Part shown: positions 1 to 64,000 of the stretch, piece by piece
How positions within the stretch are numbered: position 1 is the first letter of the stretch
Layout of the letters: every line of letters starts with the position of its first letter
Position numbers and translations under genes: made by a program
From: Chaetoceros tenuissimus
Taxonomy: Eukaryota; Bacillariophyta; Thalassiosirophyceae; Chaetocerotales; Chaetocerotaceae
Direction of reading: 5' to 3'
DNA: 64,000 bases
Assembly: GCA_021927905.1 (NCBI GenBank)
Contig: BLLK01000029.1
Location: 558,001 to 622,000 of the forward strand
Notes under the pieces: model-generated
What the model was told of the DNA's origin: nothing
Databases searched by the model: none
The model's input: only the letters and a program-made list of their open reading frames with translations

Positions 1-2
1 CC

Positions 3-1607
3 TGGTTAAAAGAGCACCCAGAAATAGTTGTCCTTCACACAGATAAAAATCTCGGTCCAGCCATTATGGATCGTGAGAGATATCTAGATCTCGCTTGGAG
101 AGATCATCTCTCGGATAGATATACTTATCAACGACTTACTCAAGAAGAAGCGAAAACTTTACAAAATGAAGCGATTGAAAAGTTGCATTATTTTATTCGT
201 AACTTCGATACCAAGATTGGATTTGATAACACAAACTTTATCAAAAGAATGCTGCAGTACAACTTCACAGACTCTGACAGCGACGACCGTGGTTTTTCTT
301 GGATGTACTTACTCGCCAAGATCCATAAACCAAAGCTCAAGACTCGTGCCATTATTTCTTACAGTGGTAGCTTACTTGAAGGCTTAGGTCGCTGGGTAGA
401 CAAGGAGCTCAAGAAAATCACAGCCCGCCTCCCCTATATCGCTAAAGATTCCAAATCCATCGTTGTTGACCTTCGTGCCAAGCGATGGCCTGCTGCCACA
501 TCCATTTTTACAATGGATGCAGTGTCTATGTACACTAACATCCATCTTGGTCACGCTTTACCTATCATCATGAAGTTCCTTACTTCACATCCTAAAGGTT
601 TAGCAATTAAAAAAGCAGCAAACATATCTGTCTCCGCGCTAGAACACGCACTGGAACTCATCATGAGTTACAATTTATTCAAATTTGGAGACTGTTACTT
701 TCTGCAACTTGCTGGTACTGCCATGGGTGCACCCTGTGCACCTGAATGGGCCACACTTTACTACTGCATCTTCGAGCTAGATATTATCCCTCTCTTCCCG
801 GAACTTGGATTCTACAAGCGATACATAGACGATAGCCTCGGCCTTTGGACTCCCTTACAAGACAACGACCTACAAAGAAGAGAAGAGTTCAAGAGAGTAG
901 TGAGTACGTTTGGAGCGAATGATCAATTCTTCAAAGACAACCCTTCCTTGAAGCCTCTTCAATGGGAAGTCGAAGACTTCTCCTCCTCAGCAGTATTCTT
1001 GGATTTAAACATCCATTTAGATGTTAATGGTATATGCCATACATCTATCTATGAAAAGAGTTTGAATCTGTACCTATACATCCCGCCACACTCGTGCCAT
1101 GCCCCTGGTGTGACAAAAAGTGTAATTTTCGGAATGGTACATAGAGCCGTCACTCTTTTCTCTGATAAGACAAAGATTCCTGATTATCTAAAGTTATGCT
1201 TCAACAGGTTAGTGCGCCGAGGACATCGTCCCAGTGTCATCAAACCCCTTTTTGCAGAAGCAATACAAAAACACGCGTCAGGATCTTCATGTAGCCGAGC
1301 TAGTACTTCTAGCGATAGGCCACTTGTCTTCCAGCTACCCTATAACCCCCTTGACCCGAATCGTAAAAAAATCCAAGCTGCCTTTAAAGACTGCATCCTT
1401 GAACCACCTAATGAAGACCCCTGGTCTTCTCTATCAGCAAATGATACAGGTGCACCTCCTAATATCAACAGATTGATAGTCTGCTATAGGAGACAGCCAA
1501 GTCTAGGAACACTTCTTGCTCCACGGAAGCTTCGTTTTAGTCAAGATTTCTCTATTTCTCAATACTATGAGAAATATCAGGTTATGAACCCTGCGCCTAC
1601 TACCTGA
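3..1607 (+). mobile_element. Penelope-like retroelement reverse transcriptase, 5' truncated by window edge
   Basis: The reading frame is open from the window edge; the first in-frame ATG is at 66, but upstream codons encode a conserved-looking HTDKNLGPAIM stretch, so the true start lies outside the window. Reverse transcriptase motifs counted from the ATG at 66: motif A TMDAVSMYTNI (Asp ~151), motif B GTAMGAPCAPEWA, and catalytic YIDD (Asp ~255/256). The thumb and connector follow. This DKxxG...YTNI...MGxPxxP...YIDD pattern is that of Penelope-like elements (PLEs). The frame stops at 1607 right after the connector, and I see no GIY-YIG endonuclease after it, as in the endonuclease-deficient PLE class. 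No in-frame stop breaks the visible part, so the copy may be recent. Confidence 0.85.
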
Positions 1608-1629
1608 TAGGTTTCCTCTGTCGCAGGGT

Positions 1630-1763
1630 ATTTTTTACTATGATCGCTGCACTTTTGCCTTTGGCAAAAGCGCAACGCGATCATAGTAAAAAATATTCTA
1701 TTCTTTTTCACGTAGTACTTGTTTGGTACGTGAAAAATCATCGACGTCATAATGACGTCACAG
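1630..1763. repeat. Run of inverted repeats just 3' of the retroelement ORF
   Basis: Three palindromes follow one another. (1) A perfect 18-bp inverted repeat, arms 1630-1647 and 1677-1694, with a second hairpin in its loop (CTTTTGCC 1652-1659 with GGCAAAAG 1663-1670). (2) 11-bp arms 1704-1714 and 1727-1737. (3) GACGTCAT/ATGACGTC, 1743-1750 and 1752-1759. A small CACAG/CTGTG hairpin (1759-1763 with 1772-1776) leads into the ribozyme core. They lie between the RT stop codon and the hammerhead core, so they belong to the element's 3' non-coding tail. Confidence 0.8.
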
Positions 1764-1773
1764 GGTTGGAACT

Positions 1774-1905
1774 GTGCATCAACTGATGAGCGTTAGCGAA
1801 ACGGTTAAATTTGAGATTTTAGTGGGAATGAGCTCGCCGAAATTGAGTTTGTTTTTCTTCAACACTTTGCAAAATCTTTTGTCAGTCTTACTGTTTTGAT
1901 AGCAC
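1774..1905 (+). ncRNA. Candidate type I hammerhead ribozyme in the retroelement 3' tail
   Basis: Positions 1783-1802 match the hammerhead core exactly: CTGATGAG, a 2-bp stem II (GC 1790-1791 with GC 1796-1797, loop GTTA), then CGAAAC. A type I fold is available. Stem I pairs ATCAA (1778-1782) with TTGAT (1896-1900) and, after a bulged A at 1901, GTGC (1774-1777) with GCAC (1902-1905). Stem III pairs ACGGT (1801-1805) with ACTGT (1890-1894). This places GUU at 1893-1895 at the cleavage site, so the predicted cut is after 1895. Hammerheads are known in Penelope-like elements. The roughly 84-nt stem III loop is atypical, so the core match is firmer than the outer stems. Confidence 0.65.
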
Positions 1906-2121
1906 CTAAATTAATACAGTCCTTCGGGATAAGTTTTGTTTACATTTACGGTTAATTCCTAGAATACCGTCTCATCGCAAGCATCCTTCCAGTCCATATA
2001 AGACCAATAACAACAGCAATTATGGAATCATGCTGGCAAACGTACATCAGTCTTTGTTCAAATAATTACGATGAAATTTGCCAAATTGAACAGACATTTT
2101 AAAGTTACATAGTACAACTAA
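1906..2121. other. Non-coding stretch between retroelement tail and gene-fragment block
   Basis: AT-rich sequence with stops in all frames and no gene that I recognise. It may still contain the 3' end of the retroelement, but I see no target-site duplication that would mark the boundary. Confidence 0.4.
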
Positions 2122-2163
2122 CGACCGCGTTTATTATGCCGTGAAGAAACTAAGCAAATAGTC
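2122..2163. repeat. 42-bp exact direct repeat, left copy
   Basis: An exact 42-bp match to 3345-3386 in the same orientation, starting CGACCGCG and ending AAATAGTC. In this copy the frame RPRLLCREETKQIV runs straight into the HSF-like fragment, so the sequence is probably native to that gene. The bases on either side differ from those of the second copy. Confidence 0.9.
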
Positions 2164-2715
2164 GCCAGCTATGTCCGATTTTATCACGAGAAGTTCCAAA
2201 AGGATAAACCTGAACTTCTTGTCCACATCAAACGAGCTACGAAGGCTGATGTACAAAGCAAAGATGATGTTGAATCTTTACGTCATGAAATTCAGCATTT
2301 GAATGATGTCATAGCTGGAATGCAAAATGAGTTTGATAGGAAGCTCTCTGATATGTACATGGACATCAATATGAAATTTCAAAATATGTATGATAGCTAT
2401 CATTCATTACAAAGTCAACTCATGAATGGACATGGCTCTAGTGTAAGCAGTGCAAATCATCCAGCAATGAAACAAGTGACAATTCCTGTTGCTTCTTCTG
2501 CGAAAAGCCTGAGCACCGATCTAACTCCAAATACAGTTGTGAACGGAACGAATGTTCATCGTCAGACATCTTTTTCAAGCTTAGGAAACCCACCACCGAA
2601 AAAGGCAGGCACTGATATGATGCAGATGTTGTCACAGGCGACCATGACGTTGAAATCGCCAGCGCTACCTGCAGCCGAAGGCAAAGTGGGAGATGATAAA
2701 TTCACACTGAAGTAG
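2122..2715 (+). pseudogene. Heat-shock-factor-like gene fragment, 5' end missing
   Basis: The frame is open from the 42-bp repeat to the stop at 2713-2715 (about 197 codons) without a good ATG start. An in-frame TAA sits just before it at 2119, and codon 2299 is TTG. The segment FYHEKFQKDKPELLVHIKR resembles the last helix of an HSF DNA-binding domain. It is followed by a heptad-like stretch (LRHEIQHLNDVIAGMQNEF) where HSFs carry their oligomerisation coiled coil, then a Ser/Thr/Pro-rich tail. The first two thirds of the DNA-binding domain are absent upstream. I read this as the 3' part of an HSF gene moved or truncated, although an unrecognised upstream exon is possible. Diatom genomes carry many HSF genes. 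Confidence 0.55.
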
Positions 2716-2897
2716 ATCAACTTTAGAATAGTAGTAGACGCTTTTGTTTTTAAGGGGGGTGCTATATAAGTATAATTATGTATTTATATTATCTACATCT
2801 TGTGATGCGAGTTGATGAGACAAGAGATTTGTGGGGACTTTGCGTCTAATGAAATGTGGGGAATTGTACTGCAGCAGTCAAAATTTCATCAAGAAAG

Positions 2898-3320
2898 TTA
2901 GGAGTCCAAATTGAGCTGTCTCAGAGAAGCTAGGTCTTCATCTGATAATTGGTTGCTCACGCTTTGGTTTAGAGATTCTCTCAACATTTGCATCGTCCGA
3001 GGATGGACTATAAGGCTGTCTCTCTGTCGGTTGTGAGCTAGCATATTCCATATCATTCTGTGATCACTTCTTTTAAAATAGAATCTAGGATCGATCTTAC
3101 GCCCTTTTTTCTTTGTCATGGCTACATTTTCGGGATGAACTTCTTCGATCCAGTCCTCGAATTTAGCGTCTTTATTCTTTGGATTGCTGATGAATTCAGC
3201 AAGATGCTCAACTATTGCCTTCAGACATGCTTCTGTGGCCTCTCGAACCATTCTTTCATTTTCTTCTTTTTCTCTCAGCTCTTGTTCTTGATTATTGTCA
3301 ATGCTTCTAGACACAAACAA
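2898..3320 (-). pseudogene. Hypothetical gene fragment, 5' end lost at the right 42-bp repeat
   Basis: Minus-strand frame of 140 codons with no ATG at its start: it opens on TTG, and going upstream it meets stops inside the 42-bp repeat. The first internal ATG would give about 117 residues. The product is charged and helical at first (EQELREKEENERMVREATEA), then has FEDWIEEVHPEN and KIDPRFYFKRSDHRMIWN. I recall this kind of motif in uncharacterised diatom proteins but cannot name a function. It converges on the HSF-like fragment, and both lose their 5' ends close to the 42-bp repeats, which suggests a copied chromosome segment. It could also be a real gene with an unrecognised first exon. Confidence 0.4.
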
Positions 3321-3344
3321 AACCCTTTGAATAAATCTAACTAC

Positions 3345-3386
3345 CGACCGCGTTTATTATGCCGTGAAGAAACTAAGCAAATAGTC
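3345..3386. repeat. 42-bp exact direct repeat, right copy
   Basis: Identical to 2122-2163. The last base (3386) is also the last base of the stop codon of the minus-strand 2OG oxygenase gene, so a rearrangement junction lies exactly at that gene's 3' end. Confidence 0.9.
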
Positions 3387-4624
3387 TATTTTTTCACACT
3401 TTCGACGATATGTTTCATTAATCTTGATGCTAGTTCGTGTTCAATACCTGCATCAATAATCATAGTCTTGATCATGGTTATTCCTGTTGATAATATCGAC
3501 TCGCAGGTACAATTCAAAATATCAACATCTCTCAATATGTCTTTTGCATCCTGTGGTACTCCAAGTAGGTTGCATATATCAGAAACTAAAACATGGCTTT
3601 GTTCGGTGTCTTCCTTTTCTATTGGTTCTGTACTTCTAAATGCTTCTTCTTCTTCAATATCTTCATTTTGCACATCATCAAAAAGAATATCAGTTCTCAT
3701 TACATATTTTGTCCCAAATAAAAGGGGTGCACCACTGTGATAGAGATCATGTTCAAACAATACCACCTGGCCAGTTTTTGGAGTAATTTTGATAGCATCG
3801 GAATCATTTTGAGTTTTGTTGGAAATTGAGTTGTGAAAGTTGAGATAAAGGGTTTCTCCTCCATCAAAATCTTCCCCACCTCCATCATTTAAATAAAGCA
3901 AGACAGTGATGTGAGATTGCATTCGTTTCCCTCCTACTGATACAAACGTTGTCGCATCAAAATGAGCAGAAAATAGATCATTGTCTTTTGCATCATATCT
4001 CAAAACTCGCATACGGGGATTCAACCCTTTTATTTCTTTCAATTTTTGCCTTTTCATATACTTGTGGAAAGATTTATTTTGTGCGAGAACCATTTTTATC
4101 TTGTCATAAATTTCATCGAGAATCATTGTTGCTGGATCTGTAGATGTCGATGATGAGGAAGGATTATGAAGGGTATCGATGGCTGAGAGTTTATGAGGGT
4201 TCGGGTTTTGAATTTGAACAGTATATGTTGTTCCATCCGGTGCTTTGTGTGATGCTTCTGTTATATATCTGAAGCCTGTGCTTGCAAGTTCTTTCAAGGT
4301 TTGACACTTCGACTCTGACAGAACATCATCAATAATGAGGGCAAAACAATTTTCAGGATCTAAATGATGCCTCGAACATTTCATAGGAAGAGCTATAGGA
4401 TGACACCTACAAAGATCAAACTCCTGCTTTGTTTTTGGTATATCTACAATTTCAACTCTTTCTTCGTCCACGTCAAGAGAAGTCAGCTCATCAAAACCAA
4501 ATCCGAGCATGTTCATAAAAGCTTCATTTGTGTCAACAGATGAAGATTGTGACTCTTCAGTATCCTCTATTTTCCAACATTCGCCTTTTGTAGAAGCAGA
4601 GCATCCTTTACTTGATGTAGTCAT
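3386..4624 (-). CDS. 2OG-Fe(II) oxygenase, prolyl 4-hydroxylase-like
   Basis: 412 aa, ATG at 4624, single exon. The catalytic domain occupies about residues 85-320. Fe(II) ligands are His222 and Asp224 (SAHFDATTF) and His297 (DLYHSGAP); Arg311 (YVMRTDILF) would bind 2-oxoglutarate. The jelly-roll motifs SHITVLLYLND, FDGGETL and TPKTGQVVLFEHD are those of P4Hc-type dioxygenases, which hydroxylate prolyl or other side chains. The first 80 residues are Ser/acid-rich, and about 90 residues after the domain form a helical tail I do not recognise. No signal peptide, so probably cytosolic or nuclear. The stop codon sits on the edge of the 42-bp repeat, so the C-terminus may have been altered by the same event that built the neighbouring block. 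Confidence 0.8.
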   Translation of the reverse strand: MTTSSKGCSASTKGECWKIEDTEESQSSSVDTNEAFMNMLGFGFDELTSLDVDEERVEIVDIPKTKQEFDLCRCHPIALPMKCSRHHLDPENCFALIIDDVLSESKCQTLKELASTGFRYITEASHKAPDGTTYTVQIQNPNPHKLSAIDTLHNPSSSSTSTDPATMILDEIYDKIKMVLAQNKSFHKYMKRQKLKEIKGLNPRMRVLRYDAKDNDLFSAHFDATTFVSVGGKRMQSHITVLLYLNDGGGEDFDGGETLYLNFHNSISNKTQNDSDAIKITPKTGQVVLFEHDLYHSGAPLLFGTKYVMRTDILFDDVQNEDIEEEEAFRSTEPIEKEDTEQSHVLVSDICNLLGVPQDAKDILRDVDILNCTCESILSTGITMIKTMIIDAGIEHELASRLMKHIVESVKK

Positions 4625-4760
4625 GTGATCCTTTTACTACAGAAACGGTTTGTCAGCTAACCAACTTGTGCATTTTACATACAAAGGAACTCGTATCTAC
4701 AAACTACAAGTTAATGAAAAAATGACTGGCGGTCAATCTAGGGGCATTTTTTCTTCTCGG

Positions 4761-4789
4761 TCTAGCTATTTTAATTTAAAATAGCTAGA
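4761..4789. promoter_or_regulatory. 29-bp palindrome in a divergent promoter region
   Basis: Perfect 13-bp arms TCTAGCTATTTTA / TAAAATAGCTAGA around a 3-nt centre. It lies in the 383-bp gap between the oppositely transcribed 2OG oxygenase (ATG 4624) and the palmitoyltransferase-like gene (ATG 5008). A transcription-factor site, or simply AT-rich palindromic sequence, are both possible. The rest of the gap shows no gene. Confidence 0.5.
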
Positions 4790-5007
4790 TATAGTCATTG
4801 TAATGGCCGACGAGCTAGCAGCTAAGGTAGCAGCAACAAAAACACTGAAACTCATACACCTACCGTACCTTGTACCTACCTTACTCATTCACTCGGTTTT
4901 TGGGAAAAACTCAAAATACAAAGAAATTGTTTCGCTCAATTTGCACAAATCTAACATAAAATTTGAAAGCCTCTTCCAGATTTTTGGATAGTACCTACTG
5001 AAACATC

Positions 5008-6047
5008 ATGCCCAAGAAGAATGTAAATGACCCTCCGAAATCTGAACTAAAACCTTTGACTGCTGATACAGATCTTTCTTCTGATCTATCTGCTAATGAA
5101 ACACCATCACAATTTATTGACAGTTGTAATCCGAAGGGTCAAACTTCACCTTTAGATTCAGGTATATCTCAGTCATCTCCTTTATCTATTGCAGCAACTG
5201 CCAGGGTCAACAGGGTTAATCACTGGCGCAATCATGAGTTTGCTGTAGGTTTGGTGGAACCGACCTGGGCGGATGAAATCAACCGTTCGACTCATAGTGA
5301 CTATGACAGTGACACTGAAGCAAATGGTCCAAATCGTGAATGTTGTTCTGATGCTGGAAACAAAGAAATGGACCCAACATGTGGGTGTTTAGCCATCACG
5401 GGACATGTATGCGGTAAATTAGGATATCGGCGCATTGGCAACATGGTCGTTTTGAGAGAAGGATATGAAGAGATCGTCAATAGTAAAGGTGAACATGTTC
5501 GTCGAAGAAAGATCAGCATGGTAGTCGGACCATATTGGCCAATGCTTGTCTTTGTTACATATCCATTGATTTTATTTGTCAGTTTTTGTGCTGCTGTGAA
5601 GGGAGTGTTTATTGTGAATTTCAATCCACTCGTTGTATGCAGCTGGACAATTCTGACAACTGGACTAGTTGTCTCTCTATTCTTCACCTCGTGTACTGAT
5701 CCAGGTATATTGAGAAAACATGAAGAGCCTCCGAAGGGGGATTCTAGCGGTCGATGGAGATGGAACGATAGAGTCCAATCATATGTTCCAACTGGTGCTG
5801 TGTACGACATTGATTGCGCTGTGGTTGTAGAAGGATTTGATCATACGTAAGTACACTGAGTCTGTTTCAATATGTTTAAACATCTCTTAGTTGGATATGT
5901 TGTTATTGACCCATTTTTCTATGTAGGTGTCCGTGGACTGGAACAGCCATTGGAAAGAATAACATGATTTACTTTCAAGCCTTTATATTTTTCCTATTTT
6001 CCTCTCTTATCCTTGATGTCATTCTCATCACATCGGCTTCCATATAG
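5008..6047 (+). CDS. DHHC-family palmitoyltransferase-like protein with DHTC motif
   Basis: Two exons: 5008-5846 and 5927-6047, with an 80-nt GTAAGT...GTAG intron splitting the Thr codon of the motif; 319 aa. The Ser-rich N-terminal half is followed by two membrane segments around residues 175-230, the DPG-type motif CTDPGI, the sequence GFDHTCPWTGTAIGKNNM, and a third hydrophobic stretch at the C-terminus. The family transfers palmitate from the Cys of DHHC to protein cysteines on endomembranes. Here that Cys is kept, but of the zinc-binding cysteines in the cysteine-rich domain only one is recognisable, and NC after the motif is TA. Only about 30 residues follow the motif, so the usual fourth membrane helix seems absent. 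The start is the first ATG of the frame. Confidence 0.75.
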
Positions 6048-6337
6048 TTACTTATTAATAAAACTTATAAAAACTGGAGAAATGATTTGTATTGTAGAAA
6101 TTGATATGTAATGACACGACTAAAGTAAATATATGGGAATAGCTCATCAATGTTATGCACCCGGAGGACAATTCCTAGCTTAGTCATCAGCCCCATTCAT
6201 CATCAGTAACAGGTAGTCATCACAGCAGCATCATTCATATTCATGTTTTTCGAAAATCGAACAACAGCAGTATTTTTCTCTTGCTCATTTCATTCGCTCG
6301 ATAGTGACTAGCCTAAAGCATCAAAACATAAGTCACT
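6048..6337. other. Intergenic region before the ABC transporter
   Basis: 290 bp with no coding signal. It contains the 3' end of the DHTC gene and the presumed promoter of the ABC transporter. Confidence 0.5.
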
Positions 6338-9300
6338 ATGGCCCCTCCTGAAGGTGATGAGGCCGTCTGTGATGCAAGCGCAACGAAAGAAGAGGTAATT
6401 GTGGAGAAACCTGAAGCAAAGGAAAGTGAAGAAAGCTCGTATGAACATCCTGAGTGGTATAAACGCAGAAATGTACATGAGAAGTCTTTGGAAGATCAAT
6501 CAAATTGTGTCAGTGATTGGTTTCTTTCGTATCTCTCGCCTCTATTACGTCTAGGAGCAACTAAAGTTCTCGATATCAATGATATTGGGTTACCATCTGA
6601 TCAAGATAGAGCCCAAATTGCTTTTGAAACTATCGTGAAGACTTGGGGAGAGGAAGTGAAAAAGATTGATTCATTGAATGAAGCAAGAAAAACAGTTTAC
6701 GATCAAAAGTTTGCGAAAATTCCAGATGCGAAGAAGGCCACTGCGAAACCATTTGTCAAGACGCAGCCTAGTGTTGCAAAAGCTCTCATTTCTGCGTTTG
6801 GTGTTTGGAATGTTGTCCTTGCTATAGCATTTTATATTCTCTCCGCCCTTGTTCAATTTGTGCCTGTTATGATTCTTGAAGATTTGGTTAAGTACTTTGA
6901 AGATCCTGGTCATGATCCTTTTGTTCCAGCATGGGTTGAAGTGGCTGCTTTAGGGATTCTCCCGTTATTGACTAGTATTTTACAAACTAGGTCTCAAGTC
7001 ATCTTTCAGCATATGGCAGTGTTTGTTCGAACCGCAGTATCCACATTGTTGTACAAAAAGAGTTTGAGTGTTAGTGCGGCTGGAAGAGCTTGTACTTCAA
7101 CTGGGCAGGTCGTCGTAAGTTTATCTATTTTTTCCCTTTGCTACATTGCTTTGTAAAAAAAACTACAGGCTCACAGATTCTTAGAACATGATGAGTAACG
7201 ACACAAGTCAGTTACAGCGTTTTATTCAGTTTGGTGGAATGACTTTAGTTGCACCATTGCAGATTGTAATCAGTTTGATTCTAATCTATAGGCAGGTAAG
7301 AGTTTTTAATGATGTACTTTTGGTTCCTGTATTTGACACATTCTAATCCGTTATCTTCCATTTTAGGTTGGATCTGCAACATGGGTTGGAGTAGGTTTCA
7401 TGGTGCTTCTTGCTCCAGTGAACGTTGTGGTATTTTCTATTGTTGGAAAGATGAGAAGAAAGGTTCTAAAATATAGTGATCTCAGAGTAAAAATGATGAA
7501 CGAGATTTTATTTGGAATCAGAATCATTAAGTTTTATGCGTGGGAGAAGCCTTTCAAAAAGGAGGTGAACGAATTACGTGAAAAAGAATTAAGGGCTCTT
7601 ACGAATTTGGCATATGTCTCAGCTGTTGGGTTCTCTTTGATTTTGTTGTCAGCTCCTATCATTCAGCCTATTTTGGTTTTCCTCACCTATATCAACATTC
7701 AAACTACTCCTTTGTCAGCTTCTACTGCATTCACAACCGTGGCCCTATTCAATATTGTAAGTTCATCATGCACTTTGAATAAATCATGAGCATACTTATC
7801 CTAATTCTTCGTTACCTGATAAAAGATGAGATTTCCGTTTGCTTTCCTTCCGATGGGGATGCTGCAATTCATCCAAAGTAGGATATCTTTGAGACGTTTA
7901 GGAAACTATCTAGAATTGCCTGAGTTGGAACCATACGTTGTATCTGAGCCTCACGTCGATGACATTGAAAGTGGTCTAGAATCCTCAGGATGTCAACCAG
8001 GAAGCATCACCATGAAAAATTGTTCATTCTCTTGGACAAACCATGAGGCAAAACTAGCGCCAATTGATGGAGGTAATGACAAGAAGAAAGGAAAGAAGGA
8101 AAGGAGAGGATCTGTAAATAGCAATAGCGCTAAAGCCTCCATATCTTCTGGAAAGGGAGGGTCGTATTCTGTTGTAAGTGCAGATGAAGAAGTGCGCGTA
8201 GATGTAGAGACATTACGCAATATTTCAGTTCAGATTCATGCTGGAGAATTGATTGGAGTGATTGGAACTGTAGGTAGCGGTAAATCAAGTTTCCTTTCTG
8301 CTATTTTGGGGGAAATGGAGCCTATGAATGGATCACGTGTTTATGTTCCAAGGAGTGATGATCAAAGGAATGAATCAACCTTTATGGCATATTGCTCACA
8401 GACTCCTTGGGTAGTGAATGATACCCTCAAGGGAAATGTTCTTTTCGGTGAGTGAGGCGATGATTTTTTCTAATGTTCCTATGAAAATCTTCAAAAATTA
8501 ACTAAAACGATTTATCCCTAACATATACAGGGCGTGAATATGATGAGGAGAGATATAATGAAGTAATTGAAGCTTGTGCCCTTCTTGATGACCTTTCTGT
8601 TTTACCTGCCGGTGATCTAACTGAAATAGGAGAGAGAGGTATTAACTTAAGTGGCGGGCAAAAAGCTCGTGTATCTCTTGCCAGAGCCCTTTATGCAAAA
8701 AAGACCAAACTTGTATTACTTGACGATCCTCTCTCTGCTGTTGATGCGCATGTAGGGGAGCATCTTTTTCGCAATGCCATCAATGGTACAGTCAGTCAAG
8801 GTTCGACTCGTATACTTGTTACTCACCATGTGCATTTTTTACCACGTTGTGATAGAGTCATAGTTCTTGAAGGCGGTGAAGTAAAGCATTTTGGGAAGTA
8901 TGCTGATTTGCAAAAAGCTGGTGTAGATTTTGCTGGAGCAGTAGATTTCGAAGAAAAGGAAGAAGAATCAGAAAATAAAGAAGATGTAGGAAGTGCAGAA
9001 GAGAAAGTGGACACAAGTAAGGCAGATGTAAAGAAAGAGTCTGAAAAAACAACAAATGAGATGAAAAAGAAGGGCGAAAACTTGACAACTAAAGAGGAAC
9101 GTGAAGAAGGTGCTGTCGACAGTCAGGCATACATCCACTATGCAAAATCTGGAGGCGTCGCGATGTTTTTTTCTTTGTTTCTGATTCAGGGTATTGGGCG
9201 TGCATCTGAGATTGGAGCAGCATTTTGGCTTGCCCATTGGGCTAAAAAAGCGGTTGAAGCTGGATTAGATGGTTTATCAGACAAGAGCACTACATTCTAC

Positions 9301-10960
9301 ATTAATGTATATGCCGCATTTGGTATGTTGGGGGTATTATGTTTGACTGTCAGATCCGTATTTATGGCCATACATAGGCTCAAGGCTTCACGTACACTCC
9401 ATAATAATTTGACAGCAAGGTAAGGCATCAAAGAAATCGTTCTATATCCAGCTTTTTATTCCGAGCTAGGATTAACTCGTTTTTGTATGCGCACACAGTA
9501 TCATGAGAGCTCCTACCTCTTTTTTCGACATCACTCCCACTGGACGTATTTTGAACAGATTTGCTGCTGATATGGATAAAATCGATCTTGACCTAACAAA
9601 CAGTGTAGGTCAGGGGATGGGGACAATCTTCAGTGTCCTCGGTGCACTAGGAGCGATCATCTTTGCTACGAAAGGAACGTTCCTCATTCCTCTTCTCCCA
9701 ATTGGATACATCTATTACATTGTTCAAAAGTGGTTCCGAAAGACATCAACAGAGCTTCAACGTGTGACCTCTGTAGCTGGTTCCCCAATCTTTTCTGATT
9801 TCTCGCAAGTGTTGTCTGGTACATCAACAATCCGTGCATACAATGAGCAAGGTCGTTTCTTTAGTCAGTGCCAAAGTTCTTTTGATAATTTTAATGCTTG
9901 CTACATGCTGACCTATATGTGCAATTATTGGCTTGGTTTACGTCTGGACTTTCTAGGTGGATTGATTGCGGCATTTATTGGTGGAGTAGCGGTTGGAACT
10001 GCAGAATCAAATTTTATTCCTGCTGGATGGCTGGGTCTAGCTCTGTCTTACGCAATTGAAGTGACAGGTTTCTTGAAACATGGTGTTCGGATGATAGCAA
10101 CTATTGAAGCTGATATGAATTCCGTAGAGCGTGTTCTTCATTACACTGACAACGTAGAGCCTGAAGCGGCAGATCTTGTACCTGAAAAAGATCCTGAACC
10201 TGGAAGTTGGCCAAGTCGAGGAGAAATCAAAATCTCTAATGCATCCATGAGGTATAGAGACGGGCCTTTGGTACTCAAGAATATCTCTCTCACCGTCAAT
10301 GGAGGAGAAAAGATAGGTGTGGTAGGACGTACTGGATCCGGAAAATCTAGTTTGATGAATATGCTGTTCCGTATTAATGAGATTGAAAATGATGGAGGCT
10401 CTATTGAAATAGATGGAGTCGACATTGGAAAGATTGGCACTGAAATTCTTCGTCTGAATCTTTCGATTATTCCGCAAGACCCGGTTATGTTTAGTAATAC
10501 AGTACGTTACAACATTGACCCATTCGGAAATGCAACTGAGTCCGATATTCTTGAGGTACTACAGAAAGTGAACCTAAGTGAAGTAATCAACGCTCTACCA
10601 GATGGACTAGACGAGCAGGTCGCAGAAGGCGGTGAAAATTTCAGCCAAGGAACCCGTCAACTTCTTTGTATTGCAAGATCCTTGTTACGGAAGCCAAAAA
10701 TTCTTGTCATGGATGAGGCAACTGCCTCCATTGATAATGCTACGGATGAAATCATTCAAAAGATGATTCGTGAAAATTTCAAGGACGCAACAGTCCTAAC
10801 CATTGCCCACAGACTAAACACTATTCTTGATAGTGACCGCATCTTGGTACTTGATGATGGCTTCATCTCTGAGTTTGATACACCAGAGAAATTAAAAAGG
10901 AAGGAGAATGGACTATTTAAGTCAATGGTTGACAAAAGTCGTTCCAGCAAAGAAACTTGA
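6338..10960 (+). CDS. ABC transporter subfamily C (MRP-type), full-length
   Basis: Six exons: 6338-7114, 7185-7295, 7367-7756, 7826-8447, 8531-9419, 9499-10960; joined they give 1416 aa in one frame. Organisation TMD1-NBD1-TMD2-NBD2 without an extra TMD0, the short ABCC layout. NBD1: Walker [10 protein letters not shown], signature LSGGQKAR, Walker [16 protein letters not shown]-loop THH. NBD2: Walker [10 protein letters not shown], signature FSQGTRQ, Walker [14 protein letters not shown]-loop IAHRL. NBD1 has Asp-Pro in place of the catalytic Glu after Walker B, while NBD2 has Glu, the asymmetry typical of ABCC exporters. A Glu/Lys-rich linker (about 8960-9100) joins NBD1 to TMD2. Probable role is ATP-driven export or vacuolar sequestration of organic anions or glutathione conjugates; the substrate cannot be read from sequence. 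Confidence 0.93.
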
Positions 10961-11020
10961 ATACTGTAAGCACTTCAAAGATAATGAAATAAAAACTTTC
11001 GAAATCAATAGGTGGAATTT

Positions 11021-11085
11021 GTACGTCTAGTCGTGGTTTGTAGCGACAAACAGACCAAAATGGCATTCTCTTCTTCGCCTTTCAT
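11021..11085 (+). promoter_or_regulatory. Shared upstream element, copy 1 (before F-box-like gene)
   Basis: 65 bp that recur on the minus strand at 18263-18338 with a 48-nt core differing by one 1-nt indel (GTACGTCTAGTCGTGG...AGACCAAAATGGCATT). The copy lies 143 bp upstream of the ATG of the gene at 11228, in the gene's sense direction. The rest of the gap from 10961 shows no gene. Confidence 0.7.
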
Positions 11086-11227
11086 TTTCTCGAAGCGAAA
11101 CGAAAACATAAACTAATGACTAATAGCTTACTTTTTGCTCATCAATTTACATCATCATTACTTTAGTCTCTTGCTTGACATGGAATTGCAAGGCGTCTGA
11201 TCTTGGTAGTTTGTCATCTTTGTGAAA

Positions 11228-12235
11228 ATGACAACTTCTAGAGCGACTACTATTTTCGATATACTCGACGAAATATGGTACGAAGTTATGAGGTTGTGTT
11301 TCGGTTGCAAGCTTGGAGGTGTTTCGTTAGAAGAAATGTTCAGAAACGTTCCTCTTGTGTGTAAAACATTTAATATTCTTTCGATAAAATACGTCCAGAC
11401 AATTCCGCAGAAACTGATATTATTTTCGCAGCCCTCAGATTTACCTCTCATTTCTTGGGCCTCATTACTACATGTGAAGATAGGATCTTTGATAATTGAA
11501 AGCCATACAATACATCCTGGGATTTTGAAGTGCATACCTCATTTTTTGTCAAAGTGCAATACAATTGATCTTATTGAATTGAATATGGAAAAAGTTATGT
11601 CGGTAGATATGGAACATTGTGAAGAGATGGACATACAAATGAGAAAATTGCAACTTGTTGACGCAAATTATCCAATAATGTGTACTTCTAATAATCGAAA
11701 AAGAAAAAAGAAAAGGAGAAAAAAGCTGGTAATGGACCATCACTACTTGCATTCGTCTCTCGCAAGCGTTTTATATGAAAAGGATGCACCAGTCAAGATT
11801 CTGAAACTTGCAGTGAGAAAAGATTACTGGCCTCATTCAATTCTTGATGTTTTCGAATGTAGTCTTGAGGAGCTCACTTTAATTATCTTTAACAATGAGG
11901 AGGAAAACATCATGCTTCCAGAATACTTCATGACTACTTTGTCAAACTTGAAGCATCTGAAGAGGCTTCAACTACAAGTGGAATTTCCCACAGAATTGAA
12001 TTTATGTTCGAATTCACTTGAATATGTCGACATCACTCAAAGTCATTGCAGCATGAAAATTTCAAGTATCAATTGCCCCAAATTAATTTGTTTAAGGTGT
12101 CATGCAACAAACATTGGAAAATCAAATCATGATGGCAGAACTATGCAGTATGAAAAAGGAATTGCAAGGGACTTCTTCAAAACACGACAGACAGACAATT
12201 CATTTTCTCCTCAATTTAGAATAGAGTTGGTATGA
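11228..12235 (+). CDS. F-box/leucine-rich-repeat-like protein
   Basis: 335 aa from the first real ATG at 11228 (the frame opens two codons earlier at GTG). Residues ~8-50 (ILDEIWYEVM...VPLVCKTFNIL) look like a divergent F-box, the ~45-residue motif that binds Skp1 in SCF ubiquitin ligases. Irregular leucine-rich segments follow, for example LKHLKRLQLQVEF and LICLRCHA. A basic KRKKKRRKK stretch near residue 160 could be a nuclear localisation signal. Likely role, by inference, is a substrate adaptor of a cullin-RING ligase. The F-box match is weak and rests on position and hydrophobic pattern, so a plain hypothetical protein is the alternative. The upstream region shares an element with the ankyrin-BTB gene. 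Confidence 0.55.
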   Translation: MTTSRATTIFDILDEIWYEVMRLCFGCKLGGVSLEEMFRNVPLVCKTFNILSIKYVQTIPQKLILFSQPSDLPLISWASLLHVKIGSLIIESHTIHPGILKCIPHFLSKCNTIDLIELNMEKVMSVDMEHCEEMDIQMRKLQLVDANYPIMCTSNNRKRKKKRRKKLVMDHHYLHSSLASVLYEKDAPVKILKLAVRKDYWPHSILDVFECSLEELTLIIFNNEEENIMLPEYFMTTLSNLKHLKRLQLQVEFPTELNLCSNSLEYVDITQSHCSMKISSINCPKLICLRCHATNIGKSNHDGRTMQYEKGIARDFFKTRQTDNSFSPQFRIELV

Positions 12236-12542
12236 AAACACTAAGGGTGGTCGGAGTAATGCAATAAATGTAAAAATACCTCAAATGTACCGTAGAGAAA
12301 TGGAGGATTGTAAAATTATGAGAGGGTTCCGCATTTTTTCAATTCCACCATCGATAACCTATTACGTGAAGTTCTGAAATATGTCTGTATGTTGCACCAC
12401 ATCATCGCAATACGTAGCATCATCATCATTCATCTCATTTGATCAACACTCCAACAACGAACTCACAAAGCGCCAAGTTCTGTTCACGAGTTGTTGACGA
12501 AGGTTACAAAAGTTATCATTCTCTAAAGGATAGAAAAATACA
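12236..12542. other. Intergenic region before HIG1-domain gene
   Basis: About 300 bp of AT-rich sequence, no coding signal; presumed promoter and 5' UTR of the following gene. Confidence 0.4.
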
Positions 12543-13427
12543 ATGCCTTCTCTAACTCCATCAGAGCGATCGGCTGAAACCACAGCTGCTGCTATGCAAG
12601 AAGGTCTCATTTCAGGAGCCATAACAATGATTCCGTCCACTGCAGCAGTGTATGCTGCAATGCAGAACAAAACCTTTCGTAGAAGCACAAATTGGCAGAG
12701 TAGAACAGCTCTAGCTATTATGCCGCCTCTTTTCATGTTTGCTCTATCGGCTGAGATGAAGCTAGGACATAGCATGGAGGAGATGGCACAACAATCAGAC
12801 CATTCAAAACAGGTTTCGGAATGGGCAGAGAAAGTACATACTGAAAACAAACAATCACTTCAAAGAATGGAGACTGACACTACATTAGAGAAAAAGTTAC
12901 ATGCGTTATATAGGCAGTCTGTAGAGGAAAGTGGCGTTCGCATTATAAATGGAGATACTCTCGGTATCCACCATCGCATTGCTAACTTCTGGCAAGAAAA
13001 TCCTTTCAAAATATTAACATTTTTCGGCGTACCAACAGTTCTGTATATTTTTCGAGGGAGGAATGATCAAAAGCATCTACAACTCCAAAGCAAGCTAATG
13101 CACACTCGAGTATTCGGGCAGTTTGCTGTCATTTCAATGCTACTCTCGCTAATGGGTTTCAAAAGCTATATGGATTCTCAAGGCAAATATATCACTCAAC
13201 ATGAAGCAGATATAAGAGTTCAAGATATGAAGAGAATGCGTCAGGATTTGCTTCAAAGAATTGAATTTGATAAGAAGATGAACTTGAGAAGAGAAGCCAT
13301 GTTGAAACATGAGAAAGAGAAGATTGAGAACGAGCTTCAATCTGAAAATCCCACTGACATTAAATCAGCTAGAGACCAAAAAGTGAGATCTGTTAAGATG
13401 GATATTGTAAGTGTAGAAGATGCATAA
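12543..13427 (+). CDS. HIG1-domain (Rcf2-like) mitochondrial membrane protein
   Basis: 294 aa, ATG at 12543, single exon. Two hydrophobic segments near residues 20-75 and two near 150-215 predict about four membrane helices. KLMHTRVFGQFAVISMLLSLMGF in the second pair matches the HIG1 pattern (basic residue, Arg-x-x-x-Gln in the loop). The C-terminus is a long charged helix (RVQDMKRMRQDLLQRIEF). HIG1 proteins such as yeast Rcf1/Rcf2 associate with respiratory complexes III and IV in the inner mitochondrial membrane. The four-helix, single C-terminal HIG1 layout is closest to Rcf2. No cleavable presequence is obvious, which fits Rcf2-type proteins. Assignment rests on a short motif. Confidence 0.55.
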   Translation: MPSLTPSERSAETTAAAMQEGLISGAITMIPSTAAVYAAMQNKTFRRSTNWQSRTALAIMPPLFMFALSAEMKLGHSMEEMAQQSDHSKQVSEWAEKVHTENKQSLQRMETDTTLEKKLHALYRQSVEESGVRIINGDTLGIHHRIANFWQENPFKILTFFGVPTVLYIFRGRNDQKHLQLQSKLMHTRVFGQFAVISMLLSLMGFKSYMDSQGKYITQHEADIRVQDMKRMRQDLLQRIEFDKKMNLRREAMLKHEKEKIENELQSENPTDIKSARDQKVRSVKMDIVSVEDA

Positions 13428-13496
13428 ATTCCTTAAACCACAAAATTGTTAGTTTTCCTCTCGTGTAATAAGTATGTAATTGGGTATGTAAGTGGG

Positions 13497-13912
13497 AGTT
13501 TTAGTGGAGTCAATGAGGAACGAAATGGAATTGAACTTCAATTCAATCGCTTTTGAAAATTGATTGCCTAGCTTAAAAAATCTACTATATAGAGCAGCTA
13601 GTATATATACTATATATAATATATATATATACTTATACATTTTGATACATGAGTATTAGTGGAGTCAATGAGGAACTTCAATTCAATTGCTTTTGAAAAT
13701 TGATTGCCTAGCTTAAAAAATCTACTTTATATAGAGCAGCTAGTATATATACTATATATAATATATATAATATATACTTATACATTTTGATACATGAGTA
13801 TTAGTGGAGTCAATGAGGAACTTCAATTCAATTGCTTTTGAAAATTGATTGCCTAGCTTAAAAAATCTACTTGTATATAGCAGCTAGTACATATGTAGAT
13901 ATATATGTATCC
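13497..13912. repeat. Tandem repeat, about 2.7 copies of a ~150-bp unit
   Basis: The unit begins TTAGTGGAGTCAATGAGGAAC at 13501, 13656 and 13801, so spacings are 155 and 145 bp. Each carries AATTGATTGCCTAGCTT and then a TATA-rich tail that varies in length. Copy 1 has a 15-nt stretch missing from the others, and copy 3 is diverged and shortened at its end. No open frame is conserved between copies, so this is a non-coding minisatellite between convergent genes. Confidence 0.85.
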
Positions 13913-13981
13913 TAAGATTGGGGTGGAATTAGAAAAAATCTCTGCAGTTTGGAGCGATTCGCAACCATTCTATTTTGTAAA

Positions 13982-14422
13982 TTATGCAGATTTTGCAGAT
14001 GGTGTATTAGCCATGGAAGGCGTGATAGAGATCCTTGTTCTCTTTGAATTTTGGAGGAAGGAAAGGAAAACATTATTCGAGGCACTCTTTCTAGACTCTG
14101 TCAGCACTTGAAAAGCTTCGTTTCTTGCACTTCCATTGGTAGTAATGCTCGGCTTCCTTTTCATAGTCCTTCGTTTTGTTGACTTTAGTGTACAAATCCC
14201 TTCGTTTTTCTCGAGTTCACTGCACATACTAGATACATTACTAGTATCCTGTGCAACTGTTCTCAAAAGATCGCTACGCTCATCTCGCTGCAAAGAAGTA
14301 TCATCAAGGCTCCTAGAATTAGAACTAGGAAAATCCACCATAGCATTAGACATCTCCATAGAATAGTGTGAAGGACAAATTGTCTTGTTTGAGTTACTCT
14401 CTGATTTGGTTGAAGGTTTCAT
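13982..14422 (-). CDS. Small hypothetical Ser/Lys-rich protein
   Basis: 146 aa, ATG at 14422, single exon. Rich in Ser, Lys, Arg and Asn, with a basic segment (STKRRTMKRKP) that may direct it to the nucleus. No recognisable domain, no membrane segment. It sits between the tandem repeat block and the convergent-free 3' side of the ankyrin-BTB gene, both on the minus strand. The reading frame is short and its complement is also open, so it could be spurious. Confidence 0.35.
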   Translation of the reverse strand: MKPSTKSESNSNKTICPSHYSMEMSNAMVDFPSSNSRSLDDTSLQRDERSDLLRTVAQDTSNVSSMCSELEKNEGICTLKSTKRRTMKRKPSITTNGSARNEAFQVLTESRKSASNNVFLSFLQNSKRTRISITPSMANTPSAKSA

Positions 14423-14710
14423 CTTTGTTTAATTTCTGTTTTTGTGTTTGTGGGATCAATTGTGAAGAGAGTCAAGAGGTAATTGAATCAAGCTATCGCT
14501 TGATTGAAGACAGGTGTTCTGATTCAACGTGCATTCCTTCCTTCCTTCTCATCAACTTCAAGGAAGGTGTCACCAAAAAAGGGCTAGATACATGTAACTT
14601 CAAAGTTGTATATTCATAGTATATTATGTACGAATCCTTATCTGGGCATGTAAGAAAAGAGGGTTCTCAACAAAAATTGAACCTTATCGGCTAGGGAAAT
14701 GGTGTCTTCC

Positions 14711-17700
14711 TTATGACTTTTGAGTAGACGATAGATTCAAATTTTCATTTGCAGTGCTATTGGAAAAAATGAGATGAGAGGGAATCGTTGTAAGCTCCTT
14801 TCTGATAGTATCCAAAAGAAGTATGGATGCCAATTCAATAAAAACTGTAAAGTCCACTCCTGCAACTAGGTCTTCATTACCATCTTTCAGTCTGTGGCAG
14901 AACTCGACAAAGCTGTCGGATTTTAATACCTCGGTAAAATTTTGCAGTAATGCTTTCCAAACAATAGATACAACACAGCGTAGTGGTTCTAACTTGGCAT
15001 CCTTCGACAATGTACTGCCTTTTCTGATAATGTAATAATCACAAAGACTATCATCGAAATCTAAATTTGCAATGATGGCAAGATAATTCTTTGGAGATAT
15101 CAGGTAGGAAGGGCCCTAAATGAAAATGCAATAATTGTTAGTTGGATAAAATTCAGACAATAAATTGCATAAGACAAAACTTAGTACCTTGACATCGTAG
15201 AAACAGCGAAGCTCCCTTCTTGGTGAAATAACTTGGACTTTTTCACAGCAGTTTGAACAAAAACATTGGTAGGGATTTGATGATAACAAACGCATTTCAC
15301 ATTCCGCAGCTAGAGTAGGACACAAGTATTCAACAGCAAGATGATACAAGTTTAAGAGATCTTCACAGCACTTCAGTGAATCCTCTGGTAGCCCGAAGAA
15401 AATAGAGCCATGGTAGCAGTGTTGTACTAGAAGAAAGAAATATTCGAAGGAAATGTCTAGAGGAACATCCACGTGGCCTGTGTCACCACCACTCAAACCA
15501 ACTTTCTGCTCTTCAAAGCTAATGGCTGCTTCAATCTTTGCACTTTTGCTTGAAAGAATACTTTTCTTCAAAAGAAGCCGCTCATTATTTATTAAAAAAT
15601 AACAACTCTCATCGAGTACTCTGCTTGTATCAGAGTCAGATCCTGTTGGCAAATAATTCTTTCTGATCCATGGACAATGTGTGCGATCTGCCGAAAGAAG
15701 AGATCTGCACCAGTTCATTTCAAGGAGAGATTGGCTTAATTTGATAGCTTCTGGCCGCATGTAAGTTGCATTATCATTTACAGAGACTGGATAGTGATAA
15801 GTGTATTCAAAATGTAGGGAGCTTGGTGCTAACGCTGTTTTCGTAAAATTCGATTGGTGTTGAAGGCCCTTCATAATTTTAACGAAACCAGAATCACTTA
15901 TTGTCAAATTATGGCTTTTGAACAAAATTACGCAGCAGCGTAATCTACTTTCTGTAAAATGATCTTGGTCATCGGAACATGCCAGTAATGTTTCAACTAT
16001 TGCTTCTTCGCATGCAAGTTTTGCATTTTCATCATTTCTTGCTTGCATGGATACGAAGTATTCCTCTGGCTGAGTTTTTAAGAAATTCTTATCTTTGAGC
16101 GCAATAACGTTCTGAGACTGAACTATTACAGAGGTATCAAGAATAATAGACAAAAAAGTAGATTTTCCACAAGTGCTGCAGATTGATAGTGGTGTGCGAC
16201 CAATGATGAAAACGTCATCCTCTTTTTCATGTCTACCATGTGTTTGTAAAAATTTGACTTTGTCAAAAGGATTAGCCCCATCCTCGAGGAAAGCAACGAG
16301 AAGTATATGTGCTGATGGGTCATTATCATCATAATTCAGTATTAATACCGTCAATGCAGTATGAAAGTCGAAAGAGTCCAATATGGATACACTGGTTGCT
16401 CTGCAATCGAGTAAAGTTTGTACCATGTCAGAATTCTTTGACTTAACCGCCAAAACAAGTGGACATTCAGAAGAAGTAGTAGGTGGCATTCTATAATTAC
16501 CACGCCAGGTAAGCAATCTCCTCACAATCTCAGTTTTTCCGGTGTGAACTGCACAGAGGAGAGGGGAGAATCCATACTGATCTTCTATTGTTAGAGCTTT
16601 CTCAACCGAAGAAAATGAACATTTATCCAGAATGTAGTCAAGAACATCTAATCTCCCTCGACGAGAAATGACGTGAAAAATTGTTTCATTCTTCCTATTC
16701 TTTGCGTACATTAGTCGTTGTAGGCTTGTTTGTTTGTCGTCATTGCTCCGAGAGTATCCTAATAAAATTGAAAATGTTGCAAGTTCTGCTTCGCGGCAAG
16801 CAACGTGTAGGACTGTATCCCCTGTAGGCTGGTGCTTGAATGATATTTTAGCACCGTATTGTAACAAAATTCTCACACATGGCTCAGAGTCCTCTATACA
16901 TGCAATCATGAGTGGAGACCGCTTTAGATCGTCGACTCCATCCACGCTGAAGTTTGAGGAAACAAGGTGTAAATTTGAAATGTAACTACATTCCAAGAGG
17001 GCTCTCAGAATGTCAGGTTTTCGAAAGATAACTGCGAATTGTACCAACGTTAACTTGACTTTCTCATACCTGGCATGAATATCTGGGTTTATTGTATCTC
17101 TCATTGATGCGATTACTTCAAAAGGACAGATTTTTGCATCTCGTTGAGTTTCGTGAGGTGGTAAATTGATGAGTGATTTTATCGCACTTTCATTGCCCTC
17201 CACAATAGCACTATGAAGAGGATATCTCTGTGAAAGATAATGATCCAATTTTGATTCCAACGCCCAAAATGATTCTTCACTACTACAGCAATCTGAAGCC
17301 TCCACCAATGATTCCGAAGATGAAATATCACTTTCATCATCATTGGTACTGTCAGCCTCATTCCCCATGTTTTCCTCGTCAAGAAGCCTTTGATTTTTTT
17401 TTTCTATTTTCCACTCTTCCAACACTCTAAACCATTTTGTCTTTAACTTCGTCATGTTCAACAATCTTGTGTTATGTCTAAGGAAAACCCTGTCATCGTA
17501 TCCGCTTTCTACATTGGACTCAGTAGAAACTGGTTCAGGTTCTTCTAAAAGATGAGACTGTTTTGGACGTAGTATATCTAGTCTGGTATAAGTTTCAATC
17601 TCATGTTGTATTCTTTCTTGTTCTCGTTGCTTTGCCGATATTTCTAGCTCAGACTTTCGGTGCCCTTCATATGCAATGTTTTTCCAAACACTTTTGAAGT

Positions 17701-18154
17701 TGTTTGTATGGTTTGGAGAATCTTTTGCTTTACCAGCAATGGAGGGAAATGAATTAAGATCCAAGATATCCTCCACATTTTCTAGAGTTTTATTTCCTTG
17801 CGGTCTCTTTCTTCTTTGTCTATTCTTTGATCTACACTGATTTTGATTTGTGTTCCAACCATTGCTATTTGGAACTTCACCATTTCCTTTGTTCTTCATT
17901 TTTCTACGTGCATTACGTCTTTTATTCTTGATATGATTCTTTTCTTTAGATGCATTCTCATTTTTAGTTTCGTCAAAGTTTCCAGTATTGCTACCTCCTT
18001 TTGAATTCACAACGTTCTTGTTTTTTCTTGCCCGACCTTTTCGTTTTCTTGGTTTTGATTTACGGCATGATTGACTACTGCTGTTTGGATCATTGGAGGT
18101 GGTGCCTTCTGTTAGACTAGTTTTGGGGATGAAAACTGGTGCATCTGCTCGCAT
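14711..18154 (-). CDS. Ankyrin-repeat BTB/POZ-domain protein
   Basis: Exon 1 18154-15188, exon 2 15115-14711, joined by a 72-nt intron (GTACTAAG...TTTAG); 1123 aa. The ATG at 18154 is chosen because the longer frame opens on GTG. The N-terminal ~150 residues are very basic (RKSKPRKRKGRARKNK) and probably a nuclear signal. Ankyrin repeats run from about residue 330 to 620 (for example DTVLHVACREAELATFSILL and GFSPLLCAVHTGKTEIVRRLL). Near residues 870-1000 is a BTB fold (CYFLINNERLLLKKSIL... VPLDISFEYFFLLVQHCYHG...LLNLYHLAVEY). Ankyrin-BTB proteins commonly serve as adaptors for Cul3 ubiquitin ligases. Several Cys (CFCSNCCEKV) lie just before the splice site. Confidence 0.75.
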
Positions 18155-18262
18155 TGCAAAAGAACAGTCAAAGAAAGGAAATAAGAATTGCACTTCACAC
18201 TATGGAGCTGAGTTTGCAACATCGCAACATCATAAATGAAAAATACTCGTACATGTGAAAGT

Positions 18263-18338
18263 ATGAAAGGCGAAGGGCGAAGAGAAGAGAAATGCCATTT
18301 TGGTCTGTTTGTCGCTACAAAACCACGACTAGACGTAC
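18263..18338 (-). promoter_or_regulatory. Shared upstream element, copy 2 (before ankyrin-BTB gene)
   Basis: Reverse-complement relative of 11021-11085, with an extra CTTCGCC-type duplication near the gene-proximal end. It ends 109 bp upstream of the ATG at 18154 and, like copy 1, reads in the sense direction of its gene. The remaining gap up to 18564 has no gene but holds a CGTACGTACGT run at 18400-18410. Confidence 0.7.
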
Positions 18339-18564
18339 TGACAAAAAATGACAGCATTGTAAAAGGAGAGGAGAGCACCTCCTCTCGCTGTATTGTACTC
18401 GTACGTACGTAAAGTAAAGTAAGTCGATAGTCAAGTCTATCATTTCTTTAGAAACTATTCTATTTATATATGTCATTCTGATCAAAAGATTGTGATTTGA
18501 TAATTTGACGCTAATTAAAGAGAGAAGTTGAAAAGTCGTCTACCATGTTTACTTATGATAAAAT

Positions 18565-20640
18565 CTACATCCTTCCCTCCCATGGAAAAACGAACTTAAA
18601 ACTATTCTCATCTTCTTCATTATTATTTGACCATCCTCGATATGATTGTCCAGTTCTGTACCACTTTTTTTGTCCATCCTTTACATAGAATGAAAATTTA
18701 TCCTTTGAAACAAATGGTAATTTCTCGTTCCCTGCTTTGTTGCTTTTCTTTGCGATGGAAATTACTGCTTGCTCTCCTCGCCCTCGAGCGCGTGTATCTT
18801 TAATCACATCTTTCAGCAAGTTTACGGAATTTGCAATCCAGTTTGGGAATATAATACCGGATGCTATAGCTATGAAACCCAAGAGGTATGGTGCAACAGC
18901 AAAGCATGCTCCCAGAAAATTTACAAGAACTAATGCTGCTAAGCTAGCACCCACTCTTTGCGAAACAGTTTCCAAATTCAGCTCGTTCACATTCATTTTG
19001 ATTCCATTTATGATCTCGTTCAGTTCATCACTACGACCCCCTCTAATTGCAACCCAAACAGCATGGAGGGCTCTCTTGCACCAATCTACAGTGTCAAAAA
19101 AGACTTGAACAATTCTATATTTTGATGTCTTTTTCTTTTTCCCCTTTTTCATTTGCTTTTTAAAACTCGATTCCTCGACCATCCATACTGTACGTAAGCC
19201 AGCCAATACCTTTCTCCCAACTTCATTTTCTTTTTCCCATTGGTCAAAGTTTTCTTTTCCTTCTATGAATCTCGCATTCCAAGCATCCATCTTGGATTGT
19301 ATCCCAAACCTCTTATCTAGAACAGCATAAGTTTTATAATATTCATAGGAAAGTTGCCCAGTGCGATAGAGAAACCAGAATCCCATGAATAAATCATAGA
19401 CTTTCAGGTAAGCGGTTGCTATTTGTCTTCCACTTTTCAATGTGAGTTCACCATATAATCCTCCAGGGATACGGTTGATTGGTGCTGGGATCACGGTTCC
19501 ATCTGGTGCTACACTCGGCATTTGTGGCGGCAATGTTGCAACAATAGCGGCCTTCTCTGCCAAATCGCCGCCGTAGAGACCACCGGCTACTGCACCGAGT
19601 AACCATAAATTTGGCTGTATTGTGGCTGCTAGTAATAGACCAAAGAACCCATTTGAAATCATTGAACCAATCTTGATATGCTTGTTAGATACAACTGACG
19701 GTTGAGGTAATGCTACACCTGATGCCGTTTTCTTTGTGTTTGATGTCACATTCTGTTCTTGTTTCATGGGATTGTTCACTATGGCATTAATTTCCTCTCT
19801 TCGAACATACCCGTTCTGAGTAAGAATTAACTGTAAGTCCGCATATGTCAAAGGAGTGTTTGGATCTACTGTAATTTGAGATGTGATGTTTGCTTCGTTT
19901 GTCATTGTTCTTGCAGATGTTTTGCTAGGTTTTCCCGTGTCACTTTTATCTTGGCCATCAAGAAATCGAAAATTACTTGATATTGAGGATGTCAAATCTT
20001 GTGTATCATCTTTCAAGTTATTCGTCACTCTCTTTTTTGGAGCTTTGTACTTTGGTAGATTCTGTTTGTCATCAAAGAAGTGAAAAGATTGAGAAATAGT
20101 TTCTGCCAATAGATTTGATCCTCCCTTCTTCTTTGGTGGAGCTGGGGGTGGTTGTGTACTATTCATTTCCGAGGAAGTCACGTTACGAGATGAATCTGCA
20201 AGAGTTGCATTGTTTTGTGTAATGATTGTTGTGTTTTGATTTTGTTCGTCTTTCAAAGACTGAGAATGGTTCTTAGTTGAAGTTTGAGTCTCGTTTTTCG
20301 TCTTGATTTCTTCTTTCTCTGATGAGTTAATTGTGGCATTGCTCCTACTTGCTGTTTTGTTCTTGGTTGAGTTGACCTTTTTCCTGAATGGTCTTAGACC
20401 TAGTAGGAAACTGCTTGATTTGCTTTCTGAGCTATGACGATTTCTAAAGGATACGATTGTCCTAGATGATGAGTAACTCCTGCTAAAACCATGATTCAAA
20501 AGATGGCTACTTCTAGATGAAAGGAATGAGCTAGTTGAAAATGATTGACAAAGTGGTAAACTAAATATAGTAACTATTTGCAGTGTCCATGATGATGTGA
20601 TGACAAAAAGAGATACTAGGGTATGTCTGCTTTTGAACAT
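18565..20640 (-). CDS. Unknown membrane protein with possible plastid presequence
   Basis: 691 aa, ATG at 20640, single exon. It begins with a hydrophobic signal-like segment (LVSLFVITSSWTLQIVTIFSLPLC) followed by QSFSTSSF and a Ser/Arg-rich stretch, compatible with a plastid bipartite presequence. Residues ~90-170 are low-complexity Asn/Ser/Thr with many N-x-S/T. The rest has hydrophobic segments around 325-355 (NGFFGLLLAATIQPNLWLLGAVAGGLYGG), ~410-430 and ~570-610, separated by charged helical regions. I recognise no domain; the Gly-rich segment near 350 recalls small transmembrane hairpins only loosely. Probably an integral membrane protein of plastid or endomembrane, function unknown. Confidence 0.6.
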   Translation of the reverse strand: MFKSRHTLVSLFVITSSWTLQIVTIFSLPLCQSFSTSSFLSSRSSHLLNHGFSRSYSSSRTIVSFRNRHSSESKSSSFLLGLRPFRKKVNSTKNKTASRSNATINSSEKEEIKTKNETQTSTKNHSQSLKDEQNQNTTIITQNNATLADSSRNVTSSEMNSTQPPPAPPKKKGGSNLLAETISQSFHFFDDKQNLPKYKAPKKRVTNNLKDDTQDLTSSISSNFRFLDGQDKSDTGKPSKTSARTMTNEANITSQITVDPNTPLTYADLQLILTQNGYVRREEINAIVNNPMKQEQNVTSNTKKTASGVALPQPSVVSNKHIKIGSMISNGFFGLLLAATIQPNLWLLGAVAGGLYGGDLAEKAAIVATLPPQMPSVAPDGTVIPAPINRIPGGLYGELTLKSGRQIATAYLKVYDLFMGFWFLYRTGQLSYEYYKTYAVLDKRFGIQSKMDAWNARFIEGKENFDQWEKENEVGRKVLAGLRTVWMVEESSFKKQMKKGKKKKTSKYRIVQVFFDTVDWCKRALHAVWVAIRGGRSDELNEIINGIKMNVNELNLETVSQRVGASLAALVLVNFLGACFAVAPYLLGFIAIASGIIFPNWIANSVNLLKDVIKDTRARGRGEQAVISIAKKSNKAGNEKLPFVSKDKFSFYVKDGQKKWYRTGQSYRGWSNNNEEDENSFKFVFPWEGRM

Positions 20641-21728
20641 GGTGAAGCGAGTTCCTATAGCCTTGAATTTTCCAAGTTTTGGTCAGATATGAGTTGGAGA
20701 TGAAATAAAGCTGTAATAATACGTATACCAATGGAAGAGAAGTTTGTTTTGTTCTTTGTTGCTTTGCTGTGTGTGATGTGATAGATCCATGAAGAGCAAT
20801 AGCATAGTAGTGTAGAGATGATAAAGGAATGCGCTGCCCGGCTGAAATTGAATTGAGAAGAAAACATCTATCTGGAGATAGTATGGTACATACGTACTTA
20901 GCGACAGAGTTGACACTTGACTACTTCTACTATCCGGGTCTTCTTATCCTTGGCCAAATGGGAGCATTGGGAAAAATGGAATAAGTTGGTTGCGGTGCAA
21001 AGTGGGGCCGCGCCTTTCACCCCTTTGATTGGCAAGCCAAAAAAACTGTTGTAGTGAGTACGTAGATGCTTCCAAGAAGCCGGTCGTGTCTCCCGCAGCT
21101 ACGCTGCTCACACGTCGAGGTTACTGCGTTCCGTACAATACCTTCGATAGCATGTATTTTCAATCCCATTGATTCAAACCTTAAATGTGACAGAAAGCGA
21201 GGAATTGACCTGTCAATATGCATAATTTCGCTTGAATTTGTTTTAAATAGTTTCTGCGACTAGTCTGCAAAAAACGATAAATGTGTTTGTGCTCTTATAT
21301 CTCCACACACAAGAGCACAATTCCAAAAGCCTATATTGTCCCAAGTTAATATAGATATGAAGATTTGTATTTTAAACTATCAATACAGCATATTCTGAAA
21401 TGGAGTTGATATTAGGTTTGGAAATTTCGTTTCTGCGACAAAATTCAAAAAAAAAATGTAGGTCTCCAATAGGGCATTACTGGCTCTTTAACGTATATGA
21501 CGCGGAGGAGGAATATCGGGGCGCTGCCCCAAAAATACGGATGCACGAAAAGATGATCTTAAATAATATTCAATTTTGAAGTTACTCTATCTATGAAAGT
21601 ACTGCATATACGTAAAATTATGGAACGACTAAAGAGGCATCGAAACACAAAGCTTGTAGGGTCGAAAGGTAGCGGATATATGCAGAATTTCCATGGAATG
21701 CTCACACTTTCATGAACATTGGTAATTT
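20641..21728. other. 1.1-kb intergenic region
   Basis: No supported gene. Short frames on both strands (e.g. 21017-21223) lack any domain signal. A compact GC hairpin GGGGC-GCT-GCCCC lies near 21518-21530 in otherwise AT-rich DNA, and a TACGTACTT motif near 20893. The gene-proximal ~350 bp presumably hold the promoter of the minus-strand gene ending at 18565. Confidence 0.5.
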
Positions 21729-24704
21729 TTACAACAAGTTCTGGCTTGTAATACGTGCACGCTCGCCGTCTTCTCTGTCTTGGACAGATGAGCCGATGGA
21801 AGTGTCAATTCCAAAGGAATTTGCCACTCGTTCCAATTCTACACAAACACGATTCGGGAAGTGATCAAATCCCATTGTCGGAGAGACTACTATTTCATTG
21901 AAATCTGCATTATTGCTCCAAACGGGTGTGTATTGATTTCCCGCATTACTGGTACAACACGTCATACACTTGGTGATATGATTCTTTATTGATGATTCTT
22001 CTCCTGTCTTTACTAGATGAATGATTTTTCCAGGTGGGTATAGCTTCATAATTTCGCCTCTCATCTCTCTTCTTCTTCTCTGAATTTCCTGAAACTTTTC
22101 CATTTGTCTTTGAAAGTCTGTTTCTGTAGGTACCTCATTCTTGGGGTGAAGGATTGAGGCATTCTCTTCTGCAATTTTTTCTGGGTCGTCATCTTCTTTG
22201 GATGCTTTACAAACTCCATTGCAGACAAAGGTTTGAGCTACTTTCATCTTTGGGACTTTGATTCTTCCAATTAGATCCAGCACTTCATTCCTAAGAACGT
22301 GCATAGTTGAAACAGATAACCTTGGAACAAGATCAGAATCCAGGACAAAGCTAGTAACAAATTCATTACACTCAGTAGCTAATCTCCAACTGAGAAAACC
22401 ACCTGGTGGACTTATGGCGATGACCCTAAGATCTGGGTACCTCTGTCTGAAAATGTATCCAAGAAGAGTTGCGCAACCAGCTCCAAGGCTGTGACCGGTA
22501 AAGCGAAGTTTATAATGTGCATACTTTGCTCCAACGCCTGACATTAATGTGTCGAGAAGATTGTGTCTATCGATAAGAAATAATGTTAGAAATAAACTGG
22601 AAACGTTATGATTGTGATAAAAAAGCATACTCTCATACCTTTGTAAATCGCGCATAATATTTTTGACGCAAGCCACTACTCCGGAATGACAATATTGATC
22701 AGATGCATCGAAACCAAATTCGTCACCTAAATTCGCTAGAGGTTCAGGATCAACCAATACATCTACAACACAATCTTCAAGCTACGAAATATATGTGAGT
22801 GGGCTGACCAAAATATTGAAGAATTGTATCGATCCAAAACTTACACTGAGAGTACCACGAATGGATACAACGACACTTTGCCATTTATGATCTATAACTA
22901 TGCAATACGGCATTTCATTGTATCTATTGGAGAAATTTGCATATACAAGATCGCTTTTATCCAATCCAGAATGTGCTAGTAGGGCATTTTTGTGTATATG
23001 TAGCCAGTTATCTCCATTTGTGCTGGAGTCAAATGTATTGCAACAACTGGTGTCTCCTCGCTGGACATCAAAATCATTAATGTTTGAAGCATCATTTGCG
23101 CTTTGACAGCAATCCTTTACACGAGATCCCAGCAAATATGGGATACTAGAAAATGGATGCATATAAAAGTACAATAGCCACGTGTATATTGATAATGCGT
23201 GTCGAGCAAATCGTGCACCTTCAGCAATTATGTTTCTATCAATCTCATTATCACGATCAAACACTTTTCTTTCCTGGGCCTCGTACCAATGTCTACTATC
23301 ATTGACACTCCTAGATGATTTCTTCCTCAGCATCAAGGCTGAAGTATTTTTTGGACTAATACCATTGTAGTCGTAATTGCTCTGATTACCATTTGGCAGC
23401 AAAATTGTTCTTGAATAAGGCATGGGGTGCAGCACTGAGGTTAACATATCATCCATTGGATGACTCATGGTATAATTGAAGTCATCTTGTACTCTTTCTG
23501 TAAATAACGAAGAGGAATGTTGCGAATGGTTGAAATCGTCATCAAGAGCAGAAGTAATCTTTCTTTCATCGTGGTTCAAAGAAAAATTATGCATATCTGA
23601 CCCAACTGTTGACGAACTAGAAGTCCTAAGCAGATCTCCGATATCTCTTCCTTGCTTCATTTCTTCATCTATTTTTTGTCTTGCTTCTAGAACGCGTTGT
23701 CTTTGAACTCTCTGGAGCATAAAGAAGCCAGCAGCCAGATCAGATGGTACCAAGTCAAGGACTCCTCCATCTTCAAAATAGTCAGCTAGTGCGCGAGAAA
23801 TCTGACCATAGTCGCCAACAACTCCATCCACTAGCTCACGTCCTCCAAACAAATAGCATGTCGAAAACGCAGCACATTTACAAAAATTTCGACACCGATT
23901 AGACCACATCTCTTCAGCAAGTTCATGATGATGAGCATTGTACCTAGAACCCATCAGTGCATGTTCGTGCACAGATGTATCTAGGTCTGGACCATTCATA
24001 TCGTAGTAATTCTGAGTAATAAATGCAAATGCCTTTTCTTTACGCAGGAATGATCCCAAAGCAATGGCTGAAACAATCCCCTCTAGTAATTGTGAGAGAA
24101 AGAGAAGAATAAAAACAATAAGCCACAGAGTGATACCAAAAAGTAGATAATCATTGTCTGTATAATAGTCCTTTTGCTCCTCAATTGATTCACGACATGT
24201 GGAATAATCATTCATGTACTTGAGTGACATTGCTGCGAAAACGCAGACGAGCACGTTTCCCACTATACTGAGCCAAATCCACTTCTTTTCTATTACTTTT
24301 CCCAAGGAAAGTCTTGAATGCGGTTGAGTTGGAGTTCCTAAACCTGAAATTTTGTATATGATCAGCTCAAAAACTAGCGAGATTGTTATATGGAACAATG
24401 TGCTCGCTTGATATACAGATTGTAACAATGGAAAATAATGTGCTCCAGAGCTGCATTCATTTGGATAAATGGAACCTCCGAAAAGATATGAAAAGTAAGG
24501 TATCGTTGGTGAATCCGGTTGATTATGTTGGTTCTCAAGAGCATGTTTCACGAAAAATCGAGTTTCATAGTAGTTGTGTACTACTAAAGGAATGAGCAAG
24601 AGAACACATTGGAAAACTCTAAACGATGAGTTCATCCATACAGTCGGCTGCAAATCATCTCCTGCAAATATTGTACGGCGATTGAAAACATGAAGAGAGG
24701 GCAT
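21729..24704 (-). CDS. sn1-specific diacylglycerol lipase (DAGL-type, class 3 lipase)
   Basis: Three exons on the minus strand: 24704-22845, 22781-22639, 22566-21729; introns of 63 and 72 nt; 946 aa. Four hydrophobic segments lie in the first ~250 residues, then a long Ser-rich region, then the lipase domain. Catalytic Ser is in GHSLGAG (exon 3), the Asp in LDSDLVPRLS, and the His most likely in FDHFPNRV. VVVSIRGTLS before the first intron is the oxyanion-side strand of class 3 lipases. DAGLs release 2-monoacylglycerol from diacylglycerol in membranes and so link phospholipid signalling and lipid remodelling. Four N-terminal helices plus this domain match DAGL rather than soluble fungal-type lipases. 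Confidence 0.88.
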
Positions 24705-25277
24705 AATGCAAGTCTATAGATAGATGTTCAGGATACAAAGTTAAATGAGATCATTTGCCATTCATCTCATTCAATATATTTTTGCATTCAAAAGTTTAAA
24801 AATTGCTGTCAGTATGTAAGTACGTACGTACTTATTACTCGTAAGTACTTAGACCTACGGTTCTGAAATGGAGATCAAAACCTATTCTGATTACCATGAA
24901 TAAAGTAGAAAAAGATATGGAAAGAATCGAATTGAGGAGGAAAAAAGAACGTACGGTTTGGTAGGAAGAGAGAGAGGTAGTCCTCCATTGGTAGAAGATC
25001 ATTGGAATTTATTCTAATTGAATTCGAAACTTGATTTAATAATTTGAAACATTCAATTTGTCAACTTGGTTTGAGTAAGCTTCTAAAATAGGCCATCCTA
25101 AAGAAGGAGATACAGAGGTTGAACATTCTGGAATTCTGTTGATACCCGTTCTTCTGCAATTCGAAATTGAAGTAAGCTCAATTAGATTTTGCAAGTGTCC
25201 TTCTATTACTCGGTCTGCATTGCTCCTTCCTTCTAGTAGAAGAGAGGACTGTTGAGAATTGAGAATTGAGAATCATT
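24705..25277. promoter_or_regulatory. Divergent promoter region with 16-nt ACGT palindrome
   Basis: 573 bp between DAGL (minus) and the Na+/H+ exchanger (plus). It contains the perfect palindrome AAGTACGTACGTACTT at 24818-24833, found identically at 33208-33223. No open frame of note. Confidence 0.5.
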
Positions 25278-28200
25278 ATGACGGAGAAAGCTCATGTAGA
25301 AATTGTAATCCTAGCTCCTTTCTTTATCTTGGCGTTGGGTGCTCTTATTCGACAAACTACTAAAGCTTTACCGATCCCTTACACTCTAACATTACTACTT
25401 ATTGGAACATTGTTTGGGTTTCTACTCAGAATAGAGACTTGGAATGATGCTTTGAGAGAATCGATAAATATGCTGGGCAATTTTGATCCACACTTGCTGT
25501 TGCACGTTTTCTTACCTCCTTTGGTTTTTGAGTCTGCAGCATCAATTGAGTGGCATCTTTTCTCACAAGCTAAAGTTTACATATGCTGCTTAGCTGGCCC
25601 CGGACTTCTTCTTTCATCTAGTCTTACTGGATTTGTTTTGTATTGGTTACTAAACGAAACGAGTAGATTTCAAGATGAGCTGGTTGCATCGGATTGTTCA
25701 CAAAACTCTTGGTCATATGGCGCTGCCTTGTTGCTCGGCTGTATCATGTCAGCTACAGATCCAGTAGCAGTGGTTTCGCTGCTGAAAGAACTTGGTTGTA
25801 AAGCATCTCTTGCCGTAAATATTGAAGGGGAAAGTCTTTTAAACGATGGTACTGCACTAGTAATGTATACTATTCTTGTAAAAATTGTTGAGGGTGATGA
25901 TTCGCAAAGTATAGGAGACTATCTTGTCACTTTCTTGAAAATGAGTGTTGGTGGTGCAATCTTTGGAGTAAGCTTTGGTTTTATAATTGTACAGTGGCTT
26001 CGTTTGGTGTTCAATGACTCATTGACAGAGATTACAATAACTCTTTCTGGAGCTTATTTATGCTTCTTTATTGCCGAGTACTTCCTCCATATATCTGGAG
26101 TACTTGCAGTGGTCTGTCTTGGACTCTACTTTGGACAAGTAGGTTCTACCTCGATTAGCCCCGAAGTATTTCATTTTCTCGAAGAGTTTTGGCAATGTCT
26201 TGGATACATTGGAAATACTCTTATCTTTGTCGTGGCGGGTATTGTCATTGGATATAAACTTCCCATGTTTCCTTTGGCTGAATTTGGAAATATGATGATA
26301 ATCTACCTAGTTTCACTTGTGATTCGAGCGTTAGTTATTTTCTCGGTGTATCTTGTTCTCAAGTGGCTAGGTTACAAACTTGAATTCAAAGATCAGATTG
26401 TAGCAGTTTGGGCTGGACTCAGAGGAGCAGTAGGCCTGAGTTTAGCCATGCTGGTTTTCAATACTTCAATTTGTGAACCGGTTAGAGAAGTTGTTATGTT
26501 TTACACCAGTGGTATGGTGGTGATGACCATTTTTCTAAATGCAGTGACCATGCCACAACTTATTTCCTTCCTAGAATTAGATTCAATTAGTCCTTCGAAA
26601 CAGCTTGTGTTTGATCAAGCCATGGCTACACTTTACAAATGTGGTCAGAAACAGGAGGCTATGCTCAAAGCTGATCATCTTTTCGATAGTACGATTTGGG
26701 ACGAAGCTCGAAAGTATTACTTCGACGTGGATCATGAAAATGTTAACGCTAATGGGAATTTGCCGGGTACCGATAATCATCGAAAACTAGGACGAGAAGA
26801 AATATGTAGAAGAGTGTTGATGATTACGAAACGAAGCTATTGGAAGCAATTTCAGGTAAGATGCTGAATTCGTTCAACTTACAGCCCTATGATTTCTTCC
26901 GTTGAACCGATACTTACATTTTCACACTAGAATGGACTTCTTTCGCATGAATCAGTCAGATACCTCATTCATCATACTGACTCTGCGATGGACAACAATT
27001 ATAGTCTTGACGAATGGAAGACCTATGAGAAATTGATTAGACTAGGCTCAACTTTGGACAAGGGGACTGATCGCCTTGTTGCATCTGCTTCTTCATCTGA
27101 AACAGATAAGCAAAAGGTTAGGATCCTTAATTTGCTTGATTCCATTCCTGTTCTGATCATAGTGTTGCTACTTGTGTCCTCTTCATGCATATTACCCTTC
27201 ACCCTGGATCCAGAATCTGTTGCATTTTACATTATTGAGAACACAACAACAATTATTTTCGCGTTAGAATTGGCTCTGAGATTCTACTGTTTAATAGGCA
27301 TGGACTGGAATCCGTTTGCTGTTGACCCTTATATTGCTATCGATGTGATAACCGTAATGTTGGACCTTCTATTGTTGAGTGCTACAGATCTTCTTGGTAA
27401 CTTCTCAGACTTTTCAAAATCATTACGAACTCTTCGTTTTCTGCGTCTCTTTCGTCTTCTTCGTCTTGCCAGAGTGGCACAGAAATTTACAAAAGCAAAA
27501 ACTGCAGCTTTGAATGAGCCAAATACACTCTTGGGTACAGAAGGTTGGAAGCAATGGTATCAGCGCCGCGTGCTCTTTTCCCAAATGAAGAACGGTTACG
27601 AAATTGCATCAGGATTCAAAGTAGCAAGAGAAGAGGCTCTTTCAGCAATTAAAAATATTGAACATCAAAACGAAGATGAAGATATTTCACTGACCATTCT
27701 TTCACTTCAGCGTGATCTGAAAGACGTTCATGCATCCCTCCTTGATGTTCAACGATTATATCATGAGATAGCGGCAAGCATTACAACAACTCTTGCTTCC
27801 CGTATTGTTTTGAATACACAAAGAAATACAATCTCAGATTTGCAAATGGAAGGTCTTCTAGATTCTCAGGAATCAAGTCAGCTGAAAGGGTATGTAGAAT
27901 ACCAAATGAAAAGACTGACATATCACCCTCCAATCATCAGTATGCCAAACAAAATTGGTAAGAAGATATTCCAATACTTTTTGCATTGCATATTTGTAGG
28001 ATATTCTACTCACAAGAAATTTAGACATACTGAAATCAATACCATGGATGGATATGATCCCAAAGCCCGAACTTTTGGCAATTGCTTCTTCTTTTGAGGA
28101 TGCTGTTTTTAATCGGGGAGATGTACTGGTCAAACAGAATGAAAGATCTGACAACGTGTTTGTTTTAGCGAGAGGAACTGTTACAGTAAATTACATTGAT

Positions 28201-28944
28201 GAGGATGAAGACGAGGTGCAAATTGATGAGCTTGGTATGGGCTCCGTGTTTGGAGAAATTAGTTGGGCACTTAATGTAAAAAGAGGAGCAACTATCAAAG
28301 CGACTTCTCCAGGGCTCCTTTTCACCATTGAAGGGTCCAAACTACGAGAGATAGCAAGATCAAACAGCAAGCTAGAATCGAATCTATGGGAAGTATGTGG
28401 ACGTAGACTATCAGAGAATATTTTGTCAACTAATGGGTACAAATCCAGGGATCAGCTTCGCAGTATGGTGAATGATATGACTTTATACTCAGTTGATCCA
28501 CTCAACAAGAAGATGCAATTCTACGACTGTGGGAAGATTATACTTTTACGTGGAACAGCAATCATCGATGAGGGAGAAAATGCTGTCCTGATTGAGGCTC
28601 CAAATTTGTTATCAGCAAGTTCAAATGGAGACCTGACTTTTGATGTGACCTTCAGTACAGACGCAAAGTTTATGTGTAACAAGTATGTTTTTGAAGGATA
28701 TAAGGGTAACAATGAACGAAAGTTATCTGCTCTCGCCGAACTGGAATTAAAGGGATTGTCAACTTTACCTATGGTAGACAGCTTTACAAAGATTACCCCA
28801 CCTATTCCTACAACTCCTGAGATCATGAAAGCTAGTAGAGGATCTGAATCTACAATTGTGAAGCAAGGGAATGAAAGTGATGATACAATGAAAAGTCAGG
28901 GATATAAATTACGGCGATCGACCATCACAAATTATACAAAGTAG
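25278..28944 (+). CDS. SLC9C-type Na+/H+ exchanger with voltage sensor and cNMP-binding domain
   Basis: Three exons: 25278-26855, 26931-27957, 28025-28944; 1174 aa. ATG 25278 is the first true start (the frame opens on TTG at 25266). The N-terminal ~440 residues form an NHE antiporter domain with EGESLLNDGTALVMY and WAGLRGAVGLSLA, the usual cation-exchange motifs. A four-helix voltage-sensor-like domain follows, with S4 bearing regularly spaced Arg (LRTLRFLRLFRLLRLARVAQKF). After a coiled linker, exon 3 encodes a cyclic-nucleotide-binding fold (FEDAVFNRGDVLVKQNERSDNVFVL, then GSVFGEIS). This three-part order is that of sperm NHE (SLC9C1), where voltage and cAMP gate pH regulation. Probably plasma membrane. 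Confidence 0.9.
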
Positions 28945-30360
28945 CTGGAAAGCTTGCAGCAATATTCTTTGATTTGAAGTTATTACCGCTTGTCTCTTGA
29001 CAACACTGGGTGAGACTATCATGAGCAAAGTCAAAGAAACGACACCTTTACAGGTTGATGTATTCACTGGTTCAAGACATCACGGCCTACGAACTCCTAC
29101 TCTTTTTCTTCCAAGAAAATAAAAATAGAGTCTTGAATAGCGCATCTCAGACAATCCTTTTACATTTTGCTCTTTCTTTTAGCTCTTGGAGCATTTTACT
29201 TTATCACTACTCTTTACTCATCTTGAGCACACGAGCCTTTGATTTCTTGACCCTCAATACTTCGTTACCAATCTTTGGTGATTTGGAATGTCAGCAATAA
29301 TCTTATCTATCTTCACCAGCTTTCTAGATCCTTTCAATGATAAAGTGATCTTGTTTGAATAAGGATAAGGGGTAGCGAGATGTAGTGAAGTAGCTTCGTA
29401 TTGTCGTCTAAATACTCACCTTTGCATTGGATGATATACGATAGGTAGATACAAATTACTACAGAATGATACTAGCCTTAATGGTTTTCTTTTTGTCCTC
29501 AAAAGCTGGGAGGGTTTGCCTGTTGATGACATTGACTCAAAATCGATACTTCCACCCAAATGAAATTGAAACCATTTTTTGGTTCTTCAATCACCATACC
29601 AAAGACATTGCTGGATGTACTTGTACTCGAAGCTACTTGAATTAGGAGTAGGAACCTTCTTCATGATTCAAATATAATCAAAAGGGATCGTGAAATAGTA
29701 CGCGCCGACTTTTTTGTAATAAATACGCACACATGATGTTTCATGTAGCTGCAAAGAGATGGTGAGGGTAAGCCTTTCAAATTTTTCGCAGTTTGATTCA
29801 GTCTCTCCAACGAAAGGAAAAGGCATCACCAGTGAGAGCAACACCATAAGTTTTATGATAACCGAAGAAACATAACATAAAAGTTGAACGATGGAAAAAT
29901 TGCGCTCCTTTTTAATAAAACTCTTTTTCATACTTGGGATTTATAGCAAAATAACTTTCAATTCTCGAGTTGATTCCTTCTGAGGCTGACAACAAGCATC
30001 CACTGAAATATTAAATGTACATGAGCAAGGTACCTTATTATCATCAGTTCAATCACGAGCAGTATTATACATCTATCAACAAAGTTAGCGAGCGACTTAC
30101 CAACATCGTCCATTATCTACAAAGACTAGCCTCAAACACATTCCAGAACTGAAACAGTTGGACGTGCTGTTTATGTGAACGATTTCAGAGAGAAACCATA
30201 ACGCACAAATGAGAGCAAGGGTATTAGTGTCCAGTGAATTTCTTTTTGAGTGGTATCATCATCATCTACTGGAATGAGTCGCACAGCTTGGAGTAATATG
30301 GAAGGCAAGTCCTTCTAAGCAAAGTCAGGAGATTTCGAAATACAAATTTCCAAGAATAGT
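28945..30360. other. 1.4-kb region without a supported gene
   Basis: Short frames on both strands show no domains and no codon pattern that I trust. It separates the exchanger gene from the inverted fragment of itself. I see no transposon ends or repeats here. Confidence 0.5.
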
Positions 30361-30548
30361 TTGCTGTTTGATCGTGCTATCTCTCGTAGTTTGGACCCTT
30401 CAATGGTGAAAAGGAGCCTTGGAGAAGTTGCTTTGATAGTTGCTCCTCTTTTTACATTCAGTGCCCAACTAATTGCTCTAAACACGGAGCCCATACCAAG
30501 CTCATCAATTTGCACCTCATCTTCATCCTCATCAATGTAATTTACTGT
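30361..30548 (-). pseudogene. Inverted 188-bp copy of the exchanger's cNMP-binding exon
   Basis: Reverse complement of 28183-28370 in exon 3 of the SLC9C-type gene, the same length, with 7 mismatches that I counted (about 96% identity) and no gaps. Homology stops sharply at both ends. The frame is still open (QIDELGMGSVFRAISWALNVKRG...), but the piece covers only the middle of the cyclic-nucleotide fold and has no start or splice signals of its own. A Gly-Glu to Arg-Ala change falls in the phosphate-binding GEIS motif. It is therefore a recent, non-functional partial duplicate. Confidence 0.85.
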
Positions 30549-30928
30549 GGCATATTAGACATCCAATGCATCATAGCTTAATTACATCAGTTAGACTTAA
30601 CACAGATAATATTGTATAAATAAGAAGTATGAAAAATCTTGTAACATAGAAATGTATTGGTGTTAAGTGTTATACGAAATATGTTTACCAAACAACTACA
30701 GTCTGCATGAAGTTTTCTTTTTCGATATGTCATCAGAAAGTTTCCACAATAAGGATAGAATACCCACAATCTTATTCCTTTACAATCAGCAACATATGTA
30801 CAACAGATTACAACCATTTTACTGTATACAAAGAGAAAGTTTCGTATACGTCTAGCATGTCAAACAGTTTGACTTTTTCTTCCATGCATTACACAGGTTT
30901 CTTTCTGTGATTTTTAAATAGAACTTAC
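30549..30928. other. Intergenic region downstream of DTW gene
   Basis: 380 bp, AT-rich, only short frames on both strands and no domain. Probably the 3' flank of the DTW gene. Confidence 0.4.
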
Positions 30929-31927
30929 TTAGGAACCAAAAAGATCCCTCTTAATTTCAAATCGACGCTTATTTTTCTCATAGATTTTCATTCCTTGAGT
31001 AACAAATCTCGGATCTGGTTCCTTTTCTTCATTGATTTGTATTTTGGTTTGAACCATGTACTTCATTGAGGATTCCAACTGTTCCTTCACATATTGAGCC
31101 CTTTCTTTGCTTTCATCTGGTTCCAAAAGTAAAAGTGCATAAGCACATGCTTCTAATGTTGATATACAATGTTTTTCTGGCTCGGGGCGAACAACATCAT
31201 ATATCGATTTCTGTTCTGCAGTGAATTGAACTTGTTGACATTTTGATACGAGGTTTGGAGATTGCATTAACATTCTTTTAGCTTCTGCCCATGTACCATC
31301 AAGAACAATAAGGAGCTGTGGCTCACTTTTCAACTTTTCTAACCGTTCGCTGTTTAATTGTTTCGCGATGTTACTCTCATCAACATCACTATCATTAGGT
31401 AAATTAGTACCGTCAAGAGACACAGCATCATTTCCTGGAAAGAGCAATAAAGGTTTTCTCCCTTTCTCTATAAAATCGTTTACTAGCTGCAACTGATTGG
31501 GTTCAAAATTATAACCAACTTTAATGGTACATTTCTTCAAAATCAGTGGAAGGAGTGGTACAGTAGAAAGGGACTTTCTTCTGAATTCCCTCGGATGTTG
31601 TAAAACAAGAATATGTGTTGAGACATTGAGTAGTTCTGATGGTAAAGACGGACATACGCATAGCACAGGTACCCTTTTACATTTGCTACAAAGAGCACGA
31701 TGAACTCTATGGGACCTTTCCTTGTCTCTTCTTTCAGTCTTGGCAACAGAAGAAGCAATTTTTGTTTTCAAGTGAGGTTTGAAAGTTTTCCCAAATTCTT
31801 TTCGATTTTCACCGGAATGTTGGGAGAAGGAGTTGACTCCACTCAGTAACATACATGACATCAGAAGATATATAAACAGAGTATTGCATTTCATTCTTTT
31901 AGAATTGTCCAGAAGAAAATTATTCAT
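30929..31927 (-). CDS. DTW-domain protein, putative tRNA-uridine aminocarboxypropyltransferase
   Basis: 332 aa, ATG at 31927, single exon. The zinc-type motif CSKCKRVPVLCVC is followed by HPREFRRKSLSTVPLLPLIL, FPGNDAV, the DxTW signature as LDGTWAEAKRML, and STLEACAYAL near the end. DTW-domain enzymes (bacterial TapT, human DTWD1/2) add the 3-amino-3-carboxypropyl group of S-adenosylmethionine to uridine in tRNA (acp3U). The N-terminus has a hydrophobic segment ending VNSFSQ, a signal peptide with Phe after the cut as in diatom plastid presequences, so a plastid tRNA substrate is possible. Start codon choice is straightforward. About 350 bp upstream to the ClpP gene hold both divergent promoters. 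Confidence 0.85.
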   Translation of the reverse strand: MNNFLLDNSKRMKCNTLFIYLLMSCMLLSGVNSFSQHSGENRKEFGKTFKPHLKTKIASSVAKTERRDKERSHRVHRALCSKCKRVPVLCVCPSLPSELLNVSTHILVLQHPREFRRKSLSTVPLLPLILKKCTIKVGYNFEPNQLQLVNDFIEKGRKPLLLFPGNDAVSLDGTNLPNDSDVDESNIAKQLNSERLEKLKSEPQLLIVLDGTWAEAKRMLMQSPNLVSKCQQVQFTAEQKSIYDVVRPEPEKHCISTLEACAYALLLLEPDESKERAQYVKEQLESSMKYMVQTKIQINEEKEPDPRFVTQGMKIYEKNKRRFEIKRDLFGS

Positions 31928-32291
31928 GCGATAGATAGCGATTTATCTATGTAGTGTTGTTGATTAAGATTGGTTGGTTAGCCTCTTCTGGTGTACTTTG
32001 CGTATGGCGTATGTCAGTTGCATGGAATAAATAAGTGGTGGGGAAACACTCCGTTAATCGACCGTTACAAATGTCAAAATCACAAGATCTCAGTTCGAAA
32101 AGGTTCATGAGTCATGAGCATCATCACAGCATCACAGCAACAACATCAACACTATTAACTTTTGTTCAGACCTGTCACCATAATTGAATGTAGACTATCG
32201 TGAGAAAATTCATTATCTAATCGTATTCATTCTTTCATCGTTGAATTCGCTTCACTTTTGTTCATAAAGATTTTTACTATTTTCAATCGAA
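31928..32291. other. Divergent promoter region, DTW gene / ClpP
   Basis: 364 bp between two divergent ATGs. No palindrome or repeat stands out. Confidence 0.4.
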
Positions 32292-32966
32292 ATGTTTGCA
32301 ACAAAGATATTCACAAATGTTTCCAAGAGAACTCTATTGAAAAATCGAGGTTTATCTGGATTGGTACCTATCGTACTAGAAAATTCTGTGGCTGGTGAAA
32401 GATCTTTTGATATATATTCTAGGCTACTTCGCGAGCGAATCATCTGCGTTCACGGACAAGTCACGGATCAGATGGCCTCCGTAGTTACTGCACAACTTTT
32501 ATTCTTGGAAGCAGAAGCCCCAGATCGTCCAGTGTACATGTACATCAATTCTCCTGGTGGAGTCGTAACTGCTGGTCTAGCGATGTATGACACAATGCAG
32601 TACATCCATCCTGAAGTCCATACTATTTGCATGGGACAGGCTGCTTCTATGGGATCCTTGTTGCTGGCAGGAGGGAGTCCTGGATGTCGTTATGCTCTAC
32701 CTAATTCGAGAATTATGCTTCATCAACCATCGGGAGGTGCATCTGGAATGGCCAGCGACATTGATATTCAAGCAAAAGAGATTTTACGAACTCGAGAGAA
32801 TCTAAATAAGTTATATGTTCATCACACTGGACAAGATTTACAGACTATTGAAAATGTCATGGAGAGGGACTTCTTTATGGACGTGAAACAAGCTATAGAT
32901 TTCGGAGTCATTGATAAAGTTTTGGATAAAAGGACAAGTTTGAATGAAGATGATAGCAGTTCCTAA
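32292..32966 (+). CDS. clpP: ClpP protease proteolytic subunit, probably mitochondrial
   Basis: 224 aa, ATG at 32292, single exon. Catalytic triad present: Ser in GQAASMGS, His in MLHQPSGG, Asp in MERDFFM. The family motifs YINSPGG and [11 protein letters not shown] are intact, and the length matches a mature ClpP plus a short leader. The N-terminal ~20 residues ([20 protein letters not shown]) are basic with hydroxylated residues and no acids, typical of a mitochondrial targeting peptide. ClpP assembles as a double heptamer and degrades proteins delivered by ClpX in the matrix. Plastid ClpP in algae is usually encoded in plastid DNA, which also favours a mitochondrial role. Confidence 0.93.
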
Positions 32967-33413
32967 TTCCAGCGAAAGAAAAGACATACAGTGCATATTC
33001 ATATACTGGGAATCCTGCACATGATTACATTTTGTCAAATACTAGCAACTTTAAGAAGAGTTTACAATGCTATTCTTCAGTTTATTTATTTTTAACAAAG
33101 TGAACAAAGACACTCTCACGTAGTAAATTTTAAATACTTGTATTTGATACTGCGGCAAAAAAGGCATTCATTGTAATTGTATCTCTAAGTACTACTATAC
33201 TACTACTAAGTACGTACGTACTTTACTCGATCATGTATCATGTAGCCACAGAAGCGAAGGACAATGACGACCTACTTCAACTTTCATGTTGGCCGCTGCA
33301 AACCGCAACAGAGTATACCACCACACATAAAACGCAAACTAACCTAAATCAATCAACATTGTCTTCATAACAACTTCGTCATCTTCAAAGAATAGATCCA
33401 ATTACGCTTCATA
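32967..33413. promoter_or_regulatory. Upstream region of cycloisomerase gene with ACGT palindrome
   Basis: 447 bp without a gene. The 16-nt palindrome AAGTACGTACGTACTT at 33208-33223 lies 190 bp before the ATG at 33414 and is identical to one at 24818-24833. Confidence 0.5.
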
Positions 33414-34422
33414 ATGTCTCTTGAAAGCCCTGATGTAGTTGTCACTATGACAGCAATCCTTAGCACTATGTTTGCAGTCCTTGCAGGTCTAGTTTACATC
33501 CAACAACCTTCATCATCAACAAAATCGTCATTTTATCCAGACCCTATTGCCGAACCAAGCAAATATGCCTATGAAATGTACCATTCCTTTTACAGTCCAA
33601 TTTGGATGTGTGTGTTTGGTTGTATAGTTGTTTTCCAGCTCTATGAAGAATGGTCAGCACGAGAATACAACTTGTACCTATTCATTCTAGCATTACCTTG
33701 TGTACTACAACCAATTCTCTTTCCATCTGGGTTTTCAAACTCTCCAGATTCCAAGAAACCAATTATGGAAAGATTTGCGACAAAGGCAAATATTTGGCTT
33801 GCCACATACACATTTATTGGAAACTACTGGTAAGAATATTTTACATTATTGGTGAAAGATCTGATCATTTTCCCATCTCCATGCTAATTACTCATCATGT
33901 CATTGCATTCTTTGAAGGTACACACACTACTTCTACTCAGTTTTGAAAGCAAAATATACCATGCCAAGCACAAGATTAAATAATGTCCCAATCGCAATGT
34001 TCTTTGCCACCATGTTTTACTTCAGTTCATATCACGTTTTCTCAAATTGCATGCTTCGAAAAATCAAGACAAGTTTTGCCCCAACTATTCAAAGGAGAGT
34101 ATTGTACATCATGGCGGTTTGCGTTCTAAGCTACTTCACTGCGTTTATGGAGACTTTAACTATCAGTTCTTTCCCGTACTATTCATTCGAGGATCGCAAC
34201 ATGGCTTATACTGTTGGAAGTGCATTTTACGGAATCTATTTCTTGGTTTCATTTCCAGCCTTTTTAGAGTTTGATAGGGATGTCGACAATAAGTCAGTGA
34301 ATGCACGAAAAGTGACGAGCTGGGATGCTTTCGTACAAAGCTGTGGATATGGTATGATGATCATGTGTCTTTTGGATTTTGTTCGTCTCTATCTTGACAT
34401 TCCACTAATTGTAGGAGCTTGA
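33414..34422 (+). CDS. CPI1: Cycloeucalenol cycloisomerase (cyclopropyl sterol isomerase)
   Basis: Two exons, 33414-33829 and 33918-34422, with an 88-nt intron; 306 aa. The sequence across the junction, FIGNYWYTHYFYSVLKAKYT, plus LNNVPIAMFFAT, YHVFSNCMLRKI, FMETLTISSFPYYSFEDR and GSAFYGIYFLVSFPAF follow the plant CPI1 family closely. The enzyme opens the 9,19-cyclopropane ring of cycloeucalenol, an intermediate of the cycloartenol route to phytosterols, in the endoplasmic reticulum. About six membrane segments are visible. Its presence supports a cycloartenol-based sterol pathway in this organism, as known for diatoms. The intron splits a Trp codon. Confidence 0.92.
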
Positions 34423-34852
34423 GTATAAATAAACTCACGCCAAAAGTAGTTGCTTATCCTTTTGTAATTATTGATTATCATTAAATTATCTCATGCTTAC
34501 TCATAACGTGTATAAAATGCACCTTACTTGCGATCCATGTTCGAATGGGAAAGTAAAATGTGAGGGTAAACAAAAAACGTTAAAACTCGGTTTGCTGTAG
34601 GACATCCTTCATCATCATCATTGGGTCACCTCTACACATCACTACTTCAGCAGCCTTCAAACCTTCATTCAACAATTCAACCTCAACCTCTTTTTTATAT
34701 GGAAAGTGTGAATAATAACTAATGCACAATAACACCGCATCTATTCAAGTTGAATAGGTACATCAATCAAAAGAAGAGCTACCAGTTGCAACACGTGAAG
34801 CTTCAATACACTGCCGCAAACGAGAAGTATCTGCACATACATGTCATAGACC
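34423..34852. other. Intergenic region before carboxylesterase gene
   Basis: 430 bp, AT-rich, nothing recognisable beyond presumed 3' UTR and promoter. Confidence 0.4.
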
Positions 34853-37800
34853 ATGATTAATTCAATTCATACTGTCAGTGTTTTAATACTCCTAATGTGT
34901 TTGTGCTTCACTTGCACAATATATGTCAATGGGATTTCTTTTGATTTCTCATTAGATGAAGATCACCTTGAAGATGAAGTAGTAATTGATTTGGATTTTG
35001 ATTCAATTGAAACTGCAAATCAACAGACACCTAAGCTTTCAAATCCAAAAAGGAAGTCGTCAGCACTCGAGAAAATACTGAAACGTATTCAACGCGGTGG
35101 AGCATCATCACAAAGTAATGATAACTCTGAGTATAGTCAAACGTATTATCATGCAAACGGACGACCTCATTCCTATAAAAAAAGGCGCCGGAAAAGAGCA
35201 AAGTCTAGTCAAAATGAGGATGGTATAAATGAAGATACCGAGAGTCATAAATCCTCAGCATTCTTTCCCGAGGAAACGGTTCCTCATATACCACCAACTA
35301 AAATTACTGTGAATATTCAGGGTTATGGTAAAGCAGAGGGTAGACGTGAACAGGCTGTAGACACTTGGAAAGGAATACCTTATGCTTCGCCGCCGGTAGG
35401 ATCATTGCGTTTTGCACCACCTGAAGCAGCAACTCCTTGGCATCCTTCAAAATTAGATGCTAGTCAATTTGGTCCTGACTGCTATCAACTCGCCGATCCT
35501 GTGTTGAATCCCTTGGCAGATGAATCACAAATGAGCGAGGATTGCCTATATTTAAACATCTTTACGCCTGCTGGACATGTCGCCAGATCTCATGGAAAGT
35601 TTATGAATAGCGGAAAGAAACTGCCTGTAATGTTATGGTTTCACGGGGGAGCATTTCAACAGGGCGCTGGCAGGCGTCCTGAATATGACGGAAGGAAATT
35701 AGCAGAAAGGGATTTGATTGTGGTGACGATTAATTACCGTTTGGGAGCATTGGGATTCTTAGTTTCCAGTCCTGATGGCCTTTATGGAAACTTTGGACTG
35801 ATGGACCAAAGGGCAGCATTAGATTGGGTAAAAAAGAATATTGAAGCTTTCGGCGGAGACAGTAATAACATCACACTATTTGGTGAAAGTGCAGGTGCAG
35901 GTACGTTATTTTGTCGAGATTCTACATTGTAAAAGATATTTCGTTCTAACATTTGCAATAGTAATGATTGGATTACATCTACTTATGGAGGGGGCAGGTA
36001 CGAAGTAATTTTGATTATGATTGGTTTGTATCTTGTTCTTGCAACTACTTTCACTCCAACTCTTCTAACTCAGCAATTTCCTCTGTAAAAAAGGCACGCT
36101 TTTCCATAAGGCTATAATGCAGAGTAATCCTCTCGGTTACACATTTAGGTCAGTTGTAGTCGCTGACTTCATTGGAGAAGCATTAAAAAGAAATGTAGAT
36201 TGTAGAGACCTCGCCTGTCTTCGAGCTGAACGAGTCGAGGAAATTATGCGCGCACAGTCAAGTTTGATGGGTGTACCACGTTCAGTTGGAGATTTCTTTA
36301 CCTTTGGCCCAACACTAACGTCGCAGCGAAAAGTTAAATTTTCTCTCACAGGAGAGAGTAGATTCTTCAGCCGCTCAGAAGAAAATAGATTACCCCGTTT
36401 AGATACAGATGAATCACAAAATTCATTTGTCAGTGAGTGGCGTGTGAGCTCAGAAATAAACACAGATACTGCGCGATGGAGCGCTGTGAATGTCTCTCAA
36501 CCTCTGAAAATGTTGCATAATATTCCAGATGATATACCACTGATAATAGGCACTACTAGGCATGAAGGTGAAATGTTTGTTCATTCGGCTTTTAATGCTC
36601 CAATGCCTAAACCTGTCTATTGGATGTTTGTCGGCGCTCTCTTCCGCGACAGTAGCTCGAAAGTTTTGCGACATTATCGAGGTTTAGTGAGTCAGATCGA
36701 ACAAGAAGCTGAAGAATTAGCAAAGAAACAGATCGAAGAAGAGGAGAACAAACAAAATTATCTTGCAAATCAAGAAATGTTAGACAGGGAATACGAGCTC
36801 TTGCTCGCTTTGAACAAAACTGGAGGGAGCGATGATGAAAATGTCAATGTTATCGGGAGTGACGGTGTTAGAAGATTAGTGAATACATGGAGTACTGGTG
36901 GATTTCAAGAACAAGAATATGATACCATCACATCAAGTAATTATACTAGTGATGGCACAAAACCTTCGTTTCGACATTCTCTCCGAGAAAGATTTCTTGC
37001 AATGGCAAACGCACGCGAAGAAAAAAGAATAATCAAAATGAAAGAAAGAGCATTGAAGGAAGCTGCAAAAGTTGTTGTTGATTATCGTCCAGTAATGAGT
37101 GCAATCATATCAGACTATCTTTTTCGTTGCCCAAGCTGGCATTTCGCTCAGCTCCTAACTCGCCTAAGGTCAGAGAATGGCAAACACACTAATAATGTGT
37201 ACGTGTATCGCTTCAGCTTACCGACTCATATTCCAGGATACAAGGAATGTTGGGGGAAGAGCTGCCACACGGCAGAACTACCATATGTCTTCCAATCAAT
37301 GGATATCATTCGTTCTAATTATTCTACACTTGGACCTTATGCCCAAGAAGAAGCACCGGGAGCTCCTGAATATCCATACAGGTACGTCATTTTATCGAAA
37401 TTCTACATTGTCAAAGATATTTCGTTCTAACATTTATTATTAGTCAAATTATGAATGCCTACAGAGGAGCGCTTGAGGCATTACAAATAGATGATGATGA
37501 TGATGATGATATTGCCATCCAAGAGGAGGTCCATGACGATTTAGGTGGCATAAATGCTAGTAGCAATCATACCAAAGCATTTCAACGCATCTTGTCACAT
37601 TTCTTTGGTGATTACTTCAAAGAGGATGCCGATGAAGAAATGGCATCTGACATGTCCGAACGATGGGCTAACTTTGCAAAGTTTGGAAATCCGAATTACG
37701 ATGGGAGCAAGGCCGAGTGGCTTCCTTGGCGGCACCAGTCAGAAAACTCAACATTCTTCGACCAAGACGCAATTCACGACTCCTCATCACAGACCGACGA

Positions 37801-38380
37801 TACAAATACATGGCCGGATGAAGAATACGATTATTGGTCAGATGACTATGATGAATTCGTGGACACAGATGAAGAGCTCGTAGCGCGGGATGAATACTAT
37901 AGAAGACGCGCTCTTGAGGCTTTGGAAATGGATGTGGCAGAAGAAGACGTATTTACTACAGAGCTAAGACGTGTTCAGTATAAGGATTCTGAGGAGGTTG
38001 AAACATCGTTTCTTAAAGGGAAAATGCTCAAAAGATTTAGAGGACTCGAAAATCAGAAGCCAATGCACCTATTGTCTAAAGCCGAAGCGACTGAGGCTAT
38101 TCGCATTGCTCAACAATTTGGTCTGCTTGGATCTGGACTGAGCGAAGATATGAGAGGTGCATATACAAATGAAAACCTACAGTCATTTTTTCCTGAACTG
38201 CTGGAGCTTTCTTGGCCCCCTGAAGGACGCCTAATTGAGCGCGACTGTACATGCGATATGTGGGACAGAATTCGATGTAAGTGCCTTGCTATATCTATGA
38301 AACACACTTTCTACAAAGTTTCTCACAGCTTCTTAACCAAAATTTTGAACTTTTCCCCTCTTTGCCTAGACCGTTATTAA
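34853..38380 (+). CDS. Large secreted type-B carboxylesterase family protein
   Basis: Five exons: 34853-35900, 35962-35997 (a 36-nt microexon), 36094-37381, 37444-38276, 38370-38380; 1071 aa, about twice the usual carboxylesterase length. A signal peptide (VSVLILLMCLCFTCTIYVNG) is followed by ~130 polar residues. Family motifs: WKGIPYASPPVGSLRF, SEDCLYLNIFTP, LWFHGGAF, and the nucleophile elbow GESAG (Ser346). The acid is in RHEGEMF and the His in SCHTAELPYVF, so the catalytic triad is complete. Two additions enlarge it: a charged helical insert after the acid (EELAKKQIEEEENKQ) and an acidic region near 37790-37940. Exon 5 adds the family-typical ending WDRIRYRY. Introns 1 and 3 are near-identical. 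Substrate unknown. Confidence 0.88.
35901..35961 (+). repeat. Intron 1 of carboxylesterase, near-copy of intron 3
   Basis: 61-nt intron, GTACGTTATT...GCAATAG. Its first 54 nt match intron 3 (37382-37443) at 50 positions, and the similarity does not continue into either exon. Confidence 0.9.
37382..37443 (+). repeat. Intron 3 of carboxylesterase, near-copy of intron 1
   Basis: 62-nt intron, GTACGTCATT...TTATTAG. Aligned with 35901-35961 it differs at four of the first 54 positions (7, 13, 18, 31) and then only in the last eight bases before the acceptor AG. Confidence 0.9.
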
Positions 38381-38886
38381 GGCAACGAAAAGCATTTAGG
38401 AATAAGTAATCATTATGTTCAAAGTTAAAGTTTTTTTTCTCCCAGATAATAGTTATGAGTAACATGAAAATTTTAAATTTACAATTCGATGTCAAAACCG
38501 CCTCTTATGACAAACTGATACGTCATAATGTCATTAATTTTATTTTCGTATGTATTCTCTTCAATATGTTTCTGAAATCTTGTCTTGACTATTAATGGCA
38601 ACAGAAACACAAAAAGAGATAAGAGTATAATCATTGCATCAGATTATTCATTGTTCATCCCTACAGAGCTTCGTATCCACACTCATTATAGAAGCCACTC
38701 CAATTTGTACTTTGAATTCCCGAGCCGCGAGTATTTTGTATTTTGCTGAGGTCTTGGGTCTTATTTATATGCGTAATCAATTTTCTCATATTACTGGAAA
38801 CTACTACGCAACAAAAAGAACTTTGACGAACTGAACAACAACTCTTGTACAAAATCTCGATCACAAGTATTACAATAATCTGTAAT
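38381..38886. other. Intergenic region before TLDc gene
   Basis: 506 bp. Only short frames, no repeats. It holds the 3' flank of the esterase and the promoter of the TLDc gene. Confidence 0.4.
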
Positions 38887-41797
38887 ATGAAAGCATTCTC
38901 TTGTGGAAAACCTCCATTGCCGCAATCATCAGCAAAGAATTCATCGACTTCCAAAATTAAATCCACATTTTCATGTGGTTTTGATTCTAGCGCAGATGAA
39001 GAACGGGGCGGAAAAGCAACTTCTCGGCTGCAGCAGCTTCATGATTCATTCTCCTATGATTCTATAGCATTGACAAGAGACCTTTTCAGAGGATTTATTC
39101 TTCGTAGGAAAGGTTCATTGACGAAGCAAGAACACAATTTCTTGGAAAGTCTGGTTGAAGATGGAGAAGAAGACGATTTAAACAATGCGATGAAGGTACT
39201 TTCGGATAAAGATTTATTCTTTCACCCAAGTACATGGAAGTTAAAGGTTACTGCCTCTAATATTCTTGGATGTGCTAGTTCATTGGACGATCTCGAAGAG
39301 AATGTAGAGGATTCATCTAAGCCAGCTTTATCTTGGGATACAAATACTGTTAATGACGTGGAAGTTTTTGAATCTAATTTGGGTGCTGTTGTCGTTGAGG
39401 ATTCAACATCTAATTCTCCCAACAAAAATGTCGACTTGAATAATATCACACCAATTCAAAAGTCGCACCATAGAGCACAAAGTGAACCACTCAGTGACAA
39501 AAAGCTTCGTATTGGAACTCCTCATAGACAAGCTAGAGTAAGAGAGAGACGTCAATCACAAGTTCACTCAAGTCTATGGAAAGCACATAAACAGGGGTTT
39601 TCTCTTACTCCTGTTTCGTCATTTCAATACAACAAAGATGGATACAACTCAATTGAGATAAAGAGGCAAACTTCTTCAAAACTGAGGCAAAGGCAAGAAA
39701 GCACAAGTCCTCAGGCTCACCATCACAGTTTCAGAAAGAATGGAGACCTGACACCGATTGCACGTCGCTTTGATTTAAACAAGGAATCTACATCAGGTGC
39801 ATCTTCAACTTCATTTCTAGCTCTAGATATTGCTGATTCAATTCATTCAGACGGAGGGATAATGTCTGCCAATGACTCTTCAATATCATTCCCTTCTATC
39901 CGTAAATCTGATTCATTTGGGGATTCGCAATCGTCTTTCGTTTCAAATAAATTATCTTTAACATCTGCAATTGTTGATTCGAATCATCTTACCAACAATT
40001 CTACGAGAAGAGAAGTTGAAAATCAAAGAAAATCAAGTTACTCAACCACTTCCTCTTCTCATAATCTTAACTCTGAAAACAGCAGAAATGATGGCGACAC
40101 AAACTCAGTGACCGAATCAGTAACTTCGAAAGAATCATTTCGATTTGGTCATCCAATGAGACCAGCACGTAATCCTAGCCCAATCCCTAGACCTAAATTG
40201 GTGAAGCGTGGCTTCTCAGACGGAGCTTTGCCACCTCGTAGAGATACACGACTTTTCCCCTCCAAATTAGACTTTGGAAATACTGGCGTCCGAACGAGTT
40301 TGACAAAACCAAAAATCATGCAAAGGTCTGGTTCCATTGCATGTAAGTCATGTTGAATATTTGTGTTGACATTTACAATTGGAACATGACTAACAGAAAA
40401 TTATCTATATTCTCTTATAGCCCAAATCGATGTTCTTGAAACAATTGTGTCACAGGAAGATTCAATGAATCTCAGTGTTGGGCTACCCGAAGACGGACTG
40501 GACTCTCTAGCTCCACCTACTATGATAAGAAAAGCATCAGAAGGGAGTGATTGTGGTTGGGGTCTAGAAGTTGCAGATCTAGACAGCTCTTACGTAGTTG
40601 AATCCATGAGCAGACTAGAAGATGTTGAAAAACTTACTGAGGATTGCTTTTCCTATTCTAATCGCACAGAGCAAATTGGAGAACAATGGAAAATTCGTCA
40701 TTGCGCTTCTGAGGATGTCACTACTAATAGGAGAAACATGGAACAACTTCAATCTCTCATGGATAACAATGACGACGACGAGGATTACCCTTATGACATA
40801 ACTGCTGAAAGATACGACACATGGAATGCATTGACAGAAGGCGAAATAGCCAATGAATTTACCTTAAATTTCACAATTCTTGGAACCTCAGCTGATGACA
40901 TTGCATCAATGCCACATGTACTATGTAAGTATCTCCTTTTCATTACACGGTGTGATCTGCACAACCATATTTTAACAAATGTCTTTCCGCAGCTCCTCCA
41001 TTAATGGAAAGTTTGAATGATTTTCTCCCTTACTCTGTGTCAGACCAAAACTTCTACATGAAATACTCCATGATTCGGTAAGAACCAATCTATCAGACAC
41101 CTTAATTCTATCGAATGAATACTCTTTGATGAATCTTGTCTAACACTTGTACGGCACTAGGGATGGGGCCTCTCTTATTTCGCTCTTACAGAATACTAGA
41201 GGTTCAACTCATACCATCATAGCATTGGAAACTACCGAAGGGGAAGTTTTTGGGTCATTCACTTCAAGTCCATGGTAAGTTAGGCCTACTCTTTTATACA
41301 ATATTATTGATTATTTGAGTTTGGAGGCTAATTAATTTGCAACTCATTATTTGAACGGAAGGCGAAGAACCGATGCTGGCTTTTATGGCTCTGGGGAAGC
41401 ATTCTTATGGCGTATGAAAAATAGTAGGAAAACTTTGTGCACATCCGCTTTGGATCAAGCGCGTCTTGAAAATGATATTGAAGTCTTTTCGTGGACAGGC
41501 TCCAATTATTTGACACAACTCTGCGATGAAGATAAAATAGCTCTTGGTGGTGGTTCAATTGCAAATAGTGACCATGATGGATTCGGATTGCTGATCGAAT
41601 CAGACATTTTAAATGGAGAATCAAATCCTTGCGCAACATTTAATAATCCCTCACTCTGCCATTCAGACACCCCTGGATCTGGGTTCGAGATTGTGAATTT
41701 GGAGGTTTGGACGTTAACCCCTACACTGACTGTTGAAGAAGCTGACAAAATGGAAATGGCTCGTCTGTTCCTCGAAGCAAATATAAGAAACCAATAA
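38887..41797 (+). CDS. TLDc-domain protein
   Basis: Five exons: 38887-40342, 40421-40924, 40993-41077, 41161-41274, 41362-41797; 864 aa. The ATG at 38887 is chosen because the frame before it opens on TTG. The first ~600 residues are Ser-rich and disordered with few hydrophobics. The C-terminal ~190 residues are a TLDc domain: SLLQNTRGSTHTIIALETTEGEVFGSF, then SSPWRR, FLWRM, and HDGFGLLIESDILNGES, CATFNNPSLC and FEIVNLEVW. TLDc proteins (OXR1, TBC1D24, NCOA7) protect against oxidative stress and bind the vacuolar H+-ATPase. The long disordered N-terminus may be regulatory. All four introns are in the 3' half and split codons. Confidence 0.88.
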
Positions 41798-41838
41798 ATT
41801 ATTGTAAAATAGAATGTTTTGTTTCATAACATACCAAT

Positions 41839-43281
41839 TTAGTTTATTGGTTGAAACATTGGTGTGTTAACAATACCATGACTGGCTTCATTATCAACTA
41901 GGACTTTCTGAGATACCATGAACGTAACTTCGTTCTTGTTATTGAAAAAGTGCTTAACTCTACAGGAATAAGAATGCTGCCGAACTGTCTGAACACATCG
42001 ATCAAGCTCATCTAGGGCAGGTTCATGCCCTTGGAATTTCATTGTTACAATCATATTTTTCGCAAGCTTATTTGAGCACCAAAAGTCAAGCATCTCAATT
42101 GTTTTTTCAGGATAAGCAATGACATCGGAAACCATCCAGTCGACTACGCTTTCCGGCTCAAATGCAAATGCATCGCCTTTGAGAAATTGTACCTTGTCAT
42201 CTCTCATCAAAACCGGGTCCAACTCTGAGCGATCGATTGAAATTACTGAGGTTCCAAACTTGCGAAGTATAGATGTCCACCCTCCTGGGCTCGCACCAAG
42301 ATCACAAGCCAACTCATTTTGCGAGGGTTGTAACTGCATACAAGCTAAACCTTCTGATAACTTCCTGTAGGCTGAGCTGGGCATTTTTTCTTCAATGTCT
42401 ACCTTGGCCAATCCAAGTGGAAACTGAGAATTTGGCCAAAAGGCAGTTTTACCAGGTCCAATTTGTTTTGTCTTCACTAGGGAAGCTACAGCTATCTCAT
42501 TACTTTGTAACATGATTTGGAGAAGCCAGCGCTCTGAAATATGCTCTGTTTCCTCATTGTTCTTTCTGGCAGCTTTATATGTCTTTTTCATTATTTTTGA
42601 AATTTCTTCTCCAACTTTAATACTTCTACGCATCATCGGAGGAGCAGTAGAACCTTTAATCATACCAGGTACCAATGCATGTATAATGAGACTTCCTTTT
42701 TCAGCTTTGAGAAGTAATTCTTTCCGAATCTTTTTGGAATCAGAGTCACCAGTTTGGGTATTTTCGTCTTCGTCTGAATCACCATCTCCAAACAATTCAA
42801 ACAAAATTTCTTTTGCCAGACCTTTGATAGACTCTGCCGAACAAACAACAGACTTGGGCATCGCCTGCAGAGCATAGATTGGATCATAATAGTGAGGAAT
42901 ACATCCTTCTTCTTTTTCTTCAACTCTGACAAGCCCAGGATACGGAGTAGATGCTAATACCTTCCCTTCACAATCATTAAGAGAAGCAAAACGATGTATT
43001 TCATCGATTAATGTATTTTCATAAGTATGTCGACAAGTGTAGTAGTATGGCAAAGGTTCATCTTCCAGATTTTTTGTGATTCGAGGCAAAGGGTCTACGA
43101 CTACTTGCTTCGTGGGAATATCATTACGACTTCCTTTCTTTCGTTTTGCACCATCACGATTATACCTTTTCCTTCCAGTACTCCTCTTTTCTTCATATCT
43201 ACCAAGAGGTTTCTTTGTTTTTCTTGGACTTTTACCCGTTGCAAGCAGTATCGTTGTCAAAAATGGTAAAACAGCCACCAT
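41839..43281 (-). CDS. RlmM-like SAM-dependent rRNA 2'-O-methyltransferase
   Basis: 480 aa, ATG at 43281, single exon, ending 41 bp from the convergent TLDc gene. The SAM-binding motif is DLGASPGGWTSIL, followed by VISIDRSELDP, KGDAFAFEP and WMVSDVIAYPEK, then MIVTMKFQGHE. This order and the DLGA-PGGWT signature are those of RlmM, which methylates a cytidine of bacterial 23S rRNA at the 2'-O; the Asp of VSD and Lys of MKF are candidate catalytic residues. An N-terminal domain (residues ~80-280) resembles the THUMP-bearing extension loosely. The first 20 residues are hydrophobic, followed by a Lys/Arg stretch, so organelle targeting is plausible, but there is no clear ASAFAP site. Confidence 0.8.
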   Translation of the reverse strand: MVAVLPFLTTILLATGKSPRKTKKPLGRYEEKRSTGRKRYNRDGAKRKKGSRNDIPTKQVVVDPLPRITKNLEDEPLPYYYTCRHTYENTLIDEIHRFASLNDCEGKVLASTPYPGLVRVEEKEEGCIPHYYDPIYALQAMPKSVVCSAESIKGLAKEILFELFGDGDSDEDENTQTGDSDSKKIRKELLLKAEKGSLIIHALVPGMIKGSTAPPMMRRSIKVGEEISKIMKKTYKAARKNNEETEHISERWLLQIMLQSNEIAVASLVKTKQIGPGKTAFWPNSQFPLGLAKVDIEEKMPSSAYRKLSEGLACMQLQPSQNELACDLGASPGGWTSILRKFGTSVISIDRSELDPVLMRDDKVQFLKGDAFAFEPESVVDWMVSDVIAYPEKTIEMLDFWCSNKLAKNMIVTMKFQGHEPALDELDRCVQTVRQHSYSCRVKHFFNNKNEVTFMVSQKVLVDNEASHGIVNTPMFQPIN

Positions 43282-43778
43282 TTCTCTTGAGTTTTGTATT
43301 GGTCAGTACTTATTGTCTCTTGCAAGCTTGTCGATTTGATCACATCATCAAAACCACAATTATTAGAAAAAAGATGAAAGATGAGATGGATGGTTATGGT
43401 CTGGTGGCGGGGTGTCAGTCGTGATTGGTCGGTCCGGTCGTCCGTCTTTGGTCGGTCGGTCGGTCGGCCCGATGGTAAGTTAGCTATTAGCTAGCTGCTT
43501 AGAGAAATGTTGAAGATAATAGAGGTGAAAAATGAATTCTGATTGTTGGTACCACACATACTACGTATACATACTAGTAGAGTGGATTTTGTTTGGGTTT
43601 CGTCCATGCTATTCATACACAACAAGGTGTCATTCACATCATCAACTCCAAAAGATTTATCTCATACCTACTCTAATCAGCAATTATATACTGCTACTCG
43701 AAGGCTTTGCTTGGTTTTGTCAAAATATTTGAATTAATAAAATCGAGAGAAAAAGGCCTATTGCTTCAACTCATCAAC
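43282..43778. other. Intergenic region with GGTC simple repeat
   Basis: 497 bp between divergent genes. A run of GGTCGGTC-type units spans about 43426-43470 (GGTCGGTCCGGTCG..., then four clean GGTC units). The remainder is AT-rich with no coding signal. Confidence 0.7.
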
Positions 43779-44834
43779 ATGACAACCATGATGGCAGAGA
43801 ATTTTGACATGCTAGAACGCACAATCAAAGAAATAGAAATCACCAGCTCCATATACAATAATGCTTCATACAACGAGGACGATGACTGTAATACCCGCCT
43901 TACGGTTCTCACGAAAGAGGAGTTTATGAAAGCAAAAAAAGTGTTGCAACAGATACAAAAGAATTCTTCTCCTGATGCCAAAGCATCACCTACCGAAATC
44001 AAGATAGAAGTAAATGTTGTTTTGACTAGTGCCGATGGTGGAAAATTTGATCTAAATCTTGTAGTTTCACTTCCTCAACTTTATCCAAAAGTACCTGCAA
44101 ACGTATCTTCTGCAATAATCAAAGATCTTACGCTTCAAAGCCAACGTGACGAATTCAGCAATTACCTCAATGAAATGGCAAAAGATTTGGCGGGGAATGA
44201 AGCATTAGTGGAACTGATTCAAAAAGCAGAAGATTACGCCTGTGAGTATATTGCAAACTTTGGACATGAACAATTTCAATACAGTTGGGATAAGAACAAA
44301 AATTTCTTTGTTACGTCATTGGATCTACTTACAAGATCAGCAACAGAATATTCCCGTAGTCGAGAAGGATCGTTGGACTTTTCCTCCTTTGACGAGGCCC
44401 CAGACTTTGCAATAAGACCTAGAAGCGAAAGTTTTCGCAAACAAAAGGTTGCGAGGGCAAAGTCAAAACCTAGAGTAAAACCGAAAATCCACAAATCCAA
44501 ACCTTCGGTTGCATCCGGGAGTGCGAAGAAACAGTCCAAGTCAAAATCTTTTGATCAACGGCTCGACGACTTACGTGAATTCAAAGAAGAACATGGGCAT
44601 TGCTCTGTACCTTACACATATGAGAAAAATCAGCCTCTATCGAATTGGTGCTCGAACATTAGGTACTCGTATGGTTTATATCACAGAGGATTGACACCCA
44701 CAATTAAGATGACAAAAGAAAGGATTGATGCTCTAATGGCAGTAGGATTTGACTTTGCAGGACTCAAGACACAACAGAAGAAGAAGGATGAAGCATCAGC
44801 TGTAAAGGATAAGAAGAGGAAGAATTCAAAGTGA
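43779..44834 (+). CDS. RWD domain plus helicase-associated (HA) domain protein
   Basis: 351 aa from the ATG at 43779; the frame opens upstream on TTG. Residues ~8-165 form an RWD domain (EIEITSSIYNN, then LPQLYPKVPANV, and a long C-terminal helix LAGNEALVELIQKAEDYACEYI). A basic spacer (RAKSKPRVKPKIHKSK) follows, then one HA domain, FDQRLDDLREFKEEHGHCSVP...LSNWCSNIRY...TKERIDALMAVGFDF. HA domains are widespread and expanded in diatoms, and RWD domains mediate protein-protein contacts in GCN2- and E2-related proteins. The combination in one protein is unfamiliar to me. Probably nuclear given the basic spacer; function unknown. Confidence 0.78.
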   Translation: MTTMMAENFDMLERTIKEIEITSSIYNNASYNEDDDCNTRLTVLTKEEFMKAKKVLQQIQKNSSPDAKASPTEIKIEVNVVLTSADGGKFDLNLVVSLPQLYPKVPANVSSAIIKDLTLQSQRDEFSNYLNEMAKDLAGNEALVELIQKAEDYACEYIANFGHEQFQYSWDKNKNFFVTSLDLLTRSATEYSRSREGSLDFSSFDEAPDFAIRPRSESFRKQKVARAKSKPRVKPKIHKSKPSVASGSAKKQSKSKSFDQRLDDLREFKEEHGHCSVPYTYEKNQPLSNWCSNIRYSYGLYHRGLTPTIKMTKERIDALMAVGFDFAGLKTQQKKKDEASAVKDKKRKNSK

Positions 44835-45010
44835 AAAATGTACTATTGAATCATATCCTCATCCACTGTGTTAGATACATACCTAACATCCATTGTACGG
44901 CATTTTTTTCATCTGTTTTCTACTTGTTCTGAATCATATAAGCAATTTGAACAGTAGTTCATAGTAAATAAGATATTATTCCTATAAATTATGTGTACAT
45001 ATTTATAAAA

Positions 45011-46558
45011 CTATTCATAAGAAATACCTTCATCAGGTGAAGTTGTAATATCACTGTCCTGATTCAACGATGGGAATACATCAATTTTGAGACCTGAATT
45101 CATTTCCAATGGACTGTCTGTGGAAAGTCTAATGTCTCGACCATACATGAGTTCGTACAATGCTTCATCTTCAGGATCATACGAAAGGCCTTGCTGTTGT
45201 TCTCCTTGTATATTTTGACCTCCTTGTCTAGGTTCACTCGAGTCACCTCTCAAGTGATCCCAATTTATTTCCGATCTAAATGCAGGATTATCCTCCTCAA
45301 AGGATTCACTTAGGCCATTCAAAACAAAATCCGAATTTAAATTTGAAGAACGATCTGGTACATTCTCACTGCCATTGTTCCTATTTCTGTGCCTCATATA
45401 TTGCTGATAAATCCTCAGTTGATTTGCAATCATGGAACCATCTGCATCACTTTCTTGTCTCACATTAGTATCTTGTCTGTTTTTGAAACAACATGAAAAT
45501 CTTTCTGTAGAGTCGGAATCTGGAATCTCTCCTCCGGCCATGATGACAAGCCAAAGCGCTTTAATCCATGATATATCAGTTTTTTCTCGACGGATGGCAT
45601 TGACCTTTGGTCTGCAATAGACAAGAATATTAAAGACGCCCCCAAGAGGGAAAATTGAATACAATAATAGCGGTATGAGTTTATCACCTTGCAAAAGGTG
45701 ATTCTGTGTACCAAGAAAGTCCAAGACCAAAACTATACACGGCACAGTGTATACAAAGCAGAAGCAGCTAATGTAGAGGAATGCCTGAATAGTTGACTCT
45801 CGCATATAGAGACGAGACAGGTACTCTACATTCGTTTCATGCGGTTGTCGCACGGTGTAGTTTGTGTTGTCACCGGCTCCTTGATCATTGGCTCTAGCCC
45901 TGAATAAGAGAGTCTTTTTTCTTGCATGCCCGATCAAAAGGACCGAAGAATAACTCACTGTGAATAGGCACAGTATAGGAAAACCAATCCCCCCAATTAT
46001 TATGAAGACATCCTTGTAAGTTCCTCTTTCGCATTCACCATAATTTGGGGAGCCTGCCACTAAGCAATCTGAAGGAAAGGTGGCGTAATAACACGATCCT
46101 ATCATACTTGAATTGTATACGCCCATGAAAAGAGCTGTCGTCGTCAAAAGCAGATTAGAAATAACAATTGCAGCGTGCAAATACCTCTCAACTCTTAGAT
46201 AAAAAGCTTGATCAGACATCCCATGCCGAAGTTTGCATACATAGTAAACACACAAACAGGCTGTGTACATTGGAACTAGACTGAATCCATTAGTTGCTAA
46301 AAACCCGTTGAGGTTACAGGTGGCAACATTACCTCGCGACCAATCGGCAAATTCAGTGCCCTTCGGAGGCGAGAAAGGACCGCTCATGATGGCCAACGAC
46401 TGAATCAGATCTGAAATACCGAGGCTGAAAATGATGCGTCGATATGGAGTTGTGAGTTTCTTCTTAGAGAGTCCAATCATCCCCATGATGGTGGCGGAAG
46501 AGATAAGAGAGCACGTTGACGTGCTAACTCCAATTGCAAATCGATGCCCTCCTGTCAT
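45011..46558 (-). CDS. Seven-transmembrane receptor-like protein (cAMP-receptor-like GPCR)
   Basis: 515 aa, ATG at 46558, single exon. Seven hydrophobic segments occupy residues ~5-330. Helix 2 has LGISDLIQSLAIM, and the end of helix 7 has NILVYCRPKVNAIRR, resembling the NPxxY region. Two extracellular Cys (in NVATCNL and SCYYATF) could form the conserved disulfide. The C-terminal ~180 residues are a polar, Ser/Asn/acid-rich cytoplasmic tail, as in receptors with phosphorylation-based desensitisation. The pattern is closest to the cAMP-receptor-like/secretin-like GPCR groups of protists. Ligand unknown. A helical membrane protein of another type is less likely. Confidence 0.7.
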   Translation of the reverse strand: MTGGHRFAIGVSTSTCSLISSATIMGMIGLSKKKLTTPYRRIIFSLGISDLIQSLAIMSGPFSPPKGTEFADWSRGNVATCNLNGFLATNGFSLVPMYTACLCVYYVCKLRHGMSDQAFYLRVERYLHAAIVISNLLLTTTALFMGVYNSSMIGSCYYATFPSDCLVAGSPNYGECERGTYKDVFIIIGGIGFPILCLFTVSYSSVLLIGHARKKTLLFRARANDQGAGDNTNYTVRQPHETNVEYLSRLYMRESTIQAFLYISCFCFVYTVPCIVLVLDFLGTQNHLLQGDKLIPLLLYSIFPLGGVFNILVYCRPKVNAIRREKTDISWIKALWLVIMAGGEIPDSDSTERFSCCFKNRQDTNVRQESDADGSMIANQLRIYQQYMRHRNRNNGSENVPDRSSNLNSDFVLNGLSESFEEDNPAFRSEINWDHLRGDSSEPRQGGQNIQGEQQQGLSYDPEDEALYELMYGRDIRLSTDSPLEMNSGLKIDVFPSLNQDSDITTSPDEGISYE

Positions 46559-47734
46559 TGCGTGGATTTAGAATTAAAGAAAAATCTATTTGATGTAATT
46601 ACGTAACTTCAGGCCTGTACCACGGCAGCGAATTTATTTTAGCGGTTTAGCGCTTGAGATCTCTTTGCCTCCTTGAACCTTGAACTTAGTGGTTGTCGCA
46701 GGCAAACACAAGAAAACAGGCATTTACTTTGATGTAACAAACATAAACGTGGTTGAGCAGAACAGGCAGGGGTGTACGTATGTAGTTGAATTTAATATCT
46801 TATTTACAAGTTTTCACTAAAACACCCTTACTATTATAAAGGTTTGAGTACTGGATTGGCTGCTATTTTGCGGTTTTGTTTTCTAATTCTCATACTTACG
46901 TACGTCCGCATTAAGACAAAAATCTATCTCTATTCTCTTTTTTTCTATGTACTTGGTACGTAATACATTGCCTGTCGAAAAAAGGGTCTACGAGTACTAA
47001 AAACTAGAAACATTTTTGGAAAGTCTCTATTTTCCTCCTCCATCCTTCTATTGCACATGGAATGTTCAGAACTATGGTAAGACCAGGTGTTTATTCGTAT
47101 CTTATCAACAGAGCACACTAGTGCATGCTCCTAAGGTTATAGGCACAGTTTTACCTCCTCATTTCGATATCAAAATATCTCCATGCATGATAAACTGAAA
47201 TGCGTATCGATGTTTGATGTTTTAGTATGTGCTTTTTATTAGTCCCATTGCAATCATCTGTGAGATCATTGCTTTATCGTAGAAGTTCTCCAAGCTCTTA
47301 TATGATGCCTATTTCTCAAGCAGACCTCTACACTATAACATGATGAACTTTGATTGTTGTCAATTTTACAACTTCTTGCTTGTTTTCTTAGTTTATAGTT
47401 GATCTTCTCCATCATCATTCTTCTGAAGGAAAAGCTTGTCAGTCCAATAATACTCAAATAATTCATTTTTCAATACCAACACAAATGCTGTGCACTGTGC
47501 AAATAAAAAATAAATCTACGACAGAAGTCGGGATTTTAGGATATGTCGGGTAGGCCGTTGAAGTAGGACGGAGAAGCTGTGAGAACCAGAGAAATGAGAA
47601 CAGAGCCTCATACCAAAAAGATATCCAGATCTGCACAATAAGTAAGAAATAAGAACTGGTGCACCTTTTCACAATTCTTCAAGAAGTATAGTTCTTGTCG
47701 CGAAGAGTTCATATCTAGATCAATTACCAGTGAC
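46559..47734. other. 1.2-kb region without a supported gene
   Basis: AT-rich with short frames only on both strands. It holds the divergent promoters of the 7TM gene and the aminotransferase gene. A CTTACGTACGTCC motif lies at about 46896-46908. Confidence 0.5.
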
Positions 47735-49154
47735 ATGAGAAAAATGCCAAAGAATCCAATAGCTGCTTTCTCTTATCAAGTTGCCAATAGACTCAATGGA
47801 CTAGACAAACCGACGGTGTGGCATGAGTTTTCCCCACTTAGCCATGAATTTGGGTCAGTGAATCTTGGTCAAGGTTTTCCCGATTGGAATCCCCCTGCTT
47901 TCGCAATCGAAGCTATGAATAAAGCTGTTGAACCTACAAGCGGAAGAAACGCCAACCAATACGCCCGTTCTTATGCTCACATGCCACTTGCTCAAGTGCT
48001 AGCAAATGATTATAGTGAGAGATTTGACAGAGTTATTGATCCATTAACACAGGTTGCTACTGCAGTAGGATGTACAAATGCATTATACTGTGCCTTGCAA
48101 GGAATGATAAACGATGGCGATGAAGTTTTGCTTCTTGAGCCTGCATTCGATGTGTATATTGCACAAACAAAAATGGCTGGTGGGAAATGCAAGTTCATTC
48201 CTCTTCGATCAAAATCTTCCGACAATAATTCAGAAAAGAGTGCAAATGAATTCTTTAATCTTGATATGGATGAATTGGAGAATGCAATCACCGATAAAAC
48301 AAAGGCTTTTATCCTAAACACCCCTCACAATCCGACTGGGAAAATGTTTACAAAAGAAGAAATGGAGAAAATTGCAGAGGTAATGAAACGTCATCCACAA
48401 GTTGTCATCATTGCAGATGAAGTATACGAACACATTGTATTTGATGAAGAGACATCGCCACACATTAGCTTTGCTACAATTGACGGGATGTTTGATCGAA
48501 CATTGACATTGAGTAGCTCTGGAAAGACCTTTTCAAACACTGGATGGAAAATTGGCTGGGTAAGTAGAGATATTTTTATGAAATATCTTCGGTTCTGTCT
48601 GTTTTTAATTCTATATGGCTTGTTACTTACCATTTTGAAAGGCTATCGGGCCACCAGAACTTGTGCATTTGGTTACTGCTGCTCAGCAGTGGATCAACTT
48701 CAGCGCACCAACTCCAAATCAAGATGCAATTGCTCAATGTCTCGTCAAGGCAAAAGAGCCATACGAAGGATATGATTCATACTATAAATGGGTCGCAGCA
48801 GAATACAAAAGGAAAAGGGGCCTCCTATGTGATGCTCTAAGATCTGCAGGCATGGAACCAATCGTACCTGACGGCGGTTTTTTCATCATGACAGATACCA
48901 GCTCAATCGATGTTCCAACGGAATTTCTCGAGGAAAAGACTGTAGCAATGCCAACTGATCCAATGCCACGCGACTGGGCTATGAGCCGCTATTTTACAAA
49001 AGAAGTAGGTGTGACTGCTATTCCTCCTTCTGCATTTTATGACACTCCGAACGTTCCTTTGGCAAAAAATCTATTAAGATTTGCTTATTGTAAAGGTGAT
49101 GACACAATCATCGAAGCTGGGAAGAGATTTCAAAAGTATTTCAATAAAAACTAA
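47735..49154 (+). CDS. Kynurenine-type aminotransferase (class I/II)
   Basis: Two exons, 47735-48559 and 48642-49154, with an 82-nt intron just after the Lys-containing GKTFSNTGWKIGW; 445 aa. Fold-type I PLP motifs: NLGQGFPDW, a Tyr of the Y-x-R region, NTPHNPTGKMF, DEVYEHIVFD, SSSGKTFSNTGWK (PLP Lys) and the substrate Arg in LRFAYCKGD. The GQGFPDW and GKTFSxTGWKxGW motifs are those of kynurenine-oxoglutarate transaminase/cysteine-conjugate beta-lyase enzymes. No targeting sequence is obvious. The exact amino donor cannot be set from sequence; glutamine transaminase K activity is also common in this group. Confidence 0.9.
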
Positions 49155-49239
49155 ACCAGTTAATCAACCAAAACCAAGTACGAGAGAATCTAACTTCGTT
49201 AATATTCAAAATAATTGAATAATTTGGGCATCAACTACT

Positions 49240-50130
49240 TCAATGCTTCATGACAAATTTCCGAAATTCATCTTCCAATGCAAGATGACGGCAAATTTCT
49301 GACAAAACACTTAAATCTTCACCAATGTCGTCAAATTGATTTGAAAACACGCACTTATCAATATCAATCTCGCCCTTTACATGATGAGACCAATTTCTAC
49401 CAAATCCATTCTCTCGACTTTTGTTTCCTTTAATCCATTTCACATAATCGTCGCAAGAAACTTTTGAGCCTTCAATCACTACTATACCAGGGTACCCGTG
49501 TTTTAGATAGCCATGCAAATTTCTATCATTGGCCTCTTCTACAATATTCCTCCGCCTATCTTTGTTTGTGATATGATGAACCCATATCCAAAGTCGCTTA
49601 AATTTCAATGATTCATCGATTGAGCTGCTACTTCCGGCTTCGGGCTCATCTCCTTCCTCTTCACGATCCCTGTTTTCTAAACTGGAAAGCATATCTTCTC
49701 CACGATCTTGCCAAAAATGAATTAATTCCATTAATGATTCAGAGCCAATCATTGATGAAGATTGGTTATTTAATTCTTTTGCAAACAAATCTCTTTGGTT
49801 CCTATTCAACTTATCAAAATTCACAATTGATACTATGGCAGCAGCGGTTTCTGGGTATTCACATGGCAGTGTTACATGTATTGTAGCACAAGCAACCTTT
49901 CCAGCTATACAATACTTCGTAATAAATTCAAGCGTGATGGACTTTTCAAATAGGCGTGGTACATCCGCCATTGTAGATCCATCTAGTATTGCTTCATTCA
50001 GCTGTTTATATACATCCAAGTTGACAATAGTCATTTGCGTCGTCACAGTTGAATTATCGCTCTCAAAATCCATACCATAGATCATCTCTACAGCAGATAC
50101 TTCCTCCACTAGTCTTTCCAACACTTCCAT
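49240..50130 (-). CDS. RWDD2-like protein (RWD plus PRP3 C-terminal-type domain)
   Basis: 296 aa from ATG 50130. The frame continues upstream to a TTG at 50256, but that 42-residue stretch is hydrophobic and starts on no ATG, so I exclude it. An RWD domain fills residues ~1-145 (VSAVEMIYGMDFES, then LPCEYPETAAAI). The C-terminal part, KFKRLWIWVHHITNKDRRRNIVEEAN...LHGYLKHGYPGIVVIEG, matches the domain shared by RWDD2 proteins and the PRP3 C-terminus. RWDD2 proteins are eukaryote-wide but poorly characterised. The product is acidic, with no membrane segment. It is the second RWD protein within 6 kb. Confidence 0.8.
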   Translation of the reverse strand: MEVLERLVEEVSAVEMIYGMDFESDNSTVTTQMTIVNLDVYKQLNEAILDGSTMADVPRLFEKSITLEFITKYCIAGKVACATIHVTLPCEYPETAAAIVSIVNFDKLNRNQRDLFAKELNNQSSSMIGSESLMELIHFWQDRGEDMLSSLENRDREEEGDEPEAGSSSSIDESLKFKRLWIWVHHITNKDRRRNIVEEANDRNLHGYLKHGYPGIVVIEGSKVSCDDYVKWIKGNKSRENGFGRNWSHHVKGEIDIDKCVFSNQFDDIGEDLSVLSEICRHLALEDEFRKFVMKH

Positions 50131-50591
50131 TGTAATACTATAAAGCACCAAACTGTAATCACTACTAAGAATGCAAAAGTTAATGTAGACACAAAGTACC
50201 AATATGGAAATACAAAAGAAAAGGTAAGCTGCAAAGCTGCAAAGCGCAAGACGCAAGAGCTACATGAACGAAACAAAAGGACGGCGAACAGACGATAATG
50301 ATCTTTTCTAAAATCGCTATCGCTTGCTAAAATAGTAGCAAGAATTTCAATGACGCAAACTTTCTCCACTTGACACGTCGCTAATTCAAAAATTCTAAAT
50401 TCTGAAATTTTTCTTCTTTATCTTTTGTATTGTATTGAACACAACATCATCTCTTCTTCTTTTCGCTTATTCAATCTAGATAATATTACAGTTTACACTA
50501 CAGTGTCCCAAAAGGAAAAACGTTTCCCCATCATTTCTTTTTCACAAAATCTTGAGGTTCCAATTCCAAAAACAGAAAATAGACTAATCAA
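50131..50591. other. Intergenic region between divergent RWDD2-like and CX9C genes
   Basis: 461 bp, AT-rich, no gene or repeat recognised. Confidence 0.4.
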
Positions 50592-50825
50592 ATGACCAGC
50601 ACAACAGAAAAGAAAATTATTCCAGCCAATTACACTAGAAGAGGAACAAACGTTTCGAATCCAGTAGTATCAGCCATGTTGGGTTCCAATATCTTGAGCA
50701 ATTGCAATGATGTGAAAGATATGTTTTATCAATGCTATAAATATGACCTTGGTAAAAGACAGAGACCCATGATTTGTGATACCGCTGAGAGATATTATGA
50801 AGCTTGCCTTGAGAGCGCAGAATAA
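50592..50825 (+). CDS. Small twin-CX9C (CHCH) protein
   Basis: 77 aa, ATG at 50592. Two Cys pairs each spaced by nine residues: C-NDVKDMFYQ-C and C-DTAERYYEA-C. This is the twin CX9C coiled-coil-helix signature of proteins imported into the mitochondrial intermembrane space by Mia40. Members include respiratory complex assembly factors and accessory subunits of complex I and IV. The short N-terminus (MTSTTEKKIIPANYTRR) carries no presequence, as expected. Which member it is cannot be settled. A TA-repeat lies 3' near 50920. Confidence 0.8.
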   Translation: MTSTTEKKIIPANYTRRGTNVSNPVVSAMLGSNILSNCNDVKDMFYQCYKYDLGKRQRPMICDTAERYYEACLESAE

Positions 50826-50975
50826 TATATATTTGATCCAGAGAATGCTTTGTCTTGGTATGCACCATCTCTTCTAATGAAGAATGCCATTGCCAATACA
50901 AGTGATTTGAAAATAGTATATATATATATGTTCCTTATAATAATTATAGACCCCAATTACGAAAAAACTATACCA

Positions 50976-51884
50976 CTATGAATGCTTTGACATGAAAAGT
51001 GCAAATCTTTTCGCAGGATTGTTTTCAACGGGTTTGCTGTTGTCATTGCCTTGTGAAGGCTGAGGTAGATTCTTCTTCCATACAGTGTCCCCTCCCTCTC
51101 TCGCGCGAATGGCCATTTCAGTTCCAGTTAGATTACCTCCCTCAATCTGCTTCTTGAGAGCTATCGAGACAGATTCCATGGTATCTTTGATGGCTTGAAC
51201 CTTATCAGGCAGGTAGCCTTCAAAATCGGCAATTTTCTTATTTAACTTCTCAAGGGCAGTTTCCATTTCTTCAAGTTGGAGGTCAGGACCAACTTGATTC
51301 ATGCTCTCCTCTACAGTTTTTGAATTCACAGTTTCCAAATACCGCTGCAGCAATTCTACTTCACCATTAATTTTATTCAGTCCTTCATGAATCTTTTCTT
51401 CTCTCAATAGTGCCAAGTTCTCGCTCGCCACTCGCACCTTATTTCGCAAATCTTTGGCCTTTAGATGAACTTCTTGATCCAGTAACTCATCTGGCTCCAA
51501 TAGACTTTGCCTCGCAAACATTTCCATGTCGGTAGATTCATCAAGATCAAATTCAGCAGTAGAAGTCGAACTGACACTGATATCGTCCAAGACTTTAGAA
51601 TCATCTGTTGAATTCAATTTCATCGCCTTGTGTAGTTGTGCCTTCAGTGGAGTTGATCCGAATTCTTGCATAGATTCAAACTCTTTAGGCGGAACAGATT
51701 TTAAAGTTGATTCAAATGTAGAATGTACAGATTTTTGCAATTGATCTTGGTGTAGATTATTGGTTGCAGAAAGTGTATTTGTAAGGGTAGAAAGCGCTGC
51801 GTTCAGTTCATTTTGAGGAACGACAACTCTTCTTCTTCCCACAGAAGAATAGGCATCGCTTTCGTCTTGAATCTGGTTCTCCAT
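50976..51884 (-). CDS. Coiled-coil protein of unknown function
   Basis: 302 aa, ATG at 51884, single exon. Predicted coiled coil in about residues 135-245 (KAKDLRNKVRVASENLALLREEK, then EEMETALEKLNKKIADFEG). The first 100 residues are Ser/Asn-rich, and the tail is polar and basic (NNPAKRFALFMSKHS). No recognised domain. The amphipathic helices and length could suit a kinetochore or cytoskeletal subunit, but this is a guess with no motif to support it. It converges on the CX9C gene. Confidence 0.55.
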   Translation of the reverse strand: MENQIQDESDAYSSVGRRRVVVPQNELNAALSTLTNTLSATNNLHQDQLQKSVHSTFESTLKSVPPKEFESMQEFGSTPLKAQLHKAMKLNSTDDSKVLDDISVSSTSTAEFDLDESTDMEMFARQSLLEPDELLDQEVHLKAKDLRNKVRVASENLALLREEKIHEGLNKINGEVELLQRYLETVNSKTVEESMNQVGPDLQLEEMETALEKLNKKIADFEGYLPDKVQAIKDTMESVSIALKKQIEGGNLTGTEMAIRAREGGDTVWKKNLPQPSQGNDNSKPVENNPAKRFALFMSKHS

Positions 51885-52307
51885 CTAGCTTTCAGTTGTT
51901 TGATTTTTCAAGCAGTGCTGCAACACAATCTTACTGTTTCTCTGAATACAGTTAGTTGTAGTGGCGTTGGATTGTTTGATTTCATCATGAAGAAGAAAAT
52001 CACCAAATTTGAATTTACCGTTTTTTTGGAGATGGCTAAATGACTTCTATTGACATCGATACAAACTATCTCCTTCCCGTTGGTATTTCCATCTAACGGC
52101 AGCTGTTTGACACCACTGTCTTCAAACTTCAGACACTTTCTGAGCATTTTGGTGTTCTTTCGAACAAAACTAAAACTGGTCTAGTAGACCTCCTCCTCCC
52201 TACAACCTACAATACATTCCTACTCCCACAAAAACATAACATACATACTTTAGTTGAAAACCATTTTTACATAAAGATACTACCAATCCAAGCTCTATCT
52301 AGAAACT
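51885..52307. other. Intergenic region before CP12-like gene
   Basis: 423 bp between divergent genes. A minus-strand frame (51908-52147, 79 codons) shows no domain; not supported as a gene. Confidence 0.4.
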
Positions 52308-53272
52308 ATGAAATACCTATATCTTGCCATTGCTCTTACTCTGTCGAATGTGGCTGCCTTTAGCCCAAACTCAATCTCTCTTGCAAACAAGAGAAGTGTT
52401 CGCTCCAACAATGCTAAAACATGCCTACATGTCAAAGCTCAGAAAGCCATCAAAGCAGCCGTTGAAGCTTCAAGAAAGTTTGGACCACAGTCCAAGGAAG
52501 CTAGATTGGCTTGGGAAACCGTAGAGGAAATCAATGCAAGTGATAATAGGTGAGTAAACAATAAAATTCTGTTGTGAATCTTTGATGTTCCAGTGAGAAC
52601 TCCAGTGTCATTGCTACATCGCATTGGAGTTATTACCATTGATACATGAGATAAATACTCATTGACTAGGTCAGAGTACAGTTTTTGATGGGTGTACATC
52701 GTTGTAACTTGCATCAAATTCATATGCACTATGCTTTTATAGCTTGTCATTCATTTTTATGCATTGCTCATGTTGTATCTTCCCAACGGCATTTGTCATT
52801 GTGAATATAAAGACTAACAAACTTGTGTCATTTCTGCATTTTTAGTATGGCATACAAACCACTAGATGATACTCTAGACATTGATCTCGAGCTACTTTCT
52901 AGAATGAAGCATCGTTCCAGAAATAGCCCTGTCAAGGTGGCTCCTATTCAATATGCAAAAGTATTGAGTCTACATGGATCTCACCATATTCAAGACGATC
53001 CTAATCTGAAGAGAGCCCTTTCTAAAGCAGAGCTTTTGACGGAATGGTGGGGAGTTCATTCTACTCAAGCAAAGCTTGCTTGGGAAGAAGTAGAGGATAT
53101 TTTGTCCAACGAATATTCAAGCATTTTTGAGGGGTCCACTAATCCAATTGAGAACGAGTGCAAAATCGATTTCACTGAGGCATGTGTTGCTATGGAAGAG
53201 CTTGAAAAGGTCTTGTTCCATCATCATGAATGTTATCATGAAGTTCAGAACGGAGACTTGGGAAGATTTTAG
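52308..53272 (+). CDS. Plastid CP12-like protein with two CP12-type helical modules
   Basis: Exons 52308-52549 and 52846-53272; the 296-nt intron is the longest in the window; 222 aa. Signal peptide ending VAAFSPN is a good ASAFAP site, so plastid targeting is likely. Module 1 (KFGPQSKEARLAWETVEEI) and module 2 (WWGVHSTQAKLAWEEVEDI) repeat the CP12 core AWxxVEE. Only the C-terminal Cys pair (CKIDFTEAC, CX8C) is present; the N-terminal pair of plant CP12 is missing. CP12 binds GAPDH and phosphoribulokinase to switch the Calvin cycle by redox state. Here, GAPDH-type contact through the C-terminal pair is possible; PRK binding is doubtful. Family known in diatoms but diverged. Confidence 0.75.
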
Positions 53273-53712
53273 AAATATTCCAGAGACATGATTAAGCAAA
53301 TCTTTTGAATTACCAATAATGGAAACTCAAACTTGATCGACGACATTGAACATTGTAAATACGGAAAATGATCCAATTTAGAGTCTTGATATCAGATAAA
53401 ATATGAAGATAAAAAGGAGATAGTAATATTGTAAATAGATTCAGTAAAGTAAAGAAAGAGGACAGAATAGAAATTGATAAATAATATATAAAAACTTTTA
53501 CTCTTAGCTAGCTAGCTAGCCTCTTCAAACAATGTCGTTAGTCGTCCTCGTCTCCACTCATCTCATGATGTGAAAGATCCAATTGGATCCAATTCATCAT
53601 TGACACCAAAACCATCAAGCCATCAACATAAGAAACCCCGGAGCTGCATTTCCAAAGAAGCGAAAAAAAAAACCTCATAAAATCCAATAGAAAAACATAA
53701 AAAGGCAAAGTC
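53273..53712. other. Intergenic region before acyl-CoA dehydrogenase
   Basis: 440 bp. A GCTAGCTAGCTAGC stretch lies near 53506-53519. No gene. Confidence 0.5.
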
Positions 53713-55057
53713 ATGTTTCGCGTGTCTAAACTAGTGAATCCATCCACAGCAAGAGCTGTTCTCTCTTCTAAAGCTTGTCAAACAGCGAAGAAAAGCATTG
53801 CCTCCACTTTGTCCAGTAGAAAGTATACAACATATTCTCAGCTTCCAGAAGAACACCAAATGATTTATGAAATGTGCGCAAAGTTCGCAGATGAAGAGCT
53901 CGCCCCGAATGCGGGAGAGTGGGACAAGAAGCACGAATTTCCAAAAGATGCTGTGGCACAACTTTCAGAGCTTGGACTAATGGGTATCAATGTTTCTTCA
54001 GACTATGGAGGAAGTGAGATGGATGCTCTAGCATACGCTATTGCTATGGAAGAGATAAGTAGAGGATGCGCTAGTGTCGGTGTAATCATGTCTGCTCATA
54101 ACTCTCTATATCTTTACCCTATTGATGCATTCGGGACGGAAGCACAGAAGGAGGAATACATTACACCATATGCTACTCCAGGAGATTCCAAGATTGGATG
54201 CTTTGGTCTTTCAGAACCAGGAAATGGATCAGATGCAGGCGCAGCAAGTACCACAGCAACTCTTGATGGTGATGAATGGATTATTAATGGAACAAAGGCA
54301 TGGATTACAAATGCGCATGAAGCGTCTGCAGCAATTGTTTTTGCAACTACTGACAAATCATTGAAGTAAGTTCTGAAACTTTGCGAGCTATTTTTGATTT
54401 TGGTCATAACTTATAGTTTTTTTACCATTTAATAGACACAAGGGAATCTCAGCCTTTATTGTACCAATGGACGCAGAAGGTTTCTCATTGGGAGCAAAAG
54501 AAGATAAATTAGGAATCAGAGCATCCTCAACATCGAACTTGATCATGGAGAATGTTCGCATCCCAAAAAGTAACTTGCTTGGAAAGGAAGGTGAGGGATT
54601 TAAGATTGCAATGCAAACATTGGATGGTGGAAGAATTGGTGTAGCCGGACAAGCTCTTGGAATTGCTTCAGCCTCCATTGACTGTGCAGCAAAGTATGCC
54701 CTTGAAAGGGAAGCCTTTGGGAAACCAATTGCTTCGTTACAGAGTATTCAGAATAAAATCAGCCAAATGACAGTAGCTAGAGATGCTGCCAGACTTTTGA
54801 CCTGGAGGGCAGCTATGATGAAAGATGCGGGAGAAAAGTATACCCGAGAAGCAGCAATGGCAAAATTAGCAGCTTCCGAAGCGGCAACAATGTGTGCACA
54901 TCAGTCAATACAGATATTGGGTGGAATGGGGTATGTAACAGAGATGCCAGCAGAAAGACATTATAGAGATGCCCGCATCACTGAAATCTATGAAGGTACC
55001 AGTGAAATCCAGCATCTCGTCATTGCTGCTGACGTTTTCAAAGAATATAAAGGATAG
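53713..55057 (+). CDS. Short-chain acyl-CoA dehydrogenase, mitochondrial
   Basis: Exons 53713-54365 and 54436-55057, with a 70-nt intron; 424 aa. Motifs: [27 protein letters not shown] (FAD/substrate loop), TKAWITNA, and the C-terminal [10 protein letters not shown] whose Glu is the catalytic base of short/medium-chain enzymes. The N-terminal ~38 residues ([19 protein letters not shown]) are basic and Ser-rich and predict mitochondrial import. It dehydrogenates butyryl-type CoA esters in beta-oxidation and passes electrons to ETF. Branched-chain specificity cannot be excluded, although the catalytic Glu position argues against isovaleryl-CoA dehydrogenase. Confidence 0.92.
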
Positions 55058-55123
55058 GGAAACGCAATTATCTCTTGAATTTTAAAGTTTAGTAACAGAG
55101 TTAATTTGTATTGCAATCTCGAG

Positions 55124-56644
55124 TTAATCATCTCTTTCTACATGTCCTTCTCCTCCAAGGATGTATCTAACAGGTAGACTACTGTCGCGAGCGGCGATGC
55201 TCAATGTGTACGCACCCATTCTATCGAAAATCAACCAGTCTCCAATTTTCATTTCAGGGAGTTGGCAGCTCTTGCAGACTACATCAAAGCTTTCACCACT
55301 TGGTCCAAATATTGTACTTTCATACAATGTTCCATTAGATCGTTCATTCACCATAGAAATTGTGCCTGAATTGTCGTCCTCTTCTACCATCAAAGGGATT
55401 GGAATGAATATTTCATCACACAAAAGCACGTCTTTGAATAGGCCTTGAACACCTTGTGAAATGTAATAGGTCCTAAAACCTGTCTCTTTCTCCACTTTTG
55501 CACTATAGATACGAGCACAATAGACAAATGCTGCTTCAACGAAATAACGACCCGGTTCTGAAATGATATGAATAGGGCTACTATCATTTGGAAAAAGTTC
55601 TTCCACCAATGGAGTGACAACGGTTGACACCTTGTAAGCAGTCTCGTCTTCATCAGTTGTTCCTTCAAATCTTGGTTCATTCATATCATTTGAAATTGCA
55701 GTGAATCTATCCAAATCACCACCAATGCCATCCACACCTGAATATCCTCCTCCAATATCAAGTACACAGCACGGCTCACGTTTTTTCCCATCCATTTCGT
55801 TGTACCTTACAATAACACTATCTATAATGTCAATGGCACCTTTTGCAATTCTTATTGCGGTTCCATAAGCTTCTGCATCGTGGCAACCAGAACCACAGTG
55901 GAAACTGACACCTACAACGTCCAATCCAAGATCAAAAGCCTTTTCTGTTAGTAATTCTACGCGGTCTGGCGAAGCACCGAATTTTTCACCCAAAGGAACA
56001 GTAGAATGTCCATCAGGAACAACAATTCTCAAAATCATCTGAGGCGGTTCTAGAGATTCGTATTCTTCACCATTTTCTTTTAGCTCTTCTATATGATTAT
56101 CAAACACTTCTCGAATCTTTTGTAATTCTTCTATTCCATCAAAAGTCATAGATCCTATTCCTAACTTAATACTCTGTTCTAGATCAGCTCTTGCCCTTTG
56201 AGGGTTGGCATAAACACATCGCTTTCTATTTCCACCTGTCGAAGACAATGCTAGCTTAATCTCTGAAATTGACGCACAGTCAAAGCCACATGCAGGGCTC
56301 AAACCAAGTGTATGTGCTACATTTTGGTCAGGGTTGCACTTCAAAGCCATGAAAGGTTTGATTCTAGGAAACATCAAATGCCAAGCCTTTAATTTTCTTT
56401 GAACAATTTTCAAATCACAGAGCATGAAACCGTCATCAAGAGCGTCTTCATCCTTTGAAGATAGAGACGAATTTGTACTGCATTGTTGCTTCAAGGATTG
56501 AATCTGGTGGAAAACAGTTTTCGAAAGAGTATCACACGACGGTGGTAGAACCTCAAAGGCATGAGGCAGATGGGATGCGAGATCTTCCCTCTTGAATGCA
56601 CTGAACTTTTCTTCAGGAATGAATGAATCTATTGTTCTTGACAT
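55124..56644 (-). CDS. Ornithine-decarboxylase-like protein with altered active-site residues
   Basis: 506 aa, ATG at 56644, single exon. Group IV decarboxylase fold. The PLP Lys is in ALKCN (Lys102), with FDCAS, SFHCGSGC (His249), DIGGGYSG, EPGRYFV (Glu364, Arg367) and DRMGAYT near the end, so PLP binding looks intact. Compared with mouse ODC numbering, catalytic Cys360 is Gly450 (FGPSGESFD), the adjacent Asp361 is Glu451, and substrate-binding Asp332 is Gln397 (YYISQGVQG). The N-terminal ~50 residues are extra, and a 25-residue insert precedes the YYIS motif. The family decarboxylates ornithine, arginine, lysine or diaminopimelate and includes inactive antizyme inhibitors. Activity on ornithine is doubtful. 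Confidence 0.85.
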   Translation of the reverse strand: MSRTIDSFIPEEKFSAFKREDLASHLPHAFEVLPPSCDTLSKTVFHQIQSLKQQCSTNSSLSSKDEDALDDGFMLCDLKIVQRKLKAWHLMFPRIKPFMALKCNPDQNVAHTLGLSPACGFDCASISEIKLALSSTGGNRKRCVYANPQRARADLEQSIKLGIGSMTFDGIEELQKIREVFDNHIEELKENGEEYESLEPPQMILRIVVPDGHSTVPLGEKFGASPDRVELLTEKAFDLGLDVVGVSFHCGSGCHDAEAYGTAIRIAKGAIDIIDSVIVRYNEMDGKKREPCCVLDIGGGYSGVDGIGGDLDRFTAISNDMNEPRFEGTTDEDETAYKVSTVVTPLVEELFPNDSSPIHIISEPGRYFVEAAFVYCARIYSAKVEKETGFRTYYISQGVQGLFKDVLLCDEIFIPIPLMVEEDDNSGTISMVNERSNGTLYESTIFGPSGESFDVVCKSCQLPEMKIGDWLIFDRMGAYTLSIAARDSSLPVRYILGGEGHVERDD

Positions 56645-57021
56645 TGGATGTTAGATCTTACTTATTTATGCGAGGAAGAATGACGAGACAATGTGCATTA
56701 TTTCAATTAATAAAATATGCGGAATGCGGATGCATCGTGAAGGCTTTAAAGTGAGGGGAGATATGACCCAACCAGATAGGGCAGATGAAACACTACGGAC
56801 CTACATACCTAGCTATTTAGAGCCAATTTTATATCCTGTTTATATTCATATTGTTAGTACAGGTTATGAAATATGTCGTCATTTTGACATTCCTGACGAC
56901 ACAAATTCTTTTTTCTTTCCTTCGTCACGGATGCAAGAGTTTCTACCAAAAGTTCATCATCTTCTGCTGTTGGAGTTTTCATCACCTACAAGTTTTAACT
57001 GCGAACAAATAACAATTGCAA
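56645..57021. other. Intergenic region, divergent promoters
   Basis: 377 bp between the divergent ODC-like and ankyrin-like genes. A 118-codon plus-strand frame starting at 56691 overlaps the next gene's start and shows no domain. Confidence 0.4.
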
Positions 57022-58413
57022 ATGACCACTCATACTTCCATCATTGAGCTCTTTGGGTGCGAAGATTACTCTGACCCAAGGAAAGCTTCTCCGAAATGGG
57101 AATCTCTGAAAGAAGTTTTGATTGAAAATCCAGACATTGCAAAAGAGCAATGCGGCCAAAATGGTATTTACTATCCATTAAACCTTGCAATTTGTATCGA
57201 GGCGAATCCCGCACCTGTAGATATCATTGAAAAATTGATTCGTATTTATCCAAAAGCACTAACTGATGAATCATTTCAGCTTGCATGTGCAAATCCATTT
57301 TTTTATACAGATGCATTGGATGTCATCCTCCAATACAAGGATGATATACTGTCTCATTGGAATCTTCGAAAAATAGCCTCTTATGATAGAAAAGATTTTG
57401 CTCACTACATCATTGCATTCTATCCTCATGCTCTTCCTACTTGTGCTGGAGAATGGTCTCTCATTTTTGGGAGGTCGACACAAACATTCTGGCTTCAAGC
57501 TATGCTACAATGTAGATCACATTTGGTCTCTGAAGAAAAAGTTATTGAATTGAATTTACTACACTATTTCACTTCACAAAGCAATATTGATGCAGTTCAG
57601 ATGCTTGTTGAACAATATCCATCCACTCTTTCTATTCGTACATGTGGTAAGTTACCTCTTCATGAAGCATTGAGTAATTATGGTGGACGGAGCTATGGAT
57701 GGAATCCTGAATTGGTTTCTATTTTACTTCAACGCGGCCATCTGAGTGGCTTAGAGTTCGGGGGACTATTTGAAAATGACTGCGATGGCATGTCAGCTCT
57801 TGAAAGATCCATAGAGATGATTCGTAACGTTTCATTTTCTCAAGAACTCATGTTTGGAGAAAAGTGGGATTGTCTTATGATTTGCATTCATTTCCTGCAT
57901 CAATTTACTGCAGGTGCTGATCCAGAGGACAACATAATCGAAATAGCTCTAGGGACTATTCCTTTTGCAGTTGATATTTTGGATCTTATTGCAAGTAGAT
58001 ATGCCAAAGATCTGAAAACTAAACCAAACAAAAATTACATCAGATTGGCTACAGATAGTATTTCGAGACCCCTGACCAAATCCATCGTAAACAAGAATTC
58101 GAAAACAGTCAACAAATTATTTGAAAATATCAACGATGGTAAATATGGCGGAAATGGTCGCGAATTTGCAACCCAAAGAGATGAAAATAATCGACTACCT
58201 TTCCATAATGCGCTAAATAAAGGACTTGGATGGCGTACTGGTATCTCTACAATACTTGCATCTAATATAATGGCTCTTGAAGAAACGGATTCCCAAAATG
58301 GATTGAGTCCTTTCATGACTGCAGTAATGGGGGAGTTCTGTGATCTAGACACATGTTTCGAGTTGCTTAAACGAGATCTTGTACCAATCTTAAATTGTGA
58401 ACAAGATGCATGA
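57022..58413 (+). CDS. Ankyrin-like repeat protein of a diatom-type family
   Basis: 463 aa from ATG 57022 (frame opens two codons earlier on TTG). Irregular repeats of ~35-40 residues contain ankyrin-like pieces such as VDIIEKLIRIYPKAL, AVQMLVEQYPSTLS and KLPLHEALSNYGG, and end with SPFMTAVMGEF. This loose 'YP..L' repeat pattern is common in diatom proteins. No catalytic domain or signal peptide. Likely a protein-interaction scaffold; partner unknown. It converges on the carrier gene with an 79-bp gap. Confidence 0.65.
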   Translation: MTTHTSIIELFGCEDYSDPRKASPKWESLKEVLIENPDIAKEQCGQNGIYYPLNLAICIEANPAPVDIIEKLIRIYPKALTDESFQLACANPFFYTDALDVILQYKDDILSHWNLRKIASYDRKDFAHYIIAFYPHALPTCAGEWSLIFGRSTQTFWLQAMLQCRSHLVSEEKVIELNLLHYFTSQSNIDAVQMLVEQYPSTLSIRTCGKLPLHEALSNYGGRSYGWNPELVSILLQRGHLSGLEFGGLFENDCDGMSALERSIEMIRNVSFSQELMFGEKWDCLMICIHFLHQFTAGADPEDNIIEIALGTIPFAVDILDLIASRYAKDLKTKPNKNYIRLATDSISRPLTKSIVNKNSKTVNKLFENINDGKYGGNGREFATQRDENNRLPFHNALNKGLGWRTGISTILASNIMALEETDSQNGLSPFMTAVMGEFCDLDTCFELLKRDLVPILNCEQDA

Positions 58414-58492
58414 GCAAAACAATATGTTTCTTTTCTGTACTTGGTATGAACTAAATTTAATTCGGGCTTACATTTAGACCGAAAAAAGGTAC

Positions 58493-60016
58493 CTATTGTA
58501 AAACATCTAAAAGTATTGCATCTCGTATACCATAATAGCAAATAACGCGAATCGGTTCTAACCAAGCTATGCCAACTCCATAGTAAAAAATTCTTTCAAA
58601 CCATCCAGCATACAGATTCTGAAATTTAGGTGCCCCGCTTTCATAAACTATTGTCCTCATAGCTTGAACTATGCTTTCACCTGAACCACCATCTAGCCCA
58701 TTTGTGGGATCATTGTCACTATCAACCAATATTCTAGTCCTTATGACATCAAACGGAGTAGTGAGTCCTGACGCTACTGTTGCTGATATAATGTTTAATA
58801 CATCATATTGAATCATGTTTTCGCTTCCATGAGCAAGAGATCGCAGTATTGTGATTTTTACTAAAAGGTATGGTAAATCTGTTGCAATAATTACAGGAAG
58901 CTGTCGCAAGCAATCTTTCGAGAATTCTCCCCACCAATTATTTTGTAGATCATTTACTCTTTCTTTCACTGCTTCGAGTGTTTCCTCCTCTGAAAATTCA
59001 AGCTCTCCATCCGCTTCAAGTATATTTATTACATTTCCATCCTCATCAAAGTCTTCAACTGTTTCGAAATCTATTGTCTTTTCTGCCTGCTTTCTCACAG
59101 AGAATATAAGGGCAGGTGTACGAAATGCTAAACTAATAATATCTGCAACAAAGACTGCGAGCAAAACTATCGACAACTCATCGAATTGTGTCGACGCCCT
59201 TAATTCTCGCTTCATTACATCGCTTACTCCGTAATACAAACCTGAAGATGGTGCACCTATGATCAAAGTTGGAAGAATTCCTGTATACAAAGATCCTGCT
59301 TTTGTCTGAACAATTAGTGATTTGGCAAAATCTCGTATCTTATTCCGAAACCCTTGTGAATTTGATGGCGTAGAAACTTGAACACGAGTTTTGATTGTCA
59401 TCACAGGATATAAAATGCATGTTCTTAATATCTCCGAGAAGGCTCCTGCTGTGGCACTGGCTAATAATATATCTTTGTCTGAAATCCCGCTTATTTGAGG
59501 TTTTAAATTGGGCCGAAGAAATTTGGGTAGATAGTCAAATCTCGTCTCTCGTATCTTTTCGAATGATGTGCTATTCAAAGAAACTTTTGTGTTATTTTCA
59601 TAAACTGTGATCTGAATCTTGTTTTCTTGAATCACTTTCTGGATATCCACTTGCTCTATTGTCTTTCCTTTACCAGCTGCGGGTGCAACTTGATTTCCAG
59701 AATGCGACAATTGAGATTCTGCATTTGAAGCACCTACTCCAAGCAATGCTAATGCAGATGTTACTATGAGGAATGTTCTCCTATCAAAGTGTACCGTATC
59801 TACTGTTTCAGATCCAGTAATATCATTTTCTCTTGTGATTTCTTCGTCATCTACTAGTAGTAATTTTGAATTCTCGTCATGTTTGTCTTCAAACTTTCTT
59901 TCAAGTGAGAAAGCTGCTGAGTAATTCTTTTTAATCCTTTTAACAGACAAAAATGTAGGAAATGCTACTACATCTACAATGAAGAAGCCGCATACCAAAA
60001 GAATGTATCCTCGCAT
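58493..60016 (-). CDS. Mitochondrial-carrier-family protein with plastid/Tat-like presequence
   Basis: 507 aa, ATG at 60016. A signal peptide (ILLVCGFFIVDVVAFPTF, Phe19 at an ASAFAP-like site) is followed by a polar stretch and a twin-Arg segment, DRRTFLIVTSALALLGVGASNAE (Arg79-Arg80, SNA at 97-99). The carrier domain then starts with GAFSEILRTCILYPVMTIKTRVQ. A second PFDVIRTRI motif lies near the end, and a degenerate middle repeat between. Carrier family proteins move metabolites across inner organelle membranes. The presequence suggests a plastid, possibly thylakoid, location. A ~50-residue acidic insert (FEDVEDFDEDGNVINILEAD-type) sits between repeats. Substrate unknown. Confidence 0.7.
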   Translation of the reverse strand: MRGYILLVCGFFIVDVVAFPTFLSVKRIKKNYSAAFSLERKFEDKHDENSKLLLVDDEEITRENDITGSETVDTVHFDRRTFLIVTSALALLGVGASNAESQLSHSGNQVAPAAGKGKTIEQVDIQKVIQENKIQITVYENNTKVSLNSTSFEKIRETRFDYLPKFLRPNLKPQISGISDKDILLASATAGAFSEILRTCILYPVMTIKTRVQVSTPSNSQGFRNKIRDFAKSLIVQTKAGSLYTGILPTLIIGAPSSGLYYGVSDVMKRELRASTQFDELSIVLLAVFVADIISLAFRTPALIFSVRKQAEKTIDFETVEDFDEDGNVINILEADGELEFSEEETLEAVKERVNDLQNNWWGEFSKDCLRQLPVIIATDLPYLLVKITILRSLAHGSENMIQYDVLNIISATVASGLTTPFDVIRTRILVDSDNDPTNGLDGGSGESIVQAMRTIVYESGAPKFQNLYAGWFERIFYYGVGIAWLEPIRVICYYGIRDAILLDVLQ

Positions 60017-60207
60017 ATGGATCTAAATAAATAATTTCAATGCTTTCTTTATCATGAATACATATTGTGGTTTGATGATAACCATACATTCTCAACATCA
60101 TCCGATAGTAGATGTGATAGATTGCATAGCATAGATCATGGTTGGTGTATGACGCATTGTTGACATCCTTATAACGGTCATTTACGGTTTTGTGTTTTTG
60201 TCATTTT
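60017..60207. other. Short intergenic region
   Basis: 191 bp, no features seen. Confidence 0.4.
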
Positions 60208-61380
60208 TTATTCATTTTGAATTAGTCTAATATTTGTACCACCCTCCATGTTTATGCCTTTTAATGCCTTCTCTGCATCTTCGCTACAGCATTGACAAAT
60301 ATTTACATTGATTCCAACCTTGACAACTTTCACTGCACTTTTTAGCTTGGTAGCGAGTCCTCCCGTGACATCATGCTTATGAGTAGATGCTGATGCATTG
60401 TAATTCTTTGTAACAATTTTTCCACTTGAAGAATCCACTTCTATGTTATTTACTAGTGTTGCATTCGGACATCTTTTTGGGTCTTCACTATAAACCCCAT
60501 TAACATCGGTGAGAAAGACGGTTTTGGATATTTTTTTCTCCCAAGATTTATGACATGCAATGATTTCAACTAAGGTATCACCACCAAGTATTCCGGCATC
60601 GTTTTTCCCATACAATCCGGCATCACCATGAATAATTGGTATTAAGTTCGCATCTAGCGCTGCTTGTATCGAAGACACAAGGATATCAACTCCGCCCTGC
60701 TCATTTCCCCCATGAGCTTGAAGTTGTGGAATATTTATACACGGTGATATGCCTACACAATTGATTCCTGCATCTAAAAACATTTCCACAACAGCACCAT
60801 TCAGCTTTTTGACACTTCAAAGGAAATAAGAAACTGTAGTCAGATTTACGAATTCGAACTCAACACAAGGAGGGACCATGTTCAAAAGTCTACAACAATG
60901 CACACATACATACCTACTTCTTGTCTTTGCCAGCCCTGTCATTTTTCTCTTGATAACTGATGCATCGCTCAAAGAATTAGTACTGGCAGGCCTGTCTTCT
61001 TGACCTCTCAACCCATATTCCTTGGCAATATGGTGCCCAAAGCTTCCAGCACCATGAATTATGATGAAGGAGACATTGCCATTTTCTTTATCGGAGGTCG
61101 AGGATAGTGTTTTGAACCTTTCATGTAATGATGAGGCAATAGCTTTTACAAACCATTGTAAGGCATCTCTATTCAGGGTTTCGAAGCTTGTTTTATCTGT
61201 GTTTTTTGTGTTTATGTGTGAAAATCCAAGATGCGTAAGTTGTAAGTTGTCCATCAAGTACATTCTTGTATCTACTACTTCATACGTCGTTGTTTCTTAC
61301 CAGTTATAGACGACCCTCCAACCTTTCACAAGAATCAAGGTATCATTCTCTTTGTTGTTGTTCTGCATCTCCTGATGCAT
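60208..61380 (-). CDS. Isopentenyl phosphate kinase, frameshifted in exon 1 as read here
   Basis: Three exons on the minus strand: 61380-61301, 61196-60914, 60814-60208, with GTAAG...CACAG and GTATG...GAAG introns of 104 and 99 nt. Exon 1 starts ATGCATCAGG and encodes MHQ...DTLILVK in one frame, then continues as VGGSSIT in the next frame; the extra base lies at 61322-61326 (AAAGG in the minus-strand reading). Without correction, the exon 1 frame meets a stop at the splice junction. The rest is normal for the amino-acid kinase fold: IIIHGAGSFGHHIAKEYG, HGDAGLYG, GILGGDTL, FLTDVNGVY. The enzyme phosphorylates isopentenyl phosphate to IPP using ATP. Confidence 0.75.
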
Positions 61381-61739
61381 ATAATGCTAGATGATGTATG
61401 CTTTCAGTAAATATTGATTAACCAATGCATTACATGCGAGCACTAGCTAAATTGCATTCATCGTTCATGTTGGTTATTACTCGTACCTCATTGGTGCATT
61501 TTTGATTTTTGTCTCATTTTTTAGGAAAAAAGGGGAAAAATTGGAAAAATGGGATTTAGAATTTAGAGTATCCTTCCCATCTCGGGGTCACGTCGTCACT
61601 CTAGCTCATTGGTCATCAGCAAAAGCCACAGGATCACAGGCTCCCTTTCATTTTTCCTCTTTTTGTATAATAGCAGTTGATTTTCAAAGACACATCTCTC
61701 TCTCTATATATTACCACAGAAAGTAAAACTCCATCAACA
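61381..61739. other. Intergenic region between IPK and parvulin genes
   Basis: 359 bp between divergent genes. No repeats or genes recognised. Confidence 0.4.
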
Positions 61740-62449
61740 ATGAAATTTTCATCTACACTACTGAGTCTTACTGTATGGATGCACTTCGCTACTGCGTTCA
61801 TACCGTCTCTACACTCAAAAGTTTCTCTTCCAGGTGATGATGCTCTCTCTTCCTACAAGAACCTCACTACTATGAGAAAGATGGGTTTATTTGACGGTAT
61901 CATGAAAGCATTTGAAAATGAAGAGGTGCGTATTGATGATATTTATTCTAACTGTTTATATTTTTGCATATGGCTTTGGTTTAAGCCGCTTCGCTCTATT
62001 TTTAATGAAACATGTACACTATAAATGATTTCTCGATACTTTAACCATTCCATACTTTCACTCCAAATTATTACTTTAAATTGTTTCCGAAAAATTTTAT
62101 GCTCAAAATTTGTATCTCTTTACAGTATGGATCAAGACCAGATGCGGTGAAAGCAACAGCTCGTCATATCTTGGTTGATAGTGAAGACGAAGCTATTTTG
62201 TTAATGAAAAAATTGAATTCAGGTGAATCTTCCTTTGAAGTGTTGGCAAAGGATTTCTCTGATTGCCCTTCTGCAAGCGATGGAGGATCTCTTGGTACGT
62301 TTGAACCTGGAACAATGTTGCCAGAATTTGATAAGGCCATATTTTCACCAAAAACTGTGATTGGATCAGTTGTTGGACCAATACAAACAAAGTTTGGTTA
62401 TCATCTAATTCTTGTCGAGAAAAGGAGTGGAGGAGGCGATTGGTATTAA
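61740..62449 (+). CDS. Plastid-targeted parvulin-type peptidyl-prolyl isomerase
   Basis: Exons 61740-61925 and 62126-62449, with a 200-nt intron; 169 aa. The signal peptide ends ATAFIPS, an ASAFAP-like site with Phe at +1, so plastid import is likely. The parvulin domain starts ATARHILVDSEDEA and includes FSDCPSASDGGSLGTFEPGTMLPEFDKAIF and QTKFGYHLILVEKRSGG, with the conserved His in ARHIL and in GYHLI and the Cys in DCPS. No WW domain, so it is a small Par14/PpiC-like isomerase that assists protein folding. About 50 residues of linker after the presequence. Confidence 0.88.
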
Positions 62450-62952
62450 ATTCTCAGAATATCAAAATTGCAACAAAAAGGTGAATCTGAATCATGGGCA
62501 CGAAGTATGAACACGGCTTTCTTTTTGAAGTTTTTTTAATCAATATGGTCGCACTATAATATTCTTACTGATATAAGATTCCAACTGATGGAATACAGAA
62601 TGAGAATATATTATAGAAGTCTACACTTTTAAAAATGCTTAAAAATTTGATAAATATTTTTATACGTATCTATACGTAATGATTGTGTCTCTAAACTACT
62701 TTACCTTGATAATCAAATTGAATTCTTATTTTTGAAGAATCATGTCATTACACCTGTTTAGCTAACATATTTGTCCAACGGTTCGAATCCTCGCTAAATA
62801 TATAAATTTAGCTAACACAACGGATGAGCTGTTGAGCCAGACCCCCACAAATCTAATTCAACACCCCTGTCGGCTGTTGCCTATACATGATTTCTCGTCT
62901 GGCTCAACCATTCCATTCAAAGTATACTCATATAATTAAGCAATAGGTCAGA
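62450..62952. promoter_or_regulatory. Intergenic region with 12-bp inverted repeat
   Basis: 503 bp, mainly AT-rich. A perfect inverted repeat GTTGAGCCAGAC (62831-62842) / GTCTGGCTCAAC (62897-62908) lies 44 bp upstream of the next ATG, with a 54-nt spacer. A GGTTCGAATCC string at about 62780 resembles a tRNA T-loop but has no tRNA around it. Confidence 0.6.
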
Positions 62953-64000
62953 ATGGTTTTCAATAGAAGGAAAAATTCCAAGGTCCAATGGGAAAAGCAG
63001 GTATCGAAAGCTAGAAAGTCAGATCAGTTTTCCTCAGATCAGCCGAGCGCAGTTTCAGACCTATCTGAAACTATTTACACAAATGGTTCAGATGCAATCA
63101 ACGCATTTGGTAAAAACAATCCTTATAGAAAAGGAAAAAGTGGTGACTCCTTTACACTTGGAAATGCTACCACTGACGATTTTGATCCAATCGGTGAATT
63201 CGAGCCTATAGCAGATAATCCAAGAATGTATCAATATCAAAATGGAAACTACAACATCGGTCAATTTGTAGACGATGACACTCAAGACAATACTTTTGAT
63301 AGTCGGAACTACAACTACCCACCAAATGCATATCCACCTAGTGCTAACACATCCAATGTTTCCGGAGGTCAATGGGGAAATCAAGGATCGTATCATCTAG
63401 GAGGCGGCAGCACTGGTGATTTAATGCTTAGTGGTACAAATACTGATGATGGCAGGCCATACCGTCCAAATCTAAGTAAAGATCGTAATTATACTGAAGA
63501 CACATCATACGATGAGACCGTCGACACTTATGGTGAAGAATCTACTGATGGTGGTGATTCATCGACCTTCAGAGATGGAAAGAAGTATTTCAGTGATGAT
63601 TACGACATACCAGAACCAGTGCGCCAATCCCCAATAATGGTACTTTACGATACGATACTCTCACACCCTCTCCTGACATGTATGGCATTTCCCTGTATTC
63701 CTTGCTTGGCAGTTGTTGTCAAAGCACAGGAAAGAAAAGCACCTCCTAGTACACGTAGACGACGACCAAACAAAGGTCGCAAGGCAAAGAGGGACGACGC
63801 TTCCAGAGAAGACAGTTTTGCAACGTACAATGCCAATATGGTGAGTGAAATTATGAAATGAATGATACTTATTTCTTTTACATCTAACTAACACCAATAT
63901 TTTCCAGCGGCGTTTCGATGACATTTCTCAAGATTCCAGAGTTGATAGAAGAAATGACTTTGAATCTGGACGTGGACGTGGTGAGAATGAAATGCGATAT
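62953..64000 (+). CDS. Unknown acidic, disordered protein with one hydrophobic segment, 3' end beyond window
   Basis: Exon 1 62953-63840 (296 codons); intron 63841-63908 (GTGAG...TCCAG, 68 nt); exon 2 from 63909 continues in frame past the window edge, so the gene is partial. The product is rich in Asn, Asp, Ser, Gly and Tyr, with no recognised domain, until a Cys/hydrophobic stretch near residue 240 (ILSHPLLTCMAFPCIPCLAVVVKAQ) that could be a membrane anchor. A basic stretch (RRRRPNKGRKAKRDD) follows. Function unknown. The 12-bp inverted repeat lies just before the ATG. Confidence 0.6.

Follow-up and report, generated by a model that had tools for sequence, protein, structure and literature searches.

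Does a short stretch in the tail of a diatom retroelement encode a hammerhead ribozyme, and what would such a ribozyme do there? Hammerheads are known in Penelope-like elements, as the initial annotation of this locus stated (PMC6155905; PMC7761336; PMC6431247), and most of those described in two reviews are minimal forms that have no helix III and may act as dimers (PMC6155905; PMC7761336). Their activity in vivo and their role are called a mystery in one of these (PMC7761336). The window analysed here is a stretch of 64,000 nucleotides (C21:558001-622000) from the 41.0-Mb genome of the marine diatom Chaetoceros tenuissimus, a genome described as 41 Mb in size with TTAGGG telomeres and many retroelements; the word Penelope is absent from the main text of that description (PMC8613185). 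We consider it probable, judging from sequence comparison, that the segment 1774-1905 is a type I hammerhead core with its stems, placed in the terminal repeat of a Penelope-like retroelement that has no detectable endonuclease, and that it cuts the RNA of the element after position 1895. The element is called family A in the following, and three related element families are called B, C, and D.

The motif and the element that carries it

The core CTGATGAG-N6-CGAAAC is found at 1783-1802 of the window, and a type I hammerhead can be closed around it. All parts lie on the plus strand. The 5' strand of stem I (GTGC-ATCAA, 1774-1782) pairs with TTGAT-A-GCAC (1896-1905) through 5 bp, one bulged A, and 4 bp. 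Pattern matching places the core segments CUGAUGA and GAAA at 1783-1789 and 1798-1801, and the hairpin GC-GUUA-GC between them (1790-1797), with pairs assigned by hand, makes a stem II of 2 bp with the loop GUUA. Stem III consists of 5 bp between ACGGT (1801-1805, A15.1 first) and ACTGT (1890-1894, U16.1 last), and the letters and layout identify a GUU cleavage triplet at 1893-1895 with a predicted cut after 1895. The features of a type I hammerhead are present, namely the CUGANGA and GAAA core, three helices, an open end at stem I, and an NUH triplet; stem I carries only the one-base bulge and the stem II loop has 4 nt. Every letter and coordinate that the initial annotation had named for 14 fixed core bases was found in the sequence, and its type I layout (stem I of 5 bp, bulge, and 4 bp; stem III of 5 bp; GUU) was confirmed. 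It had also described a stem III loop of about 84 nt. The length is exactly 84 nt (1806-1889), but folding, whether free or constrained to the hammerhead, predicts a structured arm in place of an open loop, with a hairpin inside it at about 1813-1878.

Only the 3' portion of the reverse transcriptase (RT) ORF falls inside the window (3-1607, plus strand, 534 of 678 aa; whole ORF C21:557571-559604), and the endonuclease was looked for in a whole unit, L035, which consists of a left terminal repeat, ORF1, a telomerase-like RT, and a right terminal repeat. ORF1 (L035:299-1405) encodes 368 aa with a basic C-terminus and has three protein-database matches at E 0.001, one of them from C. tenuissimus itself. 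The RT ORF (L035:1501-3537) encodes 678 aa from the ATG at 1501 and has at least 891 protein-database matches (7,996 candidates scored; best 120 listed), and its homologues carry two listed Pfam accessions, one of which is PF26215. A sequence search of the PDB with the RT gave nothing below E 0.44, so a fold comparison was needed, and the best fold match of an AlphaFold model is telomerase RT. Pfam searches with the RTs of A, C, and D, the homologues P0004, P0010, and P0075, and ORF1 of A and B returned sub-cut-off matches only and no RT or nuclease family. For GIY-YIG in particular, there is no Pfam match in ORF1 or in the full RT of A, no motif in six proteins or in six frames of the A unit, and no GIY-YIG chain among the 50 fold matches listed, which mostly span RT residues 29-574 and leave the C-terminal 100 residues outside. 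The initial annotation had claimed a Penelope-like element that lacks this domain, and the whole unit agrees with it. With a telomerase-like RT, tandem or partial-tandem units with pseudo-LTRs, and variable 5' truncation, the element is a two-ORF Penelope-like element without a detectable GIY-YIG endonuclease. No relative was detected in viral contigs, where two single proteins, an alignment, and the RT part in the window served as queries, or in a phage collection. Between ORF1 and the start codon of the RT lie 95 nt (L035:1405-1500) that appear by eye to form an imperfect hairpin, one not reported by a repeat search with a minimum of 20 nt.

The terminal repeat, a pseudo-LTR of 378 nt (1604-1981, plus strand), is identical to a stretch upstream of ORF1 (C21:555970-556347), and the hammerhead is present in both the left and the right repeat. 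Between the RT stop and the ribozyme lies a hairpin with fully complementary 19-nt arms (1629-1695), followed by an imperfect one with 18-nt arms at 83% (1697-1744), both found by repeat search. Similar hairpins to the first occur in families B and C, and D has none that reaches 14 nt; in family A it is mostly deleted in two neighbouring copies on C19, and 24 nt of it are missing in one copy on C16. The miRNA-like Rfam matches at 1626-1703 are merely this perfect hairpin. Copies of family A share the 3' end ..CTCATCGCAA (1980), usually followed by G, with differing flanks or the next unit beyond, and the 3' host flanks vary among copies. The flank after CTCATCGCAA starts with G in seven of nine distinct cases (L001-L016), three of them starting with GTAA, which resembles the element's own next bases GTTAGA; this likeness may reflect microhomology during priming. 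A 3' fragment of family B (C21:555887-555970; L003, L064) abuts the left repeat of A head to head. Past the element, starting about 135 nt downstream, the window has a 48-nt direct repeat (2116-2163 and 3339-3386, 98% identical, 1,223 nt apart), which may border another mobile element. Also beyond the element, inspection by eye suggests a possible 2-oxoglutarate dioxygenase-like ORF (3386-4624, minus strand) and a possible DHHC-type membrane protein (5008-5850, plus strand).

At least 32 genome matches to the tail of A were obtained, several of which are the hairpin matching itself. The core CTGATGAGCGTTAGCGAAA occurs at 12 places, 11 of them identical over 134 nt and 11 well inside contigs, one (on C50) being 0.7 kb from a contig end. 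The copy on C43 has two base differences, both in stem III, where one G-U becomes A-U and one G-C becomes A.C, and compensation is not clean. A further copy, on C29, has G12 changed and a base inserted, and others have no core owing to truncation. The RT ORF is complete in six copies, and family A looks recently active.

Relatives, covariation, and folding

The comparison with relatives carries the case for a hammerhead, at the level of sequence. A hammerhead with different, yet complementary, stems I and II occupies the equivalent place in three related elements with RTs 37-42% identical, and the motif is present at the same place in all four families for which DNA spans the 3' end of the long RT ORF. 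Family B belongs to the same genome (L042-L044; RT 41% identical, ORF1 of 394 aa) and reads GCCAA-CUGAUGA-A-GGC..GCC-GAAAC-AA..UUG-UU-UUGG, with one extra base in the core before stem II. Families C (L073) and D (L074) share the element type and the head-to-tail tandem order, and are found on contigs labelled as bacterial MAGs. These are titled Desulfobacteraceae and Binatia yet bear a eukaryotic-type retroelement, and they are probably contaminants in the MAG bins. The core of C has an extra base before stem II and another after A6, an insertion of a type reported as poorly active (PMC3088659). The cleanest hammerhead is that of D, ACCGA-CUGACGA-GUCC..GGAC-GAAA-AGACU..AGUCU-UC-UCGGU, in the second tandem copy of which A9 is replaced by T. 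Among fragments, the B variant L049 has the motif, and in the locus of an RT fragment on C38 (L052) there is no core; the pattern search also gave no core in the C29 fragments L050, L051, and L054, which do not reach an RT 3' end. L073 has another canonical-looking core, at 3047, which was dropped by eye for having no closing stem I.

A lack of covariation among related copies had been named in the initial annotation as a refutation; covariation is seen across the four families in stems I and II, and stem III sets only D apart from A, B, and C. Because MAFFT alignments misplaced the hammerhead cores, stem pairs were assigned by hand in place of a covariance model, and contiguous pairs were counted from the core. 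With the 5' strands of A-D as rows and the 3' strands of A-D as columns, stem I gives 5 4 2 1 / 3 4 2 1 / 2 2 6 1 / 3 4 2 6, that is, 5, 4, 6, and 6 pairs within each family, 4 when the 5' strand of A or D meets the 3' strand of B, and 1-3 in the other 10 swaps. The matrix for stem II is 2 1 1 1 / 1 3 3 1 / 1 1 4 1 / 2 1 1 4, and that for stem III is 5 4 4 1 / 3 4 4 1 / 4 4 4 1 / 1 1 1 6, so the strands of A, B, and C cross-pair (3-4 pairs) and are weak evidence among those three. The length of the stem III arm is not conserved, the spans from GAAA to U16.1 being 92, 26, 17, and 64 nt in A, B, C, and D.

Folding, put forward in the initial annotation as a check, did not return the hammerhead as the minimum-energy structure. 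The free fold of family A has -30.5 kcal/mol versus -25.4 kcal/mol for the hammerhead-constrained one and differs from the hammerhead in structure; a non-hammerhead structure is favoured by 5.1, 3.8, 5.1, and 1.5 kcal/mol in A, B, C, and D. The folding energy of the A region is unremarkable against shuffles (z -0.12). Since folding programs assign no credit to the contacts within a hammerhead core, this is a weak counter-argument. In the competing helix of A, B, and C, the GAAAC strand continues its pairing into UUUU (GUUUU) over the cleavage site. There is a small chance that the hammerhead acts as a switch in the endonuclease-less elements of this diatom type, with GAAAC either completing the core or zipping into UUUU to give a longer stem III that hides the cut, and with the long arm (92 nt in A, 64 nt in L074) as a handle by which the RT or the ORF1 protein would flip the RNA between being cut into monomers and being kept whole as a template.

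The strongest rival to an active ribozyme is that the motif descends from one, no longer cuts, and has been retained because the copies are young. The 11 identical copies may indeed be just recent, and the predicted free fold, the core insertions in B and C, and the loss of A9 in one of two D copies would all be in line with decay. We nevertheless regard this as unlikely, given that all fixed core bases are retained in A and in one unit of D, whose RTs are only 37-40% identical, and that stems I and II have changed and still pair, which is not expected of a relic.

Position of the predicted ribozyme, chance, and covariance models

Another reading places the function in the 3'-end structure, which would position the template or bind the RT, as has been proposed for telomere-attached Terminons, with cleavage being secondary. 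Published elements have hammerheads beside the 3' end (PMC6431247). In a lizard Penelope element the hammerhead needs protein and was dispensable in vitro: mutants still inserted, and reads with a start or an end at the cut were absent (PMC11167929), so a hammerhead may not be needed for insertion. The stem III arm could also bind protein, although its length varies among the families as given above. In family A the cleavage site is followed by 85 nt that contain no telomeric repeat, which means that the ribozyme is not at the end; neither TTAGGG nor CCCTAA occurs in the 220 nt from the core onward in the left copy. By analogy with Terminons this reading is conceivable, and we find it doubtful.

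The 5' ends of truncated copies give a further hint only. Fifteen free 5' ends were listed by hand (8 in A, 7 in B), with the detection of short fragments depending on BLAST limits, and five of them fall within 20 nt of the first base past the predicted cut (binomial P 0.018). C62 alone comes within 1-2 nt of it, and the end at C21:555887 is not independent because it abuts the insertion of the family A element.

The bare core pattern CTGANGA..GAAA occurs 11 times in the window versus 9.4 expected and is uninformative alone. A strict descriptor with stems at their observed lengths matches the window once, at 1783, when both strands are searched, and matches 0 of 300 dinucleotide-shuffled windows; a looser one (stem I with at least 4 inner and at least 6 total pairs, stem III with at least 3) is found in 9 of 300. 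For the 400-nt tail of A, a more generous descriptor matches 1 of 20,000 shuffles, and over the tails of A, B, C, and D it matches 1, 2, 4, and 0 per 20,000; these are not blind tests, as the descriptor was widened to fit B and C and the families and pairings were picked after inspection. The search with Rfam hammerhead models suggested by the initial annotation gave no covariance-model match, an outcome that the annotation had counted as a refutation: the A region has no match at gathering level and no hammerhead among seven matches up to E 10, and B, C, and D yield no hammerhead, even for the canonical core of L074. Across the genome RF00163 (73 of 5682 candidates scored) has none over the cut-off and one match elsewhere, at E 4.35. 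The Rfam cut-off is a threshold of detection and not a defining chemical feature, and it also misses L074. That the models missed all four hammerheads examined suggests that hammerhead counts in protists may be too low. A chance resemblance within an A+T-rich tail would account for the frequency of the bare core and the silence of Rfam, but with no strict match in the shuffled windows and the motif at the same place in four of four related tails it is highly improbable and in effect refuted by the relatives.

Possible role and comparison with known systems

A unit of family A runs from repeat through ORF1 and RT to repeat, and two relatives are arranged head to tail in tandem. With this layout a read-through transcript, if made, would carry one hammerhead per unit. 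The probable role is to cut tandem transcripts into single units: cleavage at every hammerhead would yield monomers that start with a 5'-OH 107 nt upstream of ORF1 and have GUU at their 3' end. These 107 nt, counted in the left copy from the predicted cut to the ORF1 start codon, consist of 85 nt of repeat and 22 nt more, and the segment 1896-1980 (plus strand), measured on the left copy in L035, would be the first 85 nt of this leader in a tandem transcript. Whatever the position of the promoter, translation and reverse transcription of each unit would thereby have a defined starting point, and tandem units could be resolved into monomers with no protein nuclease. Having its own stem III, the ribozyme would fold without a second copy, unlike the minimal Penelope hammerheads.

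Strains of C. tenuissimus exist in culture. A clean and apparently recently active Penelope element in a culturable diatom, with a real stem III in place of a minimal hammerhead, makes the role of Penelope hammerheads directly testable. Cervera and de la Peña are said to have described, in 2014, stable monomeric hammerheads in protist Penelope-like elements. In the literature searched, of which coverage is incomplete, we found no earlier report of a Penelope hammerhead from a diatom or other stramenopile, and no priority is claimed.

Two features had been said to look new in the initial annotation, and this is not supported for either. The long stem III arm is not unique because the span in L074 is also long (64 nt versus 92 in A). 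Endonuclease-deficient Penelope-like elements are an accepted subgroup, two-ORF elements without endonuclease have been described, and hammerheads near the 3' ends of the endonuclease-deficient Terminons make the pairing already published (PMC6431247). Family A resembles these rotifer elements in having two ORFs, no GIY-YIG in the RT ORF, a hammerhead near the 3' end, and 5'-truncated and tandem copies (PMC6431247), and it differs from Terminons in having no telomeric repeat past the ribozyme and a repeat-to-repeat spacing of about 3.6 kb. Poseidon of Anolis likewise has tandem units, a pseudo-LTR, and a hammerhead, but it possesses a GIY-YIG endonuclease, and its ribozyme, which overlaps the start codon, required protein for cleavage (PMC11167929). 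Compared with Penelope-element hammerheads in general, the present one shares type I, the terminal repeat, the telomerase-like RT, and the occurrence at both ends of the unit (PMC6155905; PMC7761336), whereas its stem III, with 4-6 bp closing 17-92 nt across the families, sets it apart from the minimal forms that the reviews describe. It is a well-supported new example of the known pairing of hammerhead and Penelope-like element, and not a new kind of system.
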